Source: Gilliamella bombicola
GTDB lineage: Bacteria; Pseudomonadota; Gammaproteobacteria; Enterobacterales; Orbaceae
Length of the DNA: 62,661 nucleotides
NCBI RefSeq assembly: GCF_900094945.1
Contig: NZ_FMAQ01000012.1
Coordinates: 1 to 62,661, forward strand
Direction of reading: 5' to 3'
Part shown: positions 1-62,661 of the stretch, one piece after another
Layout: each line of letters begins with the position of its first letter
Numbering within the stretch: the stretch's first letter is position 1
Notes under the pieces: model-generated
The model's input: the letters and a program-made list of their open reading frames with translations, nothing else
Told to the model about the DNA's origin: nothing
Database searches by the model: none
Position numbers and translations under genes: made by a program

Positions 1-29
1 ATCTGAGCCATGATCAAACTCTTCAATTT
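1..29 (-). rRNA. rrs: 16S rRNA, 5' end only (partial)
   Basis: Read on the minus strand, positions 3-22 give the near-universal bacterial 16S 5' site (AGAGTTTGATCATGGCTCAG), and position 29 corresponds to the usual AAATTGAAG start of mature enterobacterial 16S. Only the first 29 bases lie in the window; the rest of the operon runs off the left edge. The mature end is placed by comparison with the E. coli sequence from memory. Confidence 0.96.
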
Positions 30-239
30 AAAGTTTGATGCTCAATAACTGTCTCTGACATATTCAAATGAATCTTCAGTGTCACTTATCAAGACTTGAT
101 TTTTTTAAGTCCGTAGACTTTTAATTCTTCGTCTCGCAAGTGCCCACACAGATTGTCTGTTTCTTCTTTTTAAAGAGCTGACAGCTTCTATTTTTAATCA
201 ACTTTTCGCTGATTTAGTTTGCTGTCTCAAGGGCTGCGT
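30..239 (-). promoter_or_regulatory. rRNA operon leader with boxA antitermination site
   Basis: This is the transcribed leader between promoter P2 and mature 16S. On the minus strand, positions 168-180 read CAGCTCTTTAAAA, which matches the boxA core (GCTCTTTAA) bound by NusB/S10 in rRNA antitermination. The segment near 40-75 probably forms the 5' half of the RNase III processing stem, but its partner is outside the window. Seen: boxA sequence and position. Inferred: processing stem. Confidence 0.8.
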
Positions 240-268
240 ATACTACGCTACACCTTTTTATTCGTCAA
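240..268 (-). promoter_or_regulatory. rRNA promoter P2
   Basis: On the minus strand there is a -35 TTGACG (263-268), a 17-base spacer and a -10 TAGTAT (240-245). A GC-rich discriminator follows and an A/T-rich UP-like tract lies upstream (about 269-292). The layout matches the second promoter of enterobacterial rRNA operons. Confidence 0.8.
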
Positions 269-350
269 GAACTTTTTTAAAAATTTTTGACCTTATTCAC
301 TAACCTTACTCACCGCCTGCTTGGCGCTGACTGCGTGTCAGTGGATGCGC

Positions 351-378
351 ATTATAGGCTCTTCTCTTTTTTTAGCAA
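351..378 (-). promoter_or_regulatory. rRNA promoter P1
   Basis: On the minus strand: -35 TTGCTA (373-378), a 16-base spacer, -10 TATAAT (351-356), then a GCGC discriminator and a CCACTGACACG stretch very like E. coli rrn P1 start regions. The GC-rich discriminator is the element that makes rRNA P1 sensitive to ppGpp and DksA; dksA itself lies at 51.9 kb. The -35 is only about 45 bases beyond the murI stop codon. Confidence 0.85.
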
Positions 379-421
379 GCAAAAAAGATCAAACAGCTAC
401 TCACTTGAACAAACTTTAAAC

Positions 422-1240
422 TTACAAAACATTAATATTTTGATATTTATTAAGATTATAGTCTGATAATTTTTTAATCAATTTTTCCACAGACTGATCA
501 TAGTATGTACTCACCACAATGTTTTCAGTCATAAATGGAGGTAGTTGTTTTAGATCGTATTTATCATTTAACAAATTATAAACCCTTGCTGCAATCGCAT
601 GACCGGAATCTATAAAGGTAGCTTGAGGAAAAATCATCTGTAATTCTTTTTTAATAAAAGGGTAATGTGTACAACCTAGCACTATTGTATCGGGGATGAT
701 CGGTAATCTAAGCCAAGGTTGCATTAATTCTTTTAGCTGTTGGATATCTACAGTAATGCCTTGTAATTTATTTTCTGCTATAAGTGCTAATTCCGATAGA
801 CCTAACAACTTAACAATGCAGTTTTCTGCGAATTGCTGGATTAAGTCCGTTACATAAGTTCTTTCTATTGTCGCTTTAGTTGCTAATAGCCCAATACATT
901 TATTTTTAGTAAGCAAGCTAGCTGGTTTAATCGCTGGTACAACACCAATAATAGGAAAAGAAAATTTAGAACGCAAACTTGGCAAACAGATAGTACTAGC
1001 TGTATTACAGGCAATAACAGCTAAATCAATTGAGTAAAATTGAGTAACAGCATCAATAACCGAATCTACTCTATTAATTAAAAATTCTGGAGATTTATCC
1101 CCATAAGGAAACATCTCATTATCGAATGCATAAATATAGTGTGCATTAGGCATTTTATTATAGATTTCATGATAAACAGATAAACCACCGATACCTGAAT
1201 CAAATACTAACACTGAAGGAGATTGTTTTATGGTATTCAT
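422..1240 (-). CDS. murI: glutamate racemase
   Basis: Cytoplasmic racemase converting L-glutamate to D-glutamate for peptidoglycan synthesis. The 272-residue protein has the family N-terminal motif FDSGIGGLSV (13-22) and the two catalytic cysteines in ACNTAS (Cys78) and LGCTHYPF (Cys190). Length is normal for the family. It lies immediately upstream of the rRNA promoters on the same strand, an arrangement conserved with E. coli murI-rrnB. Its start is divergent from metK across a 217-base gap, so their promoters share that space. No terminator separates it clearly from the rRNA operon. Confidence 0.95.
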   Translation of the reverse strand: MNTIKQSPSVLVFDSGIGGLSVYHEIYNKMPNAHYIYAFDNEMFPYGDKSPEFLINRVDSVIDAVTQFYSIDLAVIACNTASTICLPSLRSKFSFPIIGVVPAIKPASLLTKNKCIGLLATKATIERTYVTDLIQQFAENCIVKLLGLSELALIAENKLQGITVDIQQLKELMQPWLRLPIIPDTIVLGCTHYPFIKKELQMIFPQATFIDSGHAIAARVYNLLNDKYDLKQLPPFMTENIVVSTYYDQSVEKLIKKLSDYNLNKYQNINVL

Positions 1241-1359
1241 TTTTAGCTATAGATTATTAAATAATAAATTAGAAACGCTCAATATCGTAAATTGATTAAA
1301 AATTAAAGCAAGTAATTTTACCTAAGCCAATATTGCATTTCGTTTGATAAATATGGACT

Positions 1360-1367
1360 AGACGTCT
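1360..1367 (+). promoter_or_regulatory. MetJ-type operator box upstream of metK
   Basis: A perfect AGACGTCT palindrome, the consensus met box, lies about 90 bases before the metK ATG. The next eight bases (1368-1375, AGATGGTA) match weakly, as expected for degenerate tandem boxes. MetJ with S-adenosylmethionine represses met genes at such sites. A second perfect box precedes metA at 36.03 kb. No metJ gene is in this window, so the regulator is inferred. Confidence 0.75.
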
Positions 1368-1457
1368 AGATGGTAAAACTGCTAAAATGGATAAATATAT
1401 TAAAGACTAATATTATATTTCAAGCATCATACAAGAATTAAATTAAGAAGGTATTAC

Positions 1458-2609
1458 ATGTCAGAATTTCTATTTACTTCAGAATCTGTTTCTGAAGGTC
1501 ATCCAGATAAAATCGCCGATCAAATATCTGATGCTGTGCTTGATGCTATTTTAAAACAAGATCCAAAAGCACGAGTCGCATGTGAAACGTATGTAAAAAC
1601 AGGTATGGCTTTAGTGGGTGGTGAAATCACAACTTCAGCTTGGGTAGATATTGAGGAATTAACCAGAAAAACCATTAATGATATCGGTTATACCAGTTCA
1701 GAAATGGGATTTGATGCAAATTCATGTGCGGTGCTTAATGCTATTGGCAAGCAATCTCCTGACATTAATCAAGGCGTCGATCGAAAAGATCCACTAGAAC
1801 AAGGTGCAGGCGATCAAGGTATAATGTTTGGTTATGCGACCAATGAAATGCCAAACTTTATGCCTGCAGCCATAAGTTATGCGCACGATTTAATGCGTCG
1901 CCAAGCAGAAGTCAGAAAAAATGGTACACTTCCTTGGTTAAGACCCGATGCAAAAAGCCAAGTCACATTAATTTACCAAGACGGTCAAATAAAAGGGGTT
2001 GATACTATCGTTTTATCTACTCAGCATTCAGAAGCCATTGACCAAAAAGCATTACATGAAGCTGTTATGGAAGAAATCATTAAACCTACATTACCAACCG
2101 AATGGTTAACGTCAAGGACTAAATACTTTATTAATCCAACTGGACGCTTTGTTATTGGTGGTCCTATGGGAGATTGTGGGTTAACTGGCCGCAAAATTAT
2201 TGTAGATACTTATGGCGGAGCCGCGCGTCATGGAGGTGGAGCTTTTTCAGGAAAAGATCCATCAAAAGTTGACCGTTCAGCAGCTTATGCTGCACGCTAT
2301 GTAGCAAAAAATATTGTTGCAGCTGGACTTGCTGACAGATGTGAATTACAGATATCTTATGCAATTGGTATTGCCAATCCTACATCAATTTATGTTAATA
2401 CTTTTGGTACTGAAAAAATCGATCACCATAAAATTGTTACACTTATCAAAGAATTTTTTGATTTAAGACCTTATGGATTGATTCAGATGCTTGACCTTAT
2501 TCAGCCAATTTACCAACAAACTGCAAGTTACGGTCATTTTGGGCGAGATATCTTTCCTTGGGAAAAAACCGATAAAGCAGCACTACTTCGCGATGCAGCT
2601 GGACTATAA
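1458..2609 (+). CDS. metK: S-adenosylmethionine synthetase
   Basis: Makes S-adenosylmethionine from methionine and ATP. The 383-residue product has the ATP-binding [12 protein letters not shown] motif near 14-25, the [12 protein letters not shown] signature near 116-127 and the glycine-rich [20 protein letters not shown] region near 255-274. The start is preceded by AAGAAGG a few bases upstream. The 3' end overlaps sprT by 17 bases. A met box at 1360-1367 points to repression by MetJ, which uses this enzyme's own product as corepressor. Confidence 0.98.
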
Positions 2610-3096
2610 ACGCATACCAATTTATTTACATAATCAGGTAATGGCTTGTTTAAGAACTCACTTAATACAAGCCAATCAACTTCTACATACTCAATATACA
2701 GAACCTAAAATCATCTATAAACCGAAAGGGAGCATTGCGGGCAGTGCATTTTTAGTACGTTGGGAAATTCAACTTAATTCAATTATGTTACTAGAAAATG
2801 GTATGCATTTTATTGAGGAAGTGGTACCTCATGAATTAGCCCATCTAATTGTTTTTAAAGAATTTGGAAAAGTAAAGCCACATGGTAAACAATGGCAATA
2901 TATTATGTCAGAAATATTAGGCAAAATCCCAACGACCACTCATCGTTTTACAGTACACCGCAATACTTATTTATACTACTGCAAGTGTCAACAACATCAC
3001 CTAACATCCATAAGACATAATAAAATTCAAAATAATAAAACTAGTTATTTATGCCGTAAATGCGATACTATACTCAAACTTAAAAACACTACTTGA
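2593..3096 (+). CDS. sprT: SprT-family zinc-binding protein
   Basis: Conserved SprT-like protein of uncertain cellular role. The start chosen is the ATG at 2593, inside the end of metK, because homology to E. coli SprT begins there; the longer open frame from 2491 would add 34 residues with no family similarity. The resulting 167-residue protein has a zinc-metallopeptidase-like HELAH (80-84) and a C-terminal zinc-ribbon-like set of Cys pairs (CKC and CRKC). The 17-base overlap suggests translational coupling to metK. In E. coli metK and sprT are also near neighbours. Confidence 0.9.
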
Positions 3097-3109
3097 TATT
3101 AAGATATAC

Positions 3110-3721
3110 ATGTGTAAATTAGATTATCATTTTTACAAAAGTTCCTTATCGATTATTATTCTTGGTATTACTCTTTATATTATAGGTAATTTTTTTATAC
3201 CTTTATATAATGGACTTACTGTCACACTTATTGAACATGTTCAATCACTCTTTTTATTATTTATGTGCGGCTATACTTACTGTTATGCAAAAAAAATGGC
3301 TGAACATTCAAATCTATATAAATTTTGGATTTGGACAATATTTTGGTGGTTGATGCTTTTTGGTCGGGGGATTAGTTGGGGGCGAGACTTTTTTCCTGAA
3401 GTACCGCGTTTTTATTATAAAATTATTGCTAGTTTTTTAATAGTAATTCCAATACTCAGTATGTTTTTACCTACAATCCGTCAAGAAATTGTTCGTCGCT
3501 ACAAATTTGAAAAAATTCCAGTGTGGCATATATTTTTGGCTTTTTTATTCTTAGGTATAGCTGATATTGCAGAACACCACCGTATTGGCCATCAATTCTT
3601 AGTTATAACAAGGGAACGAAAAGATTTAATAGAAGAATTAATGGAGATCCCCTGCCTTCTTTGTTTAGCTTTAACGACCTTCTATATGCAAAAAAATGAA
3701 CAAAAGAAGGAGAATTTATAA
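3110..3721 (+). CDS. polytopic inner-membrane protein of unknown function
   Basis: I do not recognise the family. The 203-residue protein has about five hydrophobic segments (near 14-35, 40-60, 72-88, 106-122 and 138-155), with a shorter one near 180-194. Charged clusters include RGISWGRDFF (about 87-96) and an EHHRIGH stretch (about 155-161). The EHHR histidines after a membrane segment could bind metal, but this is a guess. The stop codon shares its last base with the rlmJ ATG (TAATG), so the two genes are translationally coupled. It probably belongs to the metK-sprT-rlmJ transcription unit. Confidence 0.75.
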   Translation: MCKLDYHFYKSSLSIIILGITLYIIGNFFIPLYNGLTVTLIEHVQSLFLLFMCGYTYCYAKKMAEHSNLYKFWIWTIFWWLMLFGRGISWGRDFFPEVPRFYYKIIASFLIVIPILSMFLPTIRQEIVRRYKFEKIPVWHIFLAFLFLGIADIAEHHRIGHQFLVITRERKDLIEELMEIPCLLCLALTTFYMQKNEQKKENL

Positions 3722-4563
3722 TGTTAAGCTATCGTCATAGTTATCATGCAGGTAATCATGCGGATGTATTAAAACATATTGTTTTAACATTCTGTATTGA
3801 ATCATTAAAAGAAAAAGAAAAACCTTTTTTATATTTAGATACACATTCAGGCGCAGGTCGATACCTATTAAAAAGTGAACATGCTGCAAAAACAGGTGAA
3901 TATTTATCAGGAATTAATTTGATTTGGCAACAATCTAATATCCCTGCATTGTTAAATACCTATATATCGATACTAAAAAGATATAATCCTTTTGAAGAAT
4001 TAAAATATTATCCTGGCTCACCATTAATTGCCAAGCAATTATTACGTGAGCAAGACAAGCTCAATCTTACTGAATTACATCCAACTGATTATCCTTTATT
4101 AAGGCAAGAGTTTAGTAAAGATAAACGAACAAAAATTTTACGTGAAGATGGCTTTTCTCAATTAAAATCGAAGTTACCACCAGATTCACGCCGAGGCATA
4201 ATATTGATCGATCCTTCCTATGAAATAAAGGACGATTATCAAACAATTCCTACAGCACTGTTTGAAGCCTATAAGCGTTTTGCAACTGGTGTCTATTTAA
4301 TTTGGTATCCTGTTGTGTCTCGCAGCCAAACACAAAAAATGATTGATGGCATTGTGAATTTAGGTATTAAACGAATTTCACAGTTTGAGCTAGCAATAAA
4401 ACCAGATAACAATCAAAAAGGCATGACCGCATCAGGAATGATAGTAATTAATCCACCATGGAAATTACATGAACAAATGCATGCAGTTATGCCATGGCTA
4501 AAAACAACGTTAGATACAGAAAAAACCGGAAATTACATAATTAAAGAACTCGTTTCTGAATAG
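3721..4563 (+). CDS. rlmJ: 23S rRNA (adenine2030-N6)-methyltransferase
   Basis: SAM-dependent methyltransferase that modifies A2030 of 23S rRNA. The 280-residue protein starts with the highly conserved MLSYRHSYHAGNHADVLKH and has a DTHSGAGRY segment (40-48, SAM binding) and a catalytic DPSYE motif (about 161-165, the family DPPY with a Ser). Length matches E. coli RlmJ (280). Translation is coupled to the upstream membrane protein gene. Location near metK, which supplies its methyl donor, may be coincidental. Confidence 0.95.
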   Translation: MLSYRHSYHAGNHADVLKHIVLTFCIESLKEKEKPFLYLDTHSGAGRYLLKSEHAAKTGEYLSGINLIWQQSNIPALLNTYISILKRYNPFEELKYYPGSPLIAKQLLREQDKLNLTELHPTDYPLLRQEFSKDKRTKILREDGFSQLKSKLPPDSRRGIILIDPSYEIKDDYQTIPTALFEAYKRFATGVYLIWYPVVSRSQTQKMIDGIVNLGIKRISQFELAIKPDNNQKGMTASGMIVINPPWKLHEQMHAVMPWLKTTLDTEKTGNYIIKELVSE

Positions 4564-4623
4564 TTTTTTATTAGTTGTCTATTGTCACAAAGATTCTAAA
4601 AAAATCTATGTCTAAGTAAAAAG

Positions 4624-4992
4624 TCATGAGAAAAAGTGACAAGAAAATAGATAGATCCACAGGGTAATAGTCAATAATAACGACAAAAATACAGCAGCTG
4701 AACCATAATCCTTCGCTCGGCCAGATAGCTCATGTCTTTCATGGCCGATACGATCAACAACACACTCGATTGCACTATTAATTAACTCGGTAATCATCAC
4801 AACACCGATCGAACCAAGTAACAAAATACGTTCATAAATAGAAAAATCAACCAGCATTACAATAGCATAAGCCACTCCTAATACAATTAACTCTTGACGA
4901 AATGCAGCTTCATGTTTGATTGCTGATTTTAAGCCTTTTAAAGAGTATTTTGTCGCATTAAAGATACGAAGTAATCCTGTCGATTTTTTCAT
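4624..4992 (-). CDS. dgkA: diacylglycerol kinase
   Basis: Small inner-membrane kinase that phosphorylates diacylglycerol to phosphatidate, recycling lipid from membrane-derived oligosaccharide synthesis. The 122-residue product has the family signature NSAIECVVDRIGHERHELS with the following GRAKDYGSAAV region, and three transmembrane helices as in E. coli DgkA. It starts 21 bases after accA and is probably cotranscribed with dnaE-accA. The 3' end converges on rlmJ with about 60 bases between them. Confidence 0.97.
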   Translation of the reverse strand: MKKSTGLLRIFNATKYSLKGLKSAIKHEAAFRQELIVLGVAYAIVMLVDFSIYERILLLGSIGVVMITELINSAIECVVDRIGHERHELSGRAKDYGSAAVFLSLLLTITLWIYLFSCHFFS

Positions 4993-5013
4993 TATAATGT
5001 TCCAGATTTAAAA

Positions 5014-5973
5014 TTACCTTACATAACCATAGTTCATCAAACGTTGAAATCTTCTTTCTAGTAATACAGATAAATCCATACTTTCAAGTTCATCAAGATC
5101 ACTAAGTAGCTGAGTTTTGAGTGAAACAGATATAGCAGTATAATCTCGGTGAGCCCCACCAAGTGGTTCTGGTACGATTGAATCAATCAAATTTAACTTT
5201 AATAAATTATCTGCTGTCATATTCATGGCTTCAGCAGCAATAGGGGCTTTGTCGGCACTTTTCCACAAGATAGAAGCACAACCTTCCGGTGAGATAACAG
5301 AATAAGTACTATATTGAAGCATATTTACTTTATCTGCTACGCCAATCGCTAGTGCTCCCCCAGATCCACCTTCGCCAATGACTGTACAAATGGTGGGCAC
5401 TTTAAGGCGTGACATTTCTCTTAAATTACGTGCAATAGCCTCTGCTTGACCCCGTTCTTCAGCACCGATACCTGGGTAAGCTCCGGGAGTATCAATAAAA
5501 GTAATGATAGGCAATTTAAAACGTTCGGCTAATTGCATTAATCGTAAAGCTTTACGATAACCCTCTGGAGCCGGCATACCAAAGTTTCGATAAATTTTCT
5601 GTTTTGTTTCACGTCCTTTTTGATGTCCAATAACTACCACAGCTCGTCCATCAATACGAGCTATTCCACCAACAATTGCTTTATCATCGGCATAAGCCCG
5701 ATCTCCAGCTAATTCATCAAAATCAGTGAAAATTTCTTTTATATAATCCAATGTATAAGGACGATTTGGATGTCTAGCTAATTGCGCAATTTCCCAAGGA
5801 GTTAAATTAGCAAATATTTTTTTTGTTAATTCACGACTTTTTTTATGTAATTGCTTAATCTCTTTATCTAAATTAATATCTAATTCAACTTGTTGTGAAT
5901 CAATATTCTTTAAGGAATTAATTTTTGCTTCTAATTCCGCTATCGGCTTTTCAAATTCCAAAAAATTGTTCAT
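5014..5973 (-). CDS. accA: acetyl-CoA carboxylase carboxyltransferase subunit alpha
   Basis: Alpha subunit of the carboxyltransferase that makes malonyl-CoA, the first committed step of fatty acid synthesis, working with AccD. The 319-residue length matches E. coli AccA. Family segments include [30 protein letters not shown] and [20 protein letters not shown], followed by [15 protein letters not shown]. The dnaE-accA order is conserved with E. coli. The large fab operon lies only 4 kb away, so much of fatty acid initiation is clustered here. Confidence 0.98.
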
Positions 5974-6168
5974 AACGCTTGTAATTGCCTCTTAATTTAT
6001 TTGGTATTTTAAAAAAATACACTCTTTAATATAGTATACTGACTAATTTTTAAGATAAAATTAAATCAATTCTACTATGTAATACTCATTGAAGTCACCT
6101 ATATTTATATCATTAGACCTCAACAATTCCAATATCGTGCCACTTGCATTTACTGGAAGTAGCTTTAT

Positions 6169-9100
6169 TTATTCAAACTCAAATTCAATACGATCAATAC
6201 CAAGTAGTGTTTTTAATTCAATAATTAAAGCATCTTCTGGAATAACTCTCCATGTCGTGCCAAATTGAATCCTAACAACTGAATCATCTCGATGATAATA
6301 TAAGTTAACAGGTACACTACCATGCCGATAAGGTTCAAACAGTTGTTGTAAACGTTGTAATATTGATTGATTTGTTTCACTTTCAGTTAAAGTAATCGAC
6401 AATCCTTTCACATATTTAGCTCGAGCATCTTTTAGATCAACAATATCACGCACAGATATTTTAAAACCACCGTTAAAATCGTCATGACTCACTTGACCTG
6501 TAACAATCAATATTTTATCTTTTACAAGTAAATGTCCAAAATTTTCTAAAGACTCCGCAAAAAGCATACCATCAATTCGACCTGAACGATCGTCCAAAGT
6601 AAACAAACCAATTTTTTTACCTTTTTTAGTAATGCGAACCCGAGAATCAGCAACAATACCTGCAAAAGTGACCATCTTCCCCCAACCTGTTGGAGAGGCC
6701 TCACTAATTCGTAGTCCACCTGTATAACGATTTAATTCTTTTAAATATTGAGTTACTGGATGTCCTGTTAAATAAAGTCCTAAGGCCTCACGTTCCCCAT
6801 CAAGCAAAACTTGATCAGGTAATTCAGGAACTGCAGCATAAGCATGCTCAACTTGTTCAGGCTCTTCCGCCAAAACACCAAACATATCTTCTTGACCAAT
6901 ATCTTGCGCTTTAGCATATTGATCTGCCGCTTGCATTGCATCATTAATGCTATGCAATATAGCCGCACGATGAGGACCTAATTTATCAAAAGCTCCTGCC
7001 ATAGTGAGTTTTTCAAGTACTCGGCGATTGATCTTCTTCATATCTGTTCGAGCACAAAGTTCGAAAATATTTTTGAAATATCCCCCACTGTTACGTGCTT
7101 CAACAATTGCCTCTATAGGACCCTCGCCAACACCTTTTATAGCCCCAATACCATAAACAATCTCACCTTTATCATTTACATGAAAGTGATATAGGCCGCT
7201 ATTAATATCTGGAGGATTGACTTTTAACCCCATCCGCAAACATTCATCAACCAAACCAACAATTTTATCGGTATTATCCATATCGGCGGTCATAACCGCA
7301 GCCATAAATTCGGCAGGATAGTGAGTTTTTAACCATAAAGTTTGATAAGAAACAAGCGCATAAGCTGCCGAGTGAGATTTATTAAAACCATATCCGGCAA
7401 ATTTTTCAACCAAATCAAATATTCGCATCGACAGCTCACCATCAATACCTTGTTTTTCAGCACCATCTTTAAAAACAGAACGTTGCTTTGCCATCTCTTC
7501 AGGTTTTTTCTTACCCATAGCTCGGCGCAATAAATCAGCACCTCCCAATGTATAACCAGAAAGAGTCTGTGCGATTTGCATCACTTGTTCTTGATATAAA
7601 ATAATACCATACGTTGGTTCTAAAATAGGTTTTAATGAGTCATGTTGGTACTTAATATCAGGGTAAGAAACCTCTTCTCGTCCATGTTTTCGGTCAATAA
7701 AATTGTCGACCATACCTGATTGTAGGGGACCTGGACGAAATAATGCAACTAAAGCGATCATGTCCTCAAAACAGTCGGGCTTTAGACGTCTTATTAAATC
7801 TTTCATACCACGGGATTCAAGTTGGAACACCGCTGTAGTTTCAGCTTTTAATAATAATTCAAAAGATTTTTCATCATCTAAAGGAATTCGGGTAATATCG
7901 ACTTTTTCGCTACCCTCTCGCAGCTGACGGTCATTAATCATTTTGATTGCCCAATCAATAATGGTTAATGTCCGTAATCCCAAAAAGTCAAACTTTACAA
8001 GACCTGCATATTCCACATCATTTTTATCAAACTGAGTAACCGGATGATGTCCTTCTGGATCACAATAAATTGGAGAAAAATCAGTTATCTTAGTAGGTGA
8101 AATTACAACACCACCGGCATGCTTACCAGCATTTCGGGTTACCCCCTCTAATTGACGTGCAATGTCAATTAATGATTTGACTTCTTCATTATTATCATAT
8201 AACTCTTGTAACTGAGGCTCAATTTCAAAAGCTTTGGCTAGTGTCATACCTGGATCTAAAGGTATTAATTTTGAAATACGATCGACAAACCCATAAGGAT
8301 GCCCAAGCACTCTTCCAACATCTCGAATGACCGCTTTAGCTGCCATAGTACCAAAGGTAATAATCTGGGAAACAGCATCGCGACCATACATATCAGCCAC
8401 ATGATCAATAACCAGATCGCGTTTTTCCATACAGAAATCAACATCAAAGTCGGGCATTGAAACACGTTCTGGATTTAAAAAACGTTCAAAAAGTAAATCA
8501 AACGCAAGTGGATCTAAATCGGTAATTTTTAAAGCATATGCAACTAGCGAACCAGCACCAGAGCCTCGTCCTGGACCAACTGGAATATCATTATCTTTCG
8601 ACCATTGTATAAACTCCATAACAATCAAAAAGTAACCAGGAAAGCCCATTTGGTTAATTACAGTTAATTCGGTTTCTAGACGCTCATCATATTCAGGGCG
8701 TCTTTGCTTTCTAACTTCTGGATCAGGAAATAAAAACGCTAGTCTTTCTTCTAATCCTTCGCGTGATTTATGCACTAAAAAGTCTTCAGTTGACATATCG
8801 CCGGTTGGAAATTTAGGTAAAAAATATTCACCCAATCGAATGGAAACATTACAGCGTTTTGCTATTTCAACACTATTTTCAAGCGCTTCAGGAATATCAG
8901 AAAATAGTTCGCACATTTCCTGTTCTGTTCGTAGATATTGCTCTGCCGAATAGTTTTTAGGTCTGGAAGGATCTTCTAGCGTATTACCATCATGAATAGC
9001 AACACGAATCTCGTGAGCATCAAAATCAGAGGATTTCAAAAATCGAACATCGTTAGTTGCAACAACGGGTAACAAATATTGCTCAGCTAAATTTACAGCA

Positions 9101-9648
9101 CGATGAATAAATAGTTCTTCATTAGCTCGGTTAGTTCGTACCAACTCAAAATAAAAGTATTCATTAAAATTTTCGAGATAATAATTAATCGCATTATCAA
9201 TGATAACTTGATTATTACGAATAATACCTATACCAACATCACTTTCTCGTCCAGCTAATACAATTAATCCAGCACGATGCCTAGTTAACCATTCCTGATC
9301 AACAATCGGTCTATCACCAAGATAACCACGTTGATAAGCTTGGGAAATCAATAAAGTAAGGTTATGATATCCTTCATTATTAGCAGCTAATAAAGTTAAA
9401 TAATAAATATCATCAGGCATGTTTGAACTTTTTATAGCAAGATCTGCTCCAATAATCGGTTTAATACCTTTTGACATTGCCGAACCGTAAAATTTAACCA
9501 ATCCACAAAGGTTAGTAAAATCTGTGATCGCAAAAGCAGGCATCTGTAACTTGCTCACTTCATTTACTAATGTGCCAACTTTTGCAATTCCATCAACCAT
9601 CGAGAAATCACTATGTAAATGAAGATGAATAAATTTAGGTTCCACCAT
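6169..9648 (-). CDS. dnaE: DNA polymerase III subunit alpha
   Basis: Replicative polymerase subunit. The 1159-residue protein matches E. coli DnaE (1160). It starts with a PHP domain ([11 protein letters not shown], about 9-19), and the polymerase active site PDFDVDFC lies near residue 400. Helix-hairpin-helix and OB-fold regions follow in the C-terminal third ([19 protein letters not shown]). The ATG at 9648 is the natural start. It is the first gene of dnaE-accA-dgkA; a 195-base gap before accA could carry a separate promoter. Confidence 0.98.
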
Positions 9649-9808
9649 AATTACCAGATATGATTATGCTTAAAAAATTACATAGATTATAACACAAGCA
9701 GTAGGAATATTCTTACTCTCTTTAATTACAAGCTCTACTTGAATAAAAAAAGATAAGGATAGTTTCAATTATAATTTTTATAAATGAAAATTCCTATGTT
9801 AAAGGCAT

Positions 9809-9834
9809 TCCGCCGATAAAATATTATCGGCGGA
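9809..9834 (-). terminator. hairpin downstream of fabF
   Basis: A perfect inverted repeat TCCGCCGAT / ATCGGCGGA (9809-9817 and 9826-9834) with an AT loop starts 10 bases after the fabF stop codon. There is no T-run on the minus strand after it, so it may be an RNA-stabilising 3' hairpin rather than a simple intrinsic terminator. Confidence 0.55.
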
Positions 9835-9843
9835 TAGAGAAAA

Positions 9844-11088
9844 CTAGATTTTTTTAAACAACACAGAACCATTAGTTCCACCGAAACCAAATGAGTTGCA
9901 AAGTGCATATTCTAAGTTTTTAACTTGACGAGCAGTATGCGGTATATAATCAAGATCACACCCCTCATCAGGATTATCTAAATTAATTGTTGGTGGCACA
10001 GATTGATCACGCAATGCAAGTACAGTGAAAATTGATTCAACAGCACCAGCGGCACCCAATAAATGCCCAATCATAGATTTAGTTGAACTCACCATCACTT
10101 TATTAGCATTTTCTTTAAAAATGCTTTTTACCGCTTGGGTTTCTGCTTTATCACCAGCTGGTGTTGATGTGCCATGAGCATTGATATAACCTACTTGCTC
10201 AGGCATAATTCCTGCATCGCGAATTGCACATTTCATTGCTAATGCGGCACCACTACCGTTTTCTGGGGGTGAAGTCATATGATAAGCATCGCCACTCATA
10301 CCAAACCCGACAAGCTCAGCGTAAATTTTAGCACCACGCTTCTTAGCATGTTCATATTCTTCTAAGAACATGATTCCAGCACCATCACCCAACACAAAAC
10401 CATCACGATCTTTATCCCAAGGACGACTTGCTGCTTTAGGATTACTGTTGTTGGTTGACAAGGCTCGAGCGGCACCAAAGCCACCAATTCCAAGTGGAGT
10501 ACTGGCTTTTTCGCCACCTCCAGCTAACATTGCATCCGCATCACCATAAGCAATCATACGTGCAGCATGACCAATGTTGTGCACACCAGAAGAACATGCT
10601 GTTGCGATAGTAATACTAGGACCTTTTAATCCATAAATAATGGATAAATGACCTGCAATCATATTAACTATTGTTGATGGAACAAAAAACGGACTAATTT
10701 TGCGTGGTCCACCATTGACTAATGCACTGTGGTTTTCTTCAATTAGCCCGAGTCCACCGATACCTGAACCGATCGCACAACCAATTCGTTCTGCGTTTTC
10801 TTCCGTGATCTCAATGCCAGCATCTTGCATTGCTTGCATACCTGCAGCAATACCGTATTGGATAAAATAATCCATTTTACGTGCATCTTTACGTGAAATA
10901 TTATAATCTTCGCCATTAAAGTTTTTAACCATTGCGGCGAAGCGCGTTGCGAAAGGGGCAGTATCAAAGTGTTCTATGAGCTCAACACCACTTCGACCTG
11001 CTAAAAGTGCTTGCCAAGTGGACTCAACTGTATTACCTACTGGAGATATCATGCCCATTCCGGTGACAACAACTCTGCGTTTAGACAC
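9844..11088 (-). CDS. fabF: 3-oxoacyl-ACP synthase II (KAS II)
   Basis: Condensing enzyme elongating acyl-ACP with malonyl-ACP; in E. coli it controls temperature-dependent unsaturated fatty acid content. The 414-residue protein carries the catalytic triad elements: Cys165 in TACSSG, the HGTSTPAGD histidine (about 304) and the GHLLGAAGA histidine (about 341). It is the last gene of the yceD-to-fabF block, 160 bases after acpP. Confidence 0.98.
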
Positions 11089-11206
11089 ATTGTCCTCCAG
11101 AAAAGGATTGAAATGAAATTTGAATCATTGAAAATTTTATTTTAAATTTTCTACCAATTTATACCAAATCTTCTCTAATTTAATAATTAAAGTTACTGAT
11201 ACAAAC

Positions 11207-11228
11207 TAGGCGATCATTTGACCGCCTA
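11207..11228 (-). terminator. weak hairpin between acpP and fabF
   Basis: On the minus strand AGGCGGTCA pairs imperfectly with TGATCGCCT just after acpP. The T-run following it is poor. It could partially terminate or protect the abundant acpP message, as inferred from the much higher need for ACP than for FabF. Confidence 0.4.
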
Positions 11229-11248
11229 TGGTGAAAACTCTGCTAACC

Positions 11249-11482
11249 TTATTGATTCGCAGTAATATAATCAATTGCTGATTGAACAGTTGTGATTTTT
11301 TCAGCTTCTTCATCAGGAATTTCAGTATCAAATTCTTCTTCTAAAGCCATAACTAATTCAACTGTATCAAGAGAGTCAGCGCCAAGATCTTCAATGAAAG
11401 AAGATTCGTTTTTAACTTCTTCCTCTTTTACACCAAGTTGCTCAACAATAATTTTCTTAACTCGCTCTTCAATAGTGCTCAT
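11249..11482 (-). CDS. acpP: acyl carrier protein
   Basis: The carrier for growing acyl chains. The start is set at 11482, giving a 77-residue protein starting [10 protein letters not shown] like E. coli AcpP; the longer open frame from 11557 adds 25 residues unrelated to the family. The phosphopantetheine attachment serine is Ser37 in [10 protein letters not shown]. The protein is very acidic, as expected. The 150-base gap upstream to fabG may hold an extra promoter. Confidence 0.98.
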
Positions 11483-11632
11483 ACTCTTTTTTTTCCTATA
11501 AAAATCGCCGAAAGTGGCGGTGAATGTAAGTTTATAAAATGTTGAAAAAGATGCCAATCATTTTCCAACCCAACTGCTTATTTTTTGTTCAAAATGTCAA
11601 AATATTGCTTTATTTTACACTATTCTACTCAA

Positions 11633-12367
11633 TTACACCATATACATGCCGCCATTGACATGTAAAGTTTCACCAGTAATGTAAGATGCTTCATCTGAAG
11701 CCAAAAATGCCACAGCATTGGCAATTTCTGCAGGATCACCTAAACGACCCGCTGGAACTTGAGATAATGTCAGTGCTTTTTGTTCATCAGTTAGCGCATC
11801 CGTCATATCCGTTGCAATAAAACCAGGTGCAACCACATTAACAGTAATTCCTCGCGATGCAACTTCGCGAGCTAATGATTTACTAAAACCAATTAATCCT
11901 GCTTTAGCTGCTGCATAGTTAGCTTGACCTGCATTTCCCATTGTCCCTACTACAGAACCAATAGTCACAATTCTGCCATAACGTTTTTTCATCATTGTGC
12001 GCATTAATGCTTTAGATAAACGGAACACAGACGTTAAATTGGTATCTAAAATATCTTGCCATTCGTCTTCTTTCATTCTCATTAACAAATTATCACGAGT
12101 AATACCTGCATTATTAACAAGAATATCAATATCACCAAATTCCGTTTTAATTGTATTAATCACAGATTCGATTGATTCTTCATTGGTCACATTTAAGGAT
12201 AAACCTTTACCATTTGAGCCTAAATAGTGGCTAATAGCCTCAGCACCTTTTTCTGTTGTTGCGGTACCAATAACAGTTGCACCACAAGAAACAAGTTTTT
12301 CAGCAATAGCCTTGCCTATACCACGACTTGCACCTGTAACTAAGGCAATTTTTCCTGATAGATTCAT
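11633..12367 (-). CDS. fabG: 3-oxoacyl-ACP reductase
   Basis: NADPH-dependent reductase of the elongation cycle. The 244-residue short-chain dehydrogenase has the nucleotide motif TGASRGIGKAIA (11-22), NNAG (85-88) and catalytic Ser138, Tyr151 and Lys155 (YAAAK). Length equals E. coli FabG. It starts 16 bases after fabD within the operon. Confidence 0.98.
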   Translation of the reverse strand: MNLSGKIALVTGASRGIGKAIAEKLVSCGATVIGTATTEKGAEAISHYLGSNGKGLSLNVTNEESIESVINTIKTEFGDIDILVNNAGITRDNLLMRMKEDEWQDILDTNLTSVFRLSKALMRTMMKKRYGRIVTIGSVVGTMGNAGQANYAAAKAGLIGFSKSLAREVASRGITVNVVAPGFIATDMTDALTDEQKALTLSQVPAGRLGDPAEIANAVAFLASDEASYITGETLHVNGGMYMV

Positions 12368-12383
12368 AACTACCTCTTTATTT

Positions 12384-13319
12384 TTACTTTGTATTTTCTA
12401 ATGCTGTTTCTAATGATGCTTTATCATTAACCGCAATACCGGAAAGTGTATCAACAATACGTTTAGTTAATCCTGTTAATACTTTACCTGGCCCCATTTC
12501 AACTAAAAGTTTTACATCTTGTTTTGCCATATTTTCTACAGTTTCAGTCCAACGTACTGGGCTATAAAGTTGAGCAATTAATGCCGCTTTAATTTTTTCT
12601 GCAGATGTTTCAACTTTTACATCGACATTATTGATAACCGCAAACTTTGGTGCACTAAATTCAATATTATTTAATGCAACGGCTAACTTATCTGCAGCAG
12701 GTTTCATTAATGCACAATGAGAAGGTACACTAACCGCAAGAGGTAATGCTCGCTTGGCACCAGCTTCTTTACATAATATACCTGCACGTTCAACTGCCTC
12801 TTTATTACCAGCAATAACGACTTGTCCAGGTGAATTAAAATTCACTGGTGCAACAACTTGACCTTGAGCAGCTTGATCACATGCATTACGAATTGAATCA
12901 TTATCAAGTCCAATGATTGCATACATAGCTCCTGTACCGCTTGGTACAGCTTCTTGCATTAATTTACCACGTAATTCAACCAATTTAATGGCATCTTTAA
13001 AATCAATCACACCAGCACAAACTAACGCAGAATACTCACCTAAACTATGACCCGCCATAAAATCAGGTTGTGCACCATTAACACTTTGCCATACTTTAAA
13101 TATTGCAACAGATGAAGCAAGCAATGCAGGTTGGGTTTGCCAAGTTTTATTTAATTCCTCTGTAGGACCTTGTTGTACTAAATCCCACAAATTGTAACCG
13201 AGTACTTCAGAGGCTTCATCAAATGTTGATTTCACAATTGGAAAGTCATCAGCAAGATCTTTTAACATACCGACTGCTTGTGAGCCTTGTCCTGGAAATA
13301 CCATTGCAAATTTGGTCAT
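12384..13319 (-). CDS. fabD: malonyl-CoA:ACP transacylase
   Basis: Transfers malonyl from CoA to ACP. The start is placed at 13319 (MTKFAMVFPGQGSQ), preceded by AAGGA eight bases upstream; an in-frame ATG six codons earlier would swallow that ribosome site. The 311-residue protein has the active Ser92 in GHSLGEYS and His202 in VPSHCALM. It sits between fabH and fabG in the usual enterobacterial order. Confidence 0.97.
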   Translation of the reverse strand: MTKFAMVFPGQGSQAVGMLKDLADDFPIVKSTFDEASEVLGYNLWDLVQQGPTEELNKTWQTQPALLASSVAIFKVWQSVNGAQPDFMAGHSLGEYSALVCAGVIDFKDAIKLVELRGKLMQEAVPSGTGAMYAIIGLDNDSIRNACDQAAQGQVVAPVNFNSPGQVVIAGNKEAVERAGILCKEAGAKRALPLAVSVPSHCALMKPAADKLAVALNNIEFSAPKFAVINNVDVKVETSAEKIKAALIAQLYSPVRWTETVENMAKQDVKLLVEMGPGKVLTGLTKRIVDTLSGIAVNDKASLETALENTK

Positions 13320-13354
13320 TATAAAATCCTTGATCATAAAAAATACATCATAAA

Positions 13355-14308
13355 TTAAAATCTAACTAGCGCAGATCCCCAAACAAACCCACCACCAAAG
13401 GCCTCTAATAAAATTAGATGACCTCGTTGAATTCGCCCATCTCGCACACCAGTATCTAAAGCACAAGGCACAGAAGCAGCAGAAGTATTACCCTGCTTAT
13501 CCAATGTGACAATGACTTTACTCATATCCATATCTAGGCGTTTTGCAGTTGCTGAAATAATTCTTAAATTAGCTTGATGTGGTACTAACCAATCTAAATC
13601 AGCTTTGTTAAATGCATTCTCAGTTAAAAGTTCATCAACCAAATTTGAAAGCTCTTTAACCGCCACTTTAAACACTTCATTGCCATGCATGGTCATGTAA
13701 ACTGGATCATTTATATCACGGCGATCAACATATGGATATTTTAATAAGTCACCATATCGACCATCAGCATGAAGATGTGAAGCAATAATACCCGGTTCTT
13801 CTGATGCACCAACAACAACCGCTCCTGCACCATCACCAAAAATGATAACAGTCCCTCGGTCATTTGGATCTACACCGCGAGTTAGCATATCAGAACCAAC
13901 AACCAAAGCATATTTAATAGCACCGCTTTTAACATATTTATCGGCAATATCTAACGCATAAACAAATCCCGAGCAAGCTGCAGACACATCAAATGCAATC
14001 ACATCCCCTATTGCTAATTTAGCTTGTAATTCAGTTGCTGAGCTTGGAAAAGCATTGACTGAAGTCGCTGTCGCAACAATAATCATACCAATATCATTTT
14101 TATCAATATTAGCCATCTCAATAGCATTAATTGCTGCTTGATAAGCCATGCTCGTTACAGTTTCATCAGGAGCGGCAATGCGTCTTTCTTTAATGCCAGT
14201 ACGGGTTGTGATCCATTCATCGCTGGTATCAACCATCTTTTCTAGATCAGCATTGGTTCTTATCTGTTTTGGAAGGTAACTCCCTGTTCCTAATATCTTT
14301 GTATACAT
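13355..14308 (-). CDS. fabH: 3-oxoacyl-ACP synthase III (KAS III)
   Basis: Starts fatty acid synthesis by condensing acetyl-CoA with malonyl-ACP. The 317-residue protein carries Cys112 in [13 protein letters not shown], the PHQANLRI histidine (about 244) and the GNTSAAS asparagine (about 274). Length equals E. coli FabH. It begins 4 bases after plsX ends, so the two are likely translationally linked. Confidence 0.98.
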
Positions 14309-14312
14309 CTAA

Positions 14313-15359
14313 TTATTCGCTCTTGGGTAGTGCGGAAGAAAGACTCGTTGCAATCTTCTCAGGTATATTGGTTTGTATCGCAAAAATAGCTTGTTCAATT
14401 GCAGCAAAAAATGATTTTTGGTTGGCACTACCGTGACTTTTAATCACAATACTTTTAAGTCCAAGCAAACAAGCACCATTATATCGTCCGGGATCTAAAT
14501 AACCAAAATTTTTTGACACCTTTCTTTGTAACCATTTACTTAATAGCTTCATTAATAATGAATTGTGATCAAAAGACGACTTAAATAACGACATGAAAAT
14601 TTTAACTAATCCTTCTACTGTTTTTAAAGTCACATTGCCAACAAAGCCATCACAAACTAACACATCGGTCTTACCAGTCAGAAGCTCATTACCTTCTAAA
14701 TAACCAATGTAATTAATTTGATCATTCGATTTTAAAATAGAAGCAGCTGCACGTATTTTATCCAATCCTTTAATGTCTTCTTCTCCAATATTAAGCAATG
14801 CAACTCGAGGATGTTCAATTTTAAGCAGCGTTTTAGCTAAAATTTGCCCCATTATGGCAAATTGCACAAGCATATCACTATCACATTCAGCATTCGCCCC
14901 TAAATCCAACACAACTGTATTTTGATTATTTAGAGCAGGAATTATAGCAACTAAAGCAGGACGATCAATACCTGTTAAAGAGTGTAAAAGTAATTTAGAA
15001 AGTCCCATCAGTGCGCCGGTATTACCGGCACTCACGCAAGCTTGGACATTGTTATTTTTAACCAGTTCAAGAGCTATTCTCATTGATGATCCTTGACTAT
15101 GACGAATCGCATAAGAAGGCTTCATATCATTAGTAATAACGGCCGTTGACTCAGTCAAAATTAAACGCCTATCTTGTTGATATTGAGAAATAAGCTTTTT
15201 ATTTTCTTTTGACAAAAAAAGACTAATTTCTGTTGGATCACCCACCAGAAAAATAGAAAGGTTTGGATAACAATTTAGAGCTTGTATTGCAGCAGGAACA
15301 ACAACACGAGGACCTAAGTCCCCGCTCATAGCATCTAACGCAATGGTTAGACTATCCAA
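14313..15359 (-). CDS. plsX: phosphate acyltransferase
   Basis: Converts acyl-ACP to acyl-phosphate for glycerol-3-phosphate acylation (with PlsY), linking fatty acid to phospholipid synthesis. The 348-residue protein begins with the family motif [11 protein letters not shown] and has [13 protein letters not shown] and [13 protein letters not shown] signatures. It follows rpmF by 33 bases and precedes fabH by 4. Confidence 0.96.
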
Positions 15360-15392
15360 AATGTCACCTAATAATTTCTAATTTCAGAGTAA

Positions 15393-15560
15393 TTATTTAG
15401 AAATTACTTTACGACCACGATAATAACCATCTGCGGTTACATGATGACGTAAATGTGTTTTACCTGATTCATCAACTGAGATATTAGCAACTGTTAATGC
15501 ATCATGAGAACGACGCATACCACGTTTTGCACGAGTTTTACGATTCTGTTGAACAGCCAT
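15393..15560 (-). CDS. rpmF: 50S ribosomal protein L32
   Basis: A short gene read directly from the minus strand: 55 residues beginning [20 protein letters not shown] and ending [11 protein letters not shown], matching enterobacterial L32. It lies 4 bases after yceD and before plsX, the conserved yceD-rpmF-plsX order that ties ribosome and lipid synthesis together in gammaproteobacteria. Confidence 0.97.
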
Positions 15561-15564
15561 GGAT

Positions 15565-16074
15565 TTACCCCTTATTCTTTAAACTAACTAAAATTGCAAA
15601 TGGATTCGGTTTTTCATTCTCACTTGGAATGTCACCAAATACCATATCAGCCTCTGACACTTCGCAGTGTTTACTATCATGTACCGGCGCAATTGGTAAC
15701 GAGAGAATGATTTCGTCCTCAAGTAACGCTAATATATCTACTTCGCCAAACTCGTTCATAAGAACGGGCTCATAATGTTCCGGTAGTGCCTCTGCTTGAG
15801 CATCGCTCTTAACAGGACTAAATTTATTCATCACATGAACTTCTGTGATAAAAGGTTTAAAACAACGTTGGCAAATCAGTTCTAACGTTATTTTTGCATC
15901 AATTGTAATAACACAAAGCCGCTGCTCATCAAACTTAAAAGATAAGCTGCACTCAATATCACTTTGTGGACTTTCAACCCTAGCTACACTTTTAGCTGGA
16001 TAATATCCAATATAATCAAGCCTTTTTTGTGCTGCTTTAATTGGGTCAATTGTTAATGGCAATTTATTTTGCAT
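15565..16074 (-). CDS. yceD: DUF177 (YceD) family protein
   Basis: Conserved protein of the YceD/DUF177 family; bacterial and plastid relatives are implicated in 23S rRNA metabolism. The 169-residue protein has the conserved LICQRCF pair of cysteines (about 77-83) typical of the family. It is the first gene of the block leading to rpmF, plsX and fab genes, and has a well-formed promoter 70-100 bases upstream. Confidence 0.92.
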
Positions 16075-16144
16075 AAAATATGCATGCTACCTTAAAGTTA
16101 CTCTTATGTTCCTTCTTAAAAAGAACACAATACATAAGGCGCGC

Positions 16145-16173
16145 ATATTACCTTTAAATAAGGTTTTCGTCAA
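16145..16173 (-). promoter_or_regulatory. promoter of the yceD-rpmF-plsX-fab operon
   Basis: Minus strand: -35 TTGACG (16168-16173), 17-base spacer, -10 TAATAT (16145-16150). It lies about 70 bases upstream of the yceD ATG and drives the operon toward fabF. No FapR- or FadR-like site was recognised nearby. Confidence 0.75.
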
Positions 16174-16250
16174 TGCTAGATTATAATATAATTTGATTTA
16201 AATATTGAACATTACTTTAATATTTTTTAATTTATGTAACTTTATTATTG

Positions 16251-16566
16251 TTATAACAGTTTCATCATAATCATACATTTTATATGATTGGATTTTTCTT
16301 GATTAGGCGAGTCCATAATTGTTCTGAAGGCAATTTGCATACGTAAATAGTTAAATTCAACATCTAAAATCACACTGCCTAGAAAGAAAAAAACCTTCAG
16401 GAATTTCACGAACAGCACTAATAACAGTCGTATTTATTTTAAGGAGTTCATATTTTTGAGTAATTCTAGTTATAAAAACCCAACAACTATAAAGTAAATA
16501 CCCTTGCCTTCGGCATTTGGCTTTAATTCAATACATTCAAATTAGTTTGTCTAAGTCTATCTACCA
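16251..16566 (-). pseudogene. decayed small gene with at least three frame breaks
   Basis: Reading the minus strand from an ATG at 16566 gives MVDRLRQTN. Shifting frame gives FECIELKPNAEGKGIYFIVVGF, and shifting again ITQKYELLKINTTVISAVRE, continuing to IPEGFF. A last shift at a T7 tract gives GSVILDVEFNYLRMQIAFR and the rest, to a TAA at 16251. Together the pieces would make one protein of roughly 100 residues. I do not recognise the family. The smooth hand-over between frames at each break, two of them at or next to T-runs, suggests a gene inactivated by indels rather than chance. Confidence 0.5.
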
Positions 16567-16689
16567 TTATATTATCTTCAACCATATGACTTCATCATAA
16601 AATAAGCTAAAGTTAGCTTTCCACTTAAAAGCACGCCTAGCCTAAGATTGACTGGGAAAATCTATTTATCCTTCAATTAAAAGCTCTAA

Positions 16690-16741
16690 AAACCGACAAA
16701 AACTTAAATAAAATCAATATCTTTTCTGACTACTTTTTAGT
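16690..16741 (+). repeat. dispersed repeat, copy A
   Basis: One of five copies of a sequence with core AATAAAATCAATA followed two or three bases later by TTTCTGAC or TTTCCTGACC and a T-run. This copy reads ACTTAAATAAAATCAATATC then TTTTCTGACTACTTTTTAG. It lies about 40 bases beyond the 3' end of the TPM-domain gene, next to the decayed gene. The terminal GACTA/TAGTC can form a short hairpin. Confidence 0.7.
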
Positions 16742-16781
16742 CGTTAATATTTAACTAGATGTTGTGATAGGATTAATTGTA

Positions 16782-17693
16782 TTACCAACTACCGGATGCC
16801 CCCCCACCTCCACTGCGACCTCCTCCGCCACCGCTAAAGCCACCAGATCCACCACCGAAGCCACCACCTGATCCACCAAAACCGCCACCACCACGGCGGT
16901 TACTGCCGCCACCGCGACCACCTCTAGCAGTTAAAATGCCGCTTATCATGGTGCTGACAACGAAAGCTAAAAATAACAGAGGTAATGCGATATGTACTGG
17001 GTAACCTTGCCATAAAGTAAATCCACCAATAGACAGTCCGTTGAGTAAACCTGTTCCTAAACTTCGTTTGGCACTAACTTTGGTGATAAATAGACTGGTT
17101 AGTAAAAAACAGATAAAAAATGATACTAGTCCATAGTTAATTAGTTTGGAACCAAAGTCCCCCGCCAATAAAGTATTGAGATTTTGGTCCTGAGTATCAT
17201 CGTCTTTTGGGTTAGAATCATCAATTTTTTGTTTCAGTACCAACAATGCATTGTCAATACCTTGATAATAGTTATTTTTCTGAAACTGTGGAGCTAATTG
17301 TTCGCGAATAATATGGCTAGCAACTAAATCGGTAATGGTTCCTTCAAGTCCATAACCAACTTCAATGCGCATACGTTTGTCATCTTTTACTATCAGTAAT
17401 AAGATGCCATTATCTTGCCCTTTTTCACCGATTTTCCATTGAATAAAGACTCTATCTGCGTATTGTTCTATGGTTTCATTATCAAGCTTAGCGATCATTA
17501 AAACCGCTATTTGTTTCCCGTCTGTCTGTGATTTTTCATAATCACTCAAATTTGCTTCAAGTGTGCTTAATTGTGACGATGTTAATGTATTAGTCGTGTC
17601 AATCACTCGATGTTTGAATGCGGGAATATCAGTTAGCCCATAACTGAGCCAACTAATTATGAACAATATGCTACATAGAAAATATTTTTTCAC
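16782..17693 (-). CDS. TPM-domain membrane protein with glycine-rich tail
   Basis: YgcG/TPM family protein of 303 residues. It has a signal-like N-terminus (about 1-21), a TPM domain (about 25-150, including QWKIGEKGQDNGILLLIVKDD and RIEVGYGLEGTITD), and two hydrophobic segments near 185-205 and 220-245. A Gly/Ser/Arg-rich tail occupies roughly the last 45 residues and ends GASGSW. Such proteins are nearly always encoded with LemA, as here (8-base gap). The role is unknown; envelope or photosystem-type assembly functions have been proposed for relatives. The tail produces a proline-rich open frame on the other strand that is not a gene. Confidence 0.88.
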   Translation of the reverse strand: MKKYFLCSILFIISWLSYGLTDIPAFKHRVIDTTNTLTSSQLSTLEANLSDYEKSQTDGKQIAVLMIAKLDNETIEQYADRVFIQWKIGEKGQDNGILLLIVKDDKRMRIEVGYGLEGTITDLVASHIIREQLAPQFQKNNYYQGIDNALLVLKQKIDDSNPKDDDTQDQNLNTLLAGDFGSKLINYGLVSFFICFLLTSLFITKVSAKRSLGTGLLNGLSIGGFTLWQGYPVHIALPLLFLAFVVSTMISGILTARGGRGGGSNRRGGGGFGGSGGGFGGGSGGFSGGGGGRSGGGGASGSW

Positions 17694-17701
17694 GATAATA
17701 A

Positions 17702-18298
17702 TTATCCAAAATTCACTGCGGGAGGATTAGACATTTGCTTTTCATCATCTACCGTAAATTGCTGTTTTGGTTGTTTTCCTAAGCTATCAGCAATCCATTT
17801 AGTCGGTAACTTACGGATATAGATATTAAATGTTTGTACCGCTTCGATATATCGCCCGCGCGCAACAGTAATGCGATTTTCAGTACCTTCAAGCTGACTC
17901 ATTAAATCTTGATAAAGGGTGTTGGCTTTCAGTTCTGGATAGTTTTCACTTACTGCGATTAAGCGACTTAATGCTGAACTCAATTCTGATTGTGCTTGTT
18001 GGAATTTTGAGAATGTAGCTGGGTTAGTTAGCTGATCAGCATTAATCTGAATCGATCCGACTTTTGCTCTAGCTTCAGTTACTTGGATTAAAACTTCTTT
18101 TTCGTGTGTGGTGTAACCTTTTACGGTATTAACTAAATTAGGGACTAAATCAGCTCTACGCTTGTATTGATTGAGTACTTCAGACCATGCGGCCACTACC
18201 TTTTCGTCCTTTGTTTGGATGCCATTGTAACTTGTAAAATAGATAAACGCCCCAATAACAACTAACACTACAATGATTAATAACGATTTGATTTTCAT
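17702..18298 (-). CDS. lemA: LemA family protein
   Basis: LemA-fold protein of 198 residues: one N-terminal membrane anchor (about 4-24) followed by a helical domain with the family segments WSEVLNQYKRRADLVPNLVN (about 38-57) and ENRITVARGRYIEAVQTFN (about 140-158). It is the first gene of a two-gene unit with the TPM protein. The biological role is not established. Confidence 0.93.
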   Translation of the reverse strand: MKIKSLLIIVVLVVIGAFIYFTSYNGIQTKDEKVVAAWSEVLNQYKRRADLVPNLVNTVKGYTTHEKEVLIQVTEARAKVGSIQINADQLTNPATFSKFQQAQSELSSALSRLIAVSENYPELKANTLYQDLMSQLEGTENRITVARGRYIEAVQTFNIYIRKLPTKWIADSLGKQPKQQFTVDDEKQMSNPPAVNFG

Positions 18299-18333
18299 CC
18301 GTACGCCTGAAATTGTTGTTTATTTTACGAACA

Positions 18334-18362
18334 GTTTAAGAAAAGGGGAATGTTCCTGTCAA
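18334..18362 (-). promoter_or_regulatory. possible lemA promoter
   Basis: A perfect -35 TTGACA (18357-18362) with a 17-base spacer leads to a weak -10 TTAAAC (18334-18339), about 36 bases before the lemA ATG. The -10 is poor, so this is only a candidate. Confidence 0.4.
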
Positions 18363-18411
18363 GAAATATAAAAACCTTTACACACTTGTGCTTGGCTATA
18401 TTTTATTAGCT

Positions 18412-18453
18412 AGAAATCAGTCAGAAAAGGCATTGATTTTATTGGAGTTTTTA
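18412..18453 (-). repeat. dispersed repeat, copy E (inverted)
   Basis: On the minus strand it reads GTAAAAACTCCAATAAAATC then AATGCCTTTTCTGACTG, the same family as the copies at 16.7, 45.3, 60.2 and 62.5 kb but in the opposite orientation. It occupies part of the 355-base gap (18299-18654) between lemA and the monooxygenase gene; apart from a possible promoter I see nothing else there. Confidence 0.65.
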
Positions 18454-18654
18454 CTTTAGCATTTTAAAATAAAATCAACTATTTATATAATAAATCCGAC
18501 ATTTACTGCTAGATTTTAGGCACCTTTGTTATTGTCATATCGGCGTCCAAATCAATTTATTATTGCTCACAAAACTTAGTTGGACTGACTGAATAAATGA
18601 TAAATAGCTAAATTAGCTTTTTTGCATTTATGTCAAACTTGATATCTGAATTTA

Positions 18655-18966
18655 TTATAATATAACGTCAAAACATTCTAATTGTGCCGACTCTAAATAA
18701 ATATCACTGTTATTTGGTCGGTTATTCGTATTACGGTGGGTATGCTTAAAGTGTTCAGAATTAACCCAAGCTTCAAAATCAGCTTTAGATTGCCACTCAG
18801 TAAATGAAGAAAATAGTGTATAATTTTCTTCTGTTTTTCCTTGTAAAAAGTAAAAACGGTTAAACCCTTTCATTTCTTTCAGATGGCTATCACGATTTCG
18901 CCATATTTCAATAAATGTATCTTCGCTACCCCGTTTAATTTTAAAACGGTTCATTACAATGTACAT
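18655..18966 (-). CDS. antibiotic biosynthesis monooxygenase (ABM) domain protein
   Basis: Small 103-residue ferredoxin-like-fold protein of the ABM/HmoA-IsdG type. Features are MYIVMNRFKIKRGSEDTFIE at the start, WRNRDSHLKEMKGFNRFYFL, and FTEWQSKADFEAWVNSEHFK, which matches the usual W..(E)..F..W..S..F pattern. Relatives act as haem-degrading or quinone-type monooxygenases; the substrate here cannot be read. It stands alone between the rpoC terminator and lemA, starting about 10 bases after an AAGGAGA ribosome site. Confidence 0.8.
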   Translation of the reverse strand: MYIVMNRFKIKRGSEDTFIEIWRNRDSHLKEMKGFNRFYFLQGKTEENYTLFSSFTEWQSKADFEAWVNSEHFKHTHRNTNNRPNNSDIYLESAQLECFDVIL

Positions 18967-18996
18967 ACCAATCTCCTTTTATAGTTTTATAACATG

Positions 18997-19031
18997 ACAT
19001 AAAAAAATAGCACGCATGGCGTGCTATTTGT
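18997..19031 (-). terminator. terminator of the rpoBC operon
   Basis: Minus strand: AAATAGCACGC, loop CAT, GCGTGCTATTT followed by a run of Ts. A long stem with a good U-tract directly after rpoC makes this a strong intrinsic terminator. Confidence 0.9.
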
Positions 19032-19049
19032 AAATTAAACCGAATGAGA

Positions 19050-22000
19050 CTATTGATTCTCTTCAGCAGAGTTTAACAATTCAGCTAAATTAGCGGTTGC
19101 TTCTTCTGCTGAAATTGTTGTTTGAATCTCATCAGTTGATGGCATTGCGCGTTTACGTAAACGTTCTTTATGGTAAGCATACCCCGTACCTGCTGGAATT
19201 AATCGACCAACAATTACGTTTTCTTTTAAGCCACGTAATTCGTCATTTTTACCCGCCACCGCAGCTTCGGTTAAAACGCGAGTCGTTTCTTGGAACGAAG
19301 CGGCAGAAATAAATGATTCAGTTGTTAGTGATGCTTTAGTAATACCAAGTAAATCGTGTAAGTAAACAATTGGTTCTTTATTTTGCGCTTCAAGTTCACG
19401 GTTGATAATCTTCAAGCGTGAAACTTCAAGTTGTTCACCTTCAAGTAAACGAGAGCCACCTGGATGAATAACCGTTGCTTTACGTAACATTTGGCGTACG
19501 ATAACTTCAATGTGTTTATCATTAATTTTTACACCTTGTAGACGATAAACTTCTTGAACTTCGTTAACAATATAACGTGTTACCGCATTAACGCCACGTA
19601 GACGTAAAATATCATGCGCAGATTCAGGACCATCAGAAATCACATCACCACGGCCAACTTGTTCGCCTTCAAATACGTTAAGTTGACGCCATTTTGGAAT
19701 CATCTCTTCATATGGTTCACTACCATCTAATGGCGTGATAATTAAGCGACGTTTACCTTTTGTTTCTTTACCGAATGAAATGATACCATCAATTTCAGCC
19801 AAGATAGCTGGTTCTTTTGGTTTACGTGCTTCAAATAAGTCAGCAACACGCGGTAAACCACCGGTGATATCTTTAGTACCTACAGATGCTTGTGGAATAC
19901 GAGCAAGTGTATCACCAATATTGATTTCAGCACCATCTTCCAACTGTACTAATGCTTTACCAGGTAAAAAGTATTGCGCAAGCATTTCTGTACCAGCAAG
20001 ATAGATATCATCACCTTTAGCATCAACAATTTTGATGGCTGGACGTAAATCTTTACCAACACCAGTACGTTCTGCTACATCTAGTATAGCAATAGATGAT
20101 AAACCTGTTAATTCATCGGTTTGACGCGTAATTGTTTGACCATCAACCATATCCACAAAACGGACAAAACCTCTAGTTTCAGAGATAACTGGCATAGTAT
20201 GTGGATCCCAGTTAGCCACTGTTTCACCCGCATCAACCGCAACACCATTACCTTTACTTAAAATCGAACCATAAGGCACTTTATAGGTTTCTTTCATTCG
20301 ACCTAAGTCATCAATAATGGTTAATTCAGCATTACGCGAAGTAATTACTAGTTTCTTATCTGGGTTAGTTACAAATTTAGCATTAGTTAATTTAATACTA
20401 CCTTTGTTTTTAACTTGAACACTTGATTCTGCAGCTGCTCGCGATGCCGCACCACCAATATGGAACGTACGCATGGTTAACTGTGTACCTGGCTCACCGA
20501 TTGATTGCGCCGCAATAACACCGATTGCTTCACCTTTATTGACCAAGTGACCACGTGCTAAGTCACGACCATAACATTTTGCACACACACCAAAATCAGT
20601 ATCACACGAAACAACTGAGCGCACTTTAACGCTATCAACAGATTCAGCTTCAAGTAAGTCACATTTACTTTCATCAAGTAATGTGTTACGTGGGATTAAG
20701 ATATCCGCACTACCTGGTTTTAATACATCTTCAGCCGTAACTCGACCTAATACTCGTTCACGAAGTGGCTCTTTAACATCACCGCCTTCAATAACAGGTG
20801 TCATTACCACGCCTTCTAAGGTGCCACAGTCATCTTCAATGACCACTAAATCTTGTGCCACATCAACTAAACGTCGCGTTAAGTAACCTGAGTTCGCGGT
20901 TTTTAATGCGGTATCAGCAAGACCTTTACGCGCACCATGCGTAGAGATAAAGTACTGAAGTACGTTTAACCCTTCACGGAAGTTTGCAGTGATAGGCGTT
21001 TCGATAATCGAACCATCTGGTTTTGCCATCAAACCACGCATACCAGCAAGCTGACGAATCTGTGCTGCAGAACCACGCGCACCAGAGTCGGCCATCATGT
21101 AAATACTATTGAAAGAAGATTGAACCTCTTCTTCACCTTCACGGTTAATTACTTTTTCAGTTGATAAGTTATCCATCATCGCTTTAGCAACGCGTTCATT
21201 CGCAGCAGCCCAAATATCGATAACTTTGTTATAACGTTCACCTGCAGTTACTAAACCAGATTGGAATTGCTCTTGAATTTCAGCAACTTCGATTTCAGCT
21301 TCGTTGATGATTTGTGATTTCTTCGCTGGAATTTCCATATCATCAATACCAACTGATACACCTGAACGCGCCGCATAAGCAAATCCAGTGTACATGATTT
21401 GGTCAGCTAAAATAACTGTATCTTTCATGCCTAACTGGCGATAGCAGATATTTAAAATTTTAGAGATCGCTTTTTTACCCAAAGGCTGATTGATAACAGA
21501 GAAGCTCATCCCTTTTGGCATAATTAACCATAAAATTGCACGACCAACTGTTGTATCAACCACCGAGGTAGTATCTTCCCACTCACCTACACTATTACGT
21601 TGGCTTTCAGTAATACGGACTTTAACCTTAGCATGTAATTCAACTAGACCTAAACGATATAGCTTTTCAGCTTCTTTAGGACCGGTTAATATCATGCCTT
21701 CACCTTTGGCATTGACTTTATCACGAGTCATATAGTAAAGACCTAAAACCACGTCCTGTGAAGGAACGATTATAGGCTCACCACTTGCCGGTGAAAGAAT
21801 ATTGTTAGTTGACATCATTAACGCACGTGCTTCTAATTGTGCTTCTAACGTTAATGGAACGTGAACCGCCATTTGGTCACCATCGAAGTCAGCATTAAAT
21901 GCCGCACAAACTAATGGATGTAATTGAATTGCTTTACCTTCAATTAGAATCGGCTCAAATGCTTGAATACCTAATCTATGTAATGTTGGTGCACGGTTTA

Positions 22001-23267
22001 GTAATACTGGATGTTCACGAATAACTTCATCTAAGATATCCCATACAATTGCATCTTCACGCTCAACCATTTTCTTCGCTGCTTTAATGGTTGTTGCATA
22101 ACCGCGACGTTCTAATTTACCGTAAATAAATGGTTTGAATAATTCAAGGGCCATCTTCTTCGGTAAACCACACTGATGCAAATGTAAGTATGGACCTACA
22201 GTAATTACAGAACGACCAGAATAGTCAACACGTTTACCTAATAAGTTTTGACGGAAACGACCTTGCTTACCTTTAATCATATCAGCAAGTGACTTCAATG
22301 GACGTTTGTTTGAACCTGTAATTGCACGACCACGACGACCATTATCTAATAATGCATCGACCGATTCTTGTAACATACGTTTTTCATTACGTACAATGAT
22401 ATCCGGCGCAGCCAAGTCCAATAAACGTTTTAAACGGTTATTACGGTTAATAACTCGACGATAAAGATCATTGAGATCTGATGTTGCAAAACGTCCGCCA
22501 TCAAGTGGCACTAATGGGCGTAAATCTGGTGGCAACACAGGTAATACGTTTAGAATCATCCATTCAGGTTTGTTTTCTGATTGAATAAATGCTTCAATAA
22601 TCTTTATTCGTTTGGTCAGTTTTTTACGCTTAGTTTCAGAATTAGTGGTTGATAGTTCATCACGTAGTGCTTCACATTCCGCTTGCACATCAATATTACG
22701 TAATAACTCTTGGATAGCTTCTGCCCCCATGCGAGCATCAAATTCGTCACCAAACTCTTCTAACGCATCTAAATATTGTTCTTCAGTTAAAATCTGACCA
22801 CGCTCAAGATTAGTCATACCACCATCAAGAACCATAAATGATTCAAAATAAAGCACTCGTTCAATATCACGAAGTGGCATATCAAGTAATAAACCGATAC
22901 GAGATGGTAATGATTTTAAAAACCAGATATGGGCAGTTGGTGATGCAAGTTCAATGTGCCCCATACGTTCACGACGTACTTTAGCTTGAGTTACTTCAAC
23001 TCCACATTTTTCACAAATCACACCTCGGTGTTTTAAACGTTTATATTTTCCACATAAACATTCATAATCTTTTACTGGTCCAAAAATACGCGCACAAAAC
23101 AATCCGTCACGCTCAGGTTTGAACGTACGATAATTGATTGTTTCAGGTTTTTTAACTTCACCAAAAGACCATGAACGAATCATATCAGGAGAAGCAAGCC
23201 CTATCTTGATAGCATCAAAATCTTCTGTTTTTGTTTGTGCTTTTAGAAACTTTAGTAAGTCTTTCAC
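19050..23267 (-). CDS. rpoC: RNA polymerase subunit beta'
   Basis: Catalytic subunit of RNA polymerase, 1405 residues (E. coli 1407). N-terminal zinc site: [19 protein letters not shown] (about 70-88). Active-site [12 protein letters not shown] is near 458-469. A second zinc cluster with [15 protein letters not shown] is near 810-895. It starts about 90 bases after rpoB and ends at a strong terminator. Nothing unusual was seen. Confidence 0.99.
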
Positions 23268-23357
23268 AATTGACTCCTATGGAGTTAAACCAATTAGATA
23301 ACTTATTATTGCTAATAAGTTATCCCTATAAATAGAAATCATTTAAGTTAGCAAAAA

Positions 23358-26300
23358 TTACTCTTCATCTAACTCAATATTAATGCCTAGCGAACGGATC
23401 TCTTTTAATAGTACATTAAATGATTCTGGGATCGCAGGCTCCATACGATGATCACCATCTACAATATTTTTATACATCTTAGTACGGCCGTTTACGTCAT
23501 CTGATTTAACGGTTAACATTTCTTGTAAAGTATAAGCTGCACCATATGCTTCAAGTGCCCATACTTCCATCTCACCAAAACGTTGACCACCAAATTGAGC
23601 TTTACCACCCAATGGTTGTTGAGTAACCAGACTGTATGAACCAGTAGAGCGGGCATGCATTTTGTCATCAACTAAGTGATTCAATTTAAGCATGTACATA
23701 TAACCTACAGTAACTGGACGTTCAAATTGTTCACCTGTACGACCGTCATACAACGTAATTTGACCAGAAGTCGGCAAATCACCCAGCTCTAGTAAGGCTT
23801 TAATTTCTTGCTCTTTGGCACCATCAAACACAGGTGTTGCTAGTGGCATACCATTACGCAAGTTTTGTGCTAAATTCATGACTTCTTGATCAGTAAATTC
23901 TGCTACATTAACTTTTTGTGCAGCCCCTAAGCCAAGATCATACGCTTTTTGAATAAACTCACGTAATTTAGCTAACTCTTGCTGTTCTTTTAACATAGCA
24001 TCAATCTTCTGACCAATACCTTTAGCAGCCATACCCAAGTGAGTTTCTAGGATCTGTCCAATATTCATACGAGATGGAACACCTAGTGGATTTAATACGA
24101 TATCGACCGGACGACCTTTATCATCATATGGCATATCTTCAATTGGGTTAATTTTAGAGATAACCCCTTTGTTACCATGACGACCAGCCATCTTATCACC
24201 AGGCTGAATTTGACGTTTAACCGCTAAGTAAACTTTCACTATTTTGAGCACACCTGGTTGTAAATCATCACCTTGTGTGATCTTCATGCGTTTAGCTTCA
24301 AGTTTTTTATTAAACTCAGCTTTGATCTCTTCGTGCTGTTCAGCAAGTTGTTCTAATTGAGCTTGTTTATCTTCATTTGCAATACCGATTGTTAACCATT
24401 TTTCACGTGGTAAAGCATCTAATTTATCAGCGCTGATTCCACCTGAAATTAGTACATCACGAATACGAGCAAATAATGCAGCCTCTAAGATTTTAAGTTC
24501 TTCAGTTAAATCTTTTCTTGCCTGTTTAAGTTGCATCTCTTCGATTTCAAGCGCACGTTTATCTTTTTGTACACCATCACGAGTAAACACTTGAACATCA
24601 ATAACTGTACCTGAAACACCATTAGGCACGCGCAATGAAGTATCTTTAACATCAGAGGCTTTTTCACCAAAAATTGCACGCAGTAATTTTTCTTCTGGCG
24701 TTAATTGTGTTTCACCTTTAGGTGTCACTTTACCGACCAAAATATCGCCACCTTGGACTTCAGCACCGATATAAACGATACCTGATTCATCAAGTTTAGA
24801 TAGTGCAGCTTCACCCACATTTGGAATATCAGCGGTAATCTCTTCTGCGCCTAACTTTGTATCACGAGAAATACAAGATAATTCTTGAATATGAATTGAT
24901 GTAAAACGGTCATCTTGTACCACTTTTTCAGAAACTAAAATAGAATCCTCAAAGTTATAACCATTCCATGGCATGAAAGCCACTCGCATGTTTTGACCTA
25001 ATGCTAACTCACCTAAGTCTGTTGATGGACCATCGGCAAGCACATCGCCACGTTCAACTTTTTCGCCTAATTCTACACATGGAATTTGATTGATACATGT
25101 GTTTTGGTTAGAACGGGTATATTTAGTTAAGTTATAAATATCAATACCTGTTTCACCGGCATATATTTCATCAGCGTTAACATTAACCACTATACGTGAT
25201 GCATCAACATATTGAACTGTACCACCACGGCGAGCAACGGCTGTTACACCTGAGTCAACCGCAACAGCACGCTCCATCCCGGTTCCAACAAACGGTTTTT
25301 CCGCTTTCAACGTTGGTACTGCCTGACGTTGCATGTTCGCACCCATTAAGGCACGGTTCGCATCATCATGTTCAAGGAATGGAATTAATGATGCACCAAC
25401 TGATACGATTTGTTGGGTTGATACGTCCATATAATGAACTTGCTCTGGGCTATATAAGCCTGACTCACCGTTTAAGCGACAAGTCACTAAGTCTTCTTTA
25501 AAACGACCATCTTCATCAAGGTTTGAGTTTGCCTGAGCAATCACAAATTCACTTTCATCAATTGCTGATAAATAATTAATTTCGTCAGTTACAATACCAT
25601 CAATTACTCGACGATATGGTGTTTCCAAAAATCCATACTCATTGGTACGAGCATAAACCGCTAATGAGTTAATTAAACCAATGTTTGGACCTTCAGGCGT
25701 TTCAATTGGACATACACGACCGTAATGCGTTGGATGTACGTCACGTACTTCAAACCCCGCTCGTTCACGCGTTAAACCACCTGGACCTAATGCTGAAATA
25801 CGACGTTTATGCGTAATTTCAGATAATGGATTGTTTTGGTCCATAAATTGAGATAGCTGGCTTGAGCCAAAAAATTCACGAATCGCTGCTGAAATTGGTT
25901 TAGCATTAATCATATCTTGTGGCATTAGTGAATCAAGATCACCTAAAGATAAGCGCTCTTTCACTGCTCGCTCAACACGAACTAAACCAATACGGAATTG
26001 GTTTTCTGCCATTTCGCCAACACTACGAATACGGCGATTACCTAAATGATCGATATCATCGACTTCACCGTGACCGTTACGAATAGCGATCAATTTCTTC
26101 ATTACATCAACGATATCATCTTTCGTTAAAACGCTTTCGCCTTCAATATCATCACGCCCTAAAGAACGGTTAAATTTCATACGACCAACAGCCGATAAAT
26201 CGTAACGTTCGTCAGAGAAGAATAAATTATCAAATAACCCTTCAGCTGCTTCTTTCGTTGGTGGCTCGCCCGGACGCATCATACGATAAATTTCAACTAA

Positions 26301-27386
26301 TGCACCTAATCGGTCACGAGTCGAATCAACATTTAATGTTTCAGAAATAAATGCACCATGATCTAAATCATTAGTGAATAAGGTTTCTATTTTTTTATAT
26401 CCAGCATTGGTTAATTGAAGTAATAGCTCTAATGAGATCGGTGTATTAGCAAAAGCAATTACTTCACCAGTGTCTTCATTAACATAATTTTTAGCAAGAA
26501 CTTTATTAACAATATATTCGACTGGAACATCAATTTTACTAACTTTATCTTTTTCTAATTCACGAATGTGACGAGCAGTAATACGACGGCCTTTTTCAGC
26601 ATAAATTTTACCTTTTGATTCAATATCAAATAGCGCTGTATCACCACGTAAACGCTCTGGAACAAGATCCATTTTTAATTTAGACTTGCCAACTTCAAAA
26701 ATAGTTTTCTCAAAGAAGATATCTAAAATTTCTTCTGTTTCATAACCTAACGCACGCAAAATGATTGTTGCAGGAAGTTTACGACGACGGTCAATACGAG
26801 CAAAAAGATTATCTTTTGGATCAAATTCAAAATCAAGCCAAGAGCCACGATAAGGAATAATCCGAGCATTATATAAAACTTTACCAGAAGAGTGTGTTTT
26901 ACCTTTATCGCTATCAAAGAACACACCAGGACTACGATGTAATTGTGAAACAATAACACGCTCTGTACCATTGATCACAAATGTACCATTATCCGTCATT
27001 AAAGGAATCTCGCCCATATAGACATCTTGCTCTTTAATATCTTTAACTGTTCCTTCTGGCGCATCTTTATCATAAATAACTAAACGTAATTTTACGCGCA
27101 ACGGTGCTGAGTAAGTGATCCCTCTAATTTGACATTCTTTAACATCAAACACAGGTTCGCCCATCTTAAAGCTCACATATTGTAACTCAGCGTTACCACT
27201 ATAACTTTTTATCGGAAATATTGAACGGAATGCAGCTTCTAAGCCATATTGTCCTTCTGGATCTTGCTCAATAAATTTCTGGAACGAATCAAGTTGAATA
27301 GAAAGAAGATACGGTATATCCAAGACTTGTGGACGCTTACCAAAATTCTTACGAATTCGTTTTTTCTCGGTATAAGAGTAAACCAT
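23358..27386 (-). CDS. rpoB: RNA polymerase subunit beta
   Basis: RNA polymerase beta subunit, exactly 1342 residues as in E. coli. The start [20 protein letters not shown] is canonical. The rifampicin region [20 protein letters not shown] (about 509-528) keeps wild-type residues, so no rifampicin-resistance substitution is visible there. The C-terminus ends GINIELDEE. It follows rplL after a 247-base gap that contains an attenuator-like hairpin. Confidence 0.99.
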
Positions 27387-27580
27387 TAGTTCCTCAACTT
27401 GCTTATCTGCTATTTTAGCATGATTAAATATTCATCAGGAATACTACCACTAAATTGATAACACCTGACACCTCATCGAAAATATCTATAAATATCAATT
27501 GATTAGGCTTAATAAATATACTATTTCTTTATTACTTTTATTGATAATCTTCAAATAAAATTCTTTAACTTGTTATAGCG

Positions 27581-27612
27581 CAAAAAGGCTGGAGGTATAA
27601 AACCCCCAGCCA
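27581..27612 (-). terminator. attenuator/terminator between rplL and rpoB
   Basis: On the minus strand GGCTGGGGG, a short loop and CCTCCAGCC form a stem (one mismatch) followed by TTTTTG. In E. coli a partial terminator at the same place lowers rpoBC transcription relative to rplJL. The position and form match that role. Confidence 0.8.
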
Positions 27613-27633
27613 TTTGCCTCGTTGTCGATAAAC

Positions 27634-28002
27634 TTATTTAAGTTCAACAACTGCACCTGATTCTTCAAGCGCTTTTTTAAGTTCTTCAGCATCAGCTTTG
27701 CTAACGCCTTCTTTAACTGTTGCTGGAGCTGATTCAACAAGATCTTTAGCTTCTTTTAAGCCTAAACCTGTTGCACCACGAACTGCTTTGATAACAGCTA
27801 CTTTATTAGCACCAACATCTTTTAAGATTACATCAAATTCAGTTTTTTCTTCTGCTGCTTCTGCTGGACCTGCTGCTGCAACTGCAACCGCTGCCGCTGC
27901 AGAAACACCGAATTTTTCTTCCATCATTGATACAAGTTCAACAACGTCCATAACAGACATTTCAGCAACTGCATCTAAAATTTGTTCTTTAGTGATAGAC
28001 AT
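27634..28002 (-). CDS. rplL: 50S ribosomal protein L7/L12
   Basis: Stalk protein that recruits translation GTPases. The start is set at 28002 ([12 protein letters not shown]), giving 122 residues; the open frame extends five residues further with no family match. An N-terminal dimerisation domain, an Ala-rich hinge (about 35-52) and the C-terminal domain ([20 protein letters not shown]) are all visible. It lies 59 bases after rplJ. Confidence 0.98.
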
Positions 28003-28061
28003 AATATAGTTTCCCAAATTTACATTTTTTTAATTGATAAAATTCACAATCAAACTGCCAA

Positions 28062-28559
28062 TTAAGCAGCTTCTTTTTGATCGCGAACCGCTGCAAGAGT
28101 ACGAACCAATTTGCCAGCTGCGGCTTCTTTCATGGTTGACATCAAGCGAGCTAATGCTTCTTCATAAGTAGGTAATGTTGCTAAGCGATCAATGTTCGCT
28201 GCAGTAATTAACTCACCTTCAAAGGCTGCGGCTTTAATCTCAAATTTATCATTTTCTTTCGCAAACGCCTTAAAAAGACGTGCTGCAGCACCTGGGTGCT
28301 CATTTGAAAATGCAATTAGAGTTGGACCTACAAACGTATCTTTTAAACACTCGTATTGAGTACCCTCAACAACACGGCGTAATAGCGTATTACGAACAAC
28401 ACGCATATAAACACCCGCTTCACGAGCAGATTTACGTAATGCAGTCATTTTTTCTACAGTTACGCCACGAGAATCAGCAACAACTGCAGATAGCGCACCT
28501 TTGGCGATTTCATTAACTTCAGCAACAATTTCTTGTTTATTTTGAAGATTTAGTGCCAT
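28062..28559 (-). CDS. rplJ: 50S ribosomal protein L10
   Basis: Binds 23S rRNA and the L7/L12 dimers to build the stalk; 165 residues starting [20 protein letters not shown], matching enterobacterial L10. The 229-base gap before it carries the conserved L10 leader, so translation of rplJL is probably autoregulated by the L10-L12 complex. Confidence 0.98.
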
Positions 28560-28569
28560 TGGTATTGCT

Positions 28570-28770
28570 CCTGGATTACACTAGGCAAAAGCCTAGACTA
28601 ATTTTCACTAGCTACAAATGTAGCTAGCACAATCACGATGAGCAGAATCCTTCTATTATATCTTATCAGGTTCTGTCACCGTCTACGTAGGAAAATTAAG
28701 CAGTCAAATTTCAACTACACCTACGGTCTTGGACGGGGTCTGGTTAAGGCCAGACACCAACCGATTTTTT
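28570..28770 (-). promoter_or_regulatory. L10 leader RNA (autoregulatory) upstream of rplJ
   Basis: The 229-base space between rplA and rplJ is rich in stems on the minus strand: GTCTGG..CCAGAC (about 28739-28758), CCTACGTAG-type pairings around 28680-28725, GCCTAG..CTAGGC (28582-28597), and CTAGCTACA..TGTAGCTAG (28610-28627). The sequence strongly resembles the E. coli rplJ leader that binds L10(L12)4. Seen: stems and position. Known: L10 leader regulation in enterobacteria. Exact pairing was not modelled. Confidence 0.75.
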
Positions 28771-28788
28771 TGTTTAACTATAAAATAA

Positions 28789-29490
28789 TTAAACAGTTGC
28801 ATTTAATGTTGCTTGATCAATTGCAACACCAGCGCCCATTGTAGTTGAAAGACTTACTTTCTTAACAAAGACACCTTTAGAAGATGCTGGTTTTGCACGT
28901 TTTAGGGCAACAAGTAATGCTTCTAAATTTTCTTTAAGCTTATCTGCATCAAAATCAGCTTTACCGATAGTAGTATGGATAATACCATTTTTATCATTAC
29001 GGTAACGAACTTGACCAGCTTTAGCATTTTTTACAGCTTCAGCAACGTTAGGGGTAACAGTTCCAACTTTAGGGTTTGGCATTAAACCACGTGGTCCTAA
29101 AATTTGACCTAATTGACCAACAACACGCATAGCGTCAGGTGATGCAATAACAACATCAAAATCCATTTCACCTTTTTTGATTTGATCAGCAAGATCGTCC
29201 ATACCCACTAATTCAGCGCCAGCTTCTTTAGCGGCTTCTGCATTTGCTCCTTGAGTAAATACGGCAACACGTACGCTACGTCCAGTACCGTGTGGAAGCA
29301 CGATTGCGCCCCGAACATTTTGGTCTGATTTACGTGAATCAATACCTAAATTAACGGCAACATCAACACTTTCGGTAAATTTAGCGGTTGCAAGTTCTTT
29401 TAATAAAGCGATAGCTTCATTAATTTCGTATTGCTTAGTTGCATTTACTTTTTCGCGGATAAGTTTAGCTTTCTTAGATAATTTAGCCAT
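28789..29490 (-). CDS. rplA: 50S ribosomal protein L1
   Basis: Ribosomal L1-stalk protein and, in E. coli, translational repressor of the rplKA message. 233 residues (E. coli 234), with [13 protein letters not shown] at the start and the signature [15 protein letters not shown] (about 129-143). It starts 3 bases after rplK ends, consistent with translational coupling. Confidence 0.98.
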
Positions 29491-29493
29491 GAA

Positions 29494-29922
29494 TTAACCC
29501 TCCACTTCCAAGCCCATTGAACGCGCTGTTCCTTCAATAGAACGCATCATCGTTTCAATGGTAGCACCGTTCATATCTGCAGCTTTTAATTCAGCGATTT
29601 CGCGAATTTGAGCGCTTGTTACTTTACCTACTTTCTTTTTGTTAGGTTCACCAGAACCAGACTTAATTTTAGCAGCTTTCTTTAATAATACTGCTGCTGG
29701 AGGTGTTTTAGTAACAAATGTAAATGAACGATCAGAATAAACGGTAATTACAACAGGAATCGGTAAACCTTTTTCCATGCTTTCTGTTTTTGCATTAAAC
29801 GCTTTACAGAATTCCATAATATTAACACCATGTTGACCAAGTGCTGGACCAACTGGCGGACTAGGATTTGCTGCACCAGCTGCTACTTGCAACTTGATGT
29901 AGGCTTGTACTTTTTTTGCCAT
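29494..29922 (-). CDS. rplK: 50S ribosomal protein L11
   Basis: GTPase-centre protein, 142 residues, starting [20 protein letters not shown] with the conserved proline-rich [14 protein letters not shown]. First gene of the ribosomal/RNA polymerase cluster here. In most gammaproteobacteria secE-nusG lies directly upstream; here the upstream neighbours are fbaA and pgk, and rplK has its own clear promoter. Confidence 0.98.
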
Positions 29923-30010
29923 TTTTAGTTTCCTTTGCTCGGGTGCAAACGCCTCTATTAATAATAATTATTAATAAATAGACAGCTCCCCTAAGTTAAA
30001 TGAGGGCAAA

Positions 30011-30039
30011 ATTATCCTATAACTAAAATAAAAATGCAA
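30011..30039 (-). promoter_or_regulatory. promoter of rplKAJL-rpoBC
   Basis: Minus strand: -35 TTGCAT (30034-30039), a 17-base spacer and -10 GATAAT (30011-30016), about 90 bases before the rplK ATG. It follows the fbaA terminator, so the ribosomal cluster is an independent unit. Confidence 0.8.
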
Positions 30040-30061
30040 GACTTAATTTAATATAGGATAA

Positions 30062-30090
30062 ATCAAAAGCAGGGCAATAGCCCTGTTTTA
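30062..30090 (-). terminator. fbaA terminator
   Basis: Minus strand: CAGGGC, loop TATT, GCCCTG followed by CTTTTGATT. It lies about 20 bases after the fbaA stop codon and upstream of the rplK promoter. Confidence 0.75.
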
Positions 30091-30109
30091 GTTTCAACAA
30101 ACACAAAAA

Positions 30110-31189
30110 TTACAGAACATTTATTGCGTTAAGTTCTTTAAATGCTAGCTCTAAACGCGCAATTAAAGAATCTTGTCCTTTACGTAACCATACGCGCGGA
30201 TCATAGTATTTTTTGTTTGGTGCATCAATACCTTCTGGGTTACCTAATTGCCCTTGTAAATAAGCTTCATTTGCTTTGTAATAATCTAAAATACCAGACC
30301 AGTTTGCCCATTGTGTATCGGTATCAATATTCATTTTGATAACACCATAGCTTACTGCTTCAGCAATTTCTTCAGGTGTAGAACCTGAACCACCATGGAA
30401 AACAAAATTCAATGATTTTGCAGGTAAACTAAACTTCTCAGATACATATTTTTGTGAGTTATCTAAGATTTTAGGCGTTAATTTAACATTACCTGGCTTA
30501 TAAACACCATGAACATTACCAAATGATGCTGCAATAGTAAAACGAGGACTAATAGCACTTAAACGCTCATAAGCGTATGCCACATCTTCTGGTTGAGTAT
30601 AAAGTGCCGAGCTATCCATATGGCTGTTATCAACACCATCTTCCTCACCACCAGTACACCCCAACTCTAATTCCAAAGTCATTTTCATTGCAGACATACG
30701 AGCAAGATACTGACAACAAATGTCAATATTATCCTTTAATGTTTCTTCTGAAAGATCAATCATATGAGAAGAAAACAAAGGTTTACCTGTTTTAGCAAAA
30801 TGAGTTTCACCGGCCTCAAGTAAACCATCAATCCATGGGAGTAATTTTTTAGCACAGTGATCGGTATGAACAATAACTGGAACACCGTATTTTTCAGCCA
30901 TAAGATGAACATGTTTTGCACCAGAAATTGCCCCTAGAATAGCACACTCTTGACCATCTAATTTTAAGCCCTTACCGGCAATAAATTGAGCTCCACCGTT
31001 AGAGAATTGGACAATAACAGGAGAACCTACTTTTGCCGCTGTTTCAATAACAGCATTGATTGTATTAGTATCGACACAATTAACTGCGGGTAATGCAAAA
31101 TTATTTTCGCGAGCGATTTGAAATACTTTTTGAACATCATCACCAGTTACTACACCAGGTTTAACGACATCAGAAATCTTTGTAGTCAT
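30110..31189 (-). CDS. fbaA: class II fructose-bisphosphate aldolase
   Basis: Zinc-dependent glycolytic aldolase cleaving fructose-1,6-bisphosphate. The start is set at 31189 (MTTKISDVVKPGVVTGDDVQ) by alignment with E. coli FbaA, giving 359 residues; the open frame extends 18 codons upstream without similarity. Metal-site histidines lie in HTDHCAKK (about 108-115) and FHGGSGST. It follows pgk, the conserved enterobacterial pair, and has its own terminator. Confidence 0.97.
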   Translation of the reverse strand: MTTKISDVVKPGVVTGDDVQKVFQIARENNFALPAVNCVDTNTINAVIETAAKVGSPVIVQFSNGGAQFIAGKGLKLDGQECAILGAISGAKHVHLMAEKYGVPVIVHTDHCAKKLLPWIDGLLEAGETHFAKTGKPLFSSHMIDLSEETLKDNIDICCQYLARMSAMKMTLELELGCTGGEEDGVDNSHMDSSALYTQPEDVAYAYERLSAISPRFTIAASFGNVHGVYKPGNVKLTPKILDNSQKYVSEKFSLPAKSLNFVFHGGSGSTPEEIAEAVSYGVIKMNIDTDTQWANWSGILDYYKANEAYLQGQLGNPEGIDAPNKKYYDPRVWLRKGQDSLIARLELAFKELNAINVL

Positions 31190-31262
31190 TTTGTTACCTA
31201 TAAATTTATCTATATAAAAATAAAGGATGAGTCTTTTCCCCATCCTTCCTATTGAACCAATA

Positions 31263-32426
31263 TTACGCTTTTGCTCTAGCCTCTAACATGGCTACAGCAG
31301 GCAGTTTTTTACCTTCAACAAATTCAAGGAAGGCACCACCACCGGTTGAAATATAAGAAATTTTATCTTCAATACCAAATAAATCAATTGCTGCTAAAGT
31401 ATCACCACCACCCGCGATTGAAAATCCTTGGCTATCAGCAATTGCTTTAGCGACAATTTCAGTTCCACGACGGAAATTAGCAAATTCAAAAACACCGACA
31501 GGACCATTCCACAAAATGGTTTTAGCATTTTTAATGATATCAGCCAATACCTCTGCTGATTTATCACCTAAATCAAGAATTTGTTCATTTTCTTTAACAT
31601 CTTGAACTGACTTTTCAGTTGCAGTAGCTGTTTCGCTAAATTCAGTTGCAACACGCACATCAGTTGGGACAGGGATTTCACAGTTCGCCATTAATTTTTT
31701 AGCTTCAGGAATAAGATCTGCTTCGTAAAGTGATTTGCCTACATTATAACCTTCAGCAGCAATAAAGGTATTAGCAATACCACCACCGACAATAATTTGA
31801 TCAGCAATTTTCGATAAAGAATCAAGTACGGTTAATTTTGTTGATACTTTAGAGCCAGCAACAATAGCCACCATTGGTCTTGCTGGATTATCTAGCGCTT
31901 TACCTAAAGCATCAAGTTCAGCTGCTAATAATGGACCTGCACAAGCAACTGGCGCAAATTTACCTGCACCGTGAGTTGAAGCTTGAGCACGGTGAGCCGT
32001 ACCAAACGCATCCATCACATAAATATCACAAAGCGCGGCATATTTTTTAGATAAAGTTTCATCATCTTTACCTTCACCAACATTAAAACGGACGTTCTCA
32101 AGAACAACCAATTCGCCTTCTTTTACATCCACGCCATTAAGGTAATCTTTCACTAAACGGACAGGGAATGACACATGTTCTTTTAAATAATCAACAACAG
32201 GTTGTAGTGAAAACTCTGGATTATATTCACCTTCGGTTGGACGACCAATATGAGAGGTAACCATTACTTTAGCGCCTTTTTTAATGGCTTCCTCAATAGT
32301 AGGTAATGATGCTTTAATACGCGCATCCGAAGTAACCTTACCGTTTTTTACCGGTACATTAAGATCTGAGCGAATAAACAAACGTTTTCCTTTTAGATCA
32401 AGATCTTGCATTCTAATAATAGACAT
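31263..32426 (-). CDS. pgk: phosphoglycerate kinase
   Basis: Glycolytic kinase transferring phosphate from 1,3-bisphosphoglycerate to ADP. 387 residues as in E. coli, with RSDLNVPVK (about 19-27) and the [10 protein letters not shown] nucleotide region (about 343-352). It is divergent from rpsT across about 220 bases. No epd gene precedes it, unlike E. coli epd-pgk-fbaA. Confidence 0.98.
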
Positions 32427-32573
32427 GATACTTCCTCTTGTAAAATATAAATAAAATAAAACTTTTACTATTCTAACATAAAATTTCTTTTTAGGTTATA
32501 GACATTATTGGTCGAATAGTAAACATTTATCGTAAACTAAAAATAATCAATTATAATTTTTTATACAACAGCA

Positions 32574-32602
32574 TTGACAATAGAAAGAAAATCAGGCATA
32601 TT
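32574..32602 (+). promoter_or_regulatory. rpsT promoter
   Basis: A perfect -35 TTGACA (32574-32579), a 17-base spacer and -10 CATATT (32597-32602) lie about 50 bases before the rpsT start. Confidence 0.75.
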
Positions 32603-32650
32603 CTGCGACCTTATTAATATCTAATTTTTATCTAAACTTGGGAGTTGACT

Positions 32651-32914
32651 TTGGCTAATATCAAATCAGCTAAGAAACGTGCGGTTCAATCCGAAAAACG
32701 CCGTAAACATAATGCTAGCAACCGTTCAATGATGCGTACTTATATTAAAAAAGTTTACGCAGCTGTTGCAGCTGGTGATAAACAAACAGCTGAAGTAGCA
32801 TTCAAAGACATGCAAGCAGTTGTTGACCGTCAAGCGGCTCGTGGCTTAATTCACAAAAATAAAGCTGCACGCCATAAAGCAAATTTAATTAAGCAAATTA
32901 AAGCATTGGGTTAA
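32651..32914 (+). CDS. rpsT: 30S ribosomal protein S20
   Basis: S20 binds 16S rRNA early in 30S assembly. The start is the TTG at 32651 (protein [20 protein letters not shown]): GGGAG lies six bases upstream and E. coli rpsT also uses UUG. An in-frame TTG two codons earlier is rejected because it leaves no room for the ribosome site. 87 residues as usual. The rare start is tied to S20 autoregulation in E. coli. A terminator follows. Confidence 0.96.
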
Positions 32915-32960
32915 TAGCTTTATTTGTGAAATGTTAACTATCATAGTTAAAGAAAAATGA

Positions 32961-32990
32961 CAAAAAGTGGTGTAAACCACTTTTTTTATT
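32961..32990 (+). terminator. rpsT terminator
   Basis: AAAAAGTGGT, short loop, ACCACTTTTTTTATT: a clean stem with a T-run 47 bases after the rpsT stop. Confidence 0.88.
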
Positions 32991-33039
32991 TGTATACTAA
33001 TTATTTATGTAATGTTAATAAAATAGAAGAGAGTCTATT

Positions 33040-33666
33040 GTGGTTCAGCGTGATTATGTTAGAAAAAAGAGCCAGTCAAAAAAAAATAAGTCACGAAATA
33101 AGCCTAATTTAATGATATTTTTGGCTATTATTGTCATTATTCTATTTTCTGCTATTCTCTATTTTGTTGTGAATAATACACCTAAAAAAACCGTTGAAGC
33201 ACCAAAAGCAAAAACTCAACCTCCAACGATAACTCTACCAGAGCAACCTCAAGAGCGTTGGACATATCTTAAAGAGTTAGAAACTCCTAATGCAAACTAC
33301 TCTTCAACATCAAATTCAGTTGCGAGTGAAAGGCAGCAAATCTTAGATAGTTTTATTAATAATACTCAGACTACCGCATCTTCCTCGAAAGAAAACTCAG
33401 TAACACAAAATCAAACAACAAATATAACATCATCGCCAGCACAAACTGTTACCAATAAATGGTTACTACAATGCGGTGCATTTAAAGATAAATCTAATGC
33501 TGATACACTAAGGGCTAAGCTTGCAATGACTGGTATTAGTGCCAATATTTCTCCGGGCCAGTTGTATCGAGTCACGGTAGGACCATATACCAACAAAAAA
33601 GAAGCAGATAAGGCATTAAACTCATTAAATAGTAATGGGATTAATAATTGTGTCATTTCTAACTAG
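33040..33666 (+). CDS. ftsN: FtsN-like SPOR-domain cell division protein
   Basis: Predicted bitopic division protein of 208 residues with a GTG start. It has a basic cytoplasmic N-terminus (VQRDYVRKKSQSKKNKSRNK, like E. coli FtsN AQRDYVRR), one membrane helix (about 25-46), a Ser/Thr/Gln-rich linker, and a C-terminal SPOR domain (about 140-208, WLLQCGAFKDKSNADTLRAK, YRVTVGPYTNKKEADKAL) that binds denuded septal glycan. E. coli FtsN is 319 residues, so the linker is much shorter. Name given with moderate confidence; other SPOR proteins cannot be excluded. Confidence 0.8.
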   Translation: MVQRDYVRKKSQSKKNKSRNKPNLMIFLAIIVIILFSAILYFVVNNTPKKTVEAPKAKTQPPTITLPEQPQERWTYLKELETPNANYSSTSNSVASERQQILDSFINNTQTTASSSKENSVTQNQTTNITSSPAQTVTNKWLLQCGAFKDKSNADTLRAKLAMTGISANISPGQLYRVTVGPYTNKKEADKALNSLNSNGINNCVISN

Positions 33667-33672
33667 AAAAAA

Positions 33673-34518
33673 ATGATGAAATCACTTAAGCAAATACAGC
33701 TCTTTATGAAAATGTTATGGAATCGTATTAACCATGATCGTCTAACGACCTCATCTGCTGAGCTTGCTTATACTACAATACTTGCACTAGTACCTCTTAT
33801 TACTGTTATTTTTTCCTTATTGTCAGCTTTCCCGATTTTTAATGAGGCTAGTCTTTCATTAAAACAATTGATTTATAACAATCTTGTTCCCACAGCTAGT
33901 GATTCTATTCAAAATTACCTAGAACAATTTATCGCCAATACTAAAAAAATGACTTTTTTAGGAGTAATTGGCTTAATTGTTACATCACTATTGCTAATTA
34001 ACTCGATTAATACAACACTTAACCATATTTGGAAGACCAAACGAAAACGTTCCTTCATGTATAACCTAACCATATACTGGACAATTTTAACCTTAGGCCC
34101 TATCTTAGTTGGAGCAAGTATAGCGGTGAGTTCTTACATATTCTCACTAAATTGGTTTTCGACAGCTACAACAGACACTGTTTTACTTAGTACCCTCCCC
34201 TTTATTATTTCTGTATTCGGATTTTGGTTACTTTATAGCATTATTCCGACCGAGTCTGTACCTTTTAAAGAATCCATGATAGGGGCATTTGTAGCTGCAA
34301 TATTATTTGAATTAGGCAAACGAGCGTTTGCGCTTTATGTTACTTCATTTCCAACATACCAACTCATTTACGGAGTAGTATCATCTATTCCCATCATGTT
34401 AGTTTGGATCTACTGTTCGTGGTGTATTATACTGTTTGGCGCTGAGTTTGCTGCAACTTTAACTGACTATAACCAACGAAAAAAACACATTACTAAGAAT
34501 CAACCTTTACCAGAGTAA
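33673..34518 (+). CDS. yihY: YihY/BrkB family inner-membrane protein
   Basis: UPF0761 (YihY/RbnN) family membrane protein, 281 residues with about six transmembrane helices. Conserved features are LAYTTILALVPLITVIFSLL near 33-52, and a C-terminal YGVVSSIPIMLVWIYCSWCI segment. Its function is unsettled; an older RNase BN assignment was withdrawn. It starts six bases after the FtsN-like gene and precedes dtd, matching E. coli yihY-dtd order. Confidence 0.92.
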   Translation: MMKSLKQIQLFMKMLWNRINHDRLTTSSAELAYTTILALVPLITVIFSLLSAFPIFNEASLSLKQLIYNNLVPTASDSIQNYLEQFIANTKKMTFLGVIGLIVTSLLLINSINTTLNHIWKTKRKRSFMYNLTIYWTILTLGPILVGASIAVSSYIFSLNWFSTATTDTVLLSTLPFIISVFGFWLLYSIIPTESVPFKESMIGAFVAAILFELGKRAFALYVTSFPTYQLIYGVVSSIPIMLVWIYCSWCIILFGAEFAATLTDYNQRKKHITKNQPLPE

Positions 34519-34525
34519 TTAATTT

Positions 34526-34960
34526 ATGATCGCCTTAATCCAACGAGTAAACCAAGCTAGTGTTACAGTAAACAATAACATTATTGGAAAGATTAATCAG
34601 GGGTTACTAATTTTACTCGGTGTTGAACAAAGTGATGACGAACAAAAAGCAATTCGTTTATGTGAAAAAGTATTAGGCTATCGGATTTTTAGTGATAGTG
34701 AAGGAAAAATGAATTTAAACGTTAAGCAAGCTAATGGTGAAGTGTTAGTAGTTTCTCAATTCACTCTAGCGGCAGACACTAAAAAAGGAATGCGACCGAG
34801 TTTTACAAAAGGAGCCAAACCAGATGAAGCTGATAGGCTTTATCAATTTTTTGTCGAACAATGCAAACAACAGATAACGACACAAACAGGTCAATTTGCT
34901 GCTAATATGCAAGTATCATTAATTAATGATGGCCCTGTTACATTTTGGCTACAAGTTTAA
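34526..34960 (+). CDS. dtd: D-aminoacyl-tRNA deacylase
   Basis: Removes D-amino acids (and glycine from tRNA-Ala) mischarged on tRNAs. 144 residues, starting [17 protein letters not shown], with the two active-site motifs [17 protein letters not shown] (about 77-93) and [10 protein letters not shown] at the C-terminus, which hold the cross-subunit Gly-cisPro. It lies 7 bases after yihY. Convergent with metA; the 95-base gap shows no obvious terminator. Confidence 0.97.
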
Positions 34961-35055
34961 TCACATAACTAAAGCCATATTTAGTGAATATGCAATAACT
35001 TATCGAAATATTTAAAACCTCATAATTGATTATCTTTCAACATTTCTTATATCTA

Positions 35056-35988
35056 TTAATCATCAATTGTTAAATTTCGAGTAGTTAAATCAAATGGTGT
35101 TAACTGATAAACATAATAATTAAGCCAATTACTAAATAATAAATAAGCATGGCTACGCCATGTAGCTTTTGGTGTTAAATGAGGATTATTATTAGGGAAA
35201 TAATTAAACGGCATATCAGGATGAATACCTGCATTTAAGTCTCGATAGTATTCATTTGCCAGTGTTGTAGAGTCATATTCAGGATGACCGGTCACAAATA
35301 CCATCCGCTTATCTGTGGTTGCCATCAAATAAGGACCAGTAATATCCGATTCAGCTAAAATAATTAAATCAGTATATTTTTTTATTTTATCTATAGGGAA
35401 ATCAGCATATCGCGAATGAGGAGCTAGAAAAGTATCGTCAAAACCGCGTGTTAAAATAGCATTAGGTTGATTATTTTGATGTTGATAAACACCAGATAGT
35501 TTTTGGGTACGGGTAAATTTTGGTAAATCATATAATACATTCAAAGCAGCCTGAACCCCCCAACAAACAAACATGGTTGAAGTAACATGCTCTTTCGCCC
35601 ATGTTATAATTTCGGTTAATTTAGGCCAATACACAACATCAGAAAAAGCAACCTTACCTAGCGGTGCTCCCGTTATAATTAGTCCATCAAAATTCTGTTC
35701 ACGAATATCATCAAAATCACAATAAAAACTATTTAAATGCTCGACAGGTGTATTTTTTGATTCGCGTTGATCAATACGCAATAACTGAATATTAACTTGT
35801 AAAGATGAGTTAGAAAGTAATCTTAAAAACTGGTTTTCAGTCTCGATTTTTTTAGGCATTAAGTTTAAAAAAAGAAGCTTAAGAGGACGAATTTCTTGAG
35901 TATTAGCGCGTGATGAAGTCATAACAAATACATTTTCATTACGTAATACATCAACAGCCGGTAATGAATCAGGAATACAAATAGGCAT
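35056..35988 (-). CDS. metA: homoserine O-succinyltransferase
   Basis: First specific step of methionine synthesis, acylating homoserine with succinyl-CoA. 310 residues (E. coli 309), [20 protein letters not shown] at the start, catalytic Cys in [11 protein letters not shown] (about 142) and His/Glu in TGHPEYD (about 235-237). The family can use acetyl- or succinyl-CoA and the choice cannot be fixed by eye. A perfect met box lies upstream, as for metK. Confidence 0.96.
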
Positions 35989-36033
35989 AACAAAAGCTCC
36001 TAAAAACGATAAGTTATTTTAAACCTCTAAAAT

Positions 36034-36087
36034 AGACGTCTAGAAATCCATATAGCTAAATATAGTGCGTTTTAGATTATTTGTCGA
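36034..36087 (-). promoter_or_regulatory. metA promoter with MetJ-type box
   Basis: Minus strand: -35 TCGACA (36082-36087), a 17-base spacer and -10 TATATT (36059-36064). A perfect AGACGTCT palindrome lies at 36034-36041, just downstream of the start region, with a partial neighbour box AGAAATCC on its right. A repressor there would block transcription initiation or early elongation. Confidence 0.75.
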
Positions 36088-36184
36088 GATTTTTATTGAC
36101 AATATTAGAGATGAAATTTAAAACTAAATCATAATAGTAGATACATATATTATTGATGATTATAGGTGATAAAAGAGATCTTTC

Positions 36185-36997
36185 TTAAAAAGACCTTGTA
36201 TCAGTACGCCAAGTATCAGCAGTCAGTGCTTCACCAAAATAGCTATTTATCAATTTTTGGGTAATATCATTTAAAGGTGAAGCTAATACTTCAGCAGTAT
36301 TACCATACTCAACAAGATCTCCATTGTGCATAACTAAAATTTCGTCGCTAATATGTTTCATCATACCAATATCTTGTGTTACATAAATATAAGAAATATT
36401 TTGTTCAACTTGTAATGACAGCATCAAATTAACAATCTGTGAGCGCATCGAAATATCTAATGCAGCTAAAGCCTCATCAAGAATAATTACTTTGGGCTTT
36501 AAAATTAAAGCTCTTGCTAATGCCACACGTTGCTTTTGTCCTGCCGCCATCACTGAAGGATAATAAGAGGCGTGTTCGGGCAATAATCCAACTTGTTTTA
36601 ATACACTACTAATTAGTTTTTCACGCTCATGGGCATCATAATGAGTATTACGTTTAAGTGGGATTTCTAACAATTGTCCAATACGCAATCTAGGATCGAA
36701 TGAACTTTCAACATGCTGAAAAATCATTCTAATCAGTTGGCAACGATGACTATAATCGCCGTATTGAACTTTATTACCATCAATCCAGATATCACCGCTA
36801 TCTGGTTTTATCATGCCTACTAACATTTTTGCCAATGTCGATTTTCCTGAGCCATTTTGTCCAATAATTGCCAGGGTTTTACCTTCATTAAGAGAAAACG
36901 ATAATGTTTTCACCGCATCAATACGTAAATGCCCAAAAAAACCTTTATGGATTTTAAATTGCTTAGATAAGTTACGTACTTTTAATATTGGATTCAT
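36185..36997 (-). CDS. sapF: SapF-type ABC transporter ATPase
   Basis: ATPase of the Sap (Opp/Dpp-like) transporter, 270 residues. Walker A GQNGSGKST (about 47-55), a degenerate signature AAGQKQRVALARAL (about 153-166, in place of LSGGQ), Walker B PKVIILDEALAALD. The altered signature is also typical of SapF. Last gene of sapBCDF, 22 bases after sapD. In E. coli and Salmonella Sap acts in antimicrobial peptide resistance, K+ uptake through Trk and putrescine export. Confidence 0.9.
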   Translation of the reverse strand: MNPILKVRNLSKQFKIHKGFFGHLRIDAVKTLSFSLNEGKTLAIIGQNGSGKSTLAKMLVGMIKPDSGDIWIDGNKVQYGDYSHRCQLIRMIFQHVESSFDPRLRIGQLLEIPLKRNTHYDAHEREKLISSVLKQVGLLPEHASYYPSVMAAGQKQRVALARALILKPKVIILDEALAALDISMRSQIVNLMLSLQVEQNISYIYVTQDIGMMKHISDEILVMHNGDLVEYGNTAEVLASPLNDITQKLINSYFGEALTADTWRTDTRSF

Positions 36998-37019
36998 CGA
37001 GTATTCCTATTATTTACAG

Positions 37020-38009
37020 TTACTCATCAGTATTTAACGGAAAATGGCAGGCGAAAAAATGGTCTTTTATCGGTATTAATTCTGGTGCCAAAATACATTT
37101 TTTTTGGGCATAGGGACATCTTGGTCCTAATCGACATCCAATCGGTAAATGTTCAAGTGACGGAATAACACCAGGTAAGGTATTTAACGGACTTTTATGT
37201 GGCATCGCTTTGCCAAAATCAGGGATCGCATAAATTAAAGCCTGAGTATAAGGATGATAAGGAGATCTAATTAAATCTTCACTATCAGCAACTTCAACTG
37301 TTTGCCCACAATACAGCACATTAATACGATCTGTCCATCGAGTTACCATCTGCAAGTCATGATTAATAAGCAAAATAGTGGTACCCATATTTTGATTCAT
37401 ACTAGCCAGCAACCTAAAAATTTGTGCTTCAGTCGTTGCTTCCATCGCATTTGTTGGCTCATCTGCAATCAGTAACTTGGGTTGATTAGCCAATGCAATT
37501 GCAATCATCACTTTTTGACACTCGCCTTCGGTCAATTCGAATGGATAAGATTTTAATATCTCTTTATGATGTTTAATACCAACTCGGTGCAACAGTTCAA
37601 TAGCACGGTTTTTACGCCAAAATAGCCGCTGCCACCAATGCCCTTTAAAGGTTCGTTTTGGTATAGCCTCAATCAATTGTTGACCAATTTTCATTGAAGG
37701 ATCTAAACAAGATTGCGGTTCTTGGAATATCATCGAAATATTATCACTAATTACTTTTCGACGTTGTTTAGGAGTTAACTTTAGTAAATCAATATTATCA
37801 AAATAAAATCGATCAGCAGAAATTTTCCAATTATGATTAGTTACCCCTAAAATAGCTTTAGCGATAAGACTTTTCCCTGAGCCTGACTCACCAACTAAGC
37901 CTCGAATTTCGCCTTCAGACAACTTCAAATTAACGCGATCAATTGCGCGCAAAAGGCCATCGGGAGTAATAAACTCAATGGTTAAATTTCGAATGTCTAA
38001 TAATGCCAT
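37020..38009 (-). CDS. sapD: SapD-type ABC transporter ATPase
   Basis: Second Sap ATPase, 329 residues (E. coli 330). Walker [10 protein letters not shown] (about 40-48), Walker [15 protein letters not shown], and the oligopeptide-transporter C-terminal motif (about 285-312) with [14 protein letters not shown], whose cysteines fit the [4Fe-4S]-type or structural site seen in Opp/Dpp ATPases. The signature loop is altered ([15 protein letters not shown]), as is usual for SapD. In E. coli SapD supports Trk potassium uptake. Confidence 0.92.
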
Positions 38010-38011
38010 AA

Positions 38012-38872
38012 TTAAGTTCCTGCTCGCCGACCATATAATCCAAAGTTAAATAAATAAACAAAAATTATTGTAGCAGACACCGCAATTCCAGGAGATAGAA
38101 AGGCTAAATAATTAGAGGCAATAATATCTTTCATTTGAAACATCATCATGCCTAAATCAGGTCGGGAAACATCATTAGCAAAACCTAAAAAAGTTATAGT
38201 GGTAAGAGATAAAATGATTGAACCAAATAACGAAACAATCTCGGTCAAATAGATAGGTAAAATATTAGGTAAAATAAAACGATTTAAAATTGAAAATGAA
38301 GATAAGCCATCCAATCTATAAGCTGTAATATATGTCTTATTCCATTCATTAATAACGCGTTGATGAATATTGTAAATAAAGCGTGGAGTATAAGATAATC
38401 CAACCACCAATAACATATTAGTAATATCATCTTCTAACAATAAGCTAATCACAATCACACCAAGTAATGGGGGGACTACCATACAAAATTTAAAAATGAA
38501 TAAAACAAAAGGACGTATCAACGATATAAAAAACATTAAATAATTAATTAATCCGCCAATGACAACTACATAAAATACCACTTTTAATGTCATTGAAATA
38601 GTTGAGCGATATCCAATTAGCAAATAATCAAAAATATCTTGTCCTTTCGCGTTCGTACCTAATATATGATTGATATCACCATTAATCCACCAAGCGGGAG
38701 GTAATAATGCAGGATAGGTAGGATTTAAATGGGCATGAAAAAACCATTTAGTTGATAATGCGACAAAAGTAATCGCCAATATGCCATAAAAACCAACAAT
38801 TAAATAGAGATTACCATGTAGCCGACTAAAACATGACTTAATGTTTTTCATTAAACTAGCTAGCCTAAACAT
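38012..38872 (-). CDS. sapC: SapC-type ABC transporter permease
   Basis: Permease, 286 residues from the ATG at 38872, which follows AAGGAAT by a good distance; it overlaps the end of sapB by 8 bases. A longer frame from 38905 overlaps sapB by 41 bases and lacks a ribosome site. About five to six transmembrane segments after an N-terminal anchor, with [20 protein letters not shown] as the EAA-like coupling segment. Two bases separate it from sapD. Confidence 0.88.
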
Positions 38873-39800
38873 AATATTCCTTATGGCGCAAAGGATAAAT
38901 TGCAATCGCCGAAATTTCGCCTAATAACGTTAATAAACTAATAACCGTCCCACAAGCTAAAATAGCAATAGAAATAATAAAATAATTATGATGATGATAA
39001 GCAATCATTACCCACTGCCCAAGTCCTGCTCGATTAAATAAAATTTCAATAACCATCGTTGAAAATAACAGCGTTGTTGTATTATAAGTCAACTGTGGAA
39101 TAGTGGCTGGGATTGAATTGGGTAACAAATGTCGACGTAAAATTTTAAACGGTGAACGCTCACGAATAATCGCCATTTTTATAAAATTTTGTCTTGATGT
39201 GTTTTTTACATTTTGACCTATTAATTGAATGGTCATAATGCTTGGCTGAATAGCTAAAAGAATGATTGGTAAAATTAAATAATGAAATTGCTCAAACAAC
39301 TCTTGCCATTTAGATGCTTTTGTTGAAGCCAAGATCTCCAGTAAAGAAGTCCCAGTAACTGATGGTGATATATCAAAATTCATCGATATAGTCCAAGTCG
39401 GCGACAGACAATACATAACAACAATAACTAACATAACGATAGGACAAGAATATAATAATAAAGACCCTAAGCGAATCATATTATTCAACCAGTTAATATT
39501 ACTCAGTCCAAGAAAAATTCCTAAAGGTAATCCAACAAGTAGAGCTACGAATAAAGCAAGGATACAAAGTTCAAATGTAGCCAATAATGTCTGAAAAAAA
39601 AGTACTGTTTCCCCTGTTAACAACCTAAATTCACCTTGCAGCAACTGCTTAAAAAAAGCACTATAGGCATCAATAAAATTTAGATTATGAAAGTTAGACA
39701 TTGAATAAGGAGTAAAATAAACTAAACAGAAGCTAATCTGAGCCAGTACGCAGATAATAAATAAAAACGTTACTATTCTCTTAAAAATATAGATAATCAT
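38865..39800 (-). CDS. sapB: SapB-type ABC transporter permease
   Basis: Permease of 311 residues with about six transmembrane helices; the start MIIYIFKRIVTFLFIICVLA is typical of DppB/SapB. The coupling region lies near IIRERSPFKILRRHLLPNSI. It is the first gene of the unit, 75 bases after rne. The periplasmic binding protein gene sapA, which heads this operon in enterobacteria, is absent here. Confidence 0.9.
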   Translation of the reverse strand: MIIYIFKRIVTFLFIICVLAQISFCLVYFTPYSMSNFHNLNFIDAYSAFFKQLLQGEFRLLTGETVLFFQTLLATFELCILALFVALLVGLPLGIFLGLSNINWLNNMIRLGSLLLYSCPIVMLVIVVMYCLSPTWTISMNFDISPSVTGTSLLEILASTKASKWQELFEQFHYLILPIILLAIQPSIMTIQLIGQNVKNTSRQNFIKMAIIRERSPFKILRRHLLPNSIPATIPQLTYNTTTLLFSTMVIEILFNRAGLGQWVMIAYHHHNYFIISIAILACGTVISLLTLLGEISAIAIYPLRHKEYYV

Positions 39801-39828
39801 TATTTATCTTTATCACTATTATAAATAA

Positions 39829-39864
39829 ACAAAACACGGTGACAAACGCTCACCGTGTTTTAAT
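39829..39864 (-). terminator. rne terminator
   Basis: Twelve-base stem AAAACACGGTGA / TCACCGTGTTTT with a seven-base loop lies between rne and sapB. A/T runs on both sides would let it work in either direction; here it ends rne. Some read-through could supply sapBCDF. Confidence 0.85.
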
Positions 39865-39875
39865 TTATCTATTGA

Positions 39876-42560
39876 TTAATCCGGCATCACCGGTTTACTT
39901 GCTGCGGCATACGCATGATCTTGTGCACTTAAACCACCAGCATTACCTTTACCTTCAAAGTGATAATCTGACTCTTCACGTAATTTTATTCCAACATCAG
40001 AAGTTTCATACTCTGGTGCTGGCGCTTTAGCCATTGCTGAAGAAGAATAACCTGTTAATTGTAAATCATGAGTTATCTGATCAGTTCCATCACTAATTTT
40101 TTCGCTATCTCCAAAATTTTCTTGAACATTTGTAGATAAAGAAATTTTTGACTGTTCATCAATTGTGACAGTATCAACACTATGACTATTTACATCTTCG
40201 TCATTTTTAACAATAACAGGAATTAAAAGCGAAGGAATAACAGGCACAACACTATTTGGTTCATCATTTACTATTTGGCTGTAATCGACAACAACTCGAC
40301 CCAATGCTAATTCTAATGATGCAGCAGCAAATGATAACGGCATTGGAGACTGCTTTAATTCCACATTACGAACACGACGTTTATTACGTTGACCATTCAT
40401 TCGCAAATGCCTAGATGTGCGACGCTGACGCTTTGATTGATTTTCTGATGTAATATGGTCTTCAGTTTCTTTAGTAACAATAACCGGCAACAACAAAGAA
40501 GGAATGATTACTCTTTCTTGCTGAGATTGTACAGTTATATCAGTATTTTTTACACGAACACTTTTAGCTAATACACGTTGTTGACGTCTTGGTTTTGCTT
40601 CGCGCTGTTTTGGTAGCACTGCTTCGTCAGCGACTTTATCTACCTTAATATTATTTGTTGAATTTGACAAATTCGCATTTGATTTAGCTCTACGATTATT
40701 ATTTCTACTCGGCTCTTTCGTCTCATCAAGAGTACCTGCTGTAACAACATTAGCATTGCTAGCCGCACTACTATTTCGGTTATTACGTTGACGTCGATTA
40801 TTTGAACGCTGATTATCTCGTCTTTTGGCTGTCTTTGGTTTAACTTCTGGCTCTGGCTCTGCTTTTTCTGTAACAAACAACTTACGTAGTTTACCAAATA
40901 GCCCACTAAATAAACCTTCTGATTTTTTAGTTTTTGGCGCTAATTTTTCTTTTGGAGCGACAGAAGCTTCAACTTTAGGGCCGGATAATACGGCTTGTTC
41001 AACAATTACTTCAACAGCTTGTTGTTCATCTTCCTCTTCTTCAAGTTCACGAATTAGTTTTGGAAGATTATAACTCAGTACGTCCGTTTCTTCGCCTCTA
41101 CGCTTACGGATAACCTTATACAACGGTGTTTCCATCTCTTCGTCGCCAGCAATCACAATTTTGACATCTGGATGCATGCTTTCAATGTTATTAATAGCAC
41201 GACGTTTTTCGTTAAGTAAATAGCTCGCTATAGGTACTGGTACGATGACATCGATTTGTACAGTATTATCTTTCATCGCTTCTTCTTGAATTAACCGAAG
41301 GATAGACAAAGATAATGAATTGTTATCACGAACCGTACCTGTGCCTTGACAACGAGGGCAAATATGATGTGTTGCTTCACGTAAAGAAGGACTTAAACGT
41401 TGACGAGACATTTCAAGTAAACCAAAACGCGAAATGCGAGTGGTTTGAATACGTGCTCGATCAGTTTTCATCGCCTCTTTTAAGCGATTTTCGACTTCAC
41501 GTTGATTACGAATTGGCGTCATATCAATAAAATCAATAACAATCAAACCACCTAAGTCACGCAAACGTAACTGACGCGCAATTTCTTCTGCTGCTTCAAG
41601 ATTAGTATTAAAAGCGGTTTCTTCAATATCGCTACCACGAATCGACTTAGCCGAGTTAATATCAATCGCCGTAAGTGCTTCGGTGGTATCAATAACAATC
41701 GAACCACCAGAAGGTAAACGCACTTCACGCTGAAATGCCGACTCAATCTGCCCTTCAATTTGGAAATGGTTAAATAAAGGCACATCACCATCATAAAATT
41801 TAAGGCGATTAACATATTCAACGCGACCTAAATCAGCTAACCGTTTTTTTGCTATCTCAAGCACTTTCGAGTTATCAATTAAAATATCACCAACATCATC
41901 ACGTAAATAATCACGAAATGCGCGAGTAATAATATCGCTTTCTTTATGAATTAAACTTGGGGCAGGGTGCTTTTTAGCCTCATTTTGAATGGCAGTCCAA
42001 TAGTTAACTAATGCATCTAAATCTTGTTGCAACTCTTCTTGGCTTTTACCAACCCCTGCTGTTCGAGCTATAACACCCATACCTTTGGGTTTTTCGATAG
42101 CATCAATAATACGTTTAAGATCCGCTCTTTCTTCGCCTTCTATACGACGCGAAACACCACCAGCACGTGGATCATTAGGCATTAACACTAAATAACTACC
42201 AGCTAAACTAATATAAGTGGTTAAAGCCGCACCTTTTTTACCTCGAATCTCTTTTTCAATTTGGACAAGAACTTCTTGACCTTCTTGTAGATGCTTAATA
42301 CTACGACGACCAGAAATATTAGATGGGAAATAACTTTCTGCAATCTCCTTTAAAGGTAAAAACCCATCACGTTCCCCACCGTAAGAAACAAAAGCCGCCT
42401 CTAAACTTGGATTGATTTTAGTGATTTTACCTTTATAAATATTCGCTTTTTTTTGCTCATGCCCAAGGCTTTCAATATCTAAATCATACAAGCGTTGGCC
42501 ATCAACAAGCGCAACACGCAGCTCTTCTTGCTGGGTTGCGTTGATTAGCATTCTTTTCAT
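39876..42560 (-). CDS. rne: ribonuclease E
   Basis: Main endoribonuclease for mRNA decay and rRNA/tRNA processing, membrane associated. 894 residues (E. coli 1061). S1 domain about 36-120, catalytic aspartates in VIDTTEALTAIDINS (about 300) and VIDFIDM (about 345), Zn-link CPRCQGTG (about 404-411). The C-terminal half is a low-complexity scaffold with Arg/Asn-rich RNA-binding stretches (about 575-615). It contains two copies of an IPSLLxPVIV motif near residues 682-692 and 773-783. The start MKRMLINATQQEELRVALVD is canonical. Confidence 0.96.
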   Translation of the reverse strand: MKRMLINATQQEELRVALVDGQRLYDLDIESLGHEQKKANIYKGKITKINPSLEAAFVSYGGERDGFLPLKEIAESYFPSNISGRRSIKHLQEGQEVLVQIEKEIRGKKGAALTTYISLAGSYLVLMPNDPRAGGVSRRIEGEERADLKRIIDAIEKPKGMGVIARTAGVGKSQEELQQDLDALVNYWTAIQNEAKKHPAPSLIHKESDIITRAFRDYLRDDVGDILIDNSKVLEIAKKRLADLGRVEYVNRLKFYDGDVPLFNHFQIEGQIESAFQREVRLPSGGSIVIDTTEALTAIDINSAKSIRGSDIEETAFNTNLEAAEEIARQLRLRDLGGLIVIDFIDMTPIRNQREVENRLKEAMKTDRARIQTTRISRFGLLEMSRQRLSPSLREATHHICPRCQGTGTVRDNNSLSLSILRLIQEEAMKDNTVQIDVIVPVPIASYLLNEKRRAINNIESMHPDVKIVIAGDEEMETPLYKVIRKRRGEETDVLSYNLPKLIRELEEEEDEQQAVEVIVEQAVLSGPKVEASVAPKEKLAPKTKKSEGLFSGLFGKLRKLFVTEKAEPEPEVKPKTAKRRDNQRSNNRRQRNNRNSSAASNANVVTAGTLDETKEPSRNNNRRAKSNANLSNSTNNIKVDKVADEAVLPKQREAKPRRQQRVLAKSVRVKNTDITVQSQQERVIIPSLLLPVIVTKETEDHITSENQSKRQRRTSRHLRMNGQRNKRRVRNVELKQSPMPLSFAAASLELALGRVVVDYSQIVNDEPNSVVPVIPSLLIPVIVKNDEDVNSHSVDTVTIDEQSKISLSTNVQENFGDSEKISDGTDQITHDLQLTGYSSSAMAKAPAPEYETSDVGIKLREESDYHFEGKGNAGGLSAQDHAYAAASKPVMPD

Positions 42561-43301
42561 TATTCTACACTCTTCATTAATCTTAATTAACTTGTAGGTA
42601 GAATCTTATTATTGATAAGTGATTATTTTAACAATGATGAATAATGGTACTTAACTAAATATTTTATATACGGTATTCATTATTTTATTTATGTTATTTT
42701 TGTTATTATTTTATGTGAAACCGATACTACTTAATCAACATCAATATAATACGCTAGGCAAAATATTAAATTAAAAGACACTAAATACTTTGCAAAAAAA
42801 CTAATTGTATAATTTATTGACATTGTTATTATCGTTAATTTGCAAACCGCTATATTTTACTGGTTTGGCAAATAAACTAAATCTTTATGCAACTGTTTAA
42901 AATAAACGTATTATCTAATTATAATGATTCTACTTACACTATTTTATTTTGACAAACTGTAATGTCTAACGCCATTGCTGCATTACAAGGATAAAATTAT
43001 CCCTCTCTATTATTAACGTTTAGGCAAAGGATAGCAAGAAAATTAAACTCGCTATTTTATAAACAATATAATTATCCATTTTTCTTATTTCTAATTAACC
43101 TTTACCAAATTATAAATAACTTATCTTAAGTCGCTTAAAATCTTATATTAAAACGGCGACTAATCTGAATCATTTTTACAAAACTTTCTCTTAATAATTA
43201 CCAAATTAAAAAAAACATTGATACGATTATGTATAGCCGAATTTAACCAGTATAATTATGATTAAATAACGTAATAATCTAAATATGAGATATATTTGTT
43301 T
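42561..43301 (-). promoter_or_regulatory. long gene-free region, probably including the rne 5' leader
   Basis: About 740 AT-rich bases separate the divergent rne and syd. In E. coli rne has a long structured 5' UTR through which RNase E controls its own mRNA, so part of this space is likely the same. I see a 12-base imperfect inverted repeat (ATTTGCAAACC 42838-42848 / GGTTTGGCAAAT 42862-42873) and a small palindrome GGATAAAATTATCC (about 42990-43003). No convincing gene or promoter was identified, and rluC, the usual divergent neighbour of rne, is missing. Confidence 0.45.
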
Positions 43302-43835
43302 ATGGACTCTACTGATAAAACTGCTTTACTTAATTTTACAACTCGCTGGATTGAGCAATTCAAATACGCCCCACAAAGTGAAGATCTCCATGCAATACCT
43401 TCACCTTGTATTTTAAAAACTGAAAAATTAACAGTATATTGGCAACCTTTCTTATTGGAACCGCCTCGAAACTTAACCATTATTGAACAAGTTATTGGCA
43501 TTAAATTACACCCAAGTACGCATATTTTTTACGGGACACAATACGCGGGCAATATGACAGCTAAGTTTAATGACACTAATTTAGTTTTGATCCAAGCTTG
43601 GAATGATGATGATTTTTCAAACTTAGAACAAAATTTAATTGCTCATTTATCTCAACAAAAAAGATTAAAACGCATACCGACTATTTTTATTGCCTCAACA
43701 GATGACAGCACTAAAATTATTTCAATAAACAACTTAACCGGCGAAGTAGTAAAAGAAGATTTAATTACAGGTGAATTAACAACCTTAACTAATGATTTGA
43801 TTTCATTTTTTAACCAAATTACTATTTTTCGCTAA
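43302..43835 (+). CDS. syd: SecY-interacting protein Syd
   Basis: Cytosolic-face protein that binds SecY and can act in quality control of SecYEG. 177 residues from the ATG at 43302; a TTG two codons earlier is possible. Matches E. coli Syd in the segments IPSPCIL, VYWQPFLLEPPRN, LVLIQAWNDDDF and NLIAHLSQQKRLKRIPTIFI (about 120-139). Stands alone upstream of aspC. Confidence 0.9.
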   Translation: MDSTDKTALLNFTTRWIEQFKYAPQSEDLHAIPSPCILKTEKLTVYWQPFLLEPPRNLTIIEQVIGIKLHPSTHIFYGTQYAGNMTAKFNDTNLVLIQAWNDDDFSNLEQNLIAHLSQQKRLKRIPTIFIASTDDSTKIISINNLTGEVVKEDLITGELTTLTNDLISFFNQITIFR

Positions 43836-43963
43836 ATATAGAAAAGCAAAAACTAAAGAAATTTTTACAAAAACACACTTATAGAATACCACTATCGAAA
43901 TTGTAACTTACAAAATAATGTGTATATAATGCGTTAACAGTCATTAGATCTGATAGGTGAATT

Positions 43964-45139
43964 ATGTTTGAATATTTAACAGCAGCTCCAGCCGATCCTA
44001 TTTTAGGGCTAGCCGATCTTTACAACAAAGACGAACGCACTAATAAAATCAATCTAAGTGTTGGTGTCTACAAAGATGAAACCACCAAAACACCTATTCT
44101 AGAAAGTGTAAAAAAAGCAGAACACTTCTTATTAACTAATGAAACCTCAAAAAGCTACTTAGCAATTGACGGTGACAATACCTTTAATACAGCAACCCAA
44201 CGACTACTTTTTGGTCATGAAAATGAACGAGCCAAAACCGCCCAAGCACCGGGGGGAACTGGCGCCTTACGAATTATGGCCGATTTTTTAGCTCGCAGAA
44301 CAAAAGTAAAACGCGTTTGGATCAGCAATCCATCTTGGCCAAATCATCGTAGTGTATTTCAAATGGCAGGGCTTGAAGTTCGTGAATACCAGTATTACGA
44401 TCCTCAGACTCACAGCCTTAATTTTGATGCAATGATGAATAACTTAAGCCTTGTTGCCTCAGGGGAAGCAGTGTTATTCCATGGTTGCTGTCACAACCCA
44501 ACGGGTATTGATCCAACCCCAGAACAATGGCAAGCTATCTCGGACTTAGCCTTAAAAAATGGTTGGTTACCACTATTTGACTTAGCTTACCAAGGCTTTG
44601 GACAGGGTTTAGAAGAAGACGTCTATGGGCTACGGTTATTTGCGAACAACCATCCTGAGCTTCTTATTGCTAGCTCATATTCTAAAAATTTTGGCTTATA
44701 TAATGAACGAGCTGGAGCATTTACCTTAATTGCTGCCAATGCTGAAATTGCCGATCGCGCTTTTAGTCAGGTAAAAACCATCATTCGAGCGAATTATTCT
44801 AACCCACCAGCCCATGGTGCTAAAATAGTCTCGTATATTTTAAACAATGATGAATTAAAAGAAGAATGGATTGATGAATTAACCAATATGCGCCAACGCA
44901 TCCACCGCATGCGCCAACTATTTGTGAAAACCTTACAAGATAAAGGTGCTAATCAAGATTTTAGTTTTATTGTCAAACAAAATGGCATGTTCTCGTTTAG
45001 CGGTTTAAGTGAAGAGCAAGTCCTAAAATTACGTAGCGATTACGGCATCTATATTGTTAATTCCGGACGTATCAATGTCGCAGGTATGACGTTAGATAAC
45101 ATGTCTAGACTTTGCGAATCAATTGTTCAAGTCCTATAA
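43964..45139 (+). CDS. aspC: aspartate aminotransferase
   Basis: PLP enzyme interconverting aspartate/2-oxoglutarate and oxaloacetate/glutamate. 391 residues; strongly E. coli AspC-like: [20 protein letters not shown], the PLP lysine in [15 protein letters not shown] (about 240), and [12 protein letters not shown]. TyrB is an alternative but the start and active-site surroundings fit AspC better. Followed by a strong terminator. Its product links aspartate to the fumarate/oxaloacetate pool fed by the next operon, though this may be coincidental. Confidence 0.95.
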
Positions 45140-45171
45140 AAATTGTTGTTTAAGTCACAAGAAAAACACTC

Positions 45172-45212
45172 AAATAACCAAAACAAAATTTTTGTTTTGG
45201 TTATTTTCTCTT
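45172..45212 (+). terminator. aspC terminator
   Basis: AATAACCAAAACAAAA pairs with TTTTGTTTTGGTTATT, followed by TTCTC, directly after aspC. The stem is long, AT-rich and nearly symmetrical, so it may act in both directions. Confidence 0.8.
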
Positions 45213-45283
45213 GGTTTGTTATAACTTGTTTATTTTATTTTTAATTATTATTAAGACGATAGCTAACCATATGAAGCAAACTA

Positions 45284-45331
45284 AAAAATAAAAAACAAAT
45301 AAAATCAATAGCTTTCCTGAACGTTTTTTTT
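45284..45331 (+). repeat. dispersed repeat, copy B
   Basis: Reads AAAACAAATAAAATCAATAG then CTTTCCTGAACG and a T8 run. Same orientation as copies A, C and D. It lies in the 390-base gap between aspC and the 2SC-type operon, downstream of the aspC terminator. Confidence 0.65.
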
Positions 45332-45435
45332 CAAAAGATTAACTTGTTTAGTGTTCCCTTCCTCACGACTTAAAAAGTATCCTGATTACGACTTAAGCAC
45401 AAAAATTACCCTTTTTCATTAAGCCTTTATTCCAA

Positions 45436-45464
45436 TTGGTTATATCCATAGACAAACAGATTAT
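45436..45464 (+). promoter_or_regulatory. candidate promoter of the 2SC-type operon
   Basis: TTGGTT (45436-45441), 17-base spacer, GATTAT (45459-45464), about 70 bases before the lyase start. Both boxes are imperfect. Two ACGACTTAA direct repeats (about 45366 and 45389) lie upstream and could be regulator sites; no known motif was recognised. Confidence 0.4.
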
Positions 45465-45531
45465 TAGACGATCTCCCAATAATTACTAATAATTATTTAA
45501 TAGAATAATTACCATGATTGAGGATAGTTGG

Positions 45532-46893
45532 GTGGCGTCACATATTTTAGATTTTTTAATTTTAGGCAATAACTTTGGTACGAGCGAAATGAGGGCGATC
45601 TGGTCAGAACAAAATCGCCTGCAAAAACAAGTAGAGGTCGAAGTTGCTTTAGCTCAAGCAGAAGGTGAGCTAGGTGTAATTCCCGCTGAAGCTGCCAATG
45701 CAATCATAGCCAAAGCCGATGCAACTAAACTATCAATTGAACACATTGCCGAAGAAGCGGCAAAGGCCAAACACTCGTTAATGTCGACCATTAACGCACT
45801 ACAAAAACAAGTAGGTGATGCCGGTCAATATATTCATTACGGGGCAACCACACAAGATATTGTCGATACTGCAACTGTTTTACAATTAAAACAATCATTT
45901 GTTGTCATTGAACGCGATAGCAAACAGGTGGCACTCGAACTAAAACGTTTAGCCAAACAGTATCAATATTTACCCATGGTTGGGCGTACGCATGGCATGC
46001 AAGCGCTTCCCACAACCTTTGGCTTTAAACTTGCAGTATGGTTAGATGAATTTATTCGGCACTTACAACGTTTAAGTGAAATCAAACAACGGGTATTAGT
46101 CGGTAATATTAGTGGCGCAATTTGTACGTATGCATCAATGGGCAAGCTAGGACCACAAGTTGAATCGCGAGCGTTAACGTTACTCGGACTAAATACCCCT
46201 AATATCGGTTGGCAAGCGGCGCGTGATCGTTTTTCTGAATATGCATCAGTCATCGGGCTAATCAGTGGCACATTAGGCAAAATAGGCAATGAATTTTACA
46301 ACTTGATGCGTACTGAAATTAACGAAGTTGAAGAACCCTTCTCAGCAGGAAAAATTGGTTCAACCACCATGCCACATAAACGCAACCCAGCAGCATTAGA
46401 AGGTTTAGCCAGTTTGACGGCTCCACTTTTAAAAAGCGTCGCATTAATTCACGAATCAATGAAAGTTGAACATGAACGCGATGCCATGAGTTGGCGTGCA
46501 GAATGGATCGCACTACCTGAAATTAACCTTTACATTTCAGCGCAACTACAAACAGCGTTAGCTGTACTTAAAGGTCTAAAAGTCAATTCTGATCGGATGT
46601 TAGCTAACTTATCACTACAAAATGGCTTGCTGTTATCAGAAAAAGTCATGTTCGAAATTGGTAAGCGATTAGGAAAACAAACTGCTCATCAACTGGTTTA
46701 TCAAAGCGCCATGAAAGCGTTTGAACAAAATCGACCATTTAAAGATATATTATTAGAAGATCCAAGTTTAAACAAAGAATTTACCGAATCCGAGCTTGAT
46801 ACTTGGTTAGATCCAATTAACTATCTTGGCTCTGCTCCTGAAAAAGTAGCACAAGTCATTCAATACGCTGAACAGTGTGGAGTATTAGCATGA
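45532..46893 (+). CDS. fumarase/aspartase-superfamily lyase, predicted S-(2-succino) lyase
   Basis: Predicted to eliminate fumarate from a succinylated substrate. The GTG at 45532 is chosen because GAGGA lies 7 bases upstream; the ATG at 45514 has no ribosome site. 453 residues. Superfamily motifs: HYGATTQDIVDTA (about 102-114), the GRTHGMQALPTTFG histidine (154), and the signature GSTTMPHKRNPAALEG (about 276-291) with the mobile catalytic Ser (277). It resembles adenylosuccinate lyase/PcaB-type enzymes, but no purine gene is near. Its partners (GNAT, amino-acid importer, MmgE/PrpD) match 2SC breakdown clusters in which such a lyase cleaves N-acetyl-2SC to fumarate and N-acetylcysteine. Iminodisuccinate-type lyase is the main alternative. 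Confidence 0.8.
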   Translation: MASHILDFLILGNNFGTSEMRAIWSEQNRLQKQVEVEVALAQAEGELGVIPAEAANAIIAKADATKLSIEHIAEEAAKAKHSLMSTINALQKQVGDAGQYIHYGATTQDIVDTATVLQLKQSFVVIERDSKQVALELKRLAKQYQYLPMVGRTHGMQALPTTFGFKLAVWLDEFIRHLQRLSEIKQRVLVGNISGAICTYASMGKLGPQVESRALTLLGLNTPNIGWQAARDRFSEYASVIGLISGTLGKIGNEFYNLMRTEINEVEEPFSAGKIGSTTMPHKRNPAALEGLASLTAPLLKSVALIHESMKVEHERDAMSWRAEWIALPEINLYISAQLQTALAVLKGLKVNSDRMLANLSLQNGLLLSEKVMFEIGKRLGKQTAHQLVYQSAMKAFEQNRPFKDILLEDPSLNKEFTESELDTWLDPINYLGSAPEKVAQVIQYAEQCGVLA

Positions 46894-47414
46894 GTTTTCG
46901 CTTAATGACTGATAAAGATATTCCAGCTTATCAAGCCCTACTGCATAGTGCTTATCAAGCCACAACTCAATTAGGCATTCATTTTGCCGCAGCAACAATC
47001 AAGCAATCGCAGATTGCTGAGCATATTGAGTCTAATGCCGTGTATTTATTTGAAAAAGATGGTGAACTACTATCAACTTTAAGCATTCGCTTTCCATGGG
47101 GCAATAACCCAGGACCTTATGGGTTACCCCATTTAGGTTGGTTTGCAACCGATCCACGTTATAAAGGTCAAGGCTATGGTAATGCATTATGGGATTTTGT
47201 TGAACAGCAAATTTTAATTAACCAACTAAAGTTACCTGCCGTCACGTTAGGCACCGCCGCAAATCATCCATGGCTTGCCCAGACGTATATAAATAAAGGC
47301 TATAAAAAAATAGGGCAAGCGGATTTAACTCCAGATCATACTACGCTCTATTTTGAAAAAATTTTAAATCATAAAAGCTATACCGAATGGAAAAAAAGGA
47401 GTAATAAACAATGA
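46890..47414 (+). CDS. GNAT acetyltransferase, predicted to N-acetylate 2SC
   Basis: GCN5-type acetyltransferase, 174 residues from the ATG at 46890 (MSFRLMTDKDIPAYQALLHS), which overlaps the lyase stop as ATGA. The acetyl-CoA loop is visible as TDPRYKGQGYGNALWDFVE (about 84-102), with hydrophobic strands before it. By position it corresponds to YxeL/SnaB of Bacillus, which acetylates S-(2-succino)cysteine before cleavage. Substrate is inferred from context only. Confidence 0.8.
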   Translation: MSFRLMTDKDIPAYQALLHSAYQATTQLGIHFAAATIKQSQIAEHIESNAVYLFEKDGELLSTLSIRFPWGNNPGPYGLPHLGWFATDPRYKGQGYGNALWDFVEQQILINQLKLPAVTLGTAANHPWLAQTYINKGYKKIGQADLTPDHTTLYFEKILNHKSYTEWKKRSNKQ

Positions 47415-48193
47415 AAAAAATAAGTACACTACTGTCCGCTCTTTTATTAACTAGCCTAACCTTAATGGGTTGTGATAATCAATCTAGCCATCAAGTCACA
47501 GAGCAAAATATTATTAAAGTAGGTTCTACAGGACAAAGCTACCCAAACGGTTATAAACAAGATGGCAAATTAGTCGGATTTGATGTTGAAGTTACCGAGG
47601 CGATTGCCAAAGAATTAGGCTATAAAGTCGAATGGAACATTGCCGAATTTGGTGGCTTAATGGGACAATTTGATTCTGGGCGGTTAGATACTATAGCCAA
47701 TGCGGTTGCAGTTACACCTGCTCGTCAAGCCAAATATGATTTTTCCAACACCTATAGCTTTTATGGTAGTCAAATTGTGACTCACAAAGATAACAATAAT
47801 ATTAATCAATTATCTGATTTTAAAGGCAAAACTATTGCTGGTGTGCTAGGCTCAAATCATATAAACAATCTAAAAAAAGCCTTTCCTAACAATGAAATCA
47901 CCATCAAGACCTATGAAACACGAGATGGTGCAATGTATGACACAGAGTATCAACGAGTTGATGGCTATGTTAATTCAAAACCGATATTACTGGCTGAAAT
48001 TAAGCGTAAAAATCTACCGTTCAAATTAGTGGGTGAACCCATTACTATTGAGCAAGTCGCATTTCCATTTAGTAAAGATGAAAAAGGTCAAGCACTGCGT
48101 GAAAAATTCAATCAAGCCATCGAAAAGTTACGCACTAATGGCACATTGAAAAATCTGGCAATTAAATATTTTGGCGAAGATATTACCTTATGA
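47411..48193 (+). CDS. amino-acid ABC transporter substrate-binding lipoprotein (YxeM-like)
   Basis: Periplasmic solute-binding protein of the polar amino-acid family, 260 residues, with a lipoprotein signal ending LMGC (Cys21). The mature part has VGSTGQSYPNGYKQDGKLVG, FDVEVTEAIAKEL and LDTIANAVAVTPARQAKYDF in the usual order. As far as I recall the Bacillus YxeM sequence, these (notably GxTGQSYP) resemble it closely. The ATG overlaps the GNAT stop (ATGA). It would deliver 2SC or a related amino acid to the permease. Confidence 0.85.
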   Translation: MKKISTLLSALLLTSLTLMGCDNQSSHQVTEQNIIKVGSTGQSYPNGYKQDGKLVGFDVEVTEAIAKELGYKVEWNIAEFGGLMGQFDSGRLDTIANAVAVTPARQAKYDFSNTYSFYGSQIVTHKDNNNINQLSDFKGKTIAGVLGSNHINNLKKAFPNNEITIKTYETRDGAMYDTEYQRVDGYVNSKPILLAEIKRKNLPFKLVGEPITIEQVAFPFSKDEKGQALREKFNQAIEKLRTNGTLKNLAIKYFGEDITL

Positions 48194-48861
48194 ATTTTAA
48201 TGTAAACTATTTTTTAAGTGTGTTTCCGCAGATATTGCCTTATCTGCCGGTTACCCTTTTTATTACCATCGTATCGATTATGTTTGCCATTATATTAGGG
48301 TTAGCTATTGCATTACTGCGTAGCAATAAAATAATCATTATCGATACTATTTTTGCACTGTTTATATCTCTGTTTAGAGGAATACCCTCCGTTGTTTTAC
48401 TGTTTATTATTTATTACGGATTACCGCAGATTTTTCCTGTTTTAAAACATATGGGGGCAACAACGGCAGCCATTATCTGCTTTAGTTTAAAATATTCCTC
48501 CTATTTAGCCGAAATTTTCCGAGCAAGTTTAGAATCGGTTGATCACGGGCAGAAAGAAGCAGGGCTAACAGTAGGTTTAAGTAAAATACAAGTTTACCGC
48601 GGTATTATACTGCCCCAAGCCATGGTCAATGCCTTACCGAACACCGGTAATATGTTCATCTCATTACTTAAAGATTCGTCTGTTGCCTTTTTTGTTGGCG
48701 TACAAGAACTATTAGCAGCAGGAAAAATGTTAACGGCTAACTCATTCCTCTACTTTGAAACCTATTTAGCTGTAGGCATTGTTTACTGGTTAACTGTTGT
48801 TATCTATTCTTGGATACAAAAACAGTTAGAGCAGAAACTCACGGCCCCCTATCATCGTTAA
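48190..48861 (+). CDS. amino-acid ABC transporter permease (YxeN-like)
   Basis: HisM/GlnP-type permease, 223 residues with about five transmembrane segments. The coupling loop EAGLTVGLSKIQVYRGIILP (about 121-140) and the early RGIPSVVLLFIIYYGLP stretch are typical of the family. Start overlaps the binding-protein stop by ATGA, as at the two previous junctions. Confidence 0.9.
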   Translation: MNFNVNYFLSVFPQILPYLPVTLFITIVSIMFAIILGLAIALLRSNKIIIIDTIFALFISLFRGIPSVVLLFIIYYGLPQIFPVLKHMGATTAAIICFSLKYSSYLAEIFRASLESVDHGQKEAGLTVGLSKIQVYRGIILPQAMVNALPNTGNMFISLLKDSSVAFFVGVQELLAAGKMLTANSFLYFETYLAVGIVYWLTVVIYSWIQKQLEQKLTAPYHR

Positions 48862-48872
48862 GGAGACGGGTT

Positions 48873-49625
48873 ATGATTACGGTATCACATTTATCTAAAC
48901 GCTTTGCTAATAATGAAGTTTTGAAAGAGATCAACCTAAACATTGAACAAGGCGAAGTGGTTGCAATTATTGGACCGTCAGGATCAGGCAAATCGACCTT
49001 ATTACGTTGCTTAAATTTATTAGAAAAACCAAACACCGGCACCATTCAAATTGGCACAGCAATGCTAGATGCTAAACATTATAGTAATAAAGAAGAAACC
49101 CATTTACGCAAGCAATCTGCAATGGTCTTTCAACACTATAATTTATTTAAAAATAAAACCGCATTAGAAAATATCACCTATCCATTAATTGTTGGACAAA
49201 AGATAGATAAAAAAGAGGCCAAACAACTTGGTCTATCATTATTAGAACGCGTTGGTATGTTACCTTACGCCACACAATATCCCATAACCTTATCTGGTGG
49301 TCAGCAACAGCGTGTTGCAATCGCAAGAGCACTTGCAGTCAGACCAAAAGTATTATTATTTGATGAGCCAACATCCGCACTTGATCCCGAGCGTGTACAC
49401 GAAGTACTACAAGTAATGCTACAGCTAGCTAAAGAACATATCACAATGATTATCGTAACCCACGAAATGGAGTTTGCTAAGTATGTTGCAGACCGAGTTA
49501 TTTTTATGGCAGATGGCGTAATTGTTGAACAAGGACCAGCAAAATCAATAATTGATAATCCACAAAATGAAATAACACAACGCTTTTTGCGCCAATTGAC
49601 CGATGAAATCGATTTTGAAATTTAA
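48873..49625 (+). CDS. amino-acid ABC transporter ATPase (YxeO-like)
   Basis: GlnQ/HisP-type ATPase, 250 residues from the ATG at 48873, preceded by AAGGAGA at 48860-48866; a longer frame from 48810 overlaps the permease and is rejected. Walker A GPSGSGKST (about 32-40), signature LSGGQQQR (about 139-146), Walker B VLLFDEPTSALD. Last gene of the five-gene operon, ending at a shared convergent terminator. Confidence 0.93.
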   Translation: MITVSHLSKRFANNEVLKEINLNIEQGEVVAIIGPSGSGKSTLLRCLNLLEKPNTGTIQIGTAMLDAKHYSNKEETHLRKQSAMVFQHYNLFKNKTALENITYPLIVGQKIDKKEAKQLGLSLLERVGMLPYATQYPITLSGGQQQRVAIARALAVRPKVLLFDEPTSALDPERVHEVLQVMLQLAKEHITMIIVTHEMEFAKYVADRVIFMADGVIVEQGPAKSIIDNPQNEITQRFLRQLTDEIDFEI

Positions 49626-49668
49626 CGATTAAAAACTGATTTAACCACAAAATGAGTTTTTAATCGTT
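49624..49668. terminator. bidirectional terminator between the 2SC-type operon and the MmgE/PrpD gene
   Basis: Fourteen-base perfect stem AACGATTAAAAACT / AGTTTTTAATCGTT with a 17-base loop. It starts at the ATPase stop codon and overlaps the last bases of the MmgE/PrpD gene, so it could serve both converging transcripts. Confidence 0.75.
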
Positions 49669-51025
49669 AAAGCTTTAAAAGATATGACAATAAAAATGTA
49701 TGCAGATCTAAACCGACCGCAAGCGCACGAATATCTTTCAATAAATTATCTGTGGTCTTTTGGTCACCTACGGCTTTGACCAACTTCAATGATAATTCTC
49801 GCTGACTGTATGGATTTTTTGGCGAACCTTTTGGAAGGTCAATTCTTTGGTTCAACTTTTCACCTGTACTATTAACAATCTCAACAACAACATAACGTTG
49901 ATTATACGCCTGTGGATGGGGGGTAAGTTGTATTTGATAGCTTCGTTTCATCTTCTGCATCAAATTTTTTATGCCATTTGCAATAGGTTTTGCTGAAAAC
50001 TGTTCAAAACTAAGTGGCAACCCTAAAAGAGTTAATGCTAAAACATACTCAGCCGAAAAACGCCCTTGTTCAGCAAGCAAAGGCATTTGATAAATTAACG
50101 CTGCATCACTTTGTGGTGGAGAAAAAAAGATAGTGATACTCTCAATCTTATCAACACTAAAGTTAGCATTCCGATAAAGCAATTGCCCCGCATCAGCAAT
50201 ATAAGCAGCAGCTGAACAATAAGAATAATTTTTAAACCATAATCCGGGATGCACAATCTTCCAAGTTTTACCCCAATGACTTAAATCAAAACGTGTATTA
50301 CCTTGTCCATAAATAGCCAAAAAACCTAATTTATCATCTAAAAAATCCTGATCGGCATGTATACCCGCTCTTAACCACTCAACCGCTTGTATGGCATGCT
50401 GGGCTGCTAGCCCAGCATGCAAAAACTTAATCGGCGTGCCCATTAACAAACGCATTCCCGATGCTTGAGTCGCAGCTAACGTTAATGCTTGTGATAAAAA
50501 AGGTTCATCATAGAGATAACAAATAGCCGCTGTTGCCGCAATCCCACCCAAAGTAATAGTTGCATGCCAACCTTTTTCATAATGCTGTGGATTAATGCTT
50601 TGTCCCAATAAGGCCATCACTTCGATACCAATAACATAAGCGGTTAAAAAACGCCGGCCATCAATTGTTTGCTCAGCATTATCTAATCGAACACTGGCAA
50701 TAAGTGCAGATAAAATAACGGCAGAGGGGTGACCGCGAACATCTGAATGTACATCATCATAATCTAAACAATGGGCTTGAAAACCATTAAGTAGCGCGGC
50801 TTGCCTTGCGCTAGCTAACTTTTTTTGACCAATTAGCCAAGCTCTGGCATTACCGCCTTCATCTGCTATCCATGCTAGCAATTTATGAACATCATCTTCA
50901 TGGCAAGCTTGTAAAGTGCAAGCAAAATAATCAGTTATCCCATTAATAGCACAATCAATAACTTGAGGGTCACTGATTATTGGCGTATTTCTGATTAAAA
51001 AACTTAACTGTTGACCTAAATTCAT
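49667..51025 (-). CDS. MmgE/PrpD family protein (YxeQ-like)
   Basis: Member of the family that holds 2-methylcitrate dehydratase, iminodisuccinate epimerase and cis-aconitate decarboxylase; 452 residues. Family landmarks: GNARAWLIGQKKLASARQAA near 74-93, LNGFQAHCLDYDDVHSDVRG with HPSA near 95-118, and PIKFLHAGLAAQHAIQAVEW near 197-216. It converges on the lyase-GNAT-ABC operon. A YxeQ-type member of this family accompanies 2SC breakdown genes in Bacillus; its step is not defined. It might epimerise or dehydrate the succinyl moiety. Without context it could be any family member. Confidence 0.85.
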   Translation of the reverse strand: MNLGQQLSFLIRNTPIISDPQVIDCAINGITDYFACTLQACHEDDVHKLLAWIADEGGNARAWLIGQKKLASARQAALLNGFQAHCLDYDDVHSDVRGHPSAVILSALIASVRLDNAEQTIDGRRFLTAYVIGIEVMALLGQSINPQHYEKGWHATITLGGIAATAAICYLYDEPFLSQALTLAATQASGMRLLMGTPIKFLHAGLAAQHAIQAVEWLRAGIHADQDFLDDKLGFLAIYGQGNTRFDLSHWGKTWKIVHPGLWFKNYSYCSAAAYIADAGQLLYRNANFSVDKIESITIFFSPPQSDAALIYQMPLLAEQGRFSAEYVLALTLLGLPLSFEQFSAKPIANGIKNLMQKMKRSYQIQLTPHPQAYNQRYVVVEIVNSTGEKLNQRIDLPKGSPKNPYSQRELSLKLVKAVGDQKTTDNLLKDIRALAVGLDLHTFLLSYLLKL

Positions 51026-51253
51026 GCAAAACTCTCAAACTCAGCAAAGTCGATAAGTGATTAGTGAAACTGGTTTACTTTGGAATAGCTAAAATAACGT
51101 ATAATTAGCCACAGGTTAAAGATTAAGTAGTTATATTCTAATAACCTAAAATCATAACGTATACGCCATTGATATAATCATTTTTAGCCATTATTTTATA
51201 TGTTAAAATACTTCCTACAAAAAATAATCAAATCAAAAATTTAACATCTTATT

Positions 51254-51736
51254 ATGTCAACTTGTTATATCGCCTTAGGCAGTAATCTTGAAGATCCATT
51301 GTCACAAGCCAATCGTGCAATTGCGGCATTAAAGCAGCTATCTAACACAACAGTTACGGCTATTTCTCCTTTTTACCGAAGCAAACCTCTTGGTCCACAA
51401 AACCAAAATGATTATCTTAATGCCGTCATAGAACTAACGACAAATTTATCTCCAATTGAACTACTTGACGAACTACAATCCATAGAAAAAGCGCAAGGTC
51501 GTGTACGTAAAGACAATCGATGGGGTGCTCGAACCTTAGATCTTGATATTTTATTGTATGACAACTTAGTACTAGAAAGTGAAAGGCTCACCGTTCCACA
51601 CTACCACATGAAAAACAGAGAATTTGTGCTCTACCCACTGTATGACATCAGTCCTGAACTTGTTTTACCAGATAACGATAAGCTGTACGACTTAGTAACT
51701 AAATGCCCTAAAAATGGATTAAAAAAGTGGGAATAG
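51254..51736 (+). CDS. folK: 2-amino-4-hydroxy-6-hydroxymethyldihydropteridine pyrophosphokinase
   Basis: HPPK of folate synthesis, 160 residues as in E. coli. Motifs: TCYIALGSNLEDP at the start, GPQNQNDYLNAVIEL (about 47-61) and the signature RWGARTLDLDILLYDN (about 88-103), which holds the Mg-binding Asp pair. In E. coli it follows pcnB at the end of dksA-gluQ-pcnB-folK; here it precedes dksA and pcnB is absent. Confidence 0.97.
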   Translation: MSTCYIALGSNLEDPLSQANRAIAALKQLSNTTVTAISPFYRSKPLGPQNQNDYLNAVIELTTNLSPIELLDELQSIEKAQGRVRKDNRWGARTLDLDILLYDNLVLESERLTVPHYHMKNREFVLYPLYDISPELVLPDNDKLYDLVTKCPKNGLKKWE

Positions 51737-51877
51737 CTACTTATCTTAATTAATAACATACAGTTGCACTATTTCGCTTATTTTTTGTACATAAAAAATA
51801 ATAAAAAAAATTTGCCAATAGCTAATTTATTGATATAGTTTACCGCTTGCAAATAATCTGTACTTAAGGGGATTGCT

Positions 51878-52333
51878 GTGAAAAAGGAAAAAAAGTTAAA
51901 TACATCTTCTCTTAGCCTGCTTTCAATTGCGGGGCTTGAGCCTTATAAAGAAAAACAAGGCGAGGAGTACATGAACCCTAAACAATTAAAACATTTTGAA
52001 TTGATATTAAAAGCATGGCTTACTCAATTACAAGATGAAATGGGGAAAACAGTTTCTCACATGCAAGATGAAGCTGCGAATTTTCCTGATCCAGCCGATC
52101 GAGCAACACAAGAAGAGGAATTTAGTTTAGAATTACGTGCTCGAGATAGAGAACGAAAACTGATCAAAAAAATCGAAAAAACATTAAAGAAAATTGAATC
52201 AGACGACTTTGGTTATTGTGAATCTTGTGGCGTTGAAATTGGCATTCGTCGCTTAGAAGCAAGACCAACAGCAGATTTATGTATCGATTGTAAAACACTT
52301 GCGGAACTTCGCGAAAAACAGATGGGCATGTAA
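51878..52333 (+). CDS. dksA: RNA polymerase-binding transcription factor DksA
   Basis: Secondary-channel factor that works with ppGpp, including at rRNA promoters. 151 residues with a GTG start preceded by AAGGGGAT. The coiled-coil tip acidic residues lie in [20 protein letters not shown] (about 69-88), and the four-Cys zinc finger [17 protein letters not shown] lies near 114-138. It is nearly identical to E. coli DksA over the second half. Confidence 0.98.
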
Positions 52334-52366
52334 CACCAGCTCCATCCATCATTCTCAACTAGACCT

Positions 52367-53254
52367 ATGCATTATATCGGTCGTTTTGCCCCTTCACCAT
52401 CAGGACCATTACATTTTGGTTCGTTGGTAACGGCGCTGGGGAGTTATCTCCAAGCTAAATCTTGCCTCGGTAAATGGCTAGTTCGTATTGAAGATATCGA
52501 CCCACCACGAGAAGTTAAAGGGGCATCATCACTGATATTAAAAACTCTTGAAGCACTAAATTTATATTGGGATGATGAAGTGTTATACCAATCAGCGTGC
52601 AGCAAACGTTATCAAGCCATTTTACAAACGCTCATTGATAATCAACAAGCCTATTATTGTGATTGTACTAGACAGCGAATTCAAAATCTGAGCAATGGTA
52701 TTTATGATAATTTTTGTCGTGAAAGGCATTTATCTATCAATAATAAACAAGTTGCCATTCGTTTAAAACAAAATCATCCTGTTTTTGAATTTACTGATCA
52801 AATTCTTGGCTTACAAACCGTCGAAAAAGCTAACGCACAAGAAGATTTTATTATTCATCGTAAAGATGGCTTATTTGCCTATAATTTAGTGGTAGTATTA
52901 GATGATCATCAGCAAGGTATTACTGAAATTGTGCGTGGAGCAGATTTATTACCGGTTACCGCTAAACAAATCTCACTGTATCAACTGTTCGGCTTTCCTG
53001 TGCCAAGCTACTGCCATTTACCGCTAGTACTCGATAACAACGGCAATAAGCTATCAAAACAAAACCATGCCAACCCGATTGATTTAAACAATCTTAAAGC
53101 ATTAACTGTTCAAGCTCTGCAATTTTTAGGGCAATGTGTACCACAAGATTGGCAAGATGCCACACAACAGCAACTTTTAGATTGGGCAATACAGCATTGG
53201 CAACTGATGAATGTACCAAAACAAAATACCCAATTATCCACCAATATAGGATAA
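52367..53254 (+). CDS. gluQ: glutamyl-Q tRNA(Asp) synthetase
   Basis: Attaches glutamate to queuosine in tRNA-Asp; a truncated GluRS without anticodon domain. 295 residues, with the HIGH-like motif FAPSPSGPLHFGSLVTAL (about 6-23), the zinc cluster YYCDCTRQRI (about 97-106) and the KMSKS-like KLSKQ (about 229-233). Starts 33 bases after dksA, as in enterobacteria. Its last 21 bases overlap the moaA 3' end on the other strand. Confidence 0.95.
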   Translation: MHYIGRFAPSPSGPLHFGSLVTALGSYLQAKSCLGKWLVRIEDIDPPREVKGASSLILKTLEALNLYWDDEVLYQSACSKRYQAILQTLIDNQQAYYCDCTRQRIQNLSNGIYDNFCRERHLSINNKQVAIRLKQNHPVFEFTDQILGLQTVEKANAQEDFIIHRKDGLFAYNLVVVLDDHQQGITEIVRGADLLPVTAKQISLYQLFGFPVPSYCHLPLVLDNNGNKLSKQNHANPIDLNNLKALTVQALQFLGQCVPQDWQDATQQQLLDWAIQHWQLMNVPKQNTQLSTNIG

Positions 53255-54247
53255 ATTAGGCGTAATACCAACATTATGAGCATGTAACAGATGTTTTTCT
53301 GGTTTGATCATTAGCGAAGAAAAGATTCTTGCAATTAATTGTTGCTGTTGCGCTGGACTTTGGAGCAAATCACGCAAATCAACGGCGGCATCACCAAACA
53401 AACAATAATGCAACTTACCTATTGATGATACGCGCAATCGATTACAACTTTTACAGAAATCTTTTGAATACGGCATAATCAGCCCAATTTTGCCTTGATA
53501 GTCGTCATGAACATAAACTTTAGCTGGACCTGATAGCGGATTTTTAGATTGCAATTGCCAACCCTGTGCAATTAGCTGTGTTTCAATCAAACTACCGGAC
53601 TGGTGATAGCGATTAAATACCTCAAGGCTTTCGCCTGTTTCCATCAGCTCAATAAAACGTAATTCGACTGGATGACATTTAATCCATGACAAATAATCAT
53701 CTAAATTATCATTCATATTTTTCATCAAAACGGTATTAATTTTGACTTTTTTTATACCTACTTCTAATGATCTATCCACACATTGCATTAGTTCTTTAAG
53801 CTTATCTTGACCGGTAATTAATTTAAATAAATGCGGAGACAGACTATCAATACTAATATTGATCGCATTCAAACCTGCTTGATGCCAATTATGAATATTT
53901 TTTAATAAACGAGAACCATTGGTTGTAATGGCGAGTTCTTTCACACTTGGGTAAGCAGAGATCATCGACAAAATATCCATAAAATCACGACGCAAAGTGG
54001 GCTCGCCACCTGTTAACCGAATTTTACGCACACCAAGTTCAGTAAATGTTGCAACAACATTATTAATCTCACTGAGCGACAAAAATTTATGAGCCTTGTT
54101 AGGTCGATAACCATTGGGTAAACAGTACTGACACTGAAAATTACACAGCTCGGTAATCGACAAACGCAGATATTGAAATCGACGCTGATAATTATCAACT
54201 AATTGCATATATTTAAACACCTTATCCAAATCGGGAAGCATAGCCAT
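53234..54247 (-). CDS. moaA: GTP 3',8-cyclase (MoaA)
   Basis: Radical-SAM enzyme starting molybdenum cofactor synthesis. N-terminal SAM cluster CNFQCQYC (about 36-43), C-terminal cluster CKSCNRLRVSSIGKLHYC (about 268-285), and the functional C-terminal double glycine. The frame allows 337 residues from 54247; an ATG at 54208 (324 residues, AAGG about 11 bases upstream) is a plausible alternative. Unusually, no moaBCDE follow. Confidence 0.95.
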   Translation of the reverse strand: MAMLPDLDKVFKYMQLVDNYQRRFQYLRLSITELCNFQCQYCLPNGYRPNKAHKFLSLSEINNVVATFTELGVRKIRLTGGEPTLRRDFMDILSMISAYPSVKELAITTNGSRLLKNIHNWHQAGLNAINISIDSLSPHLFKLITGQDKLKELMQCVDRSLEVGIKKVKINTVLMKNMNDNLDDYLSWIKCHPVELRFIELMETGESLEVFNRYHQSGSLIETQLIAQGWQLQSKNPLSGPAKVYVHDDYQGKIGLIMPYSKDFCKSCNRLRVSSIGKLHYCLFGDAAVDLRDLLQSPAQQQQLIARIFSSLMIKPEKHLLHAHNVGITPNLSYIGG

Positions 54248-54735
54248 TTCTGTGCTATACCGCGGCTAATCCACCATATGAATTGAAATATCACTTAGGC
54301 AAAAGAGCTTCAGAGTTTGATTCAGTCTAACATAGACTTTATTTTTTGACTATGAACAAATCGACCTTTGCAAGCGACCTTGTTATCCGGCAATGAAGAC
54401 TTACTTATAGACAAGGTATTCATAAGAAAAATATTTATACATACCTAATATCTTATTTATTATGAATAAATAAATTTACATTATGCTAATTTATGCTATT
54501 TTATAAATTTGATTTAATTCATTGACTATATTATAGATTATAATCAGCAACCGGTAATAAACCAAGGAATAGAGTTTAAGTTGTCGCATAGTAGATGTTT
54601 TCAATAACAGCGTGTTTATAGAAAACAGATTAACTATCAATAAATCGTGCAATTAAATCATTCATTTCCAAATGAGCATCGTTTATCTAACAACTTAATC
54701 AAAAATAAAATTGAAAAGGAAAATTACTTACCATA
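54248..54735. other. gene-free region between moaA and the secreted-protein cluster
   Basis: About 490 AT-rich bases divide the divergent moaA and the 698-residue secreted protein gene. I see no open frame worth naming. A TTGACT (54522-54527) and TATAAT (54539-54544) lie too close together to be one promoter but could belong to overlapping ones. No molybdenum-cofactor riboswitch fold was recognised before moaA, though it was not searched computationally. Confidence 0.5.
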
Positions 54736-56832
54736 ATGAATAAAAAAATAATCAAGCTCGTCCAATACCTAACAAACTTAAGCTTATTATTATCTTCAAC
54801 ATTCGCGTTAGCTGATAATGCTAGCCAATATATTACTTATAACAACCTACTATTTGATCGTGATGGCACAGTAATTATTGATAACAGCCAAAAAATTAAC
54901 TCAATAACATACAAAGATCATTATTGGATTGTGCAGTTAACCAATAGTAGCGATAGCCTCCTCTACAGCAATATAAGAAAGATAGATAATTTTAAATTTG
55001 CTTTTGAAAAAAAAGGCGACATATTGAAGTTTAAAAACATTGACACCTTAACTTATCTAGGCGAAGAACGAATAGCCTATTATTATCAAGACACAAAATT
55101 ATCGGTTGTCATTGATACCGATGGTAATCTAATTACACCCAAAGGGCGTTATTATCTCGAAATCGGCCCCTTCATTAACGGTTATGCCGAAGTAACTACC
55201 CCAGAATATGATGAAGGCTATTTAAATCTACAAGGTAAATTTTTTAAAAAACTCCCTAAAACAACACTGACACAAAAAACGCAATCCCAAACCAAACCAC
55301 AATGCAAAATAATCACATCCGATACAATAATGCAGCTATGTAAAAAAAATAACAGCCAATATCTAGTTAATAGCAAAACAGGCAAAGAAACCGATGTTGG
55401 TTCCAAAGCGTGGACGACTAATTTTGATTGCATCCCCAAAAACCTTTCAGCAGGTTATTTTTGGCTAGGCAATTATCAAGATGGTTATCATGTTTATCAA
55501 ATTTATGATTATGATGGGAAAATGCATTATCAAAATCAGTACTATGCCGTATCGCCTTTATATGGTACAGCAAGTTGGGTACAAGATAGTGATAATTCTA
55601 AAAAACGTTTGATTGATATTACGGGCAAAACAATTGGTGAATATAATAATTATACCCTTCTTCAAGTTGGCACAGAAAAACTCTACTATGCCCAAAAAAC
55701 CACTCCAAAAAATAAAGATAAAAATAGTGATAATGATAATGATAATGATAAACAAATATTATTATCGATCTTTGATGTAAATGGCAACATCTTACTTTAC
55801 GAAGACATCGTTGGTTCAGAACAAAACAGTCACTGTCATCGCGATGTAAAAGTATTAAAAAATGCAGAAAACAAAATAGTCTGGCCAACAAATCTTGAGC
55901 GAGAATGTCTTTTAGATCGTTATATTCAATCAGCAAAAACCGATAACGACAACAGTTATCGACATAAAAAGCAAGAAAGTAAAGCGATTGAAATACCAAA
56001 AGATAAAGTTCCCGAAATCAGCCGCTATTTTACACAAATTCAATCCAACAAAAATACCAATCCATTTACATTCGAAAAAGGTGATATTTATCTTACAGGT
56101 CCCAACACAACTAAAATTGAAGGTATCGCAGAACTAAGTATACCGGAAGGATATATATATAGTGAAAAATACAACCCATCTAACACAGAACATTGTGACA
56201 GGTTTGTCGCGCCAGCTTATGACAATCAAAACCGATTATGTATAAATGTTTATAAACTCGGATTTATTGACTTACTTGAAGTCAAAAAGTTATTTGATAA
56301 CAAAACCAACATCGAAAATTTAAAAACAAAAATTTCTTCAAGAATAGAAGATTATAAAGAATACAAAGACTATCAAAAATTTGAATGGTTAATCGACCCT
56401 GAATTTGATTTTGAAAACCAAAGTTTAAAATTCGGCTATCGATATCACATAGCAGAAAGCGATCAAAACAGAACCAGTCAAATTATCGAATATATAAAAT
56501 TTGCCAAAGACCACATCATTGTGTTTAAAAACGATTATTACGACGATTATAACGATTTTAAGCCAATGGAATTTGATTGGCTTAATCGCATTAAGGTTTT
56601 TGAAAAGGCCGATATCAGCTCGACTTATCCTTGCAGCAAATTATCAATAAAAGACTCGGCATTATCTGCCAATAAATTTATTTATTTAGATAAAGAATTT
56701 TGCTTTCCACTACCGATAACCACACTCTTTGAAAAATATCCGACGCAAACTGAATTAAATAGTTACCATGAGTTATTTTCCTTCAGGGAAAACCGATACC
56801 CAATAAAAGAGGGAAAAACCTTATGGAATTAA
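54736..56832 (+). CDS. secreted protein of unknown function, possible WG-like repeat
   Basis: 698 residues with a cleavable signal peptide (cleavage near 26, after FALA). The N-terminal half contains an element resembling WG repeats (YYLEIGPFINGYAEVTTPEY, about 139-158, then DEGYLNLQGKFFKKL), and short 'VIDTDGNLITPKG' and 'LIDITGKTIGEYN' motifs. A hexamer run (GATAAT at 55729-55750) encodes a DNDNDND stretch near 331-338. The C-terminal half has no recognised domain. It overlaps the next gene by 10 bases, so the three genes are probably one operon. No family could be named. Confidence 0.75.
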   Translation: MNKKIIKLVQYLTNLSLLLSSTFALADNASQYITYNNLLFDRDGTVIIDNSQKINSITYKDHYWIVQLTNSSDSLLYSNIRKIDNFKFAFEKKGDILKFKNIDTLTYLGEERIAYYYQDTKLSVVIDTDGNLITPKGRYYLEIGPFINGYAEVTTPEYDEGYLNLQGKFFKKLPKTTLTQKTQSQTKPQCKIITSDTIMQLCKKNNSQYLVNSKTGKETDVGSKAWTTNFDCIPKNLSAGYFWLGNYQDGYHVYQIYDYDGKMHYQNQYYAVSPLYGTASWVQDSDNSKKRLIDITGKTIGEYNNYTLLQVGTEKLYYAQKTTPKNKDKNSDNDNDNDKQILLSIFDVNGNILLYEDIVGSEQNSHCHRDVKVLKNAENKIVWPTNLERECLLDRYIQSAKTDNDNSYRHKKQESKAIEIPKDKVPEISRYFTQIQSNKNTNPFTFEKGDIYLTGPNTTKIEGIAELSIPEGYIYSEKYNPSNTEHCDRFVAPAYDNQNRLCINVYKLGFIDLLEVKKLFDNKTNIENLKTKISSRIEDYKEYKDYQKFEWLIDPEFDFENQSLKFGYRYHIAESDQNRTSQIIEYIKFAKDHIIVFKNDYYDDYNDFKPMEFDWLNRIKVFEKADISSTYPCSKLSIKDSALSANKFIYLDKEFCFPLPITTLFEKYPTQTELNSYHELFSFRENRYPIKEGKTLWN

Positions 56833-57458
56833 TAAAATATCTTCTCAGCACAATAGCTGTAACAATAATCGGACTCACTCTAAATGCGTGTGATGCTCCG
56901 CCACAACAAAGCCAATCCGAATTCGAAAAACTGCCCGAGGTTTTTAATTTAACTGAACAACAATGGCAAAACGAAATCCAACAACGATTTGACACCATAA
57001 ACGGTAATGGCGAACCCATAAAATGCATATCAATAGTAATGACTGCGCCTTATTATATATTTGACAGACGATACAACTCTGACACATTAATCCTATTACA
57101 AACGTTAACAGAAGCAGACTTGTTAACAGAACAAATTGAAATTAGCGGAATGGATAAAAATAGCATCGTTTATATCTATAACCTTACCGAAGAAGGCAAA
57201 AAATACTATAGAAAATGGCCTAACTTGAGTTCGTCAGGATTTTGTTTTGGCAAAGTGATTGTCAAGTCGGTAACCAAAATAACGCCGTATAGCAATTATA
57301 TTGAAATTGAATATCAATATGTTATTGATAAATTACCGCCAAAATTAATGCCCAAAAATGAATTAAAAACCGATACCGTAAGGTTTTATTATGATGAACA
57401 AACAAAAAAGCTCTATAGCCGTGGTATTGGCTTAATTGTTAAAAACTATTGGGATTAA
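56823..57458 (+). CDS. lipoprotein of unknown function (pair member 1)
   Basis: 211 residues with a lipoprotein signal ending LNAC (Cys23). The middle contains YNLTEEGKKYYRKWPN then SSGFCFGKVIVKSV (about 119-148), which recurs in the next gene (YQLTEEGKKYFIGS then GAFCFGNIILDKI). The two are therefore paralogues. The predicted location is the envelope. The start overlaps the end of the secreted protein gene; the stop overlaps the next start as TAATG. The function is unknown. Confidence 0.75.
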   Translation: MELIKYLLSTIAVTIIGLTLNACDAPPQQSQSEFEKLPEVFNLTEQQWQNEIQQRFDTINGNGEPIKCISIVMTAPYYIFDRRYNSDTLILLQTLTEADLLTEQIEISGMDKNSIVYIYNLTEEGKKYYRKWPNLSSSGFCFGKVIVKSVTKITPYSNYIEIEYQYVIDKLPPKLMPKNELKTDTVRFYYDEQTKKLYSRGIGLIVKNYWD

Positions 57459-58099
57459 TGATCATGAATCTAAAATATCCACTGATAACTACTTTCAGCT
57501 TACTACTATTTGGTTGCAATAATGTAGATTATAAGCAATCGCTACAAGAAACTTTAAGTAGAGAAGATAATCGTGCATTATGTTATTTCCTGCCAAATAA
57601 CCAAAACATCTTTCCTAACGATGTGTTTTTCGATAAACAAACTGAAATACTCGACCTATTTGTCGATCTCAAATTCTTAAAAACCAAAAACATCACAGCC
57701 CAATATTATGATGCCAATACAGATATAACCACCCTGCCTAGATCCCCCACCAAAATTGAAGGATTAAGATATCAATTAACTGAAGAAGGGAAAAAATACT
57801 TTATCGGCAGTAAAGGGGCATTCTGCTTTGGTAATATAATCCTAGATAAAATCGAGAAAACTCAAAGCGTCAAAATAGAATATACCAACTACCAAGTCGA
57901 CTCAGGAAAATGGGTCTATTATTACTATCATTATACGAATATTCCCGCTTGGGCACAGGATAAGCGACTGGAACAATACTATAAAAGAATTTCACTCAAC
58001 AACGAAATCCTCTTTGATGCAAGAGCAACGTATTTTGACTCAAAAGACACCTACGACACAGGAATTGAACAAACAGATCTCATCACCTTAAAGCATTAA
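57458..58099 (+). CDS. lipoprotein of unknown function (pair member 2)
   Basis: 213 residues from the ATG at 57458, whose first base is the last base of the previous stop; an ATG two codons later (57464) is equally possible, with GGGA upstream. Lipoprotein signal ends LFGC. Shares the YxLTEEGKKY and G-F-CFG-x-I-I motifs with its neighbour at the same relative place. Tyr-rich, with low similarity elsewhere. Probably cotranscribed with the two upstream genes. Confidence 0.72.
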   Translation: MIMNLKYPLITTFSLLLFGCNNVDYKQSLQETLSREDNRALCYFLPNNQNIFPNDVFFDKQTEILDLFVDLKFLKTKNITAQYYDANTDITTLPRSPTKIEGLRYQLTEEGKKYFIGSKGAFCFGNIILDKIEKTQSVKIEYTNYQVDSGKWVYYYYHYTNIPAWAQDKRLEQYYKRISLNNEILFDARATYFDSKDTYDTGIEQTDLITLKH

Positions 58100-58105
58100 C
58101 AAAAT

Positions 58106-58151
58106 ACAAAAAAATAGCACGGACAAAAAGTAGAAAAGCATACCGTGCTAT
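58106..58151 (-). terminator. terminator of the first large secreted gene
   Basis: ATAGCACGG / CCGTGCTAT stem (58114-58122 and 58143-58151). On the minus strand a T7 run follows, so it terminates the gene ending at 58299; on the plus strand there is no T-run. It also lies just after the lipoprotein gene and may protect that message. Confidence 0.7.
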
Positions 58152-58298
58152 CACTCACGTTAGCGTATTTATTATTATCGTATTCCGTTTTCATATTAAA
58201 AAACATCTTTGCTAGGCAACTATTCTTTGTTTACTTCGTCTTAATTAAGTCAGCACACCATTCACCGCTCAACGATAAGCAAGTAAAACACGCCCCCC

Positions 58299-59729
58299 CT
58301 AAGGATAGACACATAGCCCATGATAATTGCCAGTAGCCGGATTACCTTTGTAAACTCGTCCATTATATGAATAGACATAAAATACACTCGAACTAGTAAC
58401 ATCACTTGTCCAATAAGCAAAATTAGAAAAACCCGCACCAGAATAATTTGACATACGCCCCCACTCGCTGAACAAACCAGCATTAATTCGACGCTGGTAA
58501 TAGCTACCACTTGATGGCGGTGTAGCGCCAACTGAGCCTTGACAATAGCTATTATTGCCACAAACGGCATTGGTGACATCGTTTACTTTTATCATTCGGT
58601 AACCTAAACTAGCACACCAAGCGGTTATGTTAGCCGCTTTCGCGGTTCTCAAACCGCGGTTAACAAACCACTTCTGTAAAACAAATCCATATTTTACAAC
58701 GGTTCTACCACGGCTATCTTTACCTTCTAATTCGAATATTTGGGGTAAAACAGGTATGCCGGCTTGAAGTCGGCCAGGTAAATCATTACTCTGTTCATCG
58801 TTAGTGGCTGCAGGACCGGTTAACATGACACGCACACTAGTACCGCTCGCATTAGGCGTCATATTGGCGGTTATACCGCCCTGAGTGACAGGAGCCCAAG
58901 TCAGCAGCCCACTTCCTCCTATGTCTAAATCAAAGTATAAACCATTAGCCCCCACAGTTGGGAAATTAAGATTATAAGAATCGGAAGAGGTAGATTGGCT
59001 GATAAATCCTTTCCTTGTATCCCACATATCAGCAGGACCAGCAAACCTACCAACACCTTCTTGCAACCCGGGCTTGGCATAACAGACTTTAGCGGATAAT
59101 GTTGGATTGATGTAATAAGTTACTGTATCGGCAGTAAATATGCTACGGTTAGGCACACCATACCGAGTACTTAAACTACCATTAGTGTTACGTAATACTA
59201 ATTTATAAGGTGCATTACAAATATCTAAGGTATCATTACGAGCAACGGTTTGATTATTTTTATCCCGAATCTCAACAGTTAAACGACCTGTTGCGGTAAC
59301 ACCTCTAGCTCCTTGCCCATCGCCATCATCATCCCCCCAATAGTTATACCTTGCATTAACAAGCGAGCTTAGCGGTATAGAGTTTCTTGTTACTGGCATC
59401 AACATACCCACATCAGTAAAAGTTTCGTTTACATTAGGCAATACTATTGGGTTTATGATCGTCGAAAAGTTGGTTGAAGGAGTGATTGTTGTACCGTCAG
59501 ATAAAGTAATACCTAACAAACTATCAGTCGTAGTGGCTTTGGTTCGTCCACCATCAAACGTAAAATATGGCGCCGAGCCATTAATAGCATTGGTAGTATT
59601 GGTAGTATTGACGGATAATGCCTGCAAACTGACGGAATATGGTAGCAAAATCAACGACGTTAAAGATATTTTATGTGACAATAAAAAAGTCAACGATGAA
59701 CACAACCGCGAATGACGCGTTAATCGCAA
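58299..59729 (-). CDS. large secreted protein, paralogue 1
   Basis: An unrecognised exported protein. No ATG exists in frame; I chose the TTG at 59729 (476 residues), which gives a plausible signal peptide: basic MRLTRHSR, then ISLTSLILLPYSVSLQA, cleavage near 39. Mature landmarks: APYFTFDGGRTKATTTDSLL, YWGDDDGDGQGARGVTATG (Asp-rich, possibly calcium binding), LDICNAPYKLVL, WAPVTQGGITANM. Its Cys/Trp-rich C-terminal 110 residues have WCASLGYRMIKVNDVTNAVC, YYQRRINAGLFSEWGRMSNY and a YWTSD motif. The C-terminus reminds me of C-type-lectin-like tails of invasin-type adhesins, at low confidence. Paralogous to 60516-62000. Confidence 0.65.
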   Translation of the reverse strand: MRLTRHSRLCSSLTFLLSHKISLTSLILLPYSVSLQALSVNTTNTTNAINGSAPYFTFDGGRTKATTTDSLLGITLSDGTTITPSTNFSTIINPIVLPNVNETFTDVGMLMPVTRNSIPLSSLVNARYNYWGDDDGDGQGARGVTATGRLTVEIRDKNNQTVARNDTLDICNAPYKLVLRNTNGSLSTRYGVPNRSIFTADTVTYYINPTLSAKVCYAKPGLQEGVGRFAGPADMWDTRKGFISQSTSSDSYNLNFPTVGANGLYFDLDIGGSGLLTWAPVTQGGITANMTPNASGTSVRVMLTGPAATNDEQSNDLPGRLQAGIPVLPQIFELEGKDSRGRTVVKYGFVLQKWFVNRGLRTAKAANITAWCASLGYRMIKVNDVTNAVCGNNSYCQGSVGATPPSSGSYYQRRINAGLFSEWGRMSNYSGAGFSNFAYWTSDVTSSSVFYVYSYNGRVYKGNPATGNYHGLCVYP

Positions 59730-60200
59730 TTGTGGTTTTAAACCAAAACATGACCACTTATTAAAAATTATAACTAAAGTGTGACGACAATTTTTTGTGT
59801 GTACATTACAGAGGTTTAGGATAGAAATAATGTCAACTTTCAAAAGTTGACCAGACAAATATTGAAAAAGATAAAAAAAATAATGCCGCCATATTCAGCA
59901 GTTGTAGCTATGTTGCATAATATCCTATATATCAAGAGTGTTTTCCTTATTTGGTTTTTTATAATTATTAGTCTATAAAATAATTTTTGATTTATCACAA
60001 ACTATTGAGAGTATAGCTTATTAAAAACAATTAACCACTTCTTTTAGTTGCAAGGCGAATAAATCATAGTAAAGAAGGTTTACATACAATTACTCATGAT
60101 GAATAAATTCAATTAAGTTAATGAGATGATGGGGAAATATGATAAATAAAATAGTGTTGGGTGTTTTTTGGGAGGAGGTGTTTTTTGTTTAAAAACAATG

Positions 60201-60248
60201 AAATAAAAACTTTAATAAAATCAATACCTTTCCTGACCGATTTTTGGG
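60201..60248 (+). repeat. dispersed repeat, copy C
   Basis: Reads AAATAAAAACTTTAATAAAA then TCAATACCTTTCCTGACCGA and TTTTTGG. It differs from copy D only at about three positions over 47 bases. Lies upstream (relative to transcription) of secreted paralogue 1, in the 786-base gap 59730-60515. A short open frame over it is not a gene. Confidence 0.75.
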
Positions 60249-60299
60249 CGGAAAATCAGGCCTTTTTTGGGTTGGTGGATAGGGTGGATTGGGTGTGGT

Positions 60300-60358
60300 G
60301 GTTTCGGACGTTTCGACCTATAGTGAACAAAATAGCTATAGTGACTACGTCCGAAACC
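60300..60358. repeat. long inverted repeat
   Basis: Perfect 12-base arms GGTTTCGGACGT (60300-60311) and ACGTCCGAAACC (60347-60358), with a second inner pairing of CTATAG sequences. No T-run follows on either strand, so it is not a typical terminator. It lies between the end of paralogue 2 and repeat copy C. Rest of the gap 60359-60515: nothing recognised. Confidence 0.7.
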
Positions 60359-60515
60359 TTGCCGCACTAAAATGACTCACGAATTTAAACTGCAACAGCG
60401 CAACACCAATAGTGCACCGAACTTACACGGGGGCTTTATTCTTTGATAAATTATCCTCTAATCTGCACCATAACCGCTCCCCGCAACCCAAGTATTAAGG
60501 ACTAAAAAATAAAAA

Positions 60516-62000
60516 CTAAGGTGTAGTGCAAACAACAAAGAAAATATTATTAGAATTAGAAGCAGCGGCGCCGGTGATGTGGCCGAAGTTTGATTCGACA
60601 CCGGAGGCATCGTCAGTTTTTGTTGCGTCGATTGTCCAGTAATACTTATTATTATGGAGGAAACCTACATCGGCGTAATTAGACATGTAACCCCACTCAG
60701 TGAAAAATCCTGCCCCTATTCTACGTTGGTAATGATTACCAGATGACGATGGCGTGGCGCCAACAACACTTTCACAATGATAATCTGCGGATGGGTTACT
60801 CCACACTCTACCACATACTGCATTAGTTAAATCCTTAACCCGTGGCAAACGATAACCCAAACTTCTACACCAAGAGGATTGGTTAGGCTGAATATAATTT
60901 TTACTACCCCGATGCACGAACCAATGCCTCAACTCAAACCCATATTTAACTACCGCTCTGCCACTACTATCTCTACCTACTAACTCAAATGTCTGTGGCA
61001 AAGATGGTACTGTAAGTGGACTAGGAGTAGCTGAATTTATCTGAGCACTATTCGCCCTAGGACCTCTTAACATTACCCGTGTTACATATAAGGATTTATC
61101 TAGAATCCAGTAATCGTATGGAACTCCCTCTGAATCTCTGCCTACATCCAACGCTGAATAAGGCAATCTCCTACTCACTGTTGCCGTTATTCCACCCTGA
61201 GTAACAGGAGACCACGTCAACTGGCTTGCATCAACCCCACCTACATCTAAATCAAAATACAATCCATCAGCACCCGTCGTCGGAAAATTACGACCGTAAG
61301 ATGACGAACTTGTTGACTGAACTAAAAAACCCTTATTGGGATTCCATATGTTAGTTGGACCTGCGTAGTCAGGTTGATCAGTAGAAGGGATTCCAGTAGA
61401 ACCACCGAATAACAAATTCGGCCTTGCAAAGCAGATTTTAGGTGATTCATTCGGATTTATATAATACACCGCTGAGCTTCCACCAAAAGTACTACTATTC
61501 GGCACACCATACTGGGTAGTTAAACGTCCTCCTGTACTATTTAATGTTACCCTATAAGGTGCATTACATATATCTAATGCATCACTACGATTTACTGTAC
61601 GGCCATTCTTATCAGTAAAACTTACCGATATAATTCCCGTCGCAGTAACACCGTTAGTACCCTGTCCATCTCCATCGTCATCGCCCCAATTACCTTGAGT
61701 AATTAGGTCATTTAAACTCACTGAATAGGCACCACTAACTAGACCGACTGATGACGGCACCAACGTGCCTATATCACTTAAAGTGCGCCCAGTTGGTAAA
61801 ATGATTGGATTTATTCCGCTTGATGTATTCGTTGACGGTGTGACCTTTGTACCATCCGGCAATATGATGGCCAATAGCGTGTCAGTCGTTGTTACCTTCG
61901 TTACACCCCCATCAAACGTTAAATATGGAGCACTCCCCTCAATTGCCCTTGAAGTAAACACCGTTAATGCCTGAGAGCTTTGTGAATACGGCAATAACAA
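60516..62000 (-). CDS. large secreted protein, paralogue 2 (start codon unclear)
   Basis: Paralogue of the 58299-59729 product over its whole length: APYLTFDGGVTKVTTTDTLL, NWGDDDGDGQGTNGVTATG, LDICNAPYRVTL, WSPVTQGGITATV, and a C-terminal domain with WCRSLGYRLPRVKDLTNAVC and YQRRIGAGFFTEWGYMSNYA. The only in-frame start-like codons near the N-terminus are TTG at 62000 and 61994, which would cut the signal peptide to a stub. The frame continues upstream and encodes a full signal core (FSFLSRSSIVFAALLLLPYS), but contains no ATG, GTG or TTG back to the promoter. True start unknown; it may be a start-lost or silent copy. Confidence 0.6.
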   Translation of the reverse strand: MLLPYSQSSQALTVFTSRAIEGSAPYLTFDGGVTKVTTTDTLLAIILPDGTKVTPSTNTSSGINPIILPTGRTLSDIGTLVPSSVGLVSGAYSVSLNDLITQGNWGDDDGDGQGTNGVTATGIISVSFTDKNGRTVNRSDALDICNAPYRVTLNSTGGRLTTQYGVPNSSTFGGSSAVYYINPNESPKICFARPNLLFGGSTGIPSTDQPDYAGPTNIWNPNKGFLVQSTSSSSYGRNFPTTGADGLYFDLDVGGVDASQLTWSPVTQGGITATVSRRLPYSALDVGRDSEGVPYDYWILDKSLYVTRVMLRGPRANSAQINSATPSPLTVPSLPQTFELVGRDSSGRAVVKYGFELRHWFVHRGSKNYIQPNQSSWCRSLGYRLPRVKDLTNAVCGRVWSNPSADYHCESVVGATPSSSGNHYQRRIGAGFFTEWGYMSNYADVGFLHNNKYYWTIDATKTDDASGVESNFGHITGAAASNSNNIFFVVCTTP

Positions 62001-62196
62001 TAACGCTGCAAAGACTATTGAAGACCTTGATAAGAAGGAGAAAAGTTTGAACCTTGGGCTTGGCGATAACCCTACTGGTAAACTCGGTGAGTTCGCTGAG
62101 CTTGATGATTTCGATAACTTGGGTGATAAAAATAAGGATTGAGTCTGTTTTAGACTACGGTGAAACTTAAAAAGATTTAGGGCGTAGGTTTGGCAG

Positions 62197-62217
62197 GCCA
62201 GATGCCAGATGCCAGAT
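62197..62217. repeat. tandem heptamer, three copies
   Basis: GCCAGAT repeated three times without interruption, just inside the predicted 5' transcribed leader of secreted paralogue 2 (8 bases beyond its -10). On the transcript it reads as ATCTGGC units. A 7-base unit would shift the reading frame with copy number if translated. Confidence 0.8.
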
Positions 62218-62224
62218 GCCGATT

Positions 62225-62253
62225 ATGATAGCGCATTTCGATTAACCTGTCAA
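62225..62253 (-). promoter_or_regulatory. promoter of secreted paralogue 2
   Basis: Minus strand: perfect -35 TTGACA (62248-62253), 17-base spacer, -10 TATCAT (62225-62230). It would start a transcript about 215 bases before position 62000, and points at the second paralogue. Confidence 0.75.
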
Positions 62254-62460
62254 GTAATTTTTTGTTTTATTTACATTTTTTATAATTATTCGCTCAACTA
62301 ATGAGCGTTCCCTTGCTTTGAAAGCGATGAAATTATAACCGGTTGATTAATAATGCGCTAGTTTTTTTGTTAAAAATTTTAAGGTTTTGTTAAGGCTTAG
62401 GTCAACCTACGTTGGTGTGTTTTGGGGAAGGGTTTGGGTGGTGGTTTTGGCTAAAAACCC

Positions 62461-62508
62461 AAATAAAAACTTTAATAAAATCAATACATTTCCTGACCAC
62501 TTTTTGGA
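62461..62508 (+). repeat. dispersed repeat, copy D
   Basis: Reads AAATAAAAACTTTAATAAAA then TCAATACATTTCCTGACCAC and TTTTTGG; near-identical to copy C. With copy C it flanks secreted paralogue 2 as a direct repeat about 2.26 kb apart. The 5'-side bases of both copies share a G/T-rich GGTGTTTTxGGG-like stretch. Confidence 0.75.
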
Positions 62509-62571
62509 TGTAATTACATTGCTTTTTAACAAAAAACAATTTACCAAAAAACACCAAAGGTTATGCTGTTT

Positions 62572-62661
62572 GTCTTGTTCCGGCGTCAGAATGTGCCGAC
62601 AACAGAGCGAGGTTAGCACGCCAAACAGGGATGTTTGGCGAGGCTATGCTTCGCCGGGAGC
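62572..62661. other. GC-richer hairpin block at the right edge
   Basis: The last 90 bases are visibly richer in G and C than the surroundings. They contain a perfect stem CGCCAAAC / GTTTGGCG (62619-62626 and 62633-62640) and an imperfect CGGCGTCA..TGTGCCG pairing (62581-62598). It may be the edge of a repeat or mobile segment continuing outside the window. No protein could be assigned. Confidence 0.45.

What the first reader, a model, noticed from the sequence alone, without database searches (positions are those of the whole stretch)
45436..51025. Predicted S-(2-succino)cysteine (2SC) breakdown locus, lyase version
Seen: a coupled operon of a fumarase/aspartase-superfamily lyase (GSTTMPHKRNP), a GNAT, and a YxeM/N/O-like importer with ATGA overlaps, converging on an MmgE/PrpD gene. 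Known: the Bacillus subtilis yxe cluster imports 2SC (YxeMNO), acetylates it (YxeL) and opens it with YxeK, with an MmgE/PrpD gene (YxeQ) present; in Enterococcus italicus and Dickeya dadantii an S-(2-succino) lyase replaces YxeK. Inferred: this locus recovers cysteine and fumarate from the damage product of fumarate and thiols. The gene set fits far better than purine synthesis.
Basis: partly seen in the sequence, partly recalled or inferred. Interest (0 to 1): 0.82.

Follow-up and report, generated by a model that had tools for sequence, protein, structure and literature searches.

The report
Bacterial locus recycling fumarate-damaged cysteine
A bee-gut-type bacterium carries a gene set that very probably imports a cysteine molecule damaged by fumarate, acetylates it and splits it back into a cysteine derivative and fumarate; the pathway type is already published, but a neighbouring gene of unknown role looks like the missing enzyme that flips the mirror form of the damaged molecule.

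Summary
At 45532-49625 an operon encodes a fumarase/aspartase-superfamily lyase, a GNAT and an ABC importer (three ATGA overlaps), converging on an MmgE/PrpD gene (49667-51025, minus). Of 80 named relatives, 78 have the GNAT nearby and 60 have it with all three transporter parts. No deacetylase (YxeP) lies in the locus; an unlinked M20 hydrolase is only a candidate. So this is a new member of a published pathway type, in a Gilliamella-like genome.

The less expected result is the MmgE/PrpD gene, of the YxeQ/'B. subtilis IRG1' group (function unknown). It keeps all seven iminodisuccinate-epimerase active-site residues and lacks a cis-aconitate-decarboxylase histidine. In 197 genomes of the order it occurs in exactly the eight with a full-length 2SL, once about 457 kb away. 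I propose that it epimerises the succinyl carbon of 2SC or N-acetyl-2SC so that both diastereomers can be cleaved. Untested.

The parts
45427..45496 (+). conserved upstream block (probable promoter/operator of the lyase operon)
   Evidence: Conserved in the window and 11 Gilliamella loci while sequence further upstream is not. MetJ-box reading tested and not supported. No Rfam match in 43000-52000.
45532..46893 (+). S-(2-succino) lyase (2SL), GTG start; the mechanical ORF begins at ATG 45514
   Evidence: Inside the 2SL clade; 63% identity to E. italicus DSM 15952 2SL, 75% to Dickeya oryzae; start.
46890..47414 (+). GNAT acetyltransferase, YxeL-like (predicted 2SC N-acetyltransferase); overlaps the lyase by ATGA
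   Evidence: Pfam Acetyltransf_1; homologue near 2SL in 78 of 80 relatives, 41% to E. italicus and 47% to D. oryzae.
47411..48193 (+). periplasmic binding protein, YxeM-like; ATGA overlap with the GNAT
   Evidence: SBP_bac_3; best NCBIfam hit is the cystine-binding protein model, below its cut-off (147 of 312 bits); 61% to E. italicus.
48190..48861 (+). ABC permease, YxeN-like; ATGA overlap with the binding protein
   Evidence: BPD_transp_1; cystine permease model 163 of 300 bits; 60% to E. italicus.
48873..49625 (+). ABC ATPase, YxeO-like, preceded by AAGGAG
   Evidence: ABC_tran; TcyN model 310 of 406 bits; 60% to E. italicus.
49626..49666 (.). 12-nt inverted repeat between the convergent genes, possible two-way terminator
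   Evidence: Read by eye; not listed by the terminator scan, whose stem rule needs 3 G-C pairs.
49667..51025 (-). MmgE/PrpD protein, YxeQ/'bsIRG1' type; proposed S-(2-succino) epimerase
   Evidence: Top PDB match 7bra, 327 bits; IDS-epimerase 150; cis-aconitate decarboxylase (CAD) entries 67-73. All seven IDS-epimerase residues kept. Tree. AF2 model pLDDT 94.2, TM 0.90 to 7bra and 0.87 to 2hp0.

Best explanation
This is a lyase-type 2SC salvage locus of a Gilliamella-like gut bacterium. The YxeMNO-like importer brings in S-(2-succino)cysteine; the GNAT N-acetylates it to 2SNAC; the lyase eliminates fumarate by breaking the C-S bond and releases N-acetylcysteine; an M20 amidohydrolase coded elsewhere removes the acetyl group to give cysteine. 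The lyase's family is shown by phylogeny. Its reaction, the import and the acetylation are inferred from homology to, and gene neighbourhood shared with, the loci of characterised enzymes. The deacetylation step is inferred only. The convergent MmgE/PrpD gene belongs to the same system and most likely acts on the same dicarboxylate, as an epimerase (see novel case).
For: Lyase inside the 2SL clade, 100/99, with E. italicus DSM 15952 and two Dickeya species; 6 PurB, 5 ArgH, 3 PcaB and 3 Fum/Asp rows outside (labels). The genome has its own PurB (793 bits, model cut-off 446) and ArgH (853, cut-off 657). Neighbourhoods of 80 named 2SL loci: by a loose count GNAT 78, ATPase 69, permease 67, binding protein 66, M20 58, MmgE/PrpD 52; by a stricter count (identity floors, within 7 kb) GNAT 78, permease 61, ATPase 60, binding protein 60, all four together 60, M20 57, MmgE/PrpD 51. 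Published tests: 2SL genes of E. italicus DSM 15952 and D. dadantii complement a B. subtilis yxeK mutant and the enzymes cleave 2SNAC to fumarate and N-acetylcysteine (PMC9706529, text parts 1-4 of 6 read). In 21 genus genomes GNAT and MmgE are present in the same 17 and absent from the same 4 as the lyase.
Against: No deacetylase gene in the locus. The best genomic candidate (L004) is 42% identical to the E. italicus cluster M20, against 55% for D. oryzae's, and it also occurs in genomes without the locus. Lyases of this family have many substrates. The TIGR00928 purB model scores the window lyase above cut-off (395 against 326); it does the same to the E. italicus 2SL (368), and true PurB rows score 487-603. 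D. dadantii itself was not among the loci. 20 of 80 related loci lack a full YxeMNO-like set by the stricter count. 8 of 34 same-genus genomes lack the lyase, one holds it in pieces, one in part and one with an internal stop.
Confidence: 0.88

Rival explanations
1. The lyase is a second adenylosuccinate lyase (PurB), as current annotation of its Pantoea relatives says.
For: TIGR00928 purB above cut-off; Pantoea relatives are annotated purB.
Against: A separate gamma-type PurB exists; the lyase lies outside PurB in the tree; the E. italicus 2SL also passes the purB model; no purine genes in the operon.
Confidence: 0.02
2. The operon handles a related S- or N-succino compound, or another S-alkyl cysteine, rather than 2SC itself, for example one that bees or their diet supply.
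For: 2SL enzymes act on several small thiols in vitro (PMC9706529); the binding protein is only generic cystine-type; the pathway's deacetylase is not linked here.
Against: Same clade as characterised-strain 2SL and the same YxeL/YxeMNO set.
Confidence: 0.08
3. The MmgE/PrpD neighbour is a cis-aconitate decarboxylase (IRG1), as the 7BRA depositors named its B. subtilis relative, or a 2-methylcitrate dehydratase, and is unrelated to the operon.
For: Same fold as CAD and PrpD; the PDB name is IRG1.
Against: CAD entries score 67-73 bits against 327 for 7bra and 150 for IDS epimerase. CAD His277, named as important in PMC7347537 (passages), aligns with Cys270 here, a column invariant in 16 of 16 relatives. 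PMC12290011 (passages) says bsIRG1 is not in the CAD clusters and likely has another, unknown reaction. In 197 genomes it follows the full-length lyase exactly.
Confidence: 0.06

Closest known systems
Lyase-type yxe (scm) locus of Enterococcus italicus DSM 15952 (2SL, UniProt E6LDH5 in PMC9706529)
   Same: 2SL 63%, GNAT 41%, binding protein 61%, permease 60%, ATPase 60%, MmgE/PrpD 42% identity, with the lyase-GNAT-binding protein-permease-ATPase order the same
   Different: E. italicus has the M20 deacetylase-type gene in the cluster and MmgE/PrpD upstream on the same strand; the window has no M20 and MmgE/PrpD is convergent
Dickeya lyase-type locus (D. dadantii characterised; D. oryzae and D. 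undicola examined here)
   Same: in the closest sister group of the Orbaceae lyases, 74-75% identity
   Different: has linked M20; the MmgE/PrpD gene of D. oryzae is elsewhere in its genome
B. subtilis yxe/scm operon (YxeK, L, MNO, P, Q)
   Same: importer, acetyltransferase and YxeQ-type gene
   Different: B. subtilis opens 2SNAC with the O2-requiring monooxygenase YxeK; here a lyase (PMC9706529)
Iminodisuccinate epimerase (PDB 2HP0/2HP3)
   Same: all seven listed active-site residues and fold; partner lyase recalled, not checked
   Different: 26% identity in the structural match; substrate is an N-succino, not an S-succino, compound

Membership tests
S-(2-succino) lyase (2SL) | Clusters with characterised 2SL to the exclusion of PurB, ArgH, PcaB, fumarase/aspartase | tested here: met
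   30-row clade, support 100/99; E. italicus DSM 15952 gene included, D. dadantii represented by two other Dickeya
S-(2-succino) lyase (2SL) | Lyase class I fold with the GSxxMPxKxNP loop | tested here: met
   Pfam PF00206 162.6 bits and PF10397; GSTTMPHKRNP in the ORF
S-(2-succino) lyase (2SL) | Cleaves 2SNAC to fumarate and N-acetylcysteine | not testable with these tools
   needs enzyme assay
yxe locus as defined in PMC9706529 (at least 3 of YxeK, YxeL, YxeMNO, YxeP, YxeQ clustered) | YxeL-like, YxeMNO-like and YxeQ-like genes clustered | tested here: met
   compared with the E. italicus locus, not directly with the B. subtilis genes except 7bra
yxe locus | YxeP deacetylase in the cluster | tested here: not met
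   absent from the window locus and from the fetched DNA of 12 of 12 Gilliamella loci, Zophobihabitans and Orbaceae ESL0721
Adenylosuccinate lyase (PurB) | Groups with PurB; sole PurB of the genome | tested here: not met
YxeQ / bsIRG1 group of MmgE/PrpD | Clusters with 7bra and 2SL-linked MmgE/PrpD | tested here: met
   26-row clade, 100/99: 25 rows of the cluster group (window included) plus 7bra; that 7bra is YxeQ is inferred from this and a recalled length of 445 aa
Two-base MmgE/PrpD epimerases (IDS epimerase, methylsuccinate isomerase) | Catalytic His and Tyr plus conserved carboxylate-binding residues | tested here: met
   H85 D88 H99 Y149 H154 K200 K265 match H85 D88 H99 Y145 H150 K198 K266. 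Tyr also occurs in 15 of 33 background rows, so it is not specific
Two-base MmgE/PrpD epimerases | Epimerase activity | not testable with these tools
   needs enzyme assay
cis-Aconitate decarboxylase | His277 (human numbering) | tested here: not met
   Cys270 at that place in the pairwise alignment

The most novel reading that the evidence does not exclude
The orphan YxeQ family, including the gene at 49667-51025 and the B. subtilis protein deposited as 'IRG1' (7BRA), is an S-(2-succino) epimerase. It inverts the succinyl C2 of 2SC or 2SNAC by a two-base His99/Tyr149 mechanism, so that the mirror-form adduct, which arises because fumarate adds to thiols without an enzyme, can be cleaved by the stereospecific lyase (or by YxeK). 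Lyase plus epimerase would be the S-analogue of the iminodisuccinate lyase/epimerase pair and would supply the missing function of the yxe/scm operon.
Probability: 0.5. Interest if true: 0.72.

Novelty: new member of a known kind. Interest (0 to 1): 0.5.

Why it matters
2SC is a marker of fumarate build-up in diabetes, obesity and certain cancers (PMC9706529 abstract), so complete routes for undoing it are of interest. The locus puts the version that needs no monooxygenase in what looks like a bee-gut symbiont. The larger gain is a specific, testable function for YxeQ, listed with 'unknown function' in the 2022 paper, which also questions the label of a deposited structure (7BRA).

Tried and rejected
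PurB, PcaB and ArgH readings of the lyase: rejected by the tree and, for PurB and ArgH, by separate genes in the genome.

MetJ boxes in the conserved upstream block (tandem AGAC octamers): best scores are no better than random stretches of the same loci (share of random stretches as good: 0.095 to 1.0 over 24 loci and two array lengths); rejected. A CysB-type site is only a recalled resemblance and was not tested. Rfam: 0 matches at 43000-52000. Sigma-70-like sites: 16 found against 22.1 expected, so uninformative.

L004 as a dedicated YxeP: homologous, but its close relatives (80-94%) are found also in 3 genus genomes without the locus (G006, G009, G015), while G004, which has the locus, and G011, which lacks it, have only homologues of about 40%; left as candidate only.

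Rows dropped or weak: one search kept the best 80 of 553 relatives, so the sample leans to close relatives, and 12 of the 80 are Gilliamella. One search counts ORFs of at least 100 aa with 50% query cover inside the fetched DNA and so includes unrelated ABC systems (identities down to 23%); one search is the stricter recount; some loci are cut by contig ends. One search used a mis-framed GNAT query, corrected. Of 52 MmgE/PrpD genes near 2SL-clade lyases, 48 keep all seven residues; exceptions are L114 (Val), L122 and L123 (Ala) at the Tyr column and L106, whose ORF may have been picked wrongly. The tree used 36 of those 52 plus the window, left out L106, and dropped 7 of 33 background rows as mis-picked or odd in length; L114's gene falls outside the YxeQ clade there. 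The tree used 30 of the 2SL rows, not all.

The E. coli plasmid fragment (L046) was seen only as an annotation table and not read through.
Full report
What is there. The region 45532-51025 holds six open genes: a Lyase_1/ADSL_C lyase, a GNAT, a family-3 binding protein, a permease, an ABC ATPase and, convergent, an MmgE/PrpD protein. Lyase/GNAT, GNAT/binding protein and binding protein/permease overlap by ATGA; the ATPase follows the permease after 11 bases with AAGGAG. The lyase start is most likely GTG 45532: in the window and 11 aligned Gilliamella loci the GTG is in 12 of 12 rows, ATG 45514 in 6 of 12. Only roughly the last 100 bases upstream are well conserved. The closest named relative is Gilliamella mensalis (lyase 98%).

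Lyase identity. NCBIfam gives a mixed answer: purB TIGR00928 above cut-off (395 against 326), PRK08937, XcbD and PcaB models below theirs. The E. italicus DSM 15952 2SL shows the same pattern, including purB above cut-off, so passing that model does not separate the two; true PurB rows score 487-603 on it. The whole genome holds three Lyase_1 genes: ArgH, a gamma-type PurB and this one. In a maximum-likelihood tree of 51 rows the window lies in a 30-row 2SL clade (100/99), nearest to Gilliamella and other Orbaceae, then Dickeya/Pectobacterium/Brenneria (96/93); E. italicus is in the same clade; the 17 rows of PurB, ArgH, PcaB and Fum/Asp (labels supported) are outside; Proteus and Variovorax lyases at 42-46% are next. 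D. dadantii E0SKP1 itself was not fetched; D. oryzae and D. undicola stand for it.

Neighbourhood. Around 80 named 2SL relatives (best 80 of 553) a loose count finds a GNAT like the window's in 78, ATPase 69, permease 67, binding protein 66, M20 hydrolase 58, MmgE/PrpD 52 and an FMN monooxygenase 11. That count lets in unrelated ABC systems; with identity floors and a 7-kb limit it is GNAT 78, permease 61, ATPase 60, binding protein 60, all four together 60, M20 57, MmgE/PrpD 51, FMN 10. PMC9706529 (text parts 1-4 of 6 read; find passages) defines the yxe locus as at least three of YxeK, L, MNO, P, Q and shows by complementation and assay that E. italicus and D. dadantii 2SL cleave 2SNAC. By that definition the window qualifies with L-, MNO- and Q-like genes. 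No linked YxeP is seen in the window, in the fetched DNA of 12 Gilliamella loci, or in two other Orbaceae. The genome has seven M20 hydrolases; L004 is the closest to cluster M20s (42% to E. italicus) but is not tied to the locus. PMC12757645 (part 1 of 6 and find passages) reports three N-acetylcysteine deacetylases with redundant roles in B. subtilis, so an unlinked one is plausible.

Genus pattern. 26 of 34 same-genus genomes have the lyase (one in pieces, one partial, one with an internal stop) and 8 lack it. In the 21 genus genomes examined in all three searches, counting the window's own, lyase, GNAT and MmgE/PrpD are present together in 17 and absent together in 4. Adjacency could explain this alone.

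The MmgE/PrpD partner. This is the only MmgE/PrpD match in the window's genome, and the E. italicus and Zophobihabitans genomes likewise have one, beside 2SL. Solved-structure search: 7bra ('Bacillus subtilis IRG1') 327 bits, IDS epimerase 150, CAD 67-73; the linked genes of E. italicus and Neobacillus niacini give the same order. The predicted structure (pLDDT 94.2) matches 7bra at TM 0.90 and IDS epimerase at 0.86-0.87, then CAD at 0.84-0.87 and 2-methylcitrate dehydratases lower, so fold alone does not decide. In the tree the window gene lies in a 26-row clade of 25 rows of the linked group (itself included) plus 7bra (100/99); IDS epimerase branches just outside a 39-row group (88/81, moderate) that also holds two unlinked genes, one of them D. 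oryzae's. The IDS-epimerase residues named in PMC12290011 (H85, D88, H99, H150, K198, K266 and Tyr145; passages) are all kept in the window gene and 7bra, and in 48 of 52 linked genes; in 33 background MmgE/PrpD rows the Tyr is present in 15. Human CAD His277 corresponds to Cys270. PMC7347537 (passages and one section) states that both IDS-epimerase bases are conserved in bsIRG1 and that key mammalian residues are not; the passages I saw report docking and no activity assay of bsIRG1, and PMC12290011 says there is no evidence of enzymatic activity.

Co-occurrence. In one sample of 197 genomes of the order, a full-length 2SL-type lyase (773.8 bits or more) is found in 8 and a YxeQ-type MmgE/PrpD (E below 1e-60) in exactly the same 8 (Fisher p 2e-14, not corrected for kinship: 6 of the 8 are one genus, so three lineages). 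G028, with a broken lyase, has no such gene; G299 has a 504-bit intermediate lyase and none either. In G254 the two genes are about 457 kb apart. Of 18 genomes chosen because their 2SL locus shows no MmgE/PrpD (18 of the 28 such loci), 14 carry one outside the fetched stretch (12 of 12 Enterobacterales, one Liquorilactobacillus, one Bacillus whose 2SL lies near a contig end); Niallia taxi and three Paenibacillus do not. So the partner is usual, not obligatory. In a phylum sample MmgE/PrpD of any type was over cut-off in 19 of 80 genomes.

Mechanism proposed. Recalled chemistry, not tested: fumarate adds to thiols without an enzyme and so gives both configurations at the succinyl carbon, while superfamily lyases eliminate one. 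A two-base epimerase would let the pathway use both, as IDS epimerase interconverts IDS isomers (PMC7347537). This would also fit YxeK loci, which break the same bond. Known MmgE/PrpD substrates share a 1,4-dicarboxylate (PMC12290011), and 2SC has one. Whether 2SC or 2SNAC is the substrate is open. I found no paper that proposes this: searches and finds; two papers that I tried by DOI (recalled as the 2018 B. subtilis discovery and the 2022 YxeK mechanism) are not held, so print elsewhere is not excluded.

Verdict. The locus is an ordinary but well-supported new member of a published pathway; the YxeQ proposal is the part worth following.

Noticed in passing
L045:7001-9818 (Proteus mirabilis), L046 (E. 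coli plasmid, annotation only): A second lyase group, 42% identical to the window's, sits next to a different MmgE/PrpD gene that has His instead of Tyr at the second-base position and is outside the YxeQ clade; near it are what I read as PLP-enzyme and LysR-type genes. Possibly another functional pair.
   Followed up: partly
window 45427-45496: Block TTATTCC..TTATATC.ATAGAC...TATTAGACG, largely conserved upstream of the lyase in the window and 11 Gilliamella loci; looks like an operator, possibly for a sulfur regulator (CysB resemblance is recalled, untested).
   Followed up: partly
L041, L042 (Pantoea plasmids), TIGR00928 purB model: 2SL-clade genes are annotated 'purB adenylosuccinate lyase' in these public plasmid records, and the purB model passes the window, E. 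italicus and Dickeya 2SLs; likely misannotation.
   Followed up: yes
L192:7019-8419 (Dickeya oryzae): YxeQ-type gene standing apart from the 2SL cluster, between what I read as an acnB-like gene and a hydrolase-like gene, with an lpd-like gene beyond.
   Followed up: yes
L043, L098, L101, L103: Some Bacillaceae clusters carry both 2SL and an FMN monooxygenase-like gene behind the M20 gene, so the lyase and a YxeK-like enzyme can co-exist or act on different adducts.
   Followed up: no
L108: A contig labelled Aggregatibacter actinomycetemcomitans carries a 2SL locus closest to Orbaceae ones (75% lyase); horizontal transfer or misassignment.
   Followed up: no
G028, G034 and G020: Lyase in pieces (G028) or with an internal stop (G034) in two same-genus genomes, an extra partial copy in G020, and no copy in eight of 34: the locus seems to be decaying or being lost in parts of the genus.
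   Followed up: no
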